Origin: Tubulanus polymorphus
Taxonomy: Eukaryota > Nemertea > Palaeonemertea > Tubulaniformes > Tubulanidae
Assembly (NCBI RefSeq): GCF_964204645.1
Contig: NC_134029.1
Span: forward strand, 19,424,450 to 19,488,449
DNA length: 64,000 nucleotides
Reading direction: 5' to 3'
The translations under genes and the position numbers were made by a program. This document shows, in pieces, positions 1 through 64,000 of this stretch. The notes beneath the pieces were generated by a model. It had not been told where the DNA came from and searched no databases. It worked only from the letters and a program-made list of their open reading frames with translations. The first letter of the stretch is position 1. Each line of letters starts with the position of its first letter.

Positions 1-1947
1 ATTATATTATAAACAACTATTGTTTATCAATAAGTAGACAGTATTATTGTGTTAAAGTTCATGAACAGGATTTTGAAATTTACTGTATACCTAACAAGCT
101 CCACGCCCTTGTTAGTTGTCTGTATCCCGGTGGCTGGTTGCAGGTTTCACCGTCACATATTATCACAAACCACACATACAAGTATGGTGTAAGCCCATAC
201 GATCATAAAGCATACATCGCCAACGATGCAGACGCTCCGTAACACGGGTAGTCCTCCGTCACGGACCACCGAGCGAATCTTATACTGTAGTCAGCAACCT
301 GTCTGATGGTGACCTTCATTTGGGGGCATGCTTGGATCCCAAATGGTAAAACTCTCCCCGCCCCCCAAAAAGACCACATTTCTAATAGCTACAATAATAC
401 TGAATCAGAATATATATAGTTTTCCTATGTTTATGATTATACACAATTTTTATCACAATGATTATACGCAATAAAGTTGAAAACCGGATAATTATGACCA
501 AAATTAAATCAGTGAAATCTAAGAATTTCTTAATTGATTATTACACGTGGATAGGGATTTATAATGTATATATAATGTCCCAGTAGTGTATCTAATTAAA
601 ACCTGTTTAAAATCGAGGTAAGGCTTTTAACGATTTCAGTTGTGGTTAGATTTTTAAATTGATAGTTCACTGTATAATTGTGACCGCGGTTATTATTGAT
701 TTGTCACCAACGGGATCTTTGAATTCCGCTTGAGTGATAGAATGTTTAACAAATTGTCCAAGAAATAACGAGTCGCGACACACAGAGTTCCTGTCTCCAG
801 AATTACTTTTATTACACGAACTGATCTCAACGATCTAGATGGTTACAGCGGTCTCCCTTAACCGTTCAAAACAACAAGTATATATAGTTCACTTCTTAAT
901 TATCTAATCAATAAACCCATTACCAAAACAGTAAAAATTGTCGTTAGCTCAACCTGCGTTGGACGAAAAACCATTCAATCTCACTTCAGGCAAGCTGCCC
1001 AGAAAATTAGTTCCTTCCTTGAGCGGTTCCAAAAGTTCTCCCTATCACGAATCAGCTCCATCGATTGTAGTTATCTTGACTGACTGCGGTCCTCCTAAAA
1101 CCTCCAAATAAGTCACTTTCAGGAAAACCGCCGTCAGTTTGTCCAAAATCACTGATATATTGCTCTGTGGGGATTTTTTTTTATTAAGAAAATAAAGACA
1201 TAGGCCTAGCTGGAAAAGCTTTTATTGTGAAATTTCTAAGTGGACCCTGAGCCATTCCACCTGATATACGGGTTCCGGAACAACGGCTAAGATACTAGAC
1301 CAAGCCGCGGCTGTTTGTCAAGGGCCGAAACGTTATGGATTCATTTTTATCAAATGACATTCGAATGTGGGACTTTTTCATTTAAAATGTGAATTGCATA
1401 ATTTTCAAAGCGCATCACTACCGCCAAAAATTCGACTAAAACCCCATTTTTCAATCCACGCCATATCTACGTGGCTTCGTGCTGTTTCATTAAATGGGAA
1501 ATCCGACATTTCTGACATTCCCCGCGGAAATCTACGAACATTTACAGAAAAATATTTCAATTAAAATAACCATGTTCAATGGGAATTCCGGAATACTGTT
1601 TCCATTACTGTTTCATTATTCCATATAAAATTCATAAACCAGCACAAATTTCACACTGCTCAAAAATTATAAGTTCATGCCCGGATCCCGAACGCGATTT
1701 TATGTACCGCGTATTGCTGAACTTTCAAGCGTTTTAATAAATGCAGCTCATACGGCGGTTTTTAGCACAATGCAAAATTTGTTCATTCAAATTTTGCCAC
1801 ACGATTTAGAGTTCCCGGTACCTGTATATTGTAAGACAAAAAACGTGATATGTGAAATACCTTCCCAAGTGTTGAGTATTCAATTTGTGCGTTTATCAGG
1901 CTGGAATGATTATTTGGCAATAGTAAGCAGATTGAAGCGCTAACTTT
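1..1947. other. Intergenic, no gene recognised
   Basis: AT-rich sequence 3' of the minus-strand GPCR gene. The open frames here are short, have no domain signature and no convincing splice sites. I see no RNA gene or clear repeat boundary. Confidence 0.6.
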
Positions 1948-2925
1948 TCAAACGAGTTTCTTCAGGGTGTGGAGAAACTGTTTGTTTACTATACAATACA
2001 GAATGAAATTAACGCACGAATCTACGTCACCCGATATATGAGCTATATCAAACGCCACCTCCCAGATAACCGCATTCGGCAACGCGTAAGAGCGCACTTT
2101 CGAAAACGTTTCGGGCATTTCCAACAGAAGAAAAGTTATACTCATCGATATTACCATACGAGTGGCTTTAGAATCGCCTTTCAACGTTTGTTGCGAGCCG
2201 GTGCCCCCTAATTTCTTTCGTTGTCTAAATTTTACGCATAATGTCGCGATAAGGGCCGTGTTTACGATGAGAATTATCACGCTCGGAAATATCAATCTGA
2301 AAACGGGATCCAGGAGCTTGTTGCAAAGAAAATATATTTTCGGGTTCTTAGAAGCAATACGGTATTGTTGGCCGTAACAGGGATTCGTATAATCTTCTAT
2401 TTTAACGCTCAATGGAAAATATATAGACCACAAAAAGAAAGACAACGTCGCCACGGTGATGATACGGTTCATACGCTTTTTTGTCCACCATTGACTGGCT
2501 TTTAACGGGAATAGAACGGTCAGAAGTCGTTCTAACTGTATTAGAACTGTCAACCAGTTGCGTTGGTACATGAATCCGAACCGCAACACGCGAGCTCCGT
2601 AGGCGTACATTTTCGGGTAAATGTGGAATGGATCGATAAAAACGTTATCACCGTAATTTACGTAAAACAACAAATATCTCAGAGTATCGGCCAGAAAGTG
2701 ACTCAACAGTAAACTGATATCGGCAATCGCGAGGCATTTTAACAAGTGTATTGAAGGGTGTGACGATTTCAATCTGGTAAAAATAGCGATGATTAAAGAA
2801 TTCATAACCAATCCGGTGAGCATAATCTGAGGTAGTACGAATACGTTGATGTAAAATCGACCAGACCATTCGTCATACTGCTGGACGCAAGACTCTTCTC
2901 GGGTTAGGTTCCGTACTGCGACCAT
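1948..2925 (-). CDS. Rhodopsin-type (class A) G-protein-coupled receptor, divergent orphan
   Basis: One uninterrupted 325-residue frame with seven hydrophobic segments in GPCR order: TM1 about 25-52, TM2 63-90, TM3 110-140, TM4 153-175, TM5 205-232, TM6 254-275, TM7 290-315. An N-terminal NLT glycosylation sequon is at residues 6-8. TM3 ends in ERLLTV where most class A receptors have DRY. TM7 has CVNFILYC where NPxxY is usual, a form common in expanded invertebrate peptide-receptor-like families. TM6 lacks the usual CWxP. ECL2 has a cysteine (NPCYGQ), but I see no partner cysteine at the top of TM3. The protein would sit in the plasma membrane; the ligand is unknown. The first ATG after an upstream stop was taken as the start. 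A missing 5' exon is possible, and so is a lineage-specific chemoreceptor role. Confidence 0.8.
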   Translation of the reverse strand: MVAVRNLTREESCVQQYDEWSGRFYINVFVLPQIMLTGLVMNSLIIAIFTRLKSSHPSIHLLKCLAIADISLLLSHFLADTLRYLLFYVNYGDNVFIDPFHIYPKMYAYGARVLRFGFMYQRNWLTVLIQLERLLTVLFPLKASQWWTKKRMNRIITVATLSFFLWSIYFPLSVKIEDYTNPCYGQQYRIASKNPKIYFLCNKLLDPVFRLIFPSVIILIVNTALIATLCVKFRQRKKLGGTGSQQTLKGDSKATRMVISMSITFLLLEMPETFSKVRSYALPNAVIWEVAFDIAHISGDVDSCVNFILYCIVNKQFLHTLKKLV

Positions 2926-4080
2926 CTCGACTGTTTGTTGTTACCACGATAACGTCAGGATTTCCACGCTATTTGCGCAGCATTTATTCCCGCATTATTG
3001 GCCACACCGGGTGCATTCTTTCTAGTCTAACGGGCGTCGGCTGCCTGGACTCTCATAGTGGCTGCGATCATCCGAGATCGCGTCGAAAATATTCCGCCGC
3101 ACGTAAAAACAATCTCGACAATTCAGGCTCAACTTTCGTTAGATTGACGTTTACAAAGACCCGTTCAATAACGGTTAATTTCAGGCAGTTCTTTGCCGAA
3201 AGATCGACGAAAACGCTCGCGATTTATAAATGATACACCGAGAATGAAAGAATATTTTTCTTGCTCACAATCTTCGAACTGGCAGCCTTTCAAAGACTTA
3301 CTTGTTCAACGGGCTCAATTTTCCTCCATTAGAAGATCGATGAAGTTGCAATTTGATGATAGAACGATTGCATCCATTATCAGAACGGGTTACCTCGATC
3401 GATCGATGTGTGTTGCGTAAAAACTTAAAACTGCGATATTAACAGTTGAATAAGTGTATTCCTAGCCTTGTCATTTATTCGTGATGTACAAAGTTACTAA
3501 CTGGTTATGTTTTGTTATTGGGCAACATTCCACCTAGTAATTTTTTAAACTCTAAGCAAGTTGCTGTGATGGGAATTCAACGGGTTTGTTGGTATGGCTT
3601 ATGATTCTTTAATTGAATCAGAACCCATTCTTTCACTCATTATCTTGAATAGTCAGTACGCGTCTCGCTAAGGTGTAATCAGTTCAAACGCACGTCTGTA
3701 ACAGCTGCTTTACCAAATACATTTTACGATAAAAAAATTGTAAAAAAGTTTCTCGGCAGAAAGATGCCTAAGATAAAGTCAGCCCCGATAACGCCCACAT
3801 CGGCGCAGAACGATTTTGGCGGTATAGAGAGTACGGCGGTATATCGGGGTGTTTTACTATGTATTTGTATAGAGATGTACATTGAGAAAGTCTGACGGTA
3901 GGCGGGGGGGGGGGGGTGGCTGTGTATGGGAGGGCGGTATATAGGGGGTTGATCGTATATACTAACCTGCCGAGTTCTGGGTGTTAAATATTTGGGTGGG
4001 ACTACAGGTAGTCATCGGATTCCGAGATGATTCAACTTGACAGGATTCTAAATTGATATTAGTTAAGAATATGCTTAAAG
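2926..4080. other. Intergenic, probable 5' flank of the GPCR gene
   Basis: No coding exon recognised. It holds a G homopolymer at about 3904-3916 in a locally G-rich stretch (3900-3950). No TATA box or other promoter element could be placed with confidence. Confidence 0.5.
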
Positions 4081-4109
4081 GTTAGAAACAAAATGTACAG
4101 GGTCAGTCT

Positions 4110-5400
4110 GGTATATGTATTCTAGCTAAAGGCGAGATGTCCTGTCCAATGAACCGCCGCATTGTGACAAAACCAGTTCATATTGTGTCCAGTCATGAGA
4201 AACACATTGCGCGCTGGTCTTTTAAATAGTTCGATTTGAATTGAACCAGTTCAGAGGATTAATTCTTAGCATACGTTGAATTCACTATACTGCGCATATG
4301 CGTATGTTCAGTCCTGGCGCGCGGTTAGGTGAGTTGAATTTAAAATTTTTTTTTCAGATAGCTACATTATTTAAAGAATTAGTTGAGACATTTAGGTCCA
4401 CAATATCAAGACTATGACGAGAGAAATCCCACAATAACAAAGCCCATTGATTTCTCTCGTCATCTTCATACACGGATATTGTGTATCTTCACGTCTAATC
4501 AAGAACTATGGTTGGCGAAGTTACCGGTTCATTTCGGGTGTGATCTCACACGCACAACTGACCTATAAATATCGATTCTTCTAGTCGAAATCAAAATTTA
4601 CACTGACCTAATCGTTGATTATTTTTTCAGAACGGCCATTCCTCACTTTTTCATCATCGGGATCTGATTGCTGTCAATAGCACCAGGCCGACTAAACCAA
4701 CACTTGTGATCGAATCAATCCATGATGCTCCACACAGAAATTGGCGGTGAGTACATTTGTTGTTTTTTAATCTTGGAGTAATCGTTTAACAAATGATCAC
4801 TCCAAGGTTTAATACTGTATGTTACAGACTATAATGTAGTCAAGTTAACAGTTCTAATGGTGATGGTTGCGGATTTTTCAGATAAGGCCTCCTGTGTCAG
4901 CCTGAGTCCAGGACCGGATTGCTTTCAATACATGTTGACCTGGCCAACAAACGCATTGTCTGGACCTGATTGCTGCTACGCATGCTGCGAACTAAAACTA
5001 ACCTGGCCCAATAAATAACTCATTTGATCTCAGTACTGTAGTCTGGACGTTACATCTCTCGAGGAAAATCTAACTCATCGAAATAATCCATGAAGCTCCA
5101 CTTATAAATCAGTGAGTACATATTTTAACTCTTTGTTGCATATGATATTTAGGTAAGGTCGGGTTAAGGTTATTCAAACAGATGGACCCTCGTTACAACG
5201 AACTCAGATACAGTAGGCTCCTAACACTCCTCTTAACTCGAATTAATTTGTGACCAGTGATTTGTGTTCGATAGAAAATTCGATAGAATTAAATTAATTG
5301 GTATCCTACAGTATAATTGCAATGGTTTCGAAATTTGTTTTTCAAGATATTTGATGATTCGGCTTATACTTTAGCTGATAATTTGACAAACCGAATTGAT
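4110..5400 (+). repeat. Dispersed exon-like repeat unit, copy 1
   Basis: About 1.3 kb that reappears in reverse orientation at 11620-12760 and partly at 8815-9125. Shared landmarks in order are the segment with CGCATATGCGTATG (about 4300), a TTTCAG acceptor at 4630, an exon-like block 4631-4746 ending in GTGAGT, a second acceptor at 4881, and a block around 5090-5260. Acceptor and donor dinucleotides are kept between copies. No long reading frame survives. It may be a transposon or a decayed multicopy gene. Confidence 0.6.
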
Positions 5401-7117
5401 ATTCTATTGTAGCGAAAATATTTTCTGGACTCGCATGAAGTTCGGGTTTAACTATTTCACTGAATGGCTTCTTATCGTAATGATTTAAAAATGTACGGAT
5501 TCGGGTTCTCGAAGATTGTGAATACCAGGGTGGGCAATTTTCCTTGTTATCTGAATGAAGACATGAAATAAAACAACTCTTTTTGACCCTTAGAAACATG
5601 ATGACATTTGATGAAATCGTTTCTAATTCAATTCTGAATAAAGTTTATGGGATTTAGAATTTGTTCTGTGTCAGCTTGTCATTTTGTCCTGCGACAAGTG
5701 TAAATTAGAGTCGATCTTTATTCGAACAATTCAGTCCGATGTTTTAAACTTGTAAACGAGTACAATACATCGAAGTGGATAGAATACCATATTCTATATA
5801 TCGGTTGATTATCCCCGGTTAAAAGATATCGTTTAAAAAAACATACGCTGAGTTGTCAAGAACAACCCTGTAAAGCCGCTTGGATGATGGAAGGACGCTA
5901 CGCTCATCTGCCGCAGCCGAGTTTGAATAGTGTCATTTTTCTGTAGGTAGGTGAAATCCTTTAGGTAGGTGAAATTACTATTCAGCCGTATGAAATTGTA
6001 AAACCCATGGGATTTGTGGTAACGTCTGTCCATTGTATTACGCTTAATGCAGGCATATCGGTCTTTATCCTGGAACCACTTCCCTTCAAGTGAGTGTGTA
6101 TGATCGAACAAAATGTATATTGTATTTGGTTCATTTTGATTTTCTGGGGTAAGTGATCAAGAAGTATGGTGATAAACTACAGAATACCCGAGGGCTAGCA
6201 GGGTCCAGGCTGTAGATTGATACCTGCATTATTTCATATAAGGTTTAGAATCGAATAAAACATGTTACTATGATACTGTATGTAGTAACTCTGATATTAT
6301 TGTGAACGGGTCCGTCTAAATCCTATCGACGACAACCACTTTTTAAACGGCAGTTCGTTTCTGGAAATCCCTACTTTCATTGATCTTCAACTTTCATTGA
6401 TCTTCAATTAGTTTTGAGTCCCACTTCATGCTTTTACAGCACGCACTATCAAGATGACAAGTTGCGATCTGAATGGTCCAGCTCGCATTTGATTCGAGCA
6501 CGTCCTTTTGCGTTTTCCGCGATATCCATTCCAAAACCAATTCATCCACAAAAAATTAAAATAGATAACATTGATAATAACAATTCACTTCTACTTTATT
6601 GAAAATTAAGCCAACTGGTAAAGTGTATGATCAACAAATTTCATTATAACGCCATCCTTTTTATTGTCGGACACTAATATTGATGACGTAGTACACGTCG
6701 ATTCGCACCCCAATGACTCGTAGTATCAATGCATATTAAAAAATTATTCTAACGATCTTTTCGGAGTAAAAAAAGTCACAGCGGAAAAGCAGATCGGTTG
6801 CTTATAATAATTATGATTTGATAATTTTTTTAAAATTTTTTAATTTTTTCTATTTTATCTACATAGTAATCTTGAATTTACTTGGCTACTCTATTTCTTC
6901 TAGACAATCGATTAATTTATTAGAATCCAAGTATTCACAAATATCATATTTACAAAATCACACACGGAAGGTCGGCGTGAAACTTGTGCGTCTTTCAGGT
7001 CGTGAACCCGCGATCCCCGGTATTTGGTAACGTACAAAATGCGTAGCCTGATAATTCAAAAATGAAACATTATGCAATAGTTGGTTGTGACTGATGGGAT
7101 TTAGATACGGCCCCTTA
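5401..7117. other. Intergenic, nothing recognised
   Basis: AT-rich, with short unsupported open frames only. No RNA gene, coding exon or bounded repeat was identified. Confidence 0.5.
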
Positions 7118-7324
7118 AACGCCAAATGATTGTTGTATACCGATTATACGAAATGGAAGTAAAACTATGGTCTTCAATAAAACCTATTGTTTAACTTGTT
7201 ATTTTGACATTGATGAAGCTAATATCAATGGTTCAAAAGACCAAACAATAGGTTGATTGAAGACAATTAGTAACTAATATGGTTTTACCTCTATTTGGTC
7301 TCATCGGTATACAACAATCATAGG
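7118..7324. repeat. Foldback element (MITE-like) of about 200 bp
   Basis: The two ends are imperfect inverted repeats: ATGATTGTTGTATACCGAT on the left (about 7128) and ATCGGTATACAACAATCAT on the right (about 7302-7321). Matching inner segments include CCTATTGTTT and AAACAATAGG. There is no coding capacity. The layout suits a non-autonomous DNA transposon; no target-site duplication was fixed. Confidence 0.65.
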
Positions 7325-7434
7325 GTAAGGAACCATTGAAAATACAATTTAACTTATTGTTAGGGCTTTGGCCTTCAATTAAAGTTATTGTTTCGGAATT
7401 TGAACACTTCCGATTGTATAGCCATTAAGTCCGA

Positions 7435-8805
7435 CTCCCGACACACCGGCATACTGACATACCGGCACTCCCGACATACTAACACTCCCGACATTCCGAC
7501 ACTCGCGACATACCGACACACCGGCACTCCCGGCAACCGGCACTGACGACATACCAGCACTCCCGACATACCGACACTCCCGGCACTCCCGTTATACCGG
7601 CCACATCGGCACTCTCGACACACTCGACACTCCCGACATACCGACACACTGGCCTTCCCGACACTACGGCACTCACGACACTACGGCACTCCCGACACTC
7701 TGACACACCGGCACTCTCGACACTCCCGACACTCCCGACATACTGGTCTTGCCGACACACCTGACACACCGCCACTCCCGACATACCGGTATTCCCGACA
7801 CACCGCCACTCACGACATTCCGACACTCCGGCAATCCGGCACTCCCCACATACCGACACTCCGGCACTCCCGACACACCGGCTCTCCCGACATACCAGCA
7901 CTCCCCACACTCCCGACACACTGGCCTCCCCACACACCGGCACTCCCGACATACCCGGCACTCTCGACACTCCCGACACTCTCGACACTCCCGACACTCT
8001 CGACACTCCCGACACACCGGCACTCCCGACGCTCCCGATATACAGGCACTCCCCATATACAGACACACCGCCACTACCGACACACCGGCACTCCCGACAT
8101 TCCGACACTCCCGGCACACCGGCACTCACGACATTACGACGCTCCGACGCTCCGCCGCTCCCGACACTCCGACACACCGCCGCTCCCGACACACCGGCAC
8201 TCACGACATTACGACGCTCCGCCGCTCCCGACACTCCGACACACCGCCACTCCCGCCGCTCCCGACACTCCCGACACACCGGCACTCACGACATTACGAC
8301 ACTCCCGACACACCCGACACACCGGTACTCACGACATTACGACACTCCCGACACACCGGCACTCCCGACACATAGGACACATCGGCACTCACGACATTAC
8401 GACACTCCCGACACACCCGACACACCGGTACTCACGACATTATGACACTCCCGACACACCGCCGTTCCCGACACACCGGCACTCACGACATTACGACACT
8501 CCCGACATACTGGTCTTTCCGACACTCCCGCCACACTGGTCTTGCCGACATTCCGGCACTCACGACATTACGACACTCCCGACACACCGGCACTCCCGAC
8601 ACACCGCCACTCCCGACACACCGCCACTCCCGACATTCCCGACACACCGGCACTCCCGACACACACGACACTCCCGACACACACGACACACACGACACTC
8701 CCGACATACAGGTACTCCCGACACACCAACACTCCCGACACACCGGCAATCCGGCACTCACGACATACCGACACTCCCGACACACCAACACTCCCGACAT
8801 ATCCA
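7435..8805. repeat. Minisatellite, 17-bp unit built from 9-bp and 8-bp modules
   Basis: About 1.37 kb of repeats of CACTCCCGACACACCGG and variants (CACTCACGACATTACGA, CACTCTCGA and others). The modules CACTCCCGA (9 bp) and CACACCGG (8 bp) alternate irregularly. The basic unit contains no stop trinucleotide on either strand and 17 is not a multiple of 3, so long spurious open frames appear in several frames on both strands. It is far more GC-rich than its flanks. The right edge abuts copy 2 of the exon-like repeat. Confidence 0.95.
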
Positions 8806-8814
8806 GTATTAAAC

Positions 8815-9125
8815 AAAAACAATTAATCTACTCACGACCAATTTCTGTGTGATGCATCATATATTTATTCGAAAGGTCTTGGGTCACCAGTGTTGGTATA
8901 GTCAGCCTTGCACTATTGGCAGCAATCAGATCCTGATGATGAGACAGTGAGGAAGGGCCGATCTGAAAAAATAAACGATTTGATACATTACAAATTTTGA
9001 TTTCGACTAGAAGAATCACTAATTATGTATTGGTCAGTTGTGCGGGTGACATCACTCCAGAAATGGATCTGCAACTTCACCAAGCAGTTTTCAAATTAAT
9101 GGACCTAAATGTACTCGATCAATTC
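8815..9125 (-). repeat. Dispersed exon-like repeat unit, partial copy 2
   Basis: Minus-strand partial copy of the unit seen at 11620-12760. The exon-like block 8836-8962 is 127 nt, the same length as in copy 3, with a CAG acceptor on its 5' side and GTGAGTAG on its 3' side. The minisatellite begins about 20-30 bases beyond that donor, so it occupies the intron-equivalent position. In one frame the block reads QDLIAAN, also found in copy 3. Confidence 0.65.
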
Positions 9126-9564
9126 TTTAGATAATACAGCTGATAAGAAACAAACAAAAAAATGATAGAAAATGAAGAGAAAATATTTCTGAATCAATGA
9201 AAACTAGTACCTTATATTTTTCTTTTTAAATAACTGTATAAAACATTTTGTACGAATATACACATAAATTCAGGAAATCGTTAAAAGAATTAATTTTTTC
9301 TTTCCTGATACAAGTTGATGCTGACAGTATACGGTAGGAAAAAATAATCTTAAACCGCCAATTTGTTTAATTAGAAACTGAGAAATACACGCTCATGGTT
9401 CCCGGCTACTGTCGGCAATTTCCGTGGTTGGTTACGTTGTAATGATGTCACGAATCAGTTGCCAGGAAGCTGTTGCCGCGTTGCTATGTTAGCATCAGTT
9501 TTCACTACACGTGAAATCGCTTTTACACGCGCGCTTTTGCTTGCAATTGTTGTTTTACGACAAA
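9126..9564. promoter_or_regulatory. 5' flank and probable promoter of the CBM20 gene
   Basis: Gap between copy 2 of the repeat and the CBM20 start codon. Its last 150 bases are richer in CG dinucleotides (around 9460-9540) than the AT-rich upstream part, which would fit a TATA-less promoter. No specific element is identified. Confidence 0.3.
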
Positions 9565-11147
9565 ATGGAAAATTCAGACGAAATGGTATCTAATTTTGTT
9601 GATCGGGTGTTGAGATCGAGCGTCGAGACGACCCCAAAATATGGTAAAAGCATAACTTTTACAGAAGTTGATTCCTAATTAGATAAATGCAAGTTTTAGA
9701 AAATTTTTCTTCATTTTTTAGATTCCGAAAACGAAAATGTATTCTGCCTCAATGGCGAATTCTACTCTGCGGAAAACATAAGAACACTTCCAGGTAACAT
9801 ATATAAATATGGAAAATCCGTTTTCAAATTGAATAAAACTTTTAACTAAACAAACTATAATCTACTTAAATCATACGATAGCCTGAAATTACTATGCTAT
9901 TCTGTAGGTATTCCAAAATCGTTCTGGTTATCAATCCGTCAGAGGTCTGCCGTGATTATGACCCATTATGAGACATCCCCGGGTGAAACAGTTAAAATGT
10001 TCGGCAAAACCATCGGTTGGAGCGATGGCACATTTCTTCAGAGAATCCCGTACAGTAACTGGTGGGAAGGTCACCTGACGGAACAACAACTCAGAACTGA
10101 ATACAAGCTGGCAGTTGTGAGTGAAAATGGAGATATAAAGTGGGAGCCGAGAGCTAATCGATTTGTTAAATCGGCGGGAATTTACTTCTGCCAGTGGGGC
10201 CAGGCATCCGTGATGGTCGATGGTAAGTTTTGATCTTGGTAACGTATGTTGCAAATAGTTACACAATAGAAACAGAGTAGGACGTTCCTGTATTTTCTGT
10301 TTTAGACAAGTCGAATAATCATCAAACTGCAGGAGGAATAAGAAAATTAACATCGACTGCAGCTCAACGAGACGTTGCCGAAGTGAACGGAATGGGAGCT
10401 GTGCAACTAAAACGCTATTCCGAAGAAAAGCTAGATGTAGAAAAGCATTTAGTTGAACACAAACCAGTGAGACCAGAGAGTGAGCGTTCACTTCCTCGTG
10501 AGATAAAAGCTGAAATTCATGTCACCGAATACAAAGATGGTAAATCATCTAATGATGCAGAAGAAAGAAATCGCTTAAAAAGAAACGATATCGAAGTACA
10601 AATCAACCAACCGATTATAGCGATTATACCTCCCACATGTGAAATCAAACCAAACATTTCTGGCATCGATTTCGAGGGTGAGTGATTTAAATCGGAATAT
10701 CTTACACTAAGATTGAAAATGTCTATGACTGGTTGGTAAATGTTTCATGGTTTTATCATTATTATACAGAACCAATAGATGACAAGAATATGATTACGGA
10801 AAAAGTTGACATTGATGAAATATCGCTTGATGGAAGAGAGCAGAAGAACATAAAACCAGGGATGGGAGTCGGATTAAAATCTGAAGAACCGACGACAAGA
10901 TGCGGTAAATCAGAAACTCGTGGTAAGAGCTTCACTGACTTGCAGATTGAGAAATCCGACTTTGCAGGTGTTGACATAATCCATATTCAATTTGTCAGCT
11001 TTTCTGATGAAGTTTGGAAATTGCAGTAGTCGTCATTCTCAACTAACTATTTACAAATATTCTCTATTTGTAGGAAAAGTGAGGAAATTCGCTAGATATT
11101 TACGTCGAGGCTTTCGCAGATTATTCATATGCAATGCTGGTCGATGA
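9565..11147 (+). CDS. CBM20 (starch/glycogen-binding) domain protein, six exons
   Basis: Exons 9565-9643, 9722-9793, 9908-10222, 10306-10677, 10770-10922 and 11074-11147 join to 354 residues with all GT/AG junctions. All five introns are phase 1. Exon 3 carries a carbohydrate-binding module family 20 signature: IGWSDGTFLQRIP, NWWEG, EYKLAVV and IKWEPRANR give the two tryptophan sites and the Trp-Glu/Asn-Arg end typical of the fold. No catalytic domain follows. The rest is charged, probably disordered, and ends in an arginine-rich tail (YLRRGFRRLF). It may bring a partner to glycogen, as other CBM20 adaptors do (family knowledge, inference). An alternative exon-5 donor after 10967, also phase 1, would add 15 residues. 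No signal peptide is seen, so it is probably cytosolic. Confidence 0.75.
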
Positions 11148-11252
11148 AATTGATATCAACTTCCATCATGTATATACTCTGAATGTGATGATTCGTAACT
11201 ACCAATACCTCCGCCTGAGTCTCATATATTTGTTTATACGACCTATGCCGCC

Positions 11253-11258
11253 AATAAA
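11253..11258 (+). promoter_or_regulatory. Poly(A) signal AATAAA of the CBM20 gene
   Basis: Canonical hexamer 105 bases after the CBM20 stop codon and the first one downstream of it. Confidence 0.55.
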
Positions 11259-11619
11259 TGTTATTTCTTCAAAAAGTCTTTTAACAGAGATTTTCGTTAC
11301 TTGTCCACCTGTAAGGAACTATAGTGATCTTCAGTGACGCGTTAGAAGCCACCAAGGGGTACATACAATAGGAATGTTTATGCAGGATTTATGGGTACTT
11401 CAATTTCATCAGAATTTCAGCGTGTGTAATTGGACTTTGGCACACCAAGTATAAATATAGTAAAATTATACACGATTCAACCGGTTACAAGCGGGTTACA
11501 AGTCGGTTTTACGAGTAAAATTTCATAATCAAGTTCAGGGAATAAATAAAAATACCTTGCTTTATCGATACATTTTTATCAATTAGAACTCTTATCTCTC
11601 ATCTTAACTCAAATTCTTT

Positions 11620-12760
11620 AAAGCCGAATTATCAAAAAAACCTTGACCACAGAATTCGAAAGCATTGCGACAATAGAATATCAATTCAATTTAGTTTAAC
11701 TCGAATTATCAGCCAAAATCAAACACAAATCACTGGACGTCATAAATTAATTTGAGCTAAGATGACTGTTAGGATCAGTCTGTATCTGAGTTCGCTGTAA
11801 CGAGGGTCTATCTGTTTAAATAAGCTTAAACCCGACCTAACCTAAATTTCCTATGCAACAAAGTGTCAAGATATGTACTCACTAATTTAAAAGTGGAGCT
11901 TCGTGGATTATTTCGATTAGTTATCTTTTCCTCGGAACATCCAGACTACAATACTCCGATCAGTTTAGTAAAATCGCAGCAATTGGCAGCAATCAGGTCC
12001 TGAGGAAGTGAGGAAGGTCTGACGTTCACAATGCATTTGTTGGTTAAGTCAGCACGTTTCGAAGTCAGCATGGCAATCAGGCTGGAGAAGAAGGGTTTTT
12101 CTGGAAAAAAAACCGCAACGATCACCATCGGAACTGTTAACTTAACTCGATACATGTACATCATAGTCTGTAACATCCAGAAAACAAAAAAATAATCTAC
12201 TCACCACCAATTTCTGTGTGGAGCATCGTGGATTAATTCGAAAGGTCTTGGGTCACCAGTGTTGGTTTCGTCAGCCTGGCGCTATTGGCAGCAATCAGAT
12301 CCTGATGATGAAAAAGTGAGGAAGGGCCAATCTGAACAAAATCAACGATTTGATACATTACAAATTTTGATTTCGACTAGATGAATCAATATTTATGTGT
12401 AGATCAGTGTTGTGCGGGTGAGATCACTCCCGAAATGAACAGGCAACTTCGCCAACCAGTTGTTGAAATTCTGGACCTAAATGTACTCAATCAACATTTC
12501 TTTATAGCAATCTGAGTTTTTTAAAAAGTCTAAATTCAACTCACCTAACCGCGCGCGAGGACTGAACATACGCATATGCGCGTGTATAGTGAATTCAGCG
12601 TATGCTAAGAATTAATCCTCTGAACTGGTTCAATTCAAATTGAACTATTTGAAAGACCAGTGCACAATATGTTTCTCATGACTGGACACAATATGAACCG
12701 GTTTTGTCACAATGCGGCTCATTGGACAGGACATCTCGCACTAGTTAGAATATATATTCC
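11620..12760 (-). repeat. Dispersed exon-like repeat unit, copy 3
   Basis: Reverse-orientation copy of 4110-5400, recognisable along most of its length. On the minus strand it has an exon-like block 12205-12331 (127 nt, CAG acceptor, GTGAGT donor) and a second block about 11951-12100 behind a CCAG acceptor. Both blocks encode a related tract (PSSL...QDLIAAN), as if they arose by internal duplication. The first block has a stop shortly after that tract. The outer end holds the CGCATATGCG palindrome and a well-kept flank up to about 12750. Function unknown. Confidence 0.6.
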
Positions 12761-14453
12761 AGCATGAGGTCCATGAACATTTCTAACTTTTTAGAATATT
12801 CTAAACTGATAATCTTTAGAATATACAAAGTAGACAGATATTTAAACCTATCCCAATTAAGGTGATACTCTTATACAATATCTCCAATTTAAACTTCGGA
12901 TCGTGTCAAGTCGAATTTTTACAGAATTCGATAAAATATCTTAGAATCATTCGTAATAGATTCATTCAAATTTCCCGATTGTCTTTAACTAATTACCAGT
13001 GAACACATGACACAAATACTAATCATTTTACAATTGATTATCAAATTGATTCCAATTGGCAGTCGGTTTTACTGTATGTAGAATAATCATTCTTCATTAA
13101 AAATATCAAAAACAAAAGCGTTTCTTTGAACCTTATACTTTGGAGTGATATAAATATTGAATAGTGATATCTAAGTATTGAGATAATTTTACGGTAAATT
13201 TGTTGTATAACCCGTATTTTTTGGACGTAGAAATGCATAGTTTTCAAACTTATCGAAAATCAGACCTTTAATGGTTAGCAACATTTATCATTAGATATTA
13301 CGATTTTTTTTACCGTAAAAACTGTAACAATAATGGTTATTCACTACCCGTATTCGCGGCCTGCCGGGGCCTTCGTCGCGGGTAGGTCGAGATGGCTGAG
13401 CGAATCGTGTACGTACTGCTATAGGGTCCAGAAGGTTAGGGTATTAGGTTTAGAGGCAGGTTTTAGAGTTAGGGTAAGGTTTAGGAATTACGCTATATAG
13501 GTATGGGTCCGGACCGTTCGGCTTCTGGGCACCGTCGTTATGTTGTGCCAGGATGAGACCGTGCACGTCTTTTACTTCTAATTCCAATTCCGTGCTTTAT
13601 CCTGAACCGTTACGAAACTTCACTGCTCGCGATGGCAAAAGAGCGATGAAACGATTAAAACCATGATCACGTAAAACCTACCACTTTTCTTTAAGTTTGT
13701 GGCAAAGTGTATGTAGTGGTGCTAATTTTGAGACTGTTATTGATGCGTGTCATTTTCGAAAACGCCGATACAGGGTGGGTCTACACTAAGGCCCTATCAA
13801 ATCCAATTTAAATAAATTTATTTGATAATTTAGAACGTTTCATCAGACTGACACAGGGACTTGTCACGATTGACAGAAAGGAGCGTCTGCAGTTTAGGTG
13901 TCCTTGATGGTTATGTACCTAATCTAACCTAACCATAACATTAATTTCTAATAACACTAGCACCACAGGGAAGGTGGCCTTAATTAAACTACTGCAGTTA
14001 GACCGATGGATAGAAATAATCTGGATCGAATAAATGACCAGCAGCACTTTTTCTATAAAAGCGAAATTATAAGATGATTCCCTCCTTCTTAGTACTTCAG
14101 AACAGCTGTGTCAAGTTTTCAACAACTGATCAAGGCCTAATGAAAAATACATCCGACTTTCTCCGTCCTATCAGTAGTATTACGCCGGTTCCATCGCTCT
14201 CAAACAAGTATCTCACATAGAAATATTTCACTCTTTACCATCGCAATTTTGTTCAAACTGGGGATCTACCAGACTCCTCTATCGTTTTGGCAGTATTTTG
14301 GCCCAAGAGGGTTCATTTGCATTGCTAAAATTCACACAAGTAATTGAATATAACAATTGTACAACAAAACCTCTATTGATTGCCTTACATGTCTTGATCA
14401 GCTATTGCTGTTTTACATTATTTTTTACTAGTGACAAGGACTGAGGTGATAGA
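12761..14453 (+). promoter_or_regulatory. 5' region of rnf14, including a probable 5' UTR acceptor
   Basis: No coding exon recognised. A TTTTTTACTAG acceptor just before 14432 is followed by leader sequence running into the rnf14 start codon, so a non-coding first exon probably lies upstream. Around 13330-13560 is a more GC-rich patch with scattered TTAGGG-like words, but not a telomeric array. Confidence 0.4.
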
Positions 14454-17400
14454 ATGGATGATAAAGAAAGTCAAGAGGATGAACTAATTGCTTTAGCCAG
14501 CATTTATGATGACGAATCCTTTTGCGTGTCCAAAGATGATGGCGATGCTGCTGGTGGATATTTCTCTGCCTGTTTGGAACTTCCAACTCCATTCTATATA
14601 AAGTTAGATAGCGACCAAGGTAAGCGTAATATTGAAAGTCTCATATGAAGTGAACTAAGATGAAGAATCCTTGGTTTATTTGCTGTTTGGCATGATTTTT
14701 TTCTAATTACAGAAAGTAAGGAAGGCGAAAAATCCGAAATTTCACACGAAGTGCAGTATTTGCCACCGATACAACTGAATTTTCAGTTTCCTGCTGAATA
14801 CCCATCTCGAAGTCCCCCGCAATTTACTCTATCTTGTAAATGGTTGTCCTTGAATCAGGTAACAGGGATACTGTTAACCCTTTCGGTGCGTATACACCGC
14901 AGTGCGGTGTATGAATCGGTGGCGGATTTTGCTAGTACAACGTATTGCGGTGTATTGGTGTAATCAGTAATTAGTTTTTATCTCTATTGAAAGATGGCAG
15001 CACCTGTCAAACATAGTGAAATATTAGTTACTAACGATACACCATGTCGCTGTGTAGACGCACTATAGTGGTATTCCCGTTATTCAACACACTAGGGCGG
15101 AATTTTTCAAAATTTTTAAATTATCTCCAGCACAATAGGGTATTGATTAGTCAGAACTGAAAGGGTCTTAAGCAGAGTATACTATGCATATGAATGTGAT
15201 TGAATCTCTATAGCTTGTGGGTAGTAGCACTTGAATTCCTGCAGGCAAGATACAATACAAAGCCTATGAAACTTAACTTGCTGGTATTGCTCCAATTCTG
15301 TGAATGGTAAAATGATTATTAAGGCCGTTCATAAGAAATAGTTCTTATGTTATTTAGATTCAAACATCATTTAGAAAAATAAATCTATATATTTATATTA
15401 TCAACTGCGGGTTTCACGCATTAATTATCCTCCCAATGCTGGAACTCGATTCTGATGGTTTCTAGTTGACCCCCCAGTCATTTTCAGATAAATAGAACAG
15501 AGCAGCCTTCTTATAAAGGACTCTGATCTCGAATACAACTATTTATCGGATATAACAAATATAGAATTTCATCCCAACGAAGATGATTTGATTAATTCCA
15601 TACTGGATATTACTAACTATCGGTTATAACGAACATATTCCAGTGTATACAAAATTCAATCTTGTGTCGTTTCAGTTGACGAAACTTTGCCAGAAACTGG
15701 ACGAGATCTGGGACGAGAACAAAGGTGAAGTGATATTATTCCTGTGGACGAATCTCCTGAAAAACGAATCGATCGAAATATTGGATATAACGAGTCCGCT
15801 GAATCTGAACAACGCGTGCGACAAAACTCGAAAAAACTCTCGGGATAAAACGAACTCGACGACTAGCGGCATCGCGAATGCCGACGAGATCATACCCGAT
15901 AGTCGCGCGATTCAGGATATCGGTTGCCACGCGTATCTTTTACCGACGATCTTGGAATACAATAAACAGCGACGGCGCGCGGTCTTCGATAAGACGTTGT
16001 TCACGTGCGACGTTTGTTTCGCCGAGAAGTTCGGTTCGCTGTGTCTGCAGTTTGCCGACTGCGAACACGTTTTCTGCGATGACTGCATGAAGGGATTCTT
16101 CGAAGTTCAGATCAACGAAGGAAACGTGAAAGCGCTGACGTGTCCACATGATAAATGTGAAACCCAGGCGCTTCCATGGCAGGTGCGTATCCGGACGTTT
16201 TCGAATGTTTTCGCTCTGCTTCCTTTTTGTCAACCTCAATAATAAAGAAACCTATGCATTCCTGATTAGACTTAAGAAAATGATGATACCTCAATTTTCC
16301 TAATCGTCTGGGTCATTTTGTGAACTGCTATAAAATTTGTAATCATTTCCATGCAATTAAATGTGCTTGCAACTCCTTTATTAACCCACTTGGGACTTAA
16401 AGTCCCAGCGGGCTATTGCGTTCACTTTTCGTCCGTCCGTCCGTAGACGGAATCCAGTTGTTTTGGGAAGTTTTGAAGACGCTTCAGTGTAATGTCTTGA
16501 TATTTGGGTTACACATGTATCTACCCTAGACACATCTTCAGCCCAAAAACTGGCTTGATTTTTCGTATATATTCGAATCCCTCAAGGGCCCATCAGCATA
16601 AGAAAATTTTCAAGGACTCCACATTATTTTGATACCTAAGCATATTGTGTTACCATAATCAATTGGAAAGTTGTAGCCCATAGCATGTTATATGATTTTG
16701 GTGAGTTTCAAGGTCATTGGTTTTTGTATATGGCCACCCGGGGCGTTGAATAATACAATTACTTAGTATTTCTATATTATATTTGTACCTATGCATATTT
16801 TGTTACCACAATTAATTGCAAAGTTGTAGCTCATGACATCGTCTATGATTGTGGTGAGTTTTAAGGACATAATCAATTACAAATCGTAGCTGCTGACATG
16901 TTCTATGAATGTGGTGGGTTTCAAGGTCATTGGTTTTTGTATATGGTCACCAGGGGGTGTGGAGTATTGAAAATGTTAGATTGTTGAGCATTTGAAACCA
17001 CTTCCCAAGACAGTGGGCATGGTGTCCCTGGACGCCTAGTTTTTAGCTAAGTGCCCAGGACCCAGTTCCACAGTTCTGTGTCAAGATATGACTTAAAGAG
17101 TTAACTAGTTGAAAAAGAACTAATTTTAACTCATAGTTAACTCACATCTGAGGAACTGGAGCCAGAACTCCTTAAAACTTCAATTTTGAGAAATGGGCAA
17201 TTAGAAATTTTTGTCTTCTTTCAAGTTGTACAGTGGACAACCCCTAATCGATACAGTTGGAACCGACCTGGATGATTTCACCCTTATATCCAGGAATACT
17301 GATCTGTAGGGACCTCGAATGATGACAGAATCATTAATCTTTGAGGATATTCTTTTGTAGGTGAAACGACTGGTGAGCCCGGAACTATTTCAAAAGTACG

Positions 17401-19100
17401 ATCGTCTGCTGTTACAAGTCAGTCTCGATACGATGACAGATATCGTCTATTGTCCGCGACCGGCATGTCAGTCAGCTGTCATATTAGACCCCGGTAGTAA
17501 CATGGGCTGTTGTGCTGCGTGTAACTACGTGTTCTGTACGCTGTGTCAGTTGACATATCATGGTGTCTCGCCTTGTCGAGTAAAACGAAGTAGGTATTTC
17601 TACGAAATATATGAATGACCACGCAGTTCATTTTCATTCGAAAGATCATTGCAAAAACAATGATTACATGTACATGTTTTAAGGAACCTTCTTACAATGA
17701 ACTCCAGGGGACCAGAAAGATCTGTTCGTTTTAACGGATAGTTTGTTATATCCAAAATGAAACTTTGAAAATTGTTCTATTTGGGATGAAAGGTTTATGA
17801 TATAACCGAAGAATCCTTATGTCTGAGGGGTTTTAATGAAGTTCCACTGTATGATAAAAATCTAAGAAGAATATTGCGAAATTTGAGTTCCATTAGACTT
17901 GATTCTAAACTCGGTATATTTTCAACTTAGCCGTTGAAATAGATTTTTTTGGTCCACAAATGTCAGCATTTAATAGCCAGCAAGAATAGCCAGTTATTGA
18001 TGATCTGATTTAATGTTTTGATGATTGGCAAATGATCTTTTCTTACTAAACACTAAATAGAGAAGTTTTGCTTCGGTGTGATGATTCTGATCTTTTTCAT
18101 TTTCAGATCAGCTGAAAAAGTTGAGGGATGAATATTTGAACGCTGACTCGGCGGGAAAGCTATTCCTCGAAAAACGTTACGGCAAACGCGCTATCGAAAC
18201 GGCCATGGAAGAAATATTCAGTCAAGAGTGGTTGGAAGAATTCAGTAAACAATGCCCGGAATGTGGAACTTATATTCAGGTACTTGAACATACATTCTCT
18301 TTGCAGATACAGTAGAATCGGCATAATTCGGATTATTTGGGACCAATGAAATTCACCCAGCTTACGGGAAATCAGGATTAAAATTCATGTTCTTGTATGA
18401 ACAAATAAAATGGACTGCAAATATTGTCCAAATGTTCAGTACCCTCACCATTAGCGTTGAGCAATCAGTAAACTTTCTAGACTGGTTGCCGGTTTCTATT
18501 CTTAATAAGACTTAAAACTTTGAAATCTTGAAAGACGCTATTCTCAATGCTCACGAAGAAAATATTATTGAAAATATTACCTAGAATCTGGTGAGGGAGC
18601 GGATTATTAGGGGTGCCCAGCGGATTTTTTTAGGAGTCAGCCTGCCTTTAGTTGACATTTCTATGACTAATGTACTTGTGCTATTCAAGTCATAACCCAA
18701 CCAACCATAGATAATTTTCGACATTCAAGGGGTCAGTTGCTCAAAAGTTCATTACAGATAACCGCCATAGATAGATGCCATAGTAACAATGAACTTTTTA
18801 TTGTCACTATGTCAATTATCCACTAACTCTTAAACAACTTTCGAACAACTGGCCCCAAGATTTCATTGGCTGTACCATTTATATTTCCAGAAAATCGATG
18901 GATGCAATAAGATGACGTGCATTAAATGTCGTGGATATTTCTGTTGGATTTGCAGTCGGCTGCTATCGCGGAGTACGCCGTACAATCACTATCAGGATCA
19001 ATCGAGTGAATGTTTCAATCGTCTGTTCGAGGGAATGGACCTCGATAATGACGATGACGATGATGATTTTGGTGGGGATAACTGGCGCGGCGGCTGGTAG
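14454..19100 (+). CDS. rnf14: RBR E3 ubiquitin ligase RNF14 (ARA54)
   Basis: Exons 14454-14619, 14713-14858, 15676-16182, 17361-17589, 18107-18279 and 18891-19100 join in frame to 476 residues, close to the vertebrate protein (474, from memory). Order: N-terminal RWD domain (EDELIALASIYDDESF, then PAEYPSRSPPQFTLS); RING1 starting CDVCFAEKFG with CEHVFCDDC; IBR with CPRPAC...CCAACNYVFCTLC; RING2 with CPECGTY...DGCNKMTC...CRGYFCWIC. The DGC cysteine at 18903-18905 matches the catalytic RING2 cysteine that accepts ubiquitin from E2 before transfer. The acidic C-terminus (DNDDDDDDFGG) is typical. The RWD region probably mediates partner binding. RNF14 is known as an androgen-receptor coactivator in vertebrates and in ubiquitination of stalled translation factors. 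No defects seen; intron 2 carries a MITE. Confidence 0.96.
14878..15165. mobile_element. piggyBac-like MITE, copy A (rnf14 intron 2)
   Basis: Starts CCCTTTCGGTGC after TTAA (14874-14877) and ends CTGAAAGGG followed within two bases by TTAA. About 288 bp, non-coding, sharing its terminal repeats and inner ACACCGCAGTGCGGTGTA palindromes with copies at 32967 and 35242. The left inner palindrome is diverged. Confidence 0.8.
16384..17035. repeat. Dispersed repeat in rnf14 intron 3
   Basis: Begins near CCCACTTGGGACTTAAAGTC with a short TCCG tandem at 16431-16444 and ends near GACAGTGGGCATGGTGTCCC. Inside, a segment of about 130 bp with TTGTGTTACC/CATATTTTGTTACC and GGTGAGTTTCAAGGTCATTG words is repeated two to three times. 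Its start and end words give it the look of a bounded interspersed repeat. Class unknown. Confidence 0.45.
17060..17163. repeat. Short hairpin MITE of the GTTCCACAG family
   Basis: Inverted arms CCCAGTTCCACAGTTCTG and a diverged complement ending AGGAACTGG; the centre is rich in GTTAACTC words. Same family as 38911-39028, 43382-43490 and 59596-59698. Confidence 0.65.
18735..18862. repeat. Foldback repeat in rnf14 intron 5
   Basis: Ends GGTCAGTTGCTCAAAAGTT and AACTTTCGAACAACTGGCC are inverted. Inner segments GTTCATT and AATGAAC also pair. About 128 bp, non-coding. Confidence 0.55.
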
Positions 19101-19248
19101 AAATCGAGTGTCGTGAACGAAGAATGTTATTTAATGCAATGTTTCGGTTCAATTTTAAATTCGTTGACTAAATGTATTTATTTATGATCTATGTTGTGTG
19201 CGTATGTTTCTTGTATTAGTCATTGGTACACATGTCTTATTATTTGAT

Positions 19249-19254
19249 AATAAA
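19249..19254 (+). promoter_or_regulatory. Poly(A) signal AATAAA of rnf14
   Basis: Canonical hexamer about 150 bases after the rnf14 stop codon, followed by GT/T-rich sequence. Confidence 0.75.
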
Positions 19255-19684
19255 ATCGACGTTGATTAGTAAGTTATTGGTCATAAGTTTTCTAGAGTTT
19301 TTGGCGAACCGTAGGTTTGCCTATGCAAACGGTCTGATGAAGCAGTTTTCATTGAAAATGAATAGAGTACCGGTGTGTCAATAAGGCACAAACATTGGCT
19401 GTTGAACCGATTGTGTTTATTTTTGGTTTCATGGTTTGGCTCAATGAGTTCTCGAGCCCACAAAAATTTCATAGTGATCGAGTTATTTTTTGGGGACTTA
19501 TTCTTGAAAAACACGCAAAAACCCTGCTTTTTAGCACTTAGTAATGGCACGTTTTTATATATGACAATTTGCATGCTTGGAATTGAAATATATAAAAGTT
19601 CAATCTACGGCCCTCACTTTATAAACCCCCTAAATTTCCTCGCTTCTATTTATTTGAGTTGACCTTGTAACCTGAGGTACAATG
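19255..19684. other. Intergenic between rnf14 and the Penelope-bounded block
   Basis: No gene recognised; overlapping open frames on both strands lack domain or splice support. Confidence 0.5.
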
Positions 19685-19697
19685 AATGTGATTGGCT

Positions 19698-19823
19698 AAT
19701 AAGATAAAATCCCACTATTTACAGATTAAAAGAATTTAAAAACCAGAATTTATTTATTCAATCAAAAATATATAAAAGACACGACGTTTCGATCTCGCCC
19801 TAGAGATCATCGTCAGGTGTGTC
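19698..19823 (-). repeat. Left terminal repeat (inverted) of the Penelope-like block
   Basis: Starts AATAAGATAAAATCCCAC and continues with an oligo-A/T tract, a TATATAAAAGACACGACG stretch and a hammerhead-like core on the minus strand (19782-19816). It is complementary to 29504-29640. Confidence 0.8.
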
Positions 19824-20226
19824 ACACCATGGAACTATAACGGAACCAACTGACCAACCAGTTTATTTAGTACCATTACGCACCAACCGGCACAGGCCTA
19901 ACACTGTTCGTCAACTGTGTGTACCGTAGTAGGCTATCGATAATCACCTGATACTTTTCTGTCGTTTGTTTTCTGAGCTCAGACCACTATACCAAAATCT
20001 TCTATATCCTATAGTAAAAACAAGAAATTCGGGAGTTTAGTTCATATATAAGCGCGTAAATTCAGGGGAAATCCTGCTTATGGCTCATAGGCCAGCATCT
20101 TAGCTACGCATCGAAGTGGTTTTCGCCCCACATACCCAACCTAACTTTTAAGATAATCAAACCTTTAGAAAGGAGGGGTATCCCAGTACAGGTATGCCAG
20201 TACATCCGTATACCGTAAACTTTGGC

Positions 20227-20773
20227 ATAGGCCCTAATTTTAGTGATATGCTTCAGAAGTCCGTATCCACAGCTGACGAATATGTTCTGTTGTTTGACGA
20301 ATCACTGAATAAAGTCACACAAACAAAGCAAATGGATGTATGGATTCGTTATTCGTAAGTTGTAATTGATACACGTTTTTATGGAGCTCAATTTCTTGGG
20401 CATGGTGATGCGAACAGATTATTAAAAGAATTCAAAACAAACATCAACAAACTTGACATGAAGAAAATGGTACAAATTTCAATGGATGGACCGAACGTTA
20501 ATTTGAAATTTGAAAGAAAAACAATCCGTTGCGTCATTGAAACGACAAAGACTTGAAGATGAGTTATTCGAATTCGCATCGAAAAAGAGACGCCTCGAAA
20601 CGGTGTTCTGGTACACCACCGAACAACCCCAAGCTGAGGAGAAAGGAGCGCTTTCCCTTCTTACGCAATCGAATACATTACGACGACGTGCAAAAGACAA
20701 AGGCAGTGAACTGTCTGTTGTGGAAGAAGAAATTAAAAATCTAAAGAACACAATTTCACAGATTTGTGCATAG
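20227..20773 (+). pseudogene. Broken transposon-derived protein remnant
   Basis: Frame A (20227-20500) reads EYVLLFDESLN, KQMDVWIRYS, an in-frame stop at 20356-20358, then FLGHGDANRLL and QISMDGPNVNLKF. The reading then shifts by one, and 20510-20773 gives a basic, probably coiled C-terminal part (LKRQRLEDELFEF, SNTLRRRAKDKG). These blocks recall a family of multicopy proteins of aquatic animals (LLFDESLN ... QISMDGPNVN ... SN-LRR-AK-K), probably transposon-encoded; this is memory, not a search. The middle of the protein is missing, so a stop and an internal deletion make it dead. Confidence 0.6.
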
Positions 20774-23700
20774 ACATTCTAATCGTGAGGAATATCATTG
20801 TAACTTTTGTGTATCTGAACACAGTGCGGAATAAATATGGGTTTTGTTAATACATATGGTTATATGCTTTTGATTTTTGTTGTTAGTTTCAGTAGGAAAA
20901 AAGTGTCGATAATTATAATTGGCCCCTAAATTTTAGGTTAACATCCCCTAAAAAACCCCTAAAAAACCCCTAAAATTTTGGAAAGACCTATGTCCGAGCC
21001 AAATATCTAAGGGAATCCCCCACCAGGTTTGGTACCCTTACCCCAAGCAAAAAAGTCCAGGGAATCCCTTATTTCATCATCGATCTGTCTCTCAGGATCA
21101 ATGGATTTCATACATATAACCGAAATTCGTTACCTATCCCTTTGCAGAAATTATGGCAACATTTATGGGGGACCTTTTCTTCACTCTAGGTACTATTTTT
21201 GGGGTCCGGCCCTACGCATCTTCGAGCTACTAACCTAATTGTGGTCTGGCAGGCATTGATTGAAAATAAACCCCTGGTGAAATACATGCGTGTTTCTATT
21301 TTTTGTAGCGTGCTACTACTGCTATGATCCATAATTCATGTACATATCGAGGAATTTTTCTCAATGGCCCTTATATTGACCTTTTTCACTGAAGTGCAAT
21401 GTTTTTTTTCATATACATATATGAATACATTTTCCTATACATAAAACGCACAAAATGTCCCCGGAAATAATAACCCAATTTGTTAGTTGGGAAAATGTTC
21501 CAGTTTTACTAACTTGATAATTCAGTTTAGATTTCACGCCGAACATTAGACGCACCGTCATCTTATCTAGGCATAGGTTTCATTGCTCATCTTGGTTCAA
21601 TAAGTGATTTAGTTGTTTTTAGGACCCAAATGTCCTCATGTCCTCTTACAGTAGTTGATTTCAGCACCCGCTGAATTCAACTTTCAGGTCAAGAAAACGA
21701 CTTTTGCTTAAAAAAAGTGAAATTAGAATATTCCGGAGTAATGTCCCAGATGATGCAATCACATTGTTCTAAGTTAGTATATCTTAATACAGTGTACCAC
21801 TTTGGCAAATATTTTCTGACTGAAAAGACGATTTCAGAGGGTGCTAAAACTATACCAAGGTAAGCCTATATTGTTTTACGACGTGCATAAATCAATTTCT
21901 AGGTTCCGAAAACAACTAAAAGTTGTATCGGTGGAGGGCTCGTTGAGGGATTTTGGGCAGAGGTATTTTCAACGGGATAGATTTCGTTTTCTCAAGCATA
22001 TTTTTCAAATTTCATCAAGATATTTCGTAAGTTAAATTATTACTAAAGACAGCTTGCGCATTTATATATCACATTACTCTATTCCCCAATTTACTCAAAA
22101 AATTACTCTACATTGTCCACTATAATACCGTATATCGGACTTGGGCCGGATAATTAAATCAACAATTCGTCTTATTTATTCATAAAGTTGAATGTTTATC
22201 AAGGTTTCTTAACGTATCTAAATATTCTAATGATGTTATTTCATTTTTTGAATAATAAAATCTATTTCAAATTCTGTGATTGTGTTGTACGTTTTGAGTC
22301 TTGTTGTTCTTCCGGGACTGCACGGATATAAGTGCAAGTTAGGGATTCCCTAACTACTAGTGTGCTTCATGCAGTTGAACCCCCTAATACGATTCTGTTA
22401 AAGGTGAAACCCGTTTATTACGACGATTTCCAGTCGCAGCTAAGATATTCATATCAATCAAGATTTGGATAATACGAAACCCGTTTGATACAACAGTTTC
22501 GCTTTTGCCCACAAGATTCGTAATAAGCCGACCCCGTCTCCGAGTGCTGTACCGAAATGAATCAAAAGAACGAATCTAATCAAATCAAACTTTTTTTGAC
22601 CCGTAATGCAAAGATTTACATTCTGGAATGAGCCCAATATCTAAAAACAATGACGATAAAACGCAAAACAAAAATTAACGGTTAAATTCGTACACAAATT
22701 TTGCTTGAAATTTGAACCAAGTATGTGGAGCAAATCATAAGAGATGCGATCGTAATTTTCATAATATCCTTATTGATCTTATTACTCAATCACCTAAATT
22801 GTACATTTTTGCAAGAAACTTATTAAAAAATTGCATTTGTCTAATGAATGATTACTTTCATAAGTATTTTTCTAGTGTTTATTTACATGTATATCTATGT
22901 ATGCATATCCTAATTAGTTACTCCGTTATTTCTGTTTTTCATTTCAACAAGTACTTGTATATTGTGTTATTGAATTTGTAATTTTTTCTATCGCGTTATC
23001 AAATCTGTAAATTCTGTTTTGTTCCTCTAATACCTGTAATATTGATCAGATCTGATTCGACCATATCATAGAAATATCGGGTTTCTTTGTAAAGTATGTT
23101 TTCGACAATAAAATGAATAGTGGAGTTCATCTTCTGGAGTTGCATTTAACGATGAACTGAGTTCTCTTGAGGTCCCGTCGTGTGGGGTGACTTTGGCCAC
23201 GCGGGCCGTGCGCTTTTGGTCACAGTCACCCACATATGACGGTACCGGTATAAAAAATAATGTCTGTACGACTGACGAAACTGATGTTTCCATATACATT
23301 TTTCAATACATGTATAAAAAACGTGCATATTATATGGACTAAATCGATATTTATAAAAGTAGGGTAGCAATCAAACATATACTTGAACAGTTCAACGTAT
23401 TCGCTACTCAGCCATGTTTTCAGTTTCAACTCGACACATTTAACGACTAAAAAACGAATTGTATTGAGGCTGCACCCGAGTTCAATACGTACATTCATTA
23501 CAGAAATATGAATCGCGTGTATTCATAATACGTTATTAATAATGATATGCAAAGAGACAATATATTCTACCAGTTCGATCGTCAGGTTTAGTTTCAATCA
23601 TGGACGTATAATCTAGTTTATACGTCCATGGTTTCAATGTATTTCGTCTATTTGTTCTAGCTTTGGCGCCTGATCTGGGCCATGTATAAAAAAATCAAAC

Positions 23701-24582
23701 ACCTAGAAATTTTTTCAGCGAAACCTTTATACATCAGTGTTAATCTGCGCGTAAGAAGACTTTTTTTGAAGCGGAATTTTACGATTTTCCATAAAAACGA
23801 ACGGATTACCAAATTCACGTTGCCTAAAATACTGCACCGGTAGCTAACGGAATATCATTTATTTTAGAATCTGTCTATTTGCGTGTGTTACTCGAGGAGT
23901 AGCCGTTTGAACTGTTTTGAAACTGATGTAGAATATAACCTACGAGCAATCATCTCAACTAGTAGATGTAACATTGTTGCCGTGTCCTGATAAACTGTAA
24001 TCTTGGAGTAATCATTCAAATTATTACTCCAAGCTGCAATCATCAAATGTTTTATGGCTCTCAGCTACCACAGTAGACCATTGTTTAGTCACAGAACGTT
24101 GCAAAGTGTTAGATAATCGAGGTGGGCGTCTGAATTTTCCAAACACGTGGCATATCTTTTCAAATTGCAACTTATTTTCGTTTTATGTATCTGTCTCAAA
24201 TTCAGTTCTAATTCTATCGAAAAAGGTCATAGCGACCCTGGAATCCAGGCACCTGTGACATATTCATACGTCATAACAACCACGCCTTTTATTCGTCCCA
24301 TACGCAGTAACTAGTTGGTCGCTGGCAACCACACGGGAAGGATTAACTGGTAGGTATAACATTCACTGATGTATTTATCGTGGCGCTTGGCGGGCCAATT
24401 CGCAGTATCGTGTTGGAACATTTGTATATGGATCAAAGACTTCTTTGTCTAGTGTTAGATCGTAATGACGTTGATGTTTTTATGGTCGAAATGTCACATA
24501 CACGAAATAATCTCGTCATTGAATCCGATAATATTTCATATGAAAATCTTATTTACTTTAACAGATACTCCACCACATCAAG
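20774..24582. other. Gene-poor stretch upstream of the EF-hand gene
   Basis: No coding exon recognised. An almost perfect hairpin lies at 23599-23631. A TTTAACAG acceptor just before 24564 suggests that the EF-hand mRNA has an upstream non-coding exon somewhere here. Confidence 0.45.
23599..23631. repeat. Near-perfect short hairpin
   Basis: ATGGACGTATAA and TTATACGTCCAT are separated by a few bases. Isolated, with no adjacent gene; a tiny foldback remnant is possible. Confidence 0.6.
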
Positions 24583-25586
24583 ATGACCTCCACAGATGAC
24601 TTTCAAAAATTTGAAGCATTTTGTAAAAAGTATAATGTGCCGGAAGTAGCAGCAGACCTCAAGGAAGCCTTTATCGTGTTCCGTCAAATTGACAAAAACA
24701 AAGACGGAAGTCTAGACATGAAGGAAATCAAGAAGTTGGGATTAAGCGAAAAATCCAATGAAGTACGTTACGCATAAATGTTTACCATCAACTCAAAATC
24801 GAACTTGCTAACACTGTTAAGGCTATGCAAATATTACTTAACAAAATTACTTTGACTTCCATATAGGACTCATGAATTATCAAATAATATCAGTTTGTGA
24901 AATATTTATTGAATTTTGTGTAAATTTCAATCGAATCACGTCTAGCGACATTACATGTATGCACAAAATGGTTTTGATTGTCGAAATCTGATCGACTTCG
25001 GTTCGACAGCTTCTGTGAAAATTTCAACGAACGTCCTCTGTTTTCAGGAAATCATTGCAAAAGGCGGTCCTGATAGAAAGATTACTCTGGCGGAGCTCAT
25101 CAAGTTTATTTTCTTGTGAGTAGCTAGACCACACAAACTTTAAGCACGCCGCACACGGCATAACAAAAAAAATCGAAAACGTTTTTTTTTCACGAGGAAA
25201 AAATGTTTTTTTTCGGTGCCGTGTGAGGCGGGCTTTACTGATATATTACTGTTGGGAAGGGATTCTACCTTTATTTGAGATACACTGTGGTTATGTCAAT
25301 GTACATAAATAAATTGTTCTTACGATTTAGACCGAACGTAGAAGAAAAATGGCAGAAAATTTTCGATGAATTCAAAACGAACAATACAATCGGGCCAGAT
25401 GAGATGGAGGCATATCTTAAAAAGTGCGGATTTGAAAAGACTAATGTCAAGAGCGCTATTGAAGTCATCGAAACGTACGATACGAATGAAGACAAACGGC
25501 TTTCTTTTAATGAGTTTTTGAAATATATTACGCATGATTTTGACGCTCTCGTTGAAAAATTGTGGGACAGTACCTGTAAGAAATAA
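24583..25586 (+). CDS. Four-EF-hand calcium-binding protein (calmodulin-like)
   Basis: Exons 24583-24762, 25048-25115 and 25331-25586 join to 167 residues with GT/AG junctions. Loop 1 (DKNKDGSLDMKE, about residues 39-50) has all calcium ligands. Loop 2 (KGGPDRKITLAE) and loop 3 (KTNNTIGPDEME) lack the first aspartate and look non-binding. Loop 4 (DTNEDKRLSFNE) keeps D1, N3, D5 and E12 but has Lys in place of the Gly at position 6. The pattern of outer hands active and inner hands degenerate resembles invertebrate 16-20 kDa calcium-binding proteins more than calmodulin itself; the exact family is unknown. No signal peptide. The gene lies wholly inside the Penelope-bounded block, and intron 2 contains a short MITE. 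Confidence 0.88.
25143..25234. repeat. Small foldback MITE in EF-hand intron 2
   Basis: Outer arms CACGCCGCACACGGC and GCCGTGTGAGGCGGGC are inverted around a poly-A/poly-T-rich centre. About 92 bp. Confidence 0.65.
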
Positions 25587-25649
25587 TTCTAGTTTTACTG
25601 AGTGATAGATATTAGCGAGAAAAACATAATGTAATAGCTCGTTAACTCA

Positions 25650-25655
25650 AATAAA
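25650..25655 (+). promoter_or_regulatory. Poly(A) signal AATAAA of the EF-hand gene
   Basis: Hexamer 63 bases after the stop codon of the EF-hand reading frame. Confidence 0.65.
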
Positions 25656-26247
25656 TACAACAGTTATAAATCATTATAATAGCATTGTCTTTATCCCTTA
25701 GAAAGTTTTTATACGATAGCTTAGGTGACAGCGGGGATTTCGTTCTCGGCCCGCGCCTTTTCAAAGCCCATCAAACAGTGTTAACTAAACGCAGTTCAGT
25801 AAAAAAATAGATCTGTTTCGATTACACAGTGGACGTATAACACGTATAAGGGGCTGTATATAAAAGACGTTCAAGACGACGTTGTGGACTTTTGTGGACA
25901 AGGTGGAGGGATGTGGACATCATTGTTCCCTGCTTGATTCCTGTAAGCCAAGAACAAATCATTTAGTGCATCATCGGTACAGTTCACACACTACACCAAT
26001 TACAATTATTGACCTTCACTTAATACTAGATGAGGAAATACATGATCATTCCGTTATAGTTCTATTCTCACTACGTCGCGCTGCGGACATGCGAAAGAAA
26101 TCAGTTTGGCTTTGGTCTTCCTCGCTGTCGGACGTGCTTTTACTGTTGTGGTGGTTCACAGTTTGGCATTGTTCGGTATGTGACCGTGTTTACTTATGTT
26201 GAACTGTGTGGCTTCCTTTTTGCAGTTCGGAGCCTGTCGTCCGGGGT
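25656..26247. other. Intergenic between EF-hand gene and long-TIR element
   Basis: No gene recognised; a plus-strand open frame (25882-26202) has no domain and no similarity I recognise. Confidence 0.45.
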
Positions 26248-28006
26248 ATAAAGAAGTTTCCAGTTTCTAGGCGCCATTTTGTGGCGGTCCCTCGAGGTCC
26301 CTATTGTTGCGATAATTTGCGCTCATTTTTAAAACATAAGTTTAGATTGAATATCATATAGTTCTGCAGTCCCTTGCTCGACGAAATCAATTTATACACC
26401 ATTTTAAAGGAAATTAAATGCAGATATTTGCTGGCGATTCTTGGAATTTTTGAACGCAACAATTGAGAACAGTGAAGATGTGAAACCAAGGACCGCATAT
26501 CTTAACCGTGCGTAAAAGAAATCGCAATATTTATTAGTTTTAAAATATCTAAGTATCTCTTAAAGCTATATTTCCAATTTTCACAGAGGTTAAAGAGGGT
26601 TATTTGCAGTTTAAGCCTGCGTTGAATTTTTTTGAATATCTTTCCTGACGACTGATCTGTACCCGCTTGAGTTTGAGATTACGCGCAAAAGGGGTCTCCC
26701 ACTGCGCACCGCCATTTCACTGAACATTGAGATTTGTGAAAAGAAATCGCAAAAATAAGATTTTATACTGGTTTGTAATTACTAATATTGCTTCTGATGG
26801 TTAAATGTTACCTTTATTTTCGTATGGTTGAAAATGGACTTTGAGTGCTTTGATGAATTCGAGTTTTGTAGCGTTGGGAAATTAAAGGATTTCTTGTAAG
26901 AGTGGGGACTTTCTGTGTTGGTTGGAAATGTGGCCTAGTTGAGAACCTAATTTGCGTTTCAACCGAATGTACCACTCATGGTTGGACACTAGAAAAAAAA
27001 TCTAAGTTTTTATATATTTTTGAATATGCGGCGCAGCTGAAAGTTGCCAAACTGGACGTTGACCCCCTAAAACAGAATATCAAATGGGGGACAGATATGA
27101 ACCCCTTTAAATATTATATTGGAATTTTATATCAGTTAGGTTTTCTGGTCGATGTTTTCCAGCAAGAAGGTTGAGATTCTTTAAATAAATTCATCGTATG
27201 ATCCCAGAATGAGGGATTACCAGAGAGAGATATGTGTTAAATATGTCCTAAGCGTTTAAATTGACTGGCACATTTCACCATCGACTCTAAAACCTTTGAT
27301 TTCACCGAACACAAAATCGGCGCTAGGCTGGACGGGCTGTATACGACAATTCCTCAACTGGGCCGTTCACACTTCAATAGCGGGACAAACCGGATCCCGA
27401 AACCAGATTAACGAATTGCCCCCGCCGAAATACGGTACAAACAAGATATGGATTATCATCTAAATATCTCCATGGAAAATGTGAAGAAATCAAATTGCAT
27501 TTAAAAATTTCTTGTCGCAAATCTCAATGTTCAGTGAAATTGCAATGCGCAGTGGGAGACCCCTTTTGCGCGTAATCTCAAACTCAAGCGGGTACAGACC
27601 AGTCGTCAGGTAAGATATTCAAAAGATTTTAACGCAGGCTTAAACTACAAATAACCCTCTTTAAACTCAGTGAAAATAGGAAATATAGCTTGAAGAGATA
27701 CTTAGATATTTCAAAATTAATGAATATCGCGATTTCATTTACGCGCGGTTAAGATATGTGGTCCTTGGTTTCATATCGTTACTGTTCTCAATTGTTGCGT
27801 TCAAAAATTCCAAGAATTACCAACAAATATCTGCATTTCATTTCCTTTAAAATGGTGTATAAATTAAGTTAATCGAGTAAGGGACTGCAGAACTACATGA
27901 TATTCAATCTAAACTTATGTTTTAAAAATGAGCGCAAATTATCGCAACAATGGGGACCTCGCGGGATTGCCACAAAATGGCGCCTAGAAACTGGAAACTT
28001 CTTTAT
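26248..28006. mobile_element. 1.76 kb element with ~500 bp terminal inverted repeats
   Basis: Left arm 26248-26746 (499 bp) and right arm 27507-28006 (500 bp) are inverted copies with scattered substitutions and small indels. They start ATAAAGAAGTTTCCAGTTTC on the left and its complement on the right. Outside these points the flanks differ sharply, so the ends are well placed, though no clear target duplication was seen. The ~760 bp centre contains one open frame of 90 codons (26902-27174) with no recognised domain. It looks like a non-autonomous DNA transposon of the long-TIR type. Confidence 0.75.
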
Positions 28007-28078
28007 TCCACTGTGTGTGGAATAGGGGATAGTCCACTGTGTGTGGATAGCCAATGTGTTTGGACTTTGAGAATTTTT

Positions 28079-28318
28079 GATTGCCCACTTCGGTGGTCGG
28101 ATCCAATGTGTTTGGACAAATTCTATAGATACGTAAATTTTGATTGCCCACTTCGGTGGTCGGATCCAATGTGTTTGGACAAATTCTGTAGATACGTATA
28201 TTTTGATTGCCCAATTCGGTGGTCGGATCCAATGCATGTGTTTGGACAAATTCTAGAGATACGTATATTTTGATTGCCCACTTCGGTGGTCGGATCCAAT
28301 GTGTTTGGACAAATTTTG
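28079..28318. repeat. 63-67 bp tandem repeat, four copies
   Basis: Copies begin GATTGCCCACTTCGGTGGTC at 28079, 28142, 28205 (with one substitution) and 28272. Spacing is 63, 63 and 67 bp; the third carries a 4-bp insertion (ATGC). Since 63 is 21 codons, the unit stays open on both strands and gives a spurious 21-residue peptide repeat. It lies about 70 bp from the long-TIR element. Confidence 0.9.
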
Positions 28319-29491
28319 AGGCTACGTTGTGTGGCTGTTCACTTTGTGTGGACTAGAGGATGCGTGCCTTGCAGGACTGTGTGTCCTGTTGCCTACTGTG
28401 TGCGGGGTGTGCCCCGGAGTCCGCTGTGTGTGAGAAAAGATTGGAAGAATCGTTACGTTTAATAAAGAGTGATAATGAATAAGTGGATTTTAGGGCAGGG
28501 AAAACTCAAGCAGAGAAAACTCGAGAGGTCAGGGTTGTTGGTTCTCCATATTCAATGTGTGTTTCGGTATAGTACGTCCCACTATTGTGAGATTTATCGG
28601 TCAGGGAGTTCGCCTATTATTTCAGTTTTCGGATCCGTTCCGGTGATTTTATTTAGCGCATTTTCGTTTCCGTGGGGAGTTTAGTCGCGCTCAACGCCTG
28701 ATTTAGTTTGCTCCATTCGTGCGGGACGTGTGTCTAATACCTTACATTTTGCAGTTTTACGCGAGCACTCAGATCTTAGTATTTTCATATTTCTTGTTTA
28801 AGCAGCTTCGTGTTGCGTTTGCCCTTGTATTCCACGGGTTTTTTGTTGGTCAATTTGTCGGTTACCGTTTTCCGAGGTGGAAATGAAATTGCAAAAGATT
28901 TGGCGTCTAAAACCTGTCGATTGTTTACGCTGGTAATAAAGTTAGGTCGTTGAGCCGTTTCAATGTGTTGTTTATATTGCGACCTGTTTTCAATTCTCTA
29001 GCCGCGGGCCTCTTAGTGTCCGTTGTCATGGCTTCGGTCATGTTGGCTGGGGGGTTGGTTTAGTATACTCCTTTTAGTTGCCTTAGGATACGGTACGATC
29101 TGCTTCGAAGGTGTGGATTCTATTCTCGACGATTGTGGTTACCGTTGGGTAACTATTGGGGGGTTGCTTTTCCTTCCCTCTGGTCATGTGTCTGCGGTTG
29201 ATGATGCTTACAAACCATTGTACGTGTACATTTGAGCGTCTAGGGAGGTTCAGTCCCGTAAGGCTTTCACATATGATCTCAATATTGCTTCTGTGCGATT
29301 GCCGTTTTGATCTAATGTTTAACTCCCCTTTTATGGTTTGGGTTTGGGTTTTGGGATGTTAGTTTTGGGGTTTTATGGCTTGTCTATTCGGAGTGTTTGG
29401 TGCGTCGCTTGGGCAGTACCGGTTTTTCCCCATATCTTATATTTCTGTAGTATGCCCGCACAACAGGGAGTGAGAATATTATACTATGATC
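28319..29491. other. Unassigned sequence inside the Penelope-bounded block
   Basis: GT-rich plus strand with short open frames only (for example 29023-29235). No domain, RNA gene or repeat edge recognised. Confidence 0.4.
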
Positions 29492-29677
29492 ACACCTGAC
29501 GATCGTCAGGTGTGTCAAACCTGACGATGATCTCTAGGGTGAGATCGAAACGTCGTGTCTTTTATATATTTTTGATTGAATAAATAAATTCTGGTTTTTA
29601 AATTCTTTTAATCTGTAAATAGTGGGATTTTATCTTATTATCCGTTCACCACGTTTGAGTGTGGTTATCGTTCTTCT
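29492..29677 (+). repeat. Right terminal repeat and tail of the Penelope-like block
   Basis: Begins with a CACCTGACGATCGTCAGGTG palindrome (remnant of the opposite arm), then the hammerhead-like core, then the AT-rich arm complementary to 19698-19780. The last 37 bases (29641-29677) form a tail with the small hairpin ACCAC...GTGGT that is missing at the left end. Confidence 0.75.
29521..29559 (+). ncRNA. Hammerhead-ribozyme-like core (candidate)
   Basis: CTGACGA is followed by one T, a six-base stem GATCTC/GAGATC with loop TAGGGT, then GAAA and CGTCGTGTC. This matches the hammerhead order CUGANGA, stem II, GAAA, short stem III, GUC. The extra T and the lack of an obvious stem I weaken the case. 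Equivalent cores occur at 19782-19816 (minus), 32822-32857 (minus) and 32871-32909 (plus). Confidence 0.35.
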
Positions 29678-29690
29678 AATGTGATTGGCT

Positions 29691-30523
29691 GTAGTGTGGG
29701 ATATACGGGAAATTCTAGGAATTTCAGCTTCTCTGATGTAATTGGGAAAGCCCATTGGGAAAGCCTAATGTCAAACCCAAGACAAAATGGCGAACATTTT
29801 ATTCGATTATGTATCGTACGCTTGCTTATTATTTGTTCGTTGACACGAATATAAGCGAGTGGGCTATTCAATTCAGTTGCAATTCTGAACTAGCAAGTAG
29901 TGGGTCTTCCAAGTCGGTATTTATTTAAGAAAAAAATCATAGCCGCTATTCTTTTCATTTCTAGAAAAAAAAGTCCGTATATGTTTGCATTTTTTTTTTG
30001 ACATTTTGTGGATGGAGGTATTCTGACTTGTGAAATTACGGCCAATCTAATACTGCGTATTTTTGACAATATATGCACTAAATGACTTAATGGTGAGCCA
30101 CAGGGCCATTGGACCTTTATAATGGTGATTAAAATCAGGAAATTAGATGGAGGATGAAATAAATTTTGAACTTATACATGTTGGGAGGTAAATAGAGCGA
30201 GGAGATAGAAGAAAAGCAAAAAAAGGAAAAATACAATTGCTTACTGGGATTGAAACCCAATGGTATACGGTAATGTCCCACAATAAAAAAACGAAAAATA
30301 TCGACAGGTTCAAATTTATCTAAAATCCGAATTTTCTGTTTTCGTTTTAAAAACCAAAAAATGATCAGTACAATAAATATTTGAATTGGATAGATGGGAA
30401 ATGTAAACTGTGGCATGCGAGTTTTAGTCAGTGCGCAGGCGTAGCATTCCAGTTGCTAATGAGAGAAAATGCTGTCAAAAATTTAGATTTTTTTCTGAAA
30501 ATAAAGAGTGAACGAAGCCGAAA
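29691..30523. promoter_or_regulatory. Intergenic and probable wdr19 promoter region
   Basis: No gene recognised. The final 100 bases contain the wdr19 5' leader; the transcription start cannot be placed from sequence alone. Confidence 0.4.
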
Positions 30524-33500
30524 ATGAAGGTATTTTACGAAATATATGAAATTACCGATTATATTGAAATTGCAGCGAAAAATGGAAGCTTTTTGATGCG
30601 TTTTTCACCGTTTAATTACGTGTTAAATATAGAAAAATACCGTTTTCGTTAGTCTGTGTTCAGTCCTTTCGTCGTGTAATTTCTGTGACTAACGTTGTCG
30701 TTATTTTTTCGCAGCGTGTGTTCACAATTCCTGATAAAACCCACGGTTTGGGAGCGATAGTGTACGCCTGGCAGAAAACCCACGGCAACTATTTAGCAAC
30801 AACAGGGTAAGAAAACCAAATGCTGATGAGAAAAAAAGGCTGAATTGAAACTGACTGAAAAAGTGAGATGCATAAGCTTACCCCAACCAAGCCTTCTACT
30901 ACTCTAGCTATTTGTCTATTCTGTGATATTTTTACTTAAAACATCCCTTTTTGGCTCTGTACATTTTTTCAATGATATTCATAAATTACATCACGATGGA
31001 CGCCAACAACCCATCTCTCAATCAGTAAATGTTATTTACGGCTATGCGGAACAGTCCTATACAGACTTCTTTCTGAACTTATTTTTCCTGTCAAATATAG
31101 GTCCGATCATGTGGTTCGTATTTACGATCGTCACGGTGAAATTCACGATGAGATAAGTTTACCTGGGTACGTATTCGCTCAATGCCCCATAACGAACCAT
31201 AAATAGGCTCAGTACATTGAGTGCAAAAGCATTCGATTACTTTTTCTAAGTGGTTTCTAATAGACCCGTCCAAACAATAATTTTGAACTTCAATAATGGA
31301 CATATTTCGAACGCAGAAAATTAGGGTTTAGTGTCGAGAGAGTAAGGGTTTGGGTAAGATAAGGCATTGGGTAAGTAAGGATTAGGCTATGATTAAAGGT
31401 TTAAAACTAGCATTGACTCTCTCTGTTAGTAAAGAGCACTAATCGAAATCGAAAGTTTCGTGGTCATTTCTTGGAATTTTCCTAGTACCGTACATTTGTG
31501 CAAGCACGTTGATTCAGACTGCTGGGTCTATCAGAATAGTCACTTCATCAATCTATTTCCTATAAAACTTCCATTTTAATTTCCATTTATTTCTAATAAA
31601 AGCATCGAAATCGTCCTCGTATATTTTCTAGTATGTGTTCCGGTCTAGGATGGGACAAAGACGGAGACACGTTGGCGATAATCAACGATAAAACCGGGGT
31701 CATATTTCTGTGGAGCGCTAATGCCCGGAAAACAACCCAACTAGACAGTGGATTGAGGTAGGTTGAAATGGTGTGCCATACTTGCCTTAGCTTGCCTTTT
31801 CATGGTTCCCACAGTACTCGCCTTAGCTCTCCTAAAACATGTGTCCCACAGTACTAGAAAATGGGGGGAAACCTTTAATAGGCCTATTTGTAAATTTCAC
31901 TTGTTTGACTTTCCACCAATCTGGGAAATATTTGAGAAATTCATTTAGAACTTCACAGTACATCCTTCACAGCCTATCCTAATGGCAAATAAGCAATTCA
32001 ATTGAAAATCGCCTTTATCAACCGGTCATCACTCAAATGTTGATGTCCCTGTAGTATGATGGTTTTTCGTTTTCACAAAGGTAGCGTTTCTATGGGAAAA
32101 TTAAAAATCACCCATGAAACACTTGTGAATTTTGAATTCATGTTTCTGTGGAAACAATGTTACAACCTACAAGTATGACCTGAATATACGCACCATTTTT
32201 TGTAGGCCTATATCTGATTTTTAAGGAAGTCTATAAATTCTCCTGAAATTACCAGGACATGCCCCTTTCTGCAATGGAGATATTCATAGATGCATGTTAA
32301 GATGTTCTTTTATTTCCACAGGGATTCGTTGACGTACTTAATCTGGTCGAAAGTTGGGCCCCAGCTCGCCATAGGTACAGCTAAGGGCAACCTTCTGATA
32401 TACAATCATCAAACATCCAGGTAATGCAGCACATTTTGTTAATCCAACCTTGCATACATAACTTGAAAAGATAAAGTTATTGCTGGAGATCTTTTTCACA
32501 TATAAAAACATTTTTTTTCTAAATGAAAATTTGGAAAAGGTTACTTCAATGACTTGAACAGAAAACTACACTATACTCCCTTTTTTTCGGTTGTGTTGGG
32601 ACTATGAAAATTCTGTTTCTTGAGTTGAGAATCAGTTTTGCAAATAAATTCTAGTTCAATTCACTGGCCTGAGTGGTTTACCCCACAAGGGATTTTGAAT
32701 CAGGGATTGTATTTTTGAAGAAACAGTAGAATTCATTAAGATAAAAACCCACTATTTACAGATTAAAAGAATTTTAAAACCAAGAATTTATTTATTCAAA
32801 CAATCTAAAATATATAAAATACACGACGTTTCGATCTCACCCTAGAGATCATCGCCAGGTGTCCGTTGATCTGACGATGATCTTTAGGGTGAGATCGAAA
32901 CGTTGTGTATTTTATATAGTTTAGATTGTTCAAATAAATAAATTCTCAGTTTTAAAATTCTTTTAACCCTTTCAGTGCTGACTAATTAATACCCTATAGT
33001 GCTGGAGATAATTTGAAAATTCTAAAAAATTCCACCCTAGTGTGTTGAACAACGGGAATACCACTATAGTGCGTCTACACTGCGGTGCGGTGTATCGTTA
33101 GTTACTAGTATTTCACTATGTTTGACACGTGCTGCCATTTTCCAAGACAGTTAATTACTAATTACATCAATACACCGCAGTGCGGTGTACTAGCAAAATC
33201 TATCACTGATTTATACACCACACTGGGGTGTAGACGCACTGAAAGGGTTAATCTGTAGATAGTGGGTTTTTATCTTATTATCAGTTCACCACGTTTTAGT
33301 GTGGTTATCATTCTAGTAGAATTCATAATAAACAATAAACTAAATTACTTCTCTCCTTTACGCAGGAAAGTTCCTATTCTGGGTAAACACACAAAGAAAA
33401 TCACGTGCGGAGCGTGGAGTATGCAGAATTTGTTGGCCCTCGGAAGCGAGGATCGTACGATTACGATCAGCAACGCGGAAGGCGATACGATACGCACGAC

Positions 33501-36500
33501 GTCGGTTCGAGCCGATCCGATGGAAGTTCAGTTTTCCGAAATGAAAGGGGACGAACGCAGTCAGATGGGCGAAAACACGGTAAGTTCTCCGTTCACCGCG
33601 GCGAGAATAAAGTGCTGCATCCGAACTGAAAAAAAAGGAATTATTTGAAGTTATTCAAATTTTGACCGAACTTTGTAGGATATTTAGAGATGGGGAATTA
33701 TCATTAGTTTCTACACTTTTCTGTTACGTAATTGATAATATAGTAGCTACTGAAGTAAAAATTGTTTTGCACCGTGGAAATTTGTCCTGGTTTGATTGAT
33801 TTCCAAGTAAGGCCTATAATATGGTACGTGTCTGTAATCCATTGATAGAATCGGAGGAATGTTGAAACTCTCCTCCAAGTTAAACATTTATCCGAGTTGA
33901 CATTGAATCCGACACTTTAGTGGAGCCTATTGATGTATATAGAGACTAACTCCCGTGTCCTGTCGCATTGAAGCATTAACAAATTAGGAATTCAATTCCT
34001 GTGTTTCCACCCTACGGTTTTGATTTGTTGGATTTGGAATAGAAATTATAGACGCGCTGTATTTACCTTCTGGGGTCGTTGAAAAATCTTGATATAGAAT
34101 CCTGCTGCTGAAATTGTCTTTTATTTTCATTTGTATGTGGTTGCAGAATTTGATAAAATCGCCAAAAACTGTTAGCACGTATCATTGGCCGGACTACGTG
34201 ACAGTGAAACCTGAACCCGATGATAGCATGGATAATCCTGGTTTCCGTGAAGTGATTAAAAAGTTCATAGTTCCGGCATTTACATTTTTTTGTTATTCGC
34301 CGTTTTGTTCTCGATTCTAGATAGATTTTTGTTATTCATTGATGTTTCGCGTTTAAAAGTTTCAAAATTCTGGCGATTTGCTTGAGATTGTATTTTCAGC
34401 TTTTCATTCCGAGTTCAGTACTGTACGTGTTCACTAATATTGCGATCATACTTTCATCGAATGAGGAACTATACCTGGGAAGATATCAAACGGCTATTTT
34501 CATGGCATAGACTTTTAGATTATGGGATTCCGGCAACTCTCAAATTACAGCGCTTCAATTTCTTCTACGTTTCAATTGGAAGGAATTCAAATAATTTTTC
34601 TCGTTAGTATGTCAATTTTCAGTGAAATCTATACCACACACTGAATGGGAAAGTCAATCTCGCATGGATTCGTACCGGTATTTTGGATTCAAGAATCTAA
34701 AAATGGAGTCCAAATTTCATCGAAAATAAACTGATGTTTGGCTTCTTATAACTGTTGTGCCCCATCTGACATGGTACCCCATCGCTTAGCGAACATAGCT
34801 GTGAACCAGTGATAAGCTATCTTGATAATTGAATACTAAATTGTGTTGCTCGATTTCTTTAGGTGAGTGTCGTGATCGGAAGAAAGACACTGTTTCTATA
34901 CAATATGAACGAACCTGAAAATCCGGTTGAATTGGCATTTCAGCAACGTTACGGCAACATCGTAGCTTATAAATGGTAAAATTCGTTTACAATCGACGAA
35001 AATTGAATCCGCTGTAAGAAAAGCCGCGATCGCACGAGCATTTTTGGTCCGTGCCAAATTAGGCCCGGAACGACCATTCAAACGTGTGTCTGTTTGGTGA
35101 CCAAAAATTTCGGACCAGGCCCGTGCCAAATTAAAGCAAGGGTAAAATTATTGCGTGTGAATTGGAACTGGTTCTGGAAGTTACTCACTTCACTTAGTTT
35201 CAGTACTCTTTAGTATCGAGTGAGTGGTTTACGCTCCCTTACCCTTTCAGTGCTGACTAATCAATACCCTATAGTGCTGGAGATAATTTGAAAATTTTCA
35301 AAAATTCCACCCTAGTGTGCTGAATAACAGGAATACCACTATAGTGCGTCTACACCGCGGTGCAGTGTATCGTTAGTGATTACTATTTCACTATGTTTGA
35401 CAGGTGCTGCCATTTTTCAAGAGATAATTACTAATAACATCAATACACCGCATTGCGGTGTACTAGCAAAATCTATCACTGATTTATACACCGCACTGCG
35501 GTGAAGATGCACTGAAAGGGCTAATCATGCACAGGCCCTGATTCGGATCGGATCTGGGCCAAATCGTCTCTGTGTGATCGTGGCTTAAGATCTGCAGCCA
35601 ATATGCATGTTGTTTAAAACGTGTTTATTTCTAGGTACGGAGATGGTTACATAATGATCGGTTTTTCGCACGGATTTTTCATCGTTATTTCCACGCACAT
35701 GAAGGAGATCGGACAGGAACTGTTCCAAGCTCGAAACCACAAAGACAACTTGACGGGCATCGCGATCTCGTTGTCCCTAAACAAGGCGGCTTCGTGCGGC
35801 GACAACTGGTAAGTATACCGGAGCTGTAGTTTGACAGTTGCGGGCTGGATTTGAACGTCCGACGGTCAGTGAGGATGAGGTGATATTTACTCTAAATTTG
35901 ACCTGTATCCGAGTACTAGTGAGATTGGTAATAGTGTGAATGGTCTTAATCAGTCGGTCTTTCTCAGTTCTTAAGAGTTTGTGATAAAATCCAGGGCTGT
36001 ATTTCATAGATGTGGAAGAAAAAAAGTCGCGGAGAACATTTTGAAATTCGTTAGTTATAACCGTAGTTTCTCATTGTTACTATGTCATCCAGATTGAGGA
36101 TTTACTCCTATGGATAACTTCGGTACTTAGTCTATGAACCCCTGGTCCTGGTGATTGCTTAGTTTCCTAATTTTGGCCTCGCAAGCAACATTATCCCTTG
36201 GCAAAGATTCGATCCTGATAGCATTGAGACTCGGCCAGGGTGATGTCATAGTTAGCGAATCGGATTTCATTCCTCAATGATTAAACAACAGGCAATCTGA
36301 TTGACACTGTCAATTCAGATCAGTGACGATCTGACTGACACTGTCTGGTTGACACTGTTAATTTCTCTTTGACTTGACTTCTTAGATATATGCAAACTGG
36401 GTAGATATATGCAAACTGGGTCTATTCAGTTCAGGGTTTGTCCTGTGGTAGTCTCATTCTCATTTGAATCCTTGCTGAGGGCGGATACCCTAGCAATGGA

Positions 36501-39500
36501 AAAGGATGAATACAAATTTACTGTAAAGTTGCGTACTAAAGTTGAGGTGTTATTTTCGAAGAATTTGTTGGTATCCCTTGAATACATTGACGCAGATACA
36601 TAGATATCTGAGGATCCCTAGAAACTTTCGTTTTGAATATAATCTTCTTTTCGAATATGTTTCAGCATAAAAATCCACGATTTGTCCGAAATGAAGGACA
36701 TGTACGCGATCATCTACCTGGACGACGAACGCAGTCTGGATAAGATATCGTGGACAGATGACGGACAGCTGATGGCTTTATCGACTCAGAAAGGCTCGCT
36801 TCACGTTTACCTCACTAAACTACCAATACTGGGAGCTGCTATACAAACTAGGATCGCTTATCTAACGTCGTTGCTGGAAGTCACCATTCAAGATGATGTT
36901 AACCGGGTATGTTTTACGTTCTTTTGAAATGAATTTGAAAATTTTCGCGAATAAACCCGACAGCCTACAAAATGGATACATTTTTAGCCTAAGAGATTTA
37001 CAGGCGCTTTGGTTGACTGCCCATTTTTCAGTGGACAAGATGCTATTAGGTCACGGTAACTAGTTCTTTCACAGTGGTACGAGTTCAAATTAAACAGCAA
37101 TCAAAACAATTGAACATGAACTTATTCAGGGTTTAGCTGAATCTAAATCGTGACTGTAGAACTGGGTGAAATTCAAATTGTTGGCAGGGGAGATGGAATT
37201 TGTTGTTTGTAGCCTTAAGAATGAAATAGACTCACTCAGGGCGACTACAATTCTGGAAAATGCGGTGAATTGATTTCTCTCATGGAAAAGACGCGGAATT
37301 TGATAAATTTTGATAAATATCTGGAGAACGTAGGGAAATGGCGTTTATGTTGCACTCACGTTTTCCCCGCGAATTGTGTTATGCTCCCGAACTATGTTCT
37401 CCATCTCTGTCAACCGTACATCACAACTCTAAAAACTTCATTTGATGTAGTTATGAATTCCTATGAAAATATATCACCTGAAACTGGAAATATTTACCCG
37501 GCCAGTTTACTACTGGATCATGGTATGAACTTTTTGGTTCATCAGGACACGGGGAAAGTTCTGTTTTTAACTGGGGGAAAACCTGGAGAATTCGTGGAAG
37601 CGGAATTCAATTCGCGCTTTTGTTATTTTCCAGGGAGCATCGACGGTACTGGCTATCGAGGTGGAGCCGTCGTTTATCGGTCTCGGTCCGTATCATCTCG
37701 CGGTCGGCATGAATAACAGAGCCTGGTTCTACATGCTGAGTGAAGGTGGTAAGTAAATACGCTGAAATAAATACTGACTGCTATTAGAATCTGTTTGTCT
37801 GTATTATCTACACAAGAACTGGACTGAACTCAGACCCACGATAAGAGAAAATATAGCTAAAAAGCTTGTCTATAAATTCTGAATTAATTTTGGTCTTCGG
37901 TGATTTGGCTGAAAATGGCTGAAAATGATTCCTTGGTTTACAATATACAAGCTTTATGATGAAAGGCTGCTTTATTGCATATGACTGATAGATCTGAGAA
38001 ATATGTTGCAGGACCAGAGAAGATGAAAGATAGAGAATACCTCGGTACTGTGCAGTCTATTAAACTGAATGCTGATTACGCTGGCGTCAGTTTCGAAGGA
38101 AAAGTTCAACTCCACATGGTAATTATTATAAGTTAATAGGCCTATATCCCGTATCAGCATGCAGCCTTATTCACAAAAGTTTTCTAGCTTAGTTGGTTGC
38201 TATGTAGTTAAACTATAGGTAGTGAGGAACTAAGCTAGAAATGGGCTTTATGAATACAGCTGCTGGTCTCCACTTGGGTCACTTACCAGCCAGCCTTTAA
38301 CTTAAGTCTAGATGGAACTCGTGAAAAAGCTGTCATTATTCGGCAGTTCATGTCGCAATCCGAACCTTGTCCTACTAATACATACTGATAGGTGGCATTC
38401 TCCTGGGGCCTGTTCTTTCGTCATGGCTTGGGCTTAAGAACAGTCTAAAACCATCTTAGTTCGAATATGGAACCGGCCTCTGGTTGACTCCTAAAGTTGA
38501 AAATTTGTAGGTTTGGTAGTGGCAATTTGAATTGAATTGTACGCTTAACGAGGGAAAGGTATATTCGATATGGTTTAGATAATGTTTTGGAAGTGTTCTG
38601 TTGTTGATATTATGAAAATCTATTGTTTCAGATTGAAGGTGAATCGATGGGTACAGATGAGAGCAGAGAGACGAGACTATTCCCTGATGATAGTAGCAGT
38701 GGACGTATCACTTGTCACGACGTCACCCCAGAATTTCTCATTTACGGAACCGATGTAAGTGAACTTACTCGAATAATGACATTGACAGAGCATTTCTTTA
38801 TCAATGCATGATTCAATGAAAAATGAATAAATTGTAACATTTTAAACGTAGAAAATTTCTCTGATTCACTCAGCCAATTTTATGAAATCACTTGGAAAAT
38901 TAGAGAAAACTCAGGACCCAGTTCCACAGTTCTGAGTTAGAGTTAAATCTGAGTTAAAACTAGTTCATTTTCAATTAGTAAACTCTGAGTTAAATCTTAA
39001 CTCAGAACTGTGGAACTGGCTCCTGGGGATTTGTAAATGGGCGGAAAGTGGCCACCCTGCGCAGCCTCTAAAATCCTTGGAAAGAAAACCATGAAGATTT
39101 CTTTGATGAGGTTGCATCGTATAGGCCCATACAGAATTGTACTTTGTTTCTTTTACTTTTAAAGTACGTGTACAACGTACTGAATATTTTGTAAAAACTC
39201 GTTATGAATCGTTTCGGTTTTACAGACGGGAGGTATCCATTACTTCTATATCGAAGACTGGCAGTTCGTGAATGAGTTTCGTCACGTAGTCGGCATCCGC
39301 AAACTGTTTCCCGACCCGAGCGGAACTCGACTCGTGTTCATCGACGATAAAAGCGATGGTTACGTTTACAATCCGGTAAGTCTGGAACACAGCGGGTAGC
39401 AGGTGGTGAAAAATTGGAGAAATGCTCATCAGCGGGTATTGTTACCTGTGTTTTCATGCCTTCCCATTTTTACCGTGGGTGAACTTCGGTTTTCGTAGTT

Positions 39501-42500
39501 AGTCGACTAGTAGTCGGAGCTAGTGATCAAATGCACTTAAGTTTTGTCTAACACCATCTTCGAACGAGATATGAACTACAGCGTCTTCACAGTTTCTTAG
39601 TTCGTTATTTTCAGACTATAGTTCCGACTAACTGATATTCGGTTTCATTTAGTTCGCAAATAGTGTACTAACTCCGATAACCGAAGTTCGCCATGGGTGA
39701 ACTTTGGCAATCACCAGTCATCGACTATTAATGGATGAATTGAAAATAAATGTCAGTTAGTCCGAACTATAGTCCCCGAAGGTATCTCTGAAGTTTGCAC
39801 TCTCTGTAGTTTCCACGTAGTCTAAACATGGCAGACACAAAGTCTAGTGCATAAGAAATTGAAGGATAGAGATTCTTATATTCTATTAACTAGAAAAAAC
39901 CAAAGTTCACCTCCGTGCTAAAGAAGGTGTAACCCTTGGGATAGTTTCAGTGCCCAGTCCTCGGTTGATTATTCTCGTGGACGCGATAATTAAACAATTG
40001 AAAATAGATATTTGTAAACGTAATTCGTTTTTCATGAAATATTTTCTTCTGTTCGGTCGATGTAGGTAAACGACCAGATCATAGAAATCCCTAATTTCTC
40101 CTCGACAACGCACGGCGTTCTGTGGGAAAACTGGCTACCGGATAAGGTAAGAATTATCGTCGGGATTTTCGTCGGAGTGTATGTATTTATGTGTATATTG
40201 CGTGAGAGAAATGTCGTCAAATTTCTGAACGAATTGAAAGGATTCCTGTTCGTAATTATTATTTCAGAGGATATTCATATCGTACGACGACGATACGATC
40301 GTCACGTATTTGTTACATAAAGAATCGTATAAGGGTATGATTGAAAGACAATCGAACAGCCTCGATCGAACGTAGACAGCTGACTGACCTAGCACTTGGC
40401 GGCCCGGTTTAACGAAAGAGTTCATATTCAAATTTATCGGAAACTTTGTCTCGAACCCACGTTCGAATAACAGAAAAGTTATTCAAAACATTGATGAGTT
40501 AGAATTTCTTTTGAAAAAAATCTGAATATCCGAACATTAAAAACCATTTTCAAGGAGACACCTTTGGTTTACTTGCTGTGGGTTACTTAGTACAAACTTT
40601 TTTTAAGCGTAGATTTGTTCGTTAAACTATATCCGCCGAGAAACTCTTCAAATCAAGATCTCTCAGCTGTCTAGAGATAATGCTATTAACATTCCTTTTG
40701 TAGTACTTTATAACATTTAGTAAGCTTACAGTCAGTGGATTTATTTTGTCTAATATTTTGTGCCCTAAAAATAGCTTACGTTGTTGAGACCATTCCCGAA
40801 AAATATGGCTGCTAGAGACATAATCGCTAATCCAGTTGACATCGTACTAATTAGTGATTTTACAGAGGGATCATATAGAGGGATACAGCAGGGATTCGAA
40901 CCTGATGGCATCGCTAGACTCGGCCACGGCATATGAAACCCTGCCACAATAGACCGGGTGCGCAAGTTAGCCGCATTAAAACTCGCGACACCAATCAGAT
41001 TGCCCGTGGTATAATTGCCAAGGCATATTTCACGAAAAAACTATAAATGGAAAACCTGGGCTAAAATAAAACAGGATGTCTGATTGGCTGATAATGACAT
41101 CATCTAAGCTGCGCACTCGCGCTAGTGTGGCAGGGTTTGTACCATGGCGCGTCTCAATGCCATGAGGTTCGAGTGCCTGCCGGGCGAGGATGCATATAGA
41201 TAGGGAGCCATGTTTTTCTTGAGGGGTCTGCCCAGACTGGTTCATGCCGTCAGTAAGTAGCTTTATGTACCCAGGTTCCTCAATGTAAGCGCTAACTTTT
41301 TATCTACCGGTACTTGTAGAGATTTAAACATATTTTTCTTTATTTAAATCGACTCATACGATCTAAGAAAGACCCTTCGGCATCGAAACAAAATTTCATA
41401 CCTATTTATCCTACTGTGAAAAAGAAAGCCATATCATGCTGATTTACTCTTATGCCATCAGATGCATTTGACAAGACTTACAAATGCGCCAACCATTCCT
41501 GATTTCTTGGATTAGTTTTCAACTCGTTTCTGAGGTTGATAGTCCTGGATATACCGGTGAGGATACCGCAGGACGGCGATGATAGTATGTTGTCGCCAGA
41601 GCGGCACAACTTCTTATCAGTGCATTAAGTAAAAAAACATGTAGTTCAGTAACGGTTGACGGTTATTATTGTTCCAGATGCTCTTGAAATGCTTTTGAAA
41701 TTTAAAAATTTACCTTAGTAAGAGGGGCCATTGAGTCGTCTTTTCTTGACTAAGATATCTATTCGACACGCTTTTAAAAATTCTGGTAACATCCTTGATG
41801 AGGGCAAAGTGTTAGTTTGAGTTCTAACACGGCGTGGTGTGAATAATATATACGGTTCGATATTTAACAGCTCTGACACAAGCTTCTGTTCTCTCTCGTT
41901 TCATTATTCTAGGGCGTGTTCGTAGTGTTCAACGACGAAAAGATAACGTCCTACGTATACCTACGGGAAACAGTGTCTGGTATGCCCGAAACTTTCGTAC
42001 ACGTGCAGGCCGCGTATAACCTGCCGCCCTCGGTGGCTCTGGCCAGTTGTAAGTGTGGGAGGCGTATATACACTGTACTGGACACTGGGTTTTCCCGCGA
42101 TTGAGATTCTGCGTTTTTTTTCTGTTTTCGACGCGTTGTGCACACTCTCAAAATTCTAGTTACCTATAGTCGAATTCGACAATATTCTTATAACTTTAGC
42201 GAGATTTTTCATGATATTTTTGTTTTCTGCGTCACTTTTCAGCAGCAGCAGCAGCACAATATTATTTCAGTAGTGTGTTACATCATATATATACCTCCCA
42301 CACTCACACACCTCCACGCTTCCATTCTCATCGGAATGGGAGTTCTAAAACCTTAACTTAAGTTTCTATTCTATATGGTGGCTGATTCGGGCCATACTAA
42401 GAAACATTTTCTGTTCAGCTTGAGGCACGATAAAATAACTTTTACATTGGCCCAATTCTAGAGTTTTGAATTTTTCGTGCGAGAGAATAAAAGACTTTGA

Positions 42501-45500
42501 ACTTTTGCGCAAGAAAACCAGATTTTTTTAAAATTCTCAAGCAAAAGCCAAAATGTTTTGTTGAATTCTCGCACGAGAAAACCAAAAAATGGGCCAATGT
42601 GAAAAACTTTTTTTTCATGCCTCAGTTCAGAAAAATGTCTTAAGTATGGCCCAAATCAGCCACCATAATTCTAACTATTTTTCGCCTAATTTTTCATTGC
42701 GTTGTTTGTAGAAATATTTCATAGAATTCGATCATTGCCGTTTAAAAATTTTCTCGAAATCGTTTATTTACGGGTTTATTATGGCCATTTATGATGGAAT
42801 CTTTCCTTATTCGTACATATAGGTTCTAAAGTCGTTCAAGTCGGAAACACGAAACTGCCGTACGGTCATGTACCGATCATGCTGTACAACGGAGAGGTTA
42901 CTCTTCAAACTCAGAGCGGCAAAGTCCAAACTCTGGTCCTTTCAACTCACGATTTCGAAGGGAAGCCTTTGGATCAGTCACCGGCTGAAGTACGTATCGA
43001 ATGAATGTTCGAAGTGTCCTTAGATGAGGCTTCCTTAGTATATTCTATTCATTACTCAGTGATTTATCTGTTGTTTTTTTTTCAGCTCAAAGATGCTCTT
43101 GAAAAGTGTTTAGCTTTAAGAAGGTAATGTCTGATTTTTAAAATGCATATCACGATTGATAAAACACTATTTGTTGAGACGATTATGTAAAGAGAATACC
43201 ACAACAATAACGAAAAAAGTCCGAAAAATGTAACTGGAGCTTTTTAGTAGTTTACTATTTACTATTCTAATAGTCATCTTCAGGAATACTGAATGAATAA
43301 AAATATATAGAATATATTATCAAAATGCTACAATCTTGAAATGTTTGTTGCTGTAGTAATTTTGTTCTGAAAAGCTCCTTAACCCAGTTCCGCAGTTCTG
43401 AGTTAAGATTTGACTCAGAATTAAATCATTGAAAATGAACTGATTTCAACTCAGAGTTAACTCTTTTAACTCGCAACTGTGGAACTGGGTCCATCAGTTC
43501 ACTAAACTATAGGTTTTTGTCTAGATTACTTTTTACTGTTTCGCAGGTTTAAAGATGCGTGGACGTATTGCGACCTGCTTTGTAAGAGGGAGCATTGGCT
43601 CGAGTTGGGAAGAGTCGCTTTAGAGAATTTGGAAATTGACATGGGTACGAAGTGCTTATTTTGCGTGTCAAAATGAAATTTTTGAAAAATACGATCTGCA
43701 AATATTATATCCACGAAAACTTAATCATTTTACAGCGATCAAGGTGTATAGACATATCGCTGATGCCGGAATGGTGATGTCTTTACAAAAAATCAAAGTA
43801 CGTGCTTGAAATGAAACAGTCATAGACAATATAATGTCCTTGTCGAGGTACTCAAGGTATTGATATTCATAATTTGCTTTCTTTATCATTACAGAATACA
43901 GAAGATCGAAATTTGCTAGCCGGCTATATCGCGATGTTCATGGAAGATTTCAGTCTCGCGCAAGATTTGTTTTTGGCCTCGAGTTTCCCGAGCGCGGCAT
44001 TGGAAGTACGTTTCAGCTAGAACTTGATAAAGCCCAGTTCGTAGAAATAATAAGTATATAAGATACCGAGAAATAAGAAAAAAGATTCCCCCAATTTGAA
44101 TTGACTTACCAAAGCTGGTACATGTATATGCCGGTTTATCATTAGATTTGTATCATGTACATTTTCTATATTGGTATATCAGTCCTCTGCTAGTAAAGAC
44201 ATTTCAAGTTATACATCACACATATTTTTTCATCAAAGAGATGTTGTTATCTAGTGAAGAGATCTACCGGTAGTTAGTCGACTAGAATTTACGCTGAAGT
44301 AGGATTTAATTCTAACTCATTTACAATAGATATCACTCAATTCAAACCTTTTTAGGACTGTGATAAGCAATATCCCCGAGTTGGATAGTGTATATTTCAT
44401 ATATTGGTCATATTTTGAAGAATATTTTGAGTTGAAAATTTATCTGAATCTGACTTTGCGGCGGAGTCTACCATATATAGTATTGTTGATAGTATTGTTA
44501 AGCTTAAAAGTGATACGAATTGAACTGTTTACTGTTAAATCTGTTGAATTATATTCTTTCATCAAATTCCAAAGTTGAGATCTGAGTTACGCATTTCTGC
44601 TTACGGTATATTTACATATGTTTACAGTTATGAAAATATTACTCCATTTTTTAGATGCGACGAGATCTGTTGCATTGGGACGAGGCGTTGAAACTGGCTA
44701 AAGCCCTCGCGCCCGAGCAGATTCCGTTCATATCGAAGGAATACGCCCAGCAGCTGGAATTCACCGGCGATCACATTAACGCGTTGGCGCACTACGAAAA
44801 GGGTATTACGAAAGCTGATCAGCATCGGGATCACGACGAGATCTGCGCGGCCGGCGTGGCGCGTGAATCCATCCGAATGGGCGATATTCGCAGGTAATTT
44901 AGCTACCATTACTACAACAAAATTTCCAAGTGATGATAAAAGTGATGGTTATGGTGTTCAGGCCTGTATGTACGTAGGAACAAACTTTTAAAAGTTGATT
45001 GTAAAACGCCCCTCGACTCTTGGTGATTATACCCCCAATACCCCTCGAATACCTGTCAAATTTGAAAATTATGGTCCTGTAGGTCCTGTATTATTGCCCC
45101 CCCCCCCCCAGCCTCAAAAATCAATTTTCTACTGGGTGAAGAGAGGGATTGTGGATCTTGGTCAGGGAGAAAGGGTTTGAACCCACAACTTAACATCCCA
45201 GAGTTAAACGCTGTCACCACTCTCCAAACTGTTGAAGACCCTACTAAGCTGAACGCAGATTGGTAACTTATTGTCCAATTAACACTTGTCCTAAACCAAA
45301 AATTTGAATGTTTGATATATTTTCTTTCTTAAGGGGTGTTGGTATGGCTTTGAAAATGCCGAGTAAAATATTGAAGAAAGAATGCGCAGCAATACTTGAA
45401 AATATGAAGGTATAAGTCGGGGCTAGAGTTCATTAAGAGGGCTTTACTTGATAAAGTGAATTAGAAATTACGTTATTGTTTGTAGCAATGGACAGAGGCG

Positions 45501-48500
45501 GCGCTTCTGTATGAAAAAGGAGGTTACTACGATAAAGCTGCATCCGTGTACATACGTTCGAAAAACTGGTGAGTCAATTTATATAGGCCCATAAGATAAA
45601 TTCCTCTGAATTAATGAATTTCGTGTAATGATATGGAAAAATCAGGAAAAACTCAGGAAAAATTTGTAAATTGGCGGAAAGTGGCGACGCGTTTCATAGG
45701 CGTGGTGTTTGATATTTTATTTGAAGGAGTCAGGCCATAACGCGCAGTTCTCAGTTTTCAAATTTGACTCTTAGAAATAAATAAGTTCAATATTTTGATA
45801 CTAACCAGCAACTGCGGGACTGGATCATTGTATGATTTATGGACTATTTCCTGATCACGCGCAATGAGTTATTATATGGATTTAGGGTTATGATATGGAA
45901 AAATCAGGGAAAACTCAGGAAAAATTTGTAAATTGGGGGAAAGTGAGAAAGTATTTTCTGATCACGTGCAATGATATCGCTTCAGGACAAAAGTCGGCGA
46001 ATTGTTATCTCACATCACGTCGCCGAAAATTCACGCTCAATACGCGAAGGCGAAGGAAGCGGACGGGCGCTACAAGGAGGCGGCGCAAGCTTACGAAAAC
46101 GCGAAAGATTTCGACAATGTTATCAGGTTAGTGAGAACGCTTCAACGATTCTACGATAGATTTGCATTACGAGAAACCCTTGCGGTGAAATCTGGCGAAT
46201 TGAGTGGTTTTCTGCATCGGGTCGCGTATGCCGAAGTCAGACTCTACTGTGCACTTAGCATTTTACGCAATAAAACGTTTAAGACGGATAGAACTTCGAA
46301 GGTTGACTAGATTTATTAAGAGTTTGAGCTTTTGTTTCTTGTGCAGAGTAGCTTAATTGTGTATATGAATTTGCCTTAACTGATGAAGCTAATATGCGCT
46401 AGTAGCGAAAACTCATGCTCTAGATAAATCTCCTCAACCTTGAAAGTACTAACTGTCTTTAGGTTTAACTGATTCGACACCAGCAGGTTAACGCTGCTTC
46501 TCAGTGAAAGCAAGGAAACTTTGTCAACAACTTCTGATGATATGACAGTCCTTAGCGATTTACTTATGCGTACCAATAATTTCGGCAGTATACGTACATA
46601 TGTTTGCGCGCTTTGCTTTTCAGAATCAATTTGGATTACTTGCATAACCCGGAGGAAGCTGTGAAAATAGTTCGAGAAACGCAGTCAATCGATGGAGCGA
46701 AGATGGTCGCCAAGTACGTAATCCTTCAGAAAATATTGAGTTTCCATTCCACAATTGGTAATTTCGATGTCAACTCATTTCGTCTTCTTTTGTTCAGGTT
46801 TTTCCTGAAGTTGAGCGACTATTCATCGGCCATACAGTTTCTGGTGATGTCCAAGTGTAACGACGAAGCGTTCCAGCTCGCTCAGGTTCACGGTCAAATG
46901 GAAACGTATGCCGACATTATCGGTATGTTCTTAGATTCTGCAAATGAAAATTAAATCTGGCGCCTGGCTCCATTCCAGATTTGGCACTTAGTTTAGACTG
47001 AGCTTTGTTTATTGATCCAATGATTTTATCGTAAATAACCAGCAGTCATATTCAGAAAGGTTTTCTAGCTCATTTGTTTGCTAACTATGTAGTTAAACAA
47101 TAGTTAGTAAGGTACTTAGCAAAAAACTAAGCTTAGTAAGGCTTCATGAATACGGCTGGATGTAATTGGGAATGACCTTAGAATTTTTTTGTTGTACTGC
47201 TGTCATGAATGAAAAGTAGGTCCAAGCTAGTCTTGATTTGAAAGAATAAGAATTGAGCCATCAATACACTTCTGTCCAGGGTGGCCACTGATCTGGCAAA
47301 CCTGGAAAACTTCTAGAATAAGAATGTGAAATATTATTTCCATGTTTTCATCAGGACCAGATGCAACACCTGAAGATTACAGAAGTATAGCCTTACACTT
47401 CGAGAACGAACGTAATTACTTCATGGCCGGAAAATTCTTCCTTCTCTGTGGACAACATCCAAAGGTACCGGTTACATGTATACTGATATGGCAACATTGA
47501 TGATAAACAAGACTTAACAGGGTAGAGCAATAGAATCACAAAATCTTAGTGAAACAGGGTAGCCGCCACTAACCTGAATATCAGGGAAATCAGAGAAAAG
47601 TCAGGGAAATTTCTTTTCTTTTGGAATAGTCAGGGAATTTTGTATATAAGCTAAAAATCAATTGAGAAGTCACAGAATTTTTTTGGGATTGCCGTGTTAA
47701 TTGATAGGATTTTTAGCAGATCGAGGGAAAACAAAGTGCATGTCGGGGAATAGTCGGGAAAATGCAAGTCAAACAAACATTTTTTACGTTCATTTATATT
47801 GAATTGGACGATGAGTAATATCCAGATAAAATCCGGCTTGATTTTTGGGTCTACTGGATTTTTCCGATCTTCAACCCGATGCCTATTTTTTCCGAAAATT
47901 AATTTTGTATCTTTTTTTCCCATTTTCGTAGGCCCTCAATCATTTCCTGCGAGTGAAAGGCCAAGACGAACACCAGGCTATCGAGATGGCCATCGAAACC
48001 GTCGGCCAGGCGAACGACGATAAACTCACGGAAGTGCTCATCGAATTCCTGATGGGCGAAAACGACAACATTCCGAAAGACGCGAAATATTTGTTCCGTG
48101 TCTATATGGCTTTGAAACAGTATCGAGAAGCCGCCCGTACGGCTATTATCATCGCGCGCGAGGAACAAAACGCCGGTAGGATTTCGATACAAAAAAAAAT
48201 GATTCGAATTTAGTGATAGAAATTTATTTTCATGAAGAAGTTTACATCATTAGACATTGAATAAATGGTAAAAGGAAGAATAATATAACTAGATGATATG
48301 TGGAGAGACTGAATTGGTCGATCTCATCCTCCCCGGCGGGGACTCGAACCTGATGGCATCGCACCTGCTACTGCGCGAAACCCTGCCTCACTAGCCTGAG
48401 TGCCCAGCTACTATAATATCATTGTTAGCCAATCAAAGATCATGTTTTATCTTAGCCCGGGTTATCTCAAGCTATCATTATCCATACCTCAGCGATTGTG

Positions 48501-50835
48501 CAACCGGTGATCTGATTGGTGCTGCAAGTTTTCGTGCCGCAAACCTGCGCAAGTATCTGCGCACCCGGTCTAGTGTGGCAGGGGTTCGTGCCTTGGCTGA
48601 GTCGAGTGATGCCATCAGGTTCGAATCCCTGCCGAGGGAGGATTGTCTATCTAAGTTGTGTCGCCCAAATGCATCCACACCACATTCATCACATTCAAAC
48701 AACATGAATCAGTCCGGTAATGAGAAATGATTGTGACTGTATAACTGAAGCTATATTCATCGTTTCACTGGATGTCTTTGAAACTAGGACAAGCGGGTTT
48801 CATTCTATGTAGAATAAAAAGAACCGTTCGCATATTTTGAAAAATTGGATCCGTTTTTCGTTTGTTTAGGTAACTACCGCAATGCTCACGACGTTTTGTT
48901 CAGCATGTACCAAGAACTGAAACAAAATCGAATCAAAATTCCGACGGAGATGTTGACGAATCTGATGATTCTTCACAGCTATATTCTCGTCAAGGTGAGA
49001 ATCGACGATTTCACTCGGCGTCAGTACGTTTCATTCGGGATAAGATTACCTGAACCTTTTTTTTCGGTTTTCGTTAATTACAGATCCACGTGAAACGTGG
49101 CGATCATTTGAAAGGAGCCAGAATGTTGATTCGAGTGGCAAACAATATCAGCAAATTTCCTGCTCGTGAGTTTTAAAAGCTTTCAAGAATTTTCCAATAT
49201 TATTAGTAATTTGTAGTAGTAGTAGTAGTAGGCCTGTACTTGATAGCGTTATGCAATACACGTCTAGAGGCGGTTGATTATGTGGATCAGATTTTGTGAT
49301 TGAGTGTTTGACTAGTTTCAGCAAATGAAATATCGATCTCACGAGAATCATTCAATGATTTGTACCGTATTAGGGTTTGACTGGAATGGCAAAAAGATAT
49401 GAGCACTGACGTGATGAAGACTAGATTATAATTTGATATAGTGAAAAGAAGATAACTTCTTCAACTTAAGATGAAATTCAGTCACCCGTGATCTATTCAT
49501 GACCAGTTTTCTCTATTTAGATGTTTACTACTTGCGCGTGGGCGCTGGCAAATATTATACAGTCAAAGCCACATAATACATCTATGTCTTACAACATCTA
49601 TGTCTTACAGTCAGGGAAAACAATATGCATGTCTAGAAATAGTCAGGGAAAAAGAATGTGAAATAAAAGTGGCCACCCTGATGATATAAGATGTATATAT
49701 GACCTATTACATGTATTGTTATGATCATTATTATTTTTATGGTCTTTCTATGTATTGTATACTCAAAAATGAGGAAAGATTTTGAAAATATTTCAGATAT
49801 CGTACCGATATTGACGTCGACGGTTATCGAATGCCATCGGTCGGGTCTGCGAAATTCGTCGTTCAGCTACGCGGCCATGTTACTGCGTCCCGAGTACAAG
49901 AACCAAATCGATGCTAAGTATAAGAAAAAGATCGAAGCTATCGTTAGGTATGTTTGTGCGTACGCAGTACGAGCGATTACGAATTCTTTTCGGGAAATAC
50001 AGAATCATTCATCTCCGTTTGTTCGATGTTGTAGAAAACCGGATAAAACCGAAGAAGAAGAAGAACTGCTACCTTGTCCCTATTGTAGTTTCGAAATCCC
50101 CGGTACGACCCTCACTTGTCCCGGCTGCAAAAACAATATTCCGTTCTGCGTTGTGACTGTAAGTTGAAGTAGAGATATATTCAATGGCCAACCATTCCCC
50201 CTGGTTTTTATGCTGCTGTATTACGTCCGACGAAATTAACTTTTTTGTTTCATTTCTCAGGGTCGTCATATAACCAAAGATGATCTCACTGCCTGTCCGA
50301 CCTGTGATTTCCCTGCCTTCAGATCTGAATTCATTACGTAAGTACCAGTACATTGCATTGTAAAGATACTCATAGTGGACTCCAGTCTCTGGTCGAGTCG
50401 GAACGACTCGGGTTGCCGTTCAGTAATTCATCGAAATATGAAATATATTTCTTAGTTTATGCAACTCAGATATCACTCAATTTACATTTGATTGGACAAA
50501 ATGGGACCGTCAAAATTAGTCCGAGGTAACCCGAGTCTGAGTTAAGGATAGGGAAATATGTTAAGAAGTCAGAAAAACGGGTATAGGTTAATTTTTTAAT
50601 TTTTGTCTGAGTTGGGCATGTCCTACCTGTATATAGATATTTTGCCAGTAACGGTGTGCACTGGTAGTCGACTGTCGGTTTGTCAACTCTACTAATAATG
50701 ATTATTTTGTCTTTGCGTCTCAGGTTGTTAGAAACCGAGGAAAACTGTCCCATGTGCTCGGAGAAAGTCATGTCGGAAAACCTGGCGAAAATCAACGACG
50801 CGAACAAATACCTGAACGAAGAATCCGACGACTGA
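30524..50835 (+). CDS. wdr19: WD repeat protein 19 / intraflagellar transport protein IFT144
   Basis: Thirty-four coding exons join in frame to 1342 residues, equal to the human protein length as I remember it. The first exon encodes only Met-Lys. The N-terminal half is WD40 beta-propeller ([69 protein letters not shown]). The C-terminal half is helical TPR-like repeat ([48 protein letters not shown]). The C-terminus has paired cysteines CPYC/CPGC, CPTC and CPMC, probably zinc-binding. WDR19 is a core IFT-A subunit for retrograde transport in cilia and for delivery of membrane receptors to them. No disabling change seen. Coding exon 15 exists in two versions (see separate entries). No AATAAA lies close behind the stop. 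Confidence 0.97.
32737..33314 (+). mobile_element. wdr19: Short palindromic Penelope-like copy in wdr19 intron 5
   Basis: Flanked by the 12 bp direct repeat AGTAGAATTCAT (32725-32736 and 33315-33326). The inverted arms meet near 32858-32870, each with a hammerhead-like core. The right side ends in a 34-base tail (33281-33314) homologous to the tail at 29641-29677. A piggyBac-like MITE sits inside the right arm. Without it the element is about 293 bp. Confidence 0.85.
32967..33247. mobile_element. piggyBac-like MITE, copy B, nested in the Penelope-like copy
   Basis: 281 bp from CCCTTTCAGTGC to GCACTGAAAGGG with TTAA on both sides (32963-32966, 33248-33251). The host repeat at 29604-29613 shows the uninterrupted site with one TTAA (CTTTTAATCT). 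Inner ACACCGCAGTGCGGTGTA palindrome near 33170-33190. Confidence 0.92.
35014..35590. repeat. Foldback element in wdr19 intron 7, split by a MITE
   Basis: Outer arms AAGCCGCGATCGCACGAG (from about 35021) and TGTGTGATCGTGGCTTAAG (to about 35589) are inverted. Matching inner GGCCxxxxTxGGxCC words also pair. Copy C of the piggyBac-like MITE interrupts it. Confidence 0.55.
35242..35520. mobile_element. piggyBac-like MITE, copy C (wdr19 intron 7)
   Basis: 279 bp, CCCTTTCAGTGC to GCACTGAAAGGG, highly similar to copy B. The flanking four bases (CTTA, CTAA) are degenerate relative to TTAA. Confidence 0.85.
38160..38271. repeat. Hairpin MITE, TATTCA...TGAATA family
   Basis: Arms GCAGCCTTATTCACAAAAG and a complement ending ATGAATACAGCTGC, centre with GTAGTTAAAC. 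Related to 47041-47160. Confidence 0.55.
38911..39028. repeat. Hairpin MITE, GTTCCACAG family
   Basis: CCAGTTCCACAGTTCTGAG and CTCAGAACTGTGGAACTGG are exact complements, making a ~118 nt hairpin with further pairing of GAGTTAAATCT-type words inside. Best-preserved member, in wdr19 intron 12. Confidence 0.85.
39474..39693. repeat. Foldback element, GTGAACTTCGG family
   Basis: Ends GGGTGAACTTCGGTTTTCG and TAACCGAAGTTCGCC are inverted. About 220 bp, followed almost directly by a related element. Confidence 0.6.
39698..39914. repeat. Second, adjacent foldback element
   Basis: Ends GGTGAACTTTGGCAATC and AACCAAAGTTCACC are inverted. Similar size to its neighbour; both lie in wdr19 intron 13. Confidence 0.6.
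40268..40334 (+). CDS. wdr19: wdr19 exon 15a (alternative version)
   Basis: 67 nt behind ATTTCAG and before GTATGA. It encodes RIFISYDDD...[10 protein letters not shown] and the first base of a Gly codon, and joins exon 14 (phase 0) and exon 16 (phase 1) without breaking the frame. It is similar to the same stretch of vertebrate WDR19 (FIAYDDD) from memory. Reading on past the donor soon meets a stop, as expected for an intron. Confidence 0.75.
40870..41262. repeat. Foldback element with tRNA-like arms, copy 1
   Basis: Minus-strand arm with GGATTCGAACC (40892-40902) and plus-strand arm with GGTTCGAGTGC (41165-41175) are inverted; both carry the GATGCCATCAGG-type word and a GCAGGG/CCCTGC stem. 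It separates exons 15a and 15b of wdr19. Edges are approximate. Confidence 0.6.
41913..41979 (+). CDS. wdr19: wdr19 exon 15b (alternative version)
   Basis: 67 nt behind ATTATTCTAG and before GTATGC, same phases as 15a, encoding [10 protein letters not shown]...YVYLRETVS. Either version gives 1342 residues; using both would shift the frame. A stronger donor (GTAAGTG) at 42049 would lengthen the exon to 41913-42048 (136 nt), also phase 1, adding 23 residues. Confidence 0.8.
42374..42667. mobile_element. Foldback MITE with TA ends (wdr19 intron 15)
   Basis: TATGGTGGCTGATTCGGGCC on the left and GGCCCAAATCAGCCACCATA on the right. Inner words CTCGCACGAGAAAACC and TCGTGCGAGAGAATAA are also complementary. 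About 294 bp with TA at both ends, as in Tc1/mariner-type MITEs. Confidence 0.8.
43382..43490. repeat. Hairpin MITE, GTTCCACAG family
   Basis: ACCCAGTTCCGCAGTTCTGA and its near complement ending GTGGAACTGGGT. In wdr19 intron 17. Confidence 0.75.
47041..47160. repeat. Hairpin MITE, TATTCA...TGAATA family
   Basis: AGCAGTCATATTCAGAAAGG and a complement ending CATGAATACGGCTG, with central GTAGTTAAAC/CTAACTATG words. Related to 38160-38271. In wdr19 intron 26. Confidence 0.6.
48306..48665. repeat. Foldback element with tRNA-like arms, copy 2
   Basis: Left arm (minus) has GGACTCGAACC at 48340-48350. The right arm (plus) runs GGCAGGG...TGGCTGAGTCGA (48594-48605)...GGTTCGAATCC (48618-48628)CTGCC. 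The ~57-base right arm has a 7-bp acceptor-like stem and A- and B-box-like words, but they are only about a dozen bases apart, too close for a normal tRNA gene. In wdr19 intron 28. Confidence 0.65.
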
Positions 50836-53800
50836 ATGACAAAAATATGAACGAAATAGACTTTAAATTGAGTCGTAGTCTATTTTTATTCATAAATTGT
50901 TTATGATGACTTGACGATTGTAAACGCCGAGGACCTCACTTGATCTGGATCAGTTATCGAGAATTCGGATTAAACATCATATCGAACATGTACATTTTAT
51001 GTATAGGTGTAGACCTACTAGACAGAAATCTGGATTAATCTGATCCAGATCTATTAGCGTCTTTCGTACATGTGTTAGTTCATAAGTCTTGTGTCTAGCA
51101 ATTTTGCTCGGGGTATAGGGGTGCATCCAAAAAAAAAAATGGAAGGCCGGGGTCCAGGTGAAAAAAAAAAAATTTCTGGTATAAAGCAGCCTAGTCGAAG
51201 CCTATATTGGGGTTCTGCATTGTTCTGCCCTCGGTTTTAGATATTTTTGAACAGATATATCTGAAAGATTGCAATTTCCGGGAGGATGAGTGTCAAATTT
51301 ACAGATTTGAGGGCCACCTCAACGGGAAGGCAGGGTCCGGGACCCGAAACTACGCCTTGAATCCGCTGCTGGGGTAACCCAGAAGATCTGCGCTAGAATT
51401 CCGACGTACGCACCAGCACAGGTACTGTGCTAGTGCGGTAAACCGTACTTATACAATTAATAATGTCCAGTTGATGATCCGATCCATTCGTTTAAAGTAT
51501 CAAGTTTTTATCAGCTTACATCAGTTTATCGAAACGTTTTTACTTCACTATCAGAATATACACGGATCCCTCCGAAATCACCAAAATGCTACGCGCGTTC
51601 CGTCCATTGTTATGAGATATTTACATCAGCGATTATTAACTGTTAAAACAAGTAAGATATGATGAATTAAGTAAAGTTTGTTTTTTTTCGTAAATTAAGG
51701 CAACAATGATGTATTTATGTGCTTGTATGGTTTCTGTTCAATTAAAGTTTTTCTGGTGACGCTTCATATGAAAACATATGAAACAAATGCGTATCAAATG
51801 CGAAATACAGTGCTGATATTTCTCTCCTGAATAGTGTTTACAGAAAAATTTGAATTACGGTTTGATGAATATTTCTTTAGTTGAGCTGGAACATGGCAAA
51901 AATACTTGTCATCTTTTCGAAAAGCGATGAGACATTAAAACGTTATATCTATCTTCCAAATCTAGATATTTCCTAAATATTTTCCAGATGTTAAGGCTTA
52001 CAATTAGGGCCCCTAATTTCTGGATCGCTTAGTCCCGTCCATACTTTTCTGTAGGTTTGCGAGATAATTAGAACTCCCAACTGTTCCTGATTTTCAGTAT
52101 TTGTTACTATTTGAAAACGAGAAATACTGATTTGATTTCTTTTATTCATACAGAAATATGAACAACATAATTACCCCTACTGATTATTTTGAAGATTTTA
52201 TTTCATATTTCAATGAAATGTTACTGAAAAAATTCAATTTGCTACTGATAACAGTTTTCAGAGGTTGGAAGCCCTGGGTACTTCTTCGCGAAATTAAAGT
52301 ATCGATATACTTCAAATCGGTAACTATTATTATTCAACCGCGATTGAGTTTATTGCTTGTGAATTTTGTTCTACATCGGCGTACTCCAAGGTGGTGTACT
52401 CGACGCCAAGCCTATCGGTCGTGACTCATTCGGCGATATTAATATTCTCCGATCATCCCGGCTATCTTGAACTTTGCGCGGCGTTCGAATATCATCGAGA
52501 TGGTTGACTAAGACAGCTAATATCGCTTTCCCCGTGCAAAGATACTTGTCGTCTGTCTACGTTTCCCCGGGAAGCAATGAGACATGAAAGTAATATCCGC
52601 ATTGTCTTAACTAATCATCACTAAGTACTCATCGACTTCGTAGCTTTCTACCTGTCCGCTCTTTCGTTAATTGAATAAATCTTTCCTGCCGATGTCTAAT
52701 TTACTTTACGAAATAAAAGGAGACATCTTCCGGATAGCAACTTAATTGGTCAATTTCTGACATTGGTACCTTTTGATATTTTCGTTAGCTATTACTGTTA
52801 CCAGAGTCTGGTATGTCGATATCAAATGATACAGAATCGTATCTCGGTTATATTTTATTGACGTTATTATTATCATTATTATTATTATTATTACTATTAT
52901 TATTATATTGTGGAGATGTTCCTAAATGAATGTTTGATGGAAAAATATAAGAATTTTTGTATTTTATGTTGAATTATCGTTGTTCGTTGTGGACCAGGAA
53001 ATGCTGCCATCTGGCTCAAAGATTTTCCCGGTGAAACTAAAGTGAAATGGATATGCGCTTTATGTAAGGCTGCAGGTTTCTTGTGGGTTTTGGAAAGTTT
53101 TTTGGAAAAATGGAATTTGTTTTCCAGGCCCTAAGTAAAGCTATCTTGGGAACAATCTTCTCTATGGCTATCGAAAATTTATAGAAAATCAGAAAATGCT
53201 CTTGAAATGAAACATTCGTTTCAATTTTGAATTTTAGGCTAAACGTATTTGCTTAAATGTCTTACTGCACATTTGATAATTAACTTTATGAAAATAATTT
53301 GCCTTTGGTATTGATAATTGGCACTTGTTTATTTTGAATGTGCCTACATTGCCAGTTCTAGACTGGGGATGTGTTACAGAAAATTTATATATAATCTGGG
53401 TATGGAGAAGTTATGGAAAATGAAATCGGTAAACCCGTGGGAATCCTGGGGTTGATGAAAAAATTACCTCCTGAGTTATCAAGATTATAGCCTTTAAAAC
53501 CATTCAACCATTCTAACCCTTCATCGTAATCAAGTCGTTGAGGTAATTTTTCATCCCCGGATGCATCAAAAGCCCTTTACCTGCCCCTGCACCACGAATG
53601 AGATATTTACATGCAGTTCAAGATTGTATAAGCTGAAAAAATCATTTTCCGGATTCGGTCCAGTCTTCAGAAAAGGATACTCATCCCCTGACGATGAAAA
53701 TTCAAGTTAAACAATGCCCTAAAATTCGAGAGCCATTTAACGTTTAGGATTTTTAAAGCATCTCTATTCATTTCTTTGAAAAAGGATAAACATTTTTGAA

Positions 53801-56800
53801 ATACGTCAGAAAATATTCTATCCATAGATAAAGCTTCGAAGAAAAAGGCTTGAGGTAAAAAGTATCTCGATTCTTTCCCCTGCGTTTCAACTAGTATAGA
53901 GATTAAAATGTTGGCATTAAAGCGATAAGAATCATTTTCAGTTCCTGAGTTGTTTTACACAAATTTCCACGATTCAGATTGATTTTCTGAAGCAATCAGA
54001 TCAATTCAATTTACTTCCGCATCTGCAAAATTCAGATTTCATGGTTTTATTCCTTCGCCGAGAAACAAAATCAAATGAACGATCGAATTAACACGATTTC
54101 ATTATCTAGAATAGATATTACGGACAGAAGTATTTAACTGGACATTACTTTTCTAAATGACCTACAGAGTAATGGATATCAAAAGGACACATATGCATAC
54201 TCGATAACACGAGTTCCGGAGGCTCGATGCAAAAACGAGCGGTCGACCAGCCACGAAAAATCTTGAATATCTATAATTCCTAATCCGATTTGGCGGTTCG
54301 ATTTTCTAAGGCTTCGGTGGTTTAGAGCTGGAAATGCTTGTTGGAGTGGAAAATACTTGGGTTTTATAAGTATTGCCTACTGCCCGTACTGATAGGTGCT
54401 GAATTTTGAAATCTATTCTACGTTTAAATAATATAAATATACATGTAGAGAATTCACGCTGAAGTAAGCTTTTCGTAAAAAGTAGTGTAAGCTTCTATAC
54501 TCCGTGATGGTCGTTTGTGAGAATGCCGCGCAGCGCGATGTCGCATACACACGAACCACGTGCTTGTGGAAGCTGTAGAACGCTGTACAGGCAACAACGA
54601 CAGGATACTTAAGCATCATTATTCACACAGAATCAAGGTACGTCATTTTTGTCCGATTTTTTCTCGTGTTTGCACGTGACAGACGCTATCAGACCCGTAC
54701 ATTTCGATTTCAACGAGTTACGTAAGTCCAATATGGGCCGAGTGACCGGCAGATTTGGAAGTGACGGGGTGGCAGACGCAAACTTCCAATATTTCTTTTA
54801 GAATATTCTCTTGATGATGTTACTACATGTAGATTTGATCAATGAAAGCGATGACTTGATATGTATTAGTGAATTTATCGGCCCCCATATGCAACTATAC
54901 CAAATAAAGTTTAGCCTACACTGTAGAATGCGTTTGATACGATTTAAACCCCAGTTAACGATCTATTGATTACCGGATCCATTGGTAAATCAATTAATGA
55001 AATATATACGCTACATCATTGAATTCTGATATGCTGAATGATGCCATTGCGGTCATCGTTATGACGCTTAAGCACATCTTTTTTTAGCATTATCGTGATT
55101 ATTCCTTTTTAGGTTTGATGCTGGGCCCCTTGCTTTCTTCTTCTGATATTCATTAACATTTAACCTTCAAGTTCGTGCGTTATGATGCTAGATGGTATCA
55201 TTGAGGATAATAACAGCAAATAACTAATCACCAGTGTATCAATGAATTAAACATGATAATTGAAATGTAAATCGATTAAAGCATTTTTGGCTGGAATTCG
55301 ACCTTAATGTCATGTAAAGTGAAGAATTATGGTCCTAGTTACTACGTTACTATGTTCTATTGTCCTAATTCGAAGTTGCTACGAAGCTTTTGAAAATGTT
55401 TCTTTTTCTATCCTAGTTTCAACATCATGATATCCTGCTCGGTAGCGAAATGTGTCCTCCTCATCGGTATACGCCATTTTTGCAGATCACCAAGCATTAA
55501 CTGCGCATCTGTAGCTAATTTTGTTGTAAGCATCCCTGCCGTCTCACTTAATCAGCGTTAGGTCAGCCACTTCGGTGACACGAAAGTGACGAGATGCTAT
55601 TTCTCCCTAAGCCAGTCATTTGTGGACGAAGAAAATAGCTTTCTAAATCACCTCGATGTACTTTTTGTCATAACGAGATAAAAATGAGACCAGGCATTTA
55701 TTATTGACCACCCAGACGTATATACGTACGTACGTATATAGGTGTATTTGCGGAATCTATCATTTTCGGTAGAATGGTCTATCACACAAGTTAATGACCA
55801 GGGTCGGAAAATTTTCCTGTCTCTGTCACTTGAAATTGATGATTTTACTGATCAGCGCACCCTGGCGAACAGATCATAAAAACAGCTCTATATAATTGAG
55901 TGGAGCTTGAACCATGGTACCACATATTATGTACCAACTTTCTAAAAGATTGAATGTAAACTCTATGCAATTAGATACATTTATATAGGCCTACAATGAA
56001 CAGCGCCGAAGGCCTCGTCCATAGATACCAACCACTTACTGCTTCTGAAAAATCGGATGGAAATTCTAATGCTAGTAGAAATCTAGAAAAGAAATATTAC
56101 ATTTAGTTAGGAAAAACGTTCCGATGATTTTTCAAATTTAGATTTAAATTTGAATTCGGGCCAAACCTTTAGCAGTTTTGCCGTATCACACTTTATATAT
56201 GTATACGCAAATTTGTACCGAACAAATGGAGAAAAGAATCGATGTGATTTTCTGACACTATTTTATATGTATTTTACTGCGCCAAAGTGGTATGGAAATA
56301 TCTGAAGGTCTCTCTCTCTCTCTCTTTCCCTCAAAGCGACCGTTGGATATATACTCGCGTCATTTCCTGAGATGAAAACAAAGATGACAACAATCTGATG
56401 GAAATAGCAGCTAGACAGTTATCTCGATAATGTGCTGAAATTGATGTTTTCTCTCGCGATATTTGCGCGCTTGATATCGGCGAATGAAATAGAGATGAAA
56501 TAATGTGTATGGCTATATTACACAGCGGATAAAATACTCTGCTACGAACATTTTTCGATGCATCCACCCCTCCCCCTTTTCAGGTAGTTTTTGATGTCGA
56601 TAAAGCCCAGCGGACTCATGCAGAAAAACCCAGAAACTCGGAATCAGACATGTTTGATCTCGGAAACGTTGTATCCCGAACCGTTTCTCAGAAACACGTT
56701 TCTGTCTCCTATATTTCATTGTTTCCCTGCGTCCTATGCGAACTGAATGCTCGTATAAGGTCGTTGTCTATAATGGGAAGCTTCAGCTTCGTTTTGCGGG

Positions 56801-58193
56801 TACGATTCGTATAATTTCTTCTCGTTATCTTAGCTATCGCGTTGATACGTCATGCCCGGTGGATAAATGCTTGTTGATAGCATAGCGTACGTTAGTAGGC
56901 TATTCCTGTTTAAATCAAGTTCCCTGGCCAAAGGATGAATGCGCATTCAGTGGTGGCAGATTTTTTTGGTCTTGGCCTTTACACTGGGGAAAGCACATTC
57001 GCAGGAAAAAGCATGTTAAATGGCCCCCTGAGTGGCCCGTTATGAAAGCTGCAATTCTTTTTCCTTTTTTACGTTATTTTGCTCGAAAACATCGTTATCA
57101 CGAACGACGTTTTTTTTTGTCGTGAATTATAGTGCCAGTTTATTTGCCAAAGTGGGATATATATTCAAACTGTCTGGTTGCTGTTTACTCTTTGCCAACG
57201 CGTTCTTTGTCAGCCCACACGTGATCAATAGAATAACGACTAGTTATACATATATATGGATTCTCTTTATTCATCAGTATCGAAAGAAAGAAGAGAAAGG
57301 AAAGGGCAATCTCTCTACGGGAAAAAAATGATGAATCTTGCGGTGTTTTTTGTTTGGGGAAAGTTCAGGAGTCAAACGCGGGATGGTGAAAATGTCATCG
57401 GGCCACCCGGGAATGGCCCTCAGGGAGATCGTTTTGATTATCTTGAGTTCAGATTGGAATTTCACCAATAACTTATGTACTGGTCGGTTACACTATAGGA
57501 TCGTAGAGCGTCGTAGATCACAGTGGAGAGGCAATCACTTCTAGTACCGGGTGAAATTCGAAAAGGTTGATACTTCAAAACAACGTTGCTAGGTATATTG
57601 TGGTTGTCAAACTAGCAAAAAATCTGAATCACGCGTTTGAATTCAAATAACCCTAAGACATACCTCATAGGCTTGAGATGGAAAAAATCCACCCGAAAAT
57701 CATTTTAGATTTTGTATCAGATGATAGCAACTAGTTTCTGTCTCTTCAAGTGGTAAGGGCCGTCTTAGGGGTCCAAAATATCGCACCGATCTTTGGCGAT
57801 TTGTCATTTGAAATAGTGGCTTTTCGATAAAATGCTATCGGACGGATTTTAGGACCACTTGAAGGTTTATGATCGTATGTCTGGCGTTGAACCATCTGGT
57901 ATACGTTCTGGTACCACGCTTAATCTAATTACTGCCGCCTTCGTCTAATCATCACTCGAGCTCTCAGCGCGCTATCACCGAACACCGAAATAGCTGTCCA
58001 GTTCATGAAATATTACAATTTATGACAGTTTGAATTTAATAATTCATACAAATAGTCTATCGCATAGAGTTTAAAGCCTAACGTCGTCGTAAAGTTTGAA
58101 CTTCTTTCCGCAGGACTTACGCGGTCGATGGTGAATGAGTATTATTGATATTTGAAAATTCGGATCTAAAATCGTCTCATATACGAATTGACT
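50836..58193. other. Gene-poor stretch downstream of wdr19
   Basis: No coding exon recognised on either strand. Around 51100-51375 is a probable dispersed repeat (poly-A runs, ending GAATCCGCTGCTGGGG). An ATT microsatellite lies at 52864-52907, and CT-rich and ACGT-rich simple tracts at 56311-56327 and 55724-55740. The 56610-56720 segment is related, inverted, to 61910-62015. Confidence 0.5.
52864..52907. repeat. (ATT)n microsatellite
   Basis: About 44 bases of TTA/ATT repeats with two interruptions. Confidence 0.9.
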
Positions 58194-58254
58194 ATGATGA
58201 TCGTCTGCTTCGTTCAAGTGCTCGTGATTTCGGTCGGAGTATTGTCAAATTCAG
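58194..58254 (+). CDS. Possible first coding exon encoding a signal peptide (partial gene)
   Basis: ATGATG starts a frame reading MMIVCFVQVLVISVGVLSNS and stops exactly at a strong GTAAGT donor (58255). A short N-terminus, a hydrophobic core and a small-residue end are typical of secretory signal peptides. No following exon was recognised in the remaining 5.7 kb, so the gene would continue beyond the window. A chance hydrophobic frame is the alternative. Confidence 0.35.
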
Positions 58255-59595
58255 GTAAGTGAATTCAAATTCTATTTAGAATGATTTATATATTCTGTGT
58301 TCTGTACCGGCGGAAAGCGACGAAATGAAATCCATTTTATTATGATTTGAAATAGCTTTGACGGTTGTGGTGAAAATGAAAAAAAAATGTGAGGGCAAAT
58401 CGCAGTAGCTCAAAGAAACCTGTTGGATCCACTTGGTATTTTGAATATTGAGATGGACGGAATTCATCGGAATCTATCTTCAATTGTAATGATTAGTTCA
58501 ACAGCTAATCAAGTATCAACCCACATCCTAGGATTCCAGTTTACCTTCTACTTTCTTTCATAGTAAAAGAAGGTCAATTAATCGAATATTTCCATCATTC
58601 TAGTGTTGTAATATTTGCTTGTTTAAAAAAATAAGATTAATCAACTTACGGTGTAAATTATGCATGTCGGCTTATATCTCAGTGACTTTAATCAGGAGCG
58701 GATTGAGGGGGGGGGTATGTATCGGAGGGCACAGGCCCCATATTTTTGTCAATATAACATTACTGATAATTTTGTTTAGAATCGCTCTAATTGCTCAGAA
58801 AATGATAAATGATTTTTTTCAGATTTTCTTTTTCGGAGGAACCCCAAATTCCTTATAAGGCTTCGCACCAACGTCGCCCACTATCCATGTACCTCTACAA
58901 CTTGACCTAGGAAGTTTCCCCCTTCTAGGTATCTGTATACGCCCCTGGAAAATAAGTTTTGCATAAACTTTGAGACGTTTGACCTTTCGATTCGATTTGG
59001 GTTTTCAATTTATTTCGACAAATTATTTTTCCGGCTTCGCGCAACCGCTGTAAGTCGCTGGATTTGCGCGCGAGCAAATTCAACACCTCCGCGACGACGG
59101 CATCTCGTCTACTTTCGGCTGGTTTTCGCATTGAATTTTCATTTATATCACCTTCGGGAAATGAAGCGAAAAGATCTCTTCCTATACGATGGACGGCATA
59201 AATTTGCGATTTAGAAAGCCGACGAATTCTTTACGCTAACGACAACGAAGACCGATGGATTTTCGTAACTACTATGATATTTTGCCGTATACGGTCTGTT
59301 GCCCGCGCCGGCCCGGGACGCATTCGGGGCCTTGGTCGCACGTAGAATCCTAATCTTTTAAAATTCTGTTAATGCGATTTCCAAGTTAACAAATCCCAAA
59401 GCTGGTGTAAGTTGTGTCGCAATGGCGCACGCGGGAATAATCTAGGCCTGACTGTAATGGAAAAGGAGGCAGCAAATTCTTCTCGGTCACAAAACTTACT
59501 ATGTGACTCGAATACGATTTTAATGCACTACTGTTGTCGCGTTGCCTTTAAATGAGTGATGAAACACATCTTCATAGTTCTACCCACAACGCCAG

Positions 59596-59698
59596 AGGCC
59601 AGTTCCACAGTCGTGAGTTAGTATTAACTATGTGACTGTTGAAATAAGTTCATTTCTTATGATTTAACGAGTCAAGTCACAACTATGGAACTAGATCC
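59596..59698. repeat. Hairpin MITE, GTTCCACAG family (diverged)
   Basis: GGCCAGTTCCACAGTCGTGA and a near complement ending ACTATGGAACTAGATCC. Followed by three copies of AGATCACAG. Confidence 0.6.
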
Positions 59699-60969
59699 AA
59701 GATCACAGATCACAGATCACAGAAGTTATTATTCAATCAATTTTGTGGGGTTTTTAATGATACATATAATATCTTCAGACATATTGGGGCCAGGAGAGTC
59801 CGCTGGAGTGAATCTGCGATATAAGACGTTGATTAGTCATAAAATGTTTCTATGCTTAATAAAGAGCTAAAAATAATATGGTACACAGTAATCAATTCAA
59901 TGATTCGTTTTTAATCTACTGGTACATATTATTAACATAATTTCATGTTTTCCACTATCTGCTATTTGCAATAAAACCGAATAAACGTACAACCCGATTA
60001 CCCCAGATTTTGTCCAGAACTAACAAAACGACGATCAGTGACGACAATCATAATATGATGATTTCTATATCGAATCAACACGCCGAAAAAATGGCTACCG
60101 ATGTGTATTCTGACTCGGTTAATGTGATATTTCGCTGTTTACACGGTGCCACGAGCCTGGCCTAGTCGGTAAAGAACTGTGCAAGCATAAAAACGTTTCG
60201 ATGATGATATTGTCCACGCGTGTGCAAGCCGAAAATGAGATTTGGGAGTTGACATTGGCACCGGGGATTCGCTGCGCAAATACGTTCCGTAATTAACCAT
60301 GTCGGACGCTCGCAAGGCGTAGAATTGATATATATGTAGTTGGTCTGTTGTATATAGTTTGGGACGCTGGGAGGCGGATTTTCGATCGCGAAATTCGCGT
60401 GATTATGAGTAATAATTGTCGGGAAATAATTCGTCCGTTATATCTATTGTTACCGGCGCGCCCGACGTGCTTCATTTTTCCACCAGATCCATCATCGTGT
60501 ATACATTCGGAAGAATGCGTTTTGTACTGTTTCATTTCAAGTTGAATGGAAGCGAGAATGGCGCATTCTTTAGCGCCGTTATCGTCGATTGTTGATGATT
60601 TTCTGACCTTATCGCCGGTTAGTATATTACTAACCTGTAATCAATCAAATTAAGGAATATTGTTCGGAAATTTTCGGTCATCATGTATTACTGCCGTGGG
60701 CACGCGGTAGCCCAGGTGTGAATCTCATTAATTACGTTGCCACATACGTTTTAGCAGAGTTTAGTATAAACGTTCTTTTTAGAGAGTTCGTTTCTATGTT
60801 TGCGATATTACGCACATAGTTCCTGAAATGTTTGAATTTTTTGAAAATTATTTCTGAAAATGACGAACTTCAAAGTTCAGTACTCTGAATTTTTACGCGT
60901 GCGGCAAAAACTGACCTACGATTTTTATATCGCTCTTTTGTTCATTCCTACGGTTTAAATGTTGCTAAA

Positions 60970-61240
60970 GCCATTAGATTATAGTCATGGCTTAGACTTA
61001 AGACCAGTCTAAGACCAACTTAGTTCTATAGCTAATCTAACAACTTAAGACCAGTCTTAAGATTTAAGACCACTTTTTGACTTAAGTCACGACTATGCAA
61101 CTGGCCCCAGGGGTCCGGTTCCATATAGCCAGACTAAGGCCAGACAAAGACCGGCATAGTTCTATAGCCAATATAACAACCTAAGACCATGTCTTAAGAT
61201 TTGAGACAACTTTTGGACTACGTTTGGACTATGGAACCTA
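60970..61240. repeat. Tandem pair of foldback repeats
   Basis: Two adjacent segments each carry words of the type TAGACTTAAGACCAGTCTAAG and CTTAAGACCAGTCTTAAG, with arms GCATAGTCGTGAC-like and GACTATGCAACTGG. A relative occurs near 38405-38490. Edges approximate. Confidence 0.45.
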
Positions 61241-61422
61241 GCCTAGGTGTTAACTCTATTCTCCACTATTCTCCTATTTGCCGTTTTCCCATATCGCGCA
61301 CATTTTTGTTCGCTAGCGTCCTGGTATATGTATTTCTGTCATCCTGAATGATTTTTTTATTCCCGTCCATATTTCATTATGAAACATGACATCAAAAGCA
61401 AGGCTACATTACGTCACCTATC

Positions 61423-61442
61423 TATATATATATATATATATA
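61423..61442. repeat. (TA)n microsatellite
   Basis: Twenty bases of alternating T and A. Confidence 0.9.
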
Positions 61443-64000
61443 CATAAATAATCAATTAATGAAATTACGCGCCAAATAATCATTAAACGTCAGTCACTGT
61501 AGAAGGTTCCGGTGAGACCTGACATGACGGCTGATTACTATCCGGAGGATTACGTTCGCTGCAACTTCGGAGGCTGGATCTAGTTGCTCTTGATGCTCGT
61601 TGGGCAAATTGGATTAACGAGATTAATTCGATACGGCGATCATCCAATGTTTTCCGGGAGCTCGGCAGCAAAGTGGAAATATTTAAATTGACAGTGACGT
61701 GCGCATGGCATCGTCAATTTTTCCGTTATTGACCTGTTGTGATGACGAACCATGTTGCTCTTTCGTTTATCGGCGTCGACCCTGAATTAGGTTAAGTCGG
61801 CGCGGTGCATAATCGATTTGGAAAATTACAGACTCAGGTCTGTCGCAATTGATTAAGACAATCGCCGTACATTGCACTCTTTCGCAAGCCCATCGCAGGG
61901 GGCACCGGGATAGGAGACAGAAACATGTTTCCGAGCGTTCTCCTGAAAATCGAAAATCATGTTTTCGGGAAACAGTGTTTCCGAGATTATACATGTTTGA
62001 TTCCGTGTTTCTCAGCGTCGTGTGCGTCGGGCTATGAAATATATGAAGGCATCTGCGAATAAATGGCTTCATTGTTCACTTCTGGCTTCAAGAAGAATCT
62101 CAGTGCCATAGCAAACACGGACATAAACCCTAAACACGAAGCAAAGGGCTTTTCTGACGTTTGTGTCAGCGTGAACATGATGCTCGGTTGAAAAACACGA
62201 AAAAAGTGTTTTGCGTGTTTTTGTTGCGCAGTCTGCAACACTAAAAACAAAAACCAAGAGAACGGTCTCTTCTCTCGTATCGGGCAAGAGAAAAACACCG
62301 AAACACGAAACGCTTGTTTCCATTGTGATGTGCTAGACAACCAAAGTTGCACTAACATACTTTTTTTTAAATTTTGAAATAGGAGTTTTCCTTCATATTT
62401 ATTTGATTGGTTGATTGGTTAGTTTATATTTGATTTGAATGTGATGTCCCTTACGAACCCACCACACCTACCCGGAACTAATCGAGTGCTTTTATTTTGA
62501 AATAGGAAATCGAAGTACAGATATAGTCGTATTAACAGAATTTTTAGTTCAAATCGAAGTACATGATTTGAAACTCGGTTCCGGTTCAAGTAAACAATCT
62601 TATACAAACAGCCTGGACCGGCAAGCGACTGCGCTATTAACTGCACACATTAACCAATCAGCGGCAACGAGTGGATCACATGACTGATCAAACCAGAATA
62701 ATCGAGAATCATCGAAACATATTTAAACAAAATCTGTTTCATGTATCGGTTTATTTCTTATTGCATGCGCTATAGGCTTCAGATGAAGTAAGGCACCGCA
62801 TCGACACTTAAGAGATTTTTCTGTTCTAAGTCTTGGTTGATTAATTCCCTTTCTGAAACACTCTGGGCTTCCCTTTTCTGGCACAATATATACAGGTATG
62901 CGTTATAACATGAAGGATAGGGATGCAATGAATGTCTTTGTTCTGATCGCTTATCTCATGGCTATCGTCTGAAAAATGTATCATGAATAGTGAAGACATA
63001 GCCATTTGCCACGAATGAGCTGAGCCTATATTGCTCCCACTTGGAATCATTTTTTTTTCAAGTTCTTGGTTTCATTTCCTATTCTAAAATGATCAGAAAA
63101 TGACACATAGATAGCGTGGAAATCGGCGTTAAATCTAGTCGTGTATCCGAGTAAAATCTCGCCGTCTCGAGCAAATACGTTCGTGACGCTCGCAACCCTC
63201 GCGTTTCGATAAATGTCACAAATTTGCCGTCTTTACAAAACGCAGATTGAATTACGAGATACATAGACTATGATGCGTTCTCCGTGCGCGATGAAATATG
63301 CCGGCGCCCGGGAATGTGTCGGCGCTGAGCGCGGTGTTTATCGCATTTCGGGATTAAACAGCTTTTGGCGAATGGCTCGTATCGGACCGATGGGACACAT
63401 TTCATCTGCGGCGCGTTCAGATCGGTTTCGAGATGAGTAATTTGTCGTCGCTGACCGGCGCGTTTTTCTCGTCGTTCGAAACGTTCGTTTTATGACGATT
63501 GTTAATCATCCGTTTACAATCGGGAATCGGGTGCGCGCGTGGAGAACGCGGTATTGTCTAATACGCGGAATTGGCCTTACTATCGTCCGCGGACAAAACC
63601 ATCTCCTTTGATGCATGTATATATGAATCCCCAAGGCGCGTGTTCATACATGTTTTCCAACATCCTGTTGATTATTGAGTATATATGGTTCCAATTCCGC
63701 GGCAATTAATGGGTATCCACGATGTTTAATTTAGCCGGGCCTCTACGCACGTACTTCACGCCGCGCGCGTGGTAGGCACCTACGACAACGAGTCGCCGAA
63801 CTGCTGCCGACGACAAATTATTTGCGGACCAAATTCTATATAGCTCGTTTATATAAAGAAATATTCATATTAACTTCATATTACCGCTCAAGCAGGCGTT
63901 AAGACCATCAAGCCACACTTTTTGCTTTTACAATACTGGCATATTGCATCCATAATGCAACCGCTTCAGTTGACATTAATGACGCGGGTTTTCTAATAAG

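Follow-up and report, generated by a model that had tools for sequence, protein, structure and literature searches.

A candidate pair of mutually exclusive, tandem-duplicated exons in the wdr19 (IFT144) gene of the nemertean Tubulanus polymorphus

Exon 15 of the wdr19 gene of Tubulanus polymorphus very probably exists as a tandem-duplicated, mutually exclusive pair, 15a and 15b, giving two full-length isoforms of IFT144, with the wrong exon combinations lost by decay. Judging from the DNA, two forms of IFT144 are probably available to the animal. The gene was studied in a 64,000-nucleotide stretch of genomic DNA, hereafter the window. The modelled coding region and the exons concerned are the following:

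30709-50832, + strand: modelled wdr19/IFT144 coding region, with 33 coding exons (exon 15 counted once) and 1342 codons starting at the exon at 30709
40066-40146, + strand: exon 14, ending in phase 0, with a strong donor AAG/GTAAGA (score 10.5)
40268-40334, + strand: exon 15a, 67 nt, 22 residues plus G, donor AGG/GTATGA (score 7.3)
41913-41979, + strand: exon 15b, 67 nt, 22 residues plus G, donor CTG/GTATGC (score 4.5)
42823-42989, + strand: exon 16, entered in phase 1, with a weak acceptor (score 4.6)

The wdr19 gene in the window is complete or near-complete and occupies 30.7-50.8 kb of the + strand; its start codon probably belongs to a small exon upstream of the model. The gene was identified as WDR19/IFT144 by the PF15911 second beta-propeller, the alignment with WDR19 chains and full-length homology. 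Compared end to end, the protein is 66% identical to human WDR19, of which residues 544-692 are independently confirmed by PDB chains. Exon 16 is followed by 18 further coding exons. No further wdr19-like copies were found in the genome, where 15a and 15b are each single-copy, and no third copy of exon 15 was found in the window or the genome. No relatives turned up in viral and prokaryote collections, which were searched for stray animal DNA. A 163-codon open reading frame at 37225-37713 (+) spans a wdr19 intron and overlaps the next exon in a different frame; it has no Pfam match.

The initial annotation described 15a and 15b as two 67-nt exons, entered in phase 0 and left in phase 1, that both fit between exons 14 and 16 and break the frame if included together or skipped together. 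The coordinates, lengths, phases and AG/GT borders proved exact. Both arrangements are in frame, and 14-15a-16 and 14-15b-16 each remain open for 1342 codons. A transcript with 15a and 15b together meets a stop at codon 615, and one with neither at codon 633. The accompanying claim that exclusivity is enforced holds only for productive mRNA, in which a wrong combination brings a frameshift and a premature stop, whereas an RNA structure enforcing the choice was not found.

On the + strand of the window, 187 spacings of the type AG-67 nt-GT are present, and 53 of them are open in phase 0. Just two of these 53, 15a and 15b, have both splice sites scoring at least as high as the weaker ones of the pair. 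The cut-off was taken from the pair, so its passing is built in, and the informative part is that no third candidate appears. The splice sites of 15a and 15b are all AG/GT, with scores inside the gene's own range. The 15b donor is at the bottom of this range, tied with the weakest wdr19 donor, and a better donor is located 69 nt downstream. Codon-usage support for 15b is low: its score of -0.2, taken over 22 codons, comes close to the lowest twentieth among windows of real exons.

Both exons encode the same propeller stretch, in agreement with the first reading. For each, the match to human WDR19 (PDB chains) covers residues 571-592 with no gap and is part of a single unbroken alignment over residues 544-692. 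The segment sits in the second WDR19 propeller, in its last third as delimited by PF15911. The PF15911 match scores 301.1 bits with 15a, 305.5 bits with 15b and 314.9 bits with the human segment, against 263.5 bits with the segment masked and 265.3-270.4 bits with it shuffled. The contribution amounts to about 38 bits for 15a and about 42 bits for 15b, the fit of 15b being slightly better. Because these scores exceed the masked and shuffled ones, 15a and 15b look like constrained versions of a single propeller segment. When 22-codon windows of both strands were scored against the human-plus-15a sequence, the best two were 15a (182, partly self-scored) and 15b (96), and the next reached 49. In 100,000 trials, shuffled 15b never attained the score of the real 15b against human.

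The two versions share 5/22 residues, fewer than either shares with human (10/22 for 15a and 8/22 for 15b), which points to an old duplication. Their DNA identity is 31/66. The divergence by the NG86 method is dN 0.80 and dS 1.65, rough values from 22 codons with silent sites near saturation. In neutral simulations that carried 15a to 31/66 DNA identity, 34% of the sequences stayed open and 0/20,000 reached the score of 15b to human; the reverse simulation, starting from 15b, likewise left 0/20,000 with the observed human score. The near-saturated silent sites and the simulations together argue for an old duplication and for selection on both copies during most of the time since. The proposal that neither exon is a dead copy is thus upheld by the PF15911 fit of both and by the simulations in both directions. 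Register, profile score and simulation spoke against a chance open reading frame or a relic, and both were rejected. Identity to human is 45% for 15a and 36% for 15b, against a protein average of 66%; lower conservation of this kind would not be surprising in a specialised pair, 22 residues being too few for further conclusions.

Two further features adjoin exon 15b:

41980-42048, + strand: extension of 15b (long form 15bL), 69 nt in frame, giving a 136-nt exon that leaves in phase 1, with donor GTT/GTAAGT at 42049
42047-42077 and 42279-42308, + strand: arms of a potential RNA stem, the first holding donor 42049, with a duplex energy of about -32 kcal/mol

The donor at 42049 was overlooked in the initial annotation, and therefore there are perhaps three forms of the protein, 15bL being a possible third. 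The extension adds 23 residues (22 plus one at the junction). It could even be that 15b is used chiefly in the 136-nt form and that the 67-nt form is minor or absent. The 42049 donor, with its consensus GTAAGT, outscores the one at 41980 (6.4 vs 4.5), the extension is open and exceeds 99.5% of open intron windows in codon score, and the exit phase is identical to that of 15b. Against this, a G+C content of 62% may by itself account for the codon score; the extension is similar to no part of WDR19 and reduces the PF15911 match by 19 bits. Donor 41980 also stands at the exact codon position of the 15a donor, in a shared G/GTATG context, while donor 42049 is buried in the strong potential stem. 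On balance, we regard predominant use of the long form as unlikely. An origin of the extension by duplication of part of exon 16 was rejected, the alignment being no better than with shuffles. The stem itself is in the best 0.2% of sampled wdr19 intron pairs and lies outside the repeated element of its intron.

The preferred reading, with two exclusive 67-nt exons, suggests the following scheme. An ancient tandem duplication of exon 15 would have left IFT144 with two versions of one 22-residue stretch in its second beta-propeller. The spliceosome would then choose 15a or 15b as the partner of exon 14 and link the chosen exon on to exon 16, yielding the two full-length isoforms. Both exons would thus be spliced and the choice between them regulated. 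Double or zero inclusion would cause a frameshift and a stop in or soon after exon 16, and because this stop is far upstream of the last exon, nonsense-mediated decay should clear the wrong combinations. Regulated choice plus decay of the wrong products appears to be the simplest mechanism that fits the sequence. Nonsense-mediated decay is among the mechanisms given for exclusive splicing (PMC6071210).

The donors of 15a (7.3) and 15b (4.5) and the acceptor of exon 16 (4.6) are weak for wdr19, compared with 10.5 for the exon 14 donor. Weak splice sites are common in regulated exons. The intron between 15a and 15b is 1578 nt long, against 76 nt for the shortest intron of the wdr19 model, and exclusion is therefore probably not steric. 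Nor does it probably depend on U2/U12 incompatibility: by eye, the U12 donor sequence is absent from AAG/GTAAGA, AGG/GTATGA and CTG/GTATGC, and all splice sites of exons 14-16 look major-spliceosome. Likewise, exclusion probably does not proceed via a detectable docking/selector pair. In having a strong potential stem in the intron that follows 15b, wdr19 is similar to the docking/selector clusters of Dscam, 14-3-3zeta and Mhc (PMC6071210). In the one species studied, where a weak site could escape, the stem was found near 15b only and no partner near 15a rose beyond shuffled controls. Unlike those clusters, wdr19 has no second site near 15a that competes for either stem arm, and hence the defining competition was not found.

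The same observations could be read differently: the exons might be alternative without being strictly exclusive, and the double-inclusion or double-skip product might be a deliberate unproductive transcript that lowers IFT144 in some cells. Both wrong combinations do yield early stops, no enforcing RNA structure was found, and the intron lengths permit joint splicing. Taken alone, such a function leaves the retention of two divergent, constrained coding versions unexplained, and we consider it improbable. That 15b (or 15a) is a recently silenced relic exon, no longer spliced, is very improbable: the 15b donor is of the weakest class and the identity of 15b to human is lower, but its frame is open, its AG/GT borders are intact and its profile fit is better than that of 15a despite a dS of about 1.6 (NG86, rough, 22 codons), and a copy silent for most of the divergence would have decayed, which disfavours this reading.

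Tandem-duplicated exons that exclude each other are well known, and wdr19 is an unexpected and functionally interesting place for them. Known examples include human U2AF1 Ab/3, OGDH 4a/4b and the ion-channel and Mhc clusters (PMC5740500, PMC9741552, PMC5224494, PMC7969005). Like these, the wdr19 exons are adjacent, homologous and equal in length and phase, encode the same protein stretch, and are old and both constrained; in addition, neither has an in-frame stop and their splice sites look functional. Unlike these, the two versions of the candidate wdr19 pair share 5/22 residues only. The initial annotation knew of no described case, and none was found for WDR19, Oseg6 or dyf-2 in the main texts of the open-licence literature. 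Two surveys of mutually exclusive exons in human mention neither WDR19 nor cilia in their main texts. An automatic annotation of the pair may well exist. A WDR19 splice variant of cattle (PMC7252675) is similar in being a splicing change in the WD-repeat region, and has a sperm phenotype; it differs in that a cryptic donor removes three residues at 414-416 and no duplicated exon is involved.

By its pattern, the exchanged segment looks like a beta-hairpin, with F, D and Y common to both versions in the presumed strands and turn. The differences between 15a and 15b include the turn (DDDT vs NDEK). The IFT144 propellers are oriented towards the ciliary membrane in structures published earlier (PMC9870902). 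IFT144 residues 357-653, within which the exchanged segment (human 571-592) falls, are required for IFT122 binding, and disease mutations of core IFT-A concentrate on exposed WD40 surfaces (PMC9674347). The two forms may differ in a propeller surface for weak contacts, either with membrane cargo or with neighbouring subunits, and would perhaps be matched to cilium types. More speculatively, and in our estimate doubtfully, two IFT144 isoforms (three with donor 42049) could build distinct IFT-A complexes with differing membrane-facing propeller surfaces, so that the splicing choice would set which cargo different cilia load, for example motile, sensory and sperm cilia.

Core IFT-A subunits are usually viewed as a single fixed part common to all cilia. 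If the proposal is true, a constrained, splice-selected propeller segment means that the composition of the IFT-A train can vary within one animal. The 15a/15b pair offers a direct test of whether splicing can set cargo or train specificity.

The introns on both sides of 15b each contain a repeated element:

40885-41192, + strand: multi-copy MITE-like repeat with terminal inverted repeats, in the 15a-15b intron
42374-42667, + strand: multi-copy fold-back MITE-like repeat, in the 15b-16 intron, with many partial genome copies

The element at 40885-41192 has 1824 first-look candidates; some 40 copies on many contigs were scored, with identities of roughly 79-84%.

Several other features were observed in the window. 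At 1951-2940 (-), an apparently intronless seven-transmembrane receptor of the Pfam Srw/rhodopsin type has 330 open codons. The stretch 7434-8801 is taken up by a long, degenerate array whose CCGACACTC-like units measure 9 to 17 bp; several of its frames are open. The open reading frame at 15592-16239 has a weak, below-cut-off match to the RWD domain and a cysteine-rich end similar to that of RBR-type ubiquitin ligases, for example RNF14. An EF-hand coding stretch is located at 25242-25583, upstream of wdr19 and on the same strand. Searches for COX1 and for insect odorant receptors yielded no match. The telomere-like TTAGGG arrays of the genome make an arthropod host unlikely. Elsewhere in the genome (G000), exact TTAGG repeats were seen at two places only, neither a demonstrated contig end, as short arrays (C3:4313853-4313927 and C9:818422-818591). 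Arrays of TTAGGG are far commoner, and several of them are close to a contig start (C4, C6) or occupy the highest positions recorded on a contig (C1, C7).
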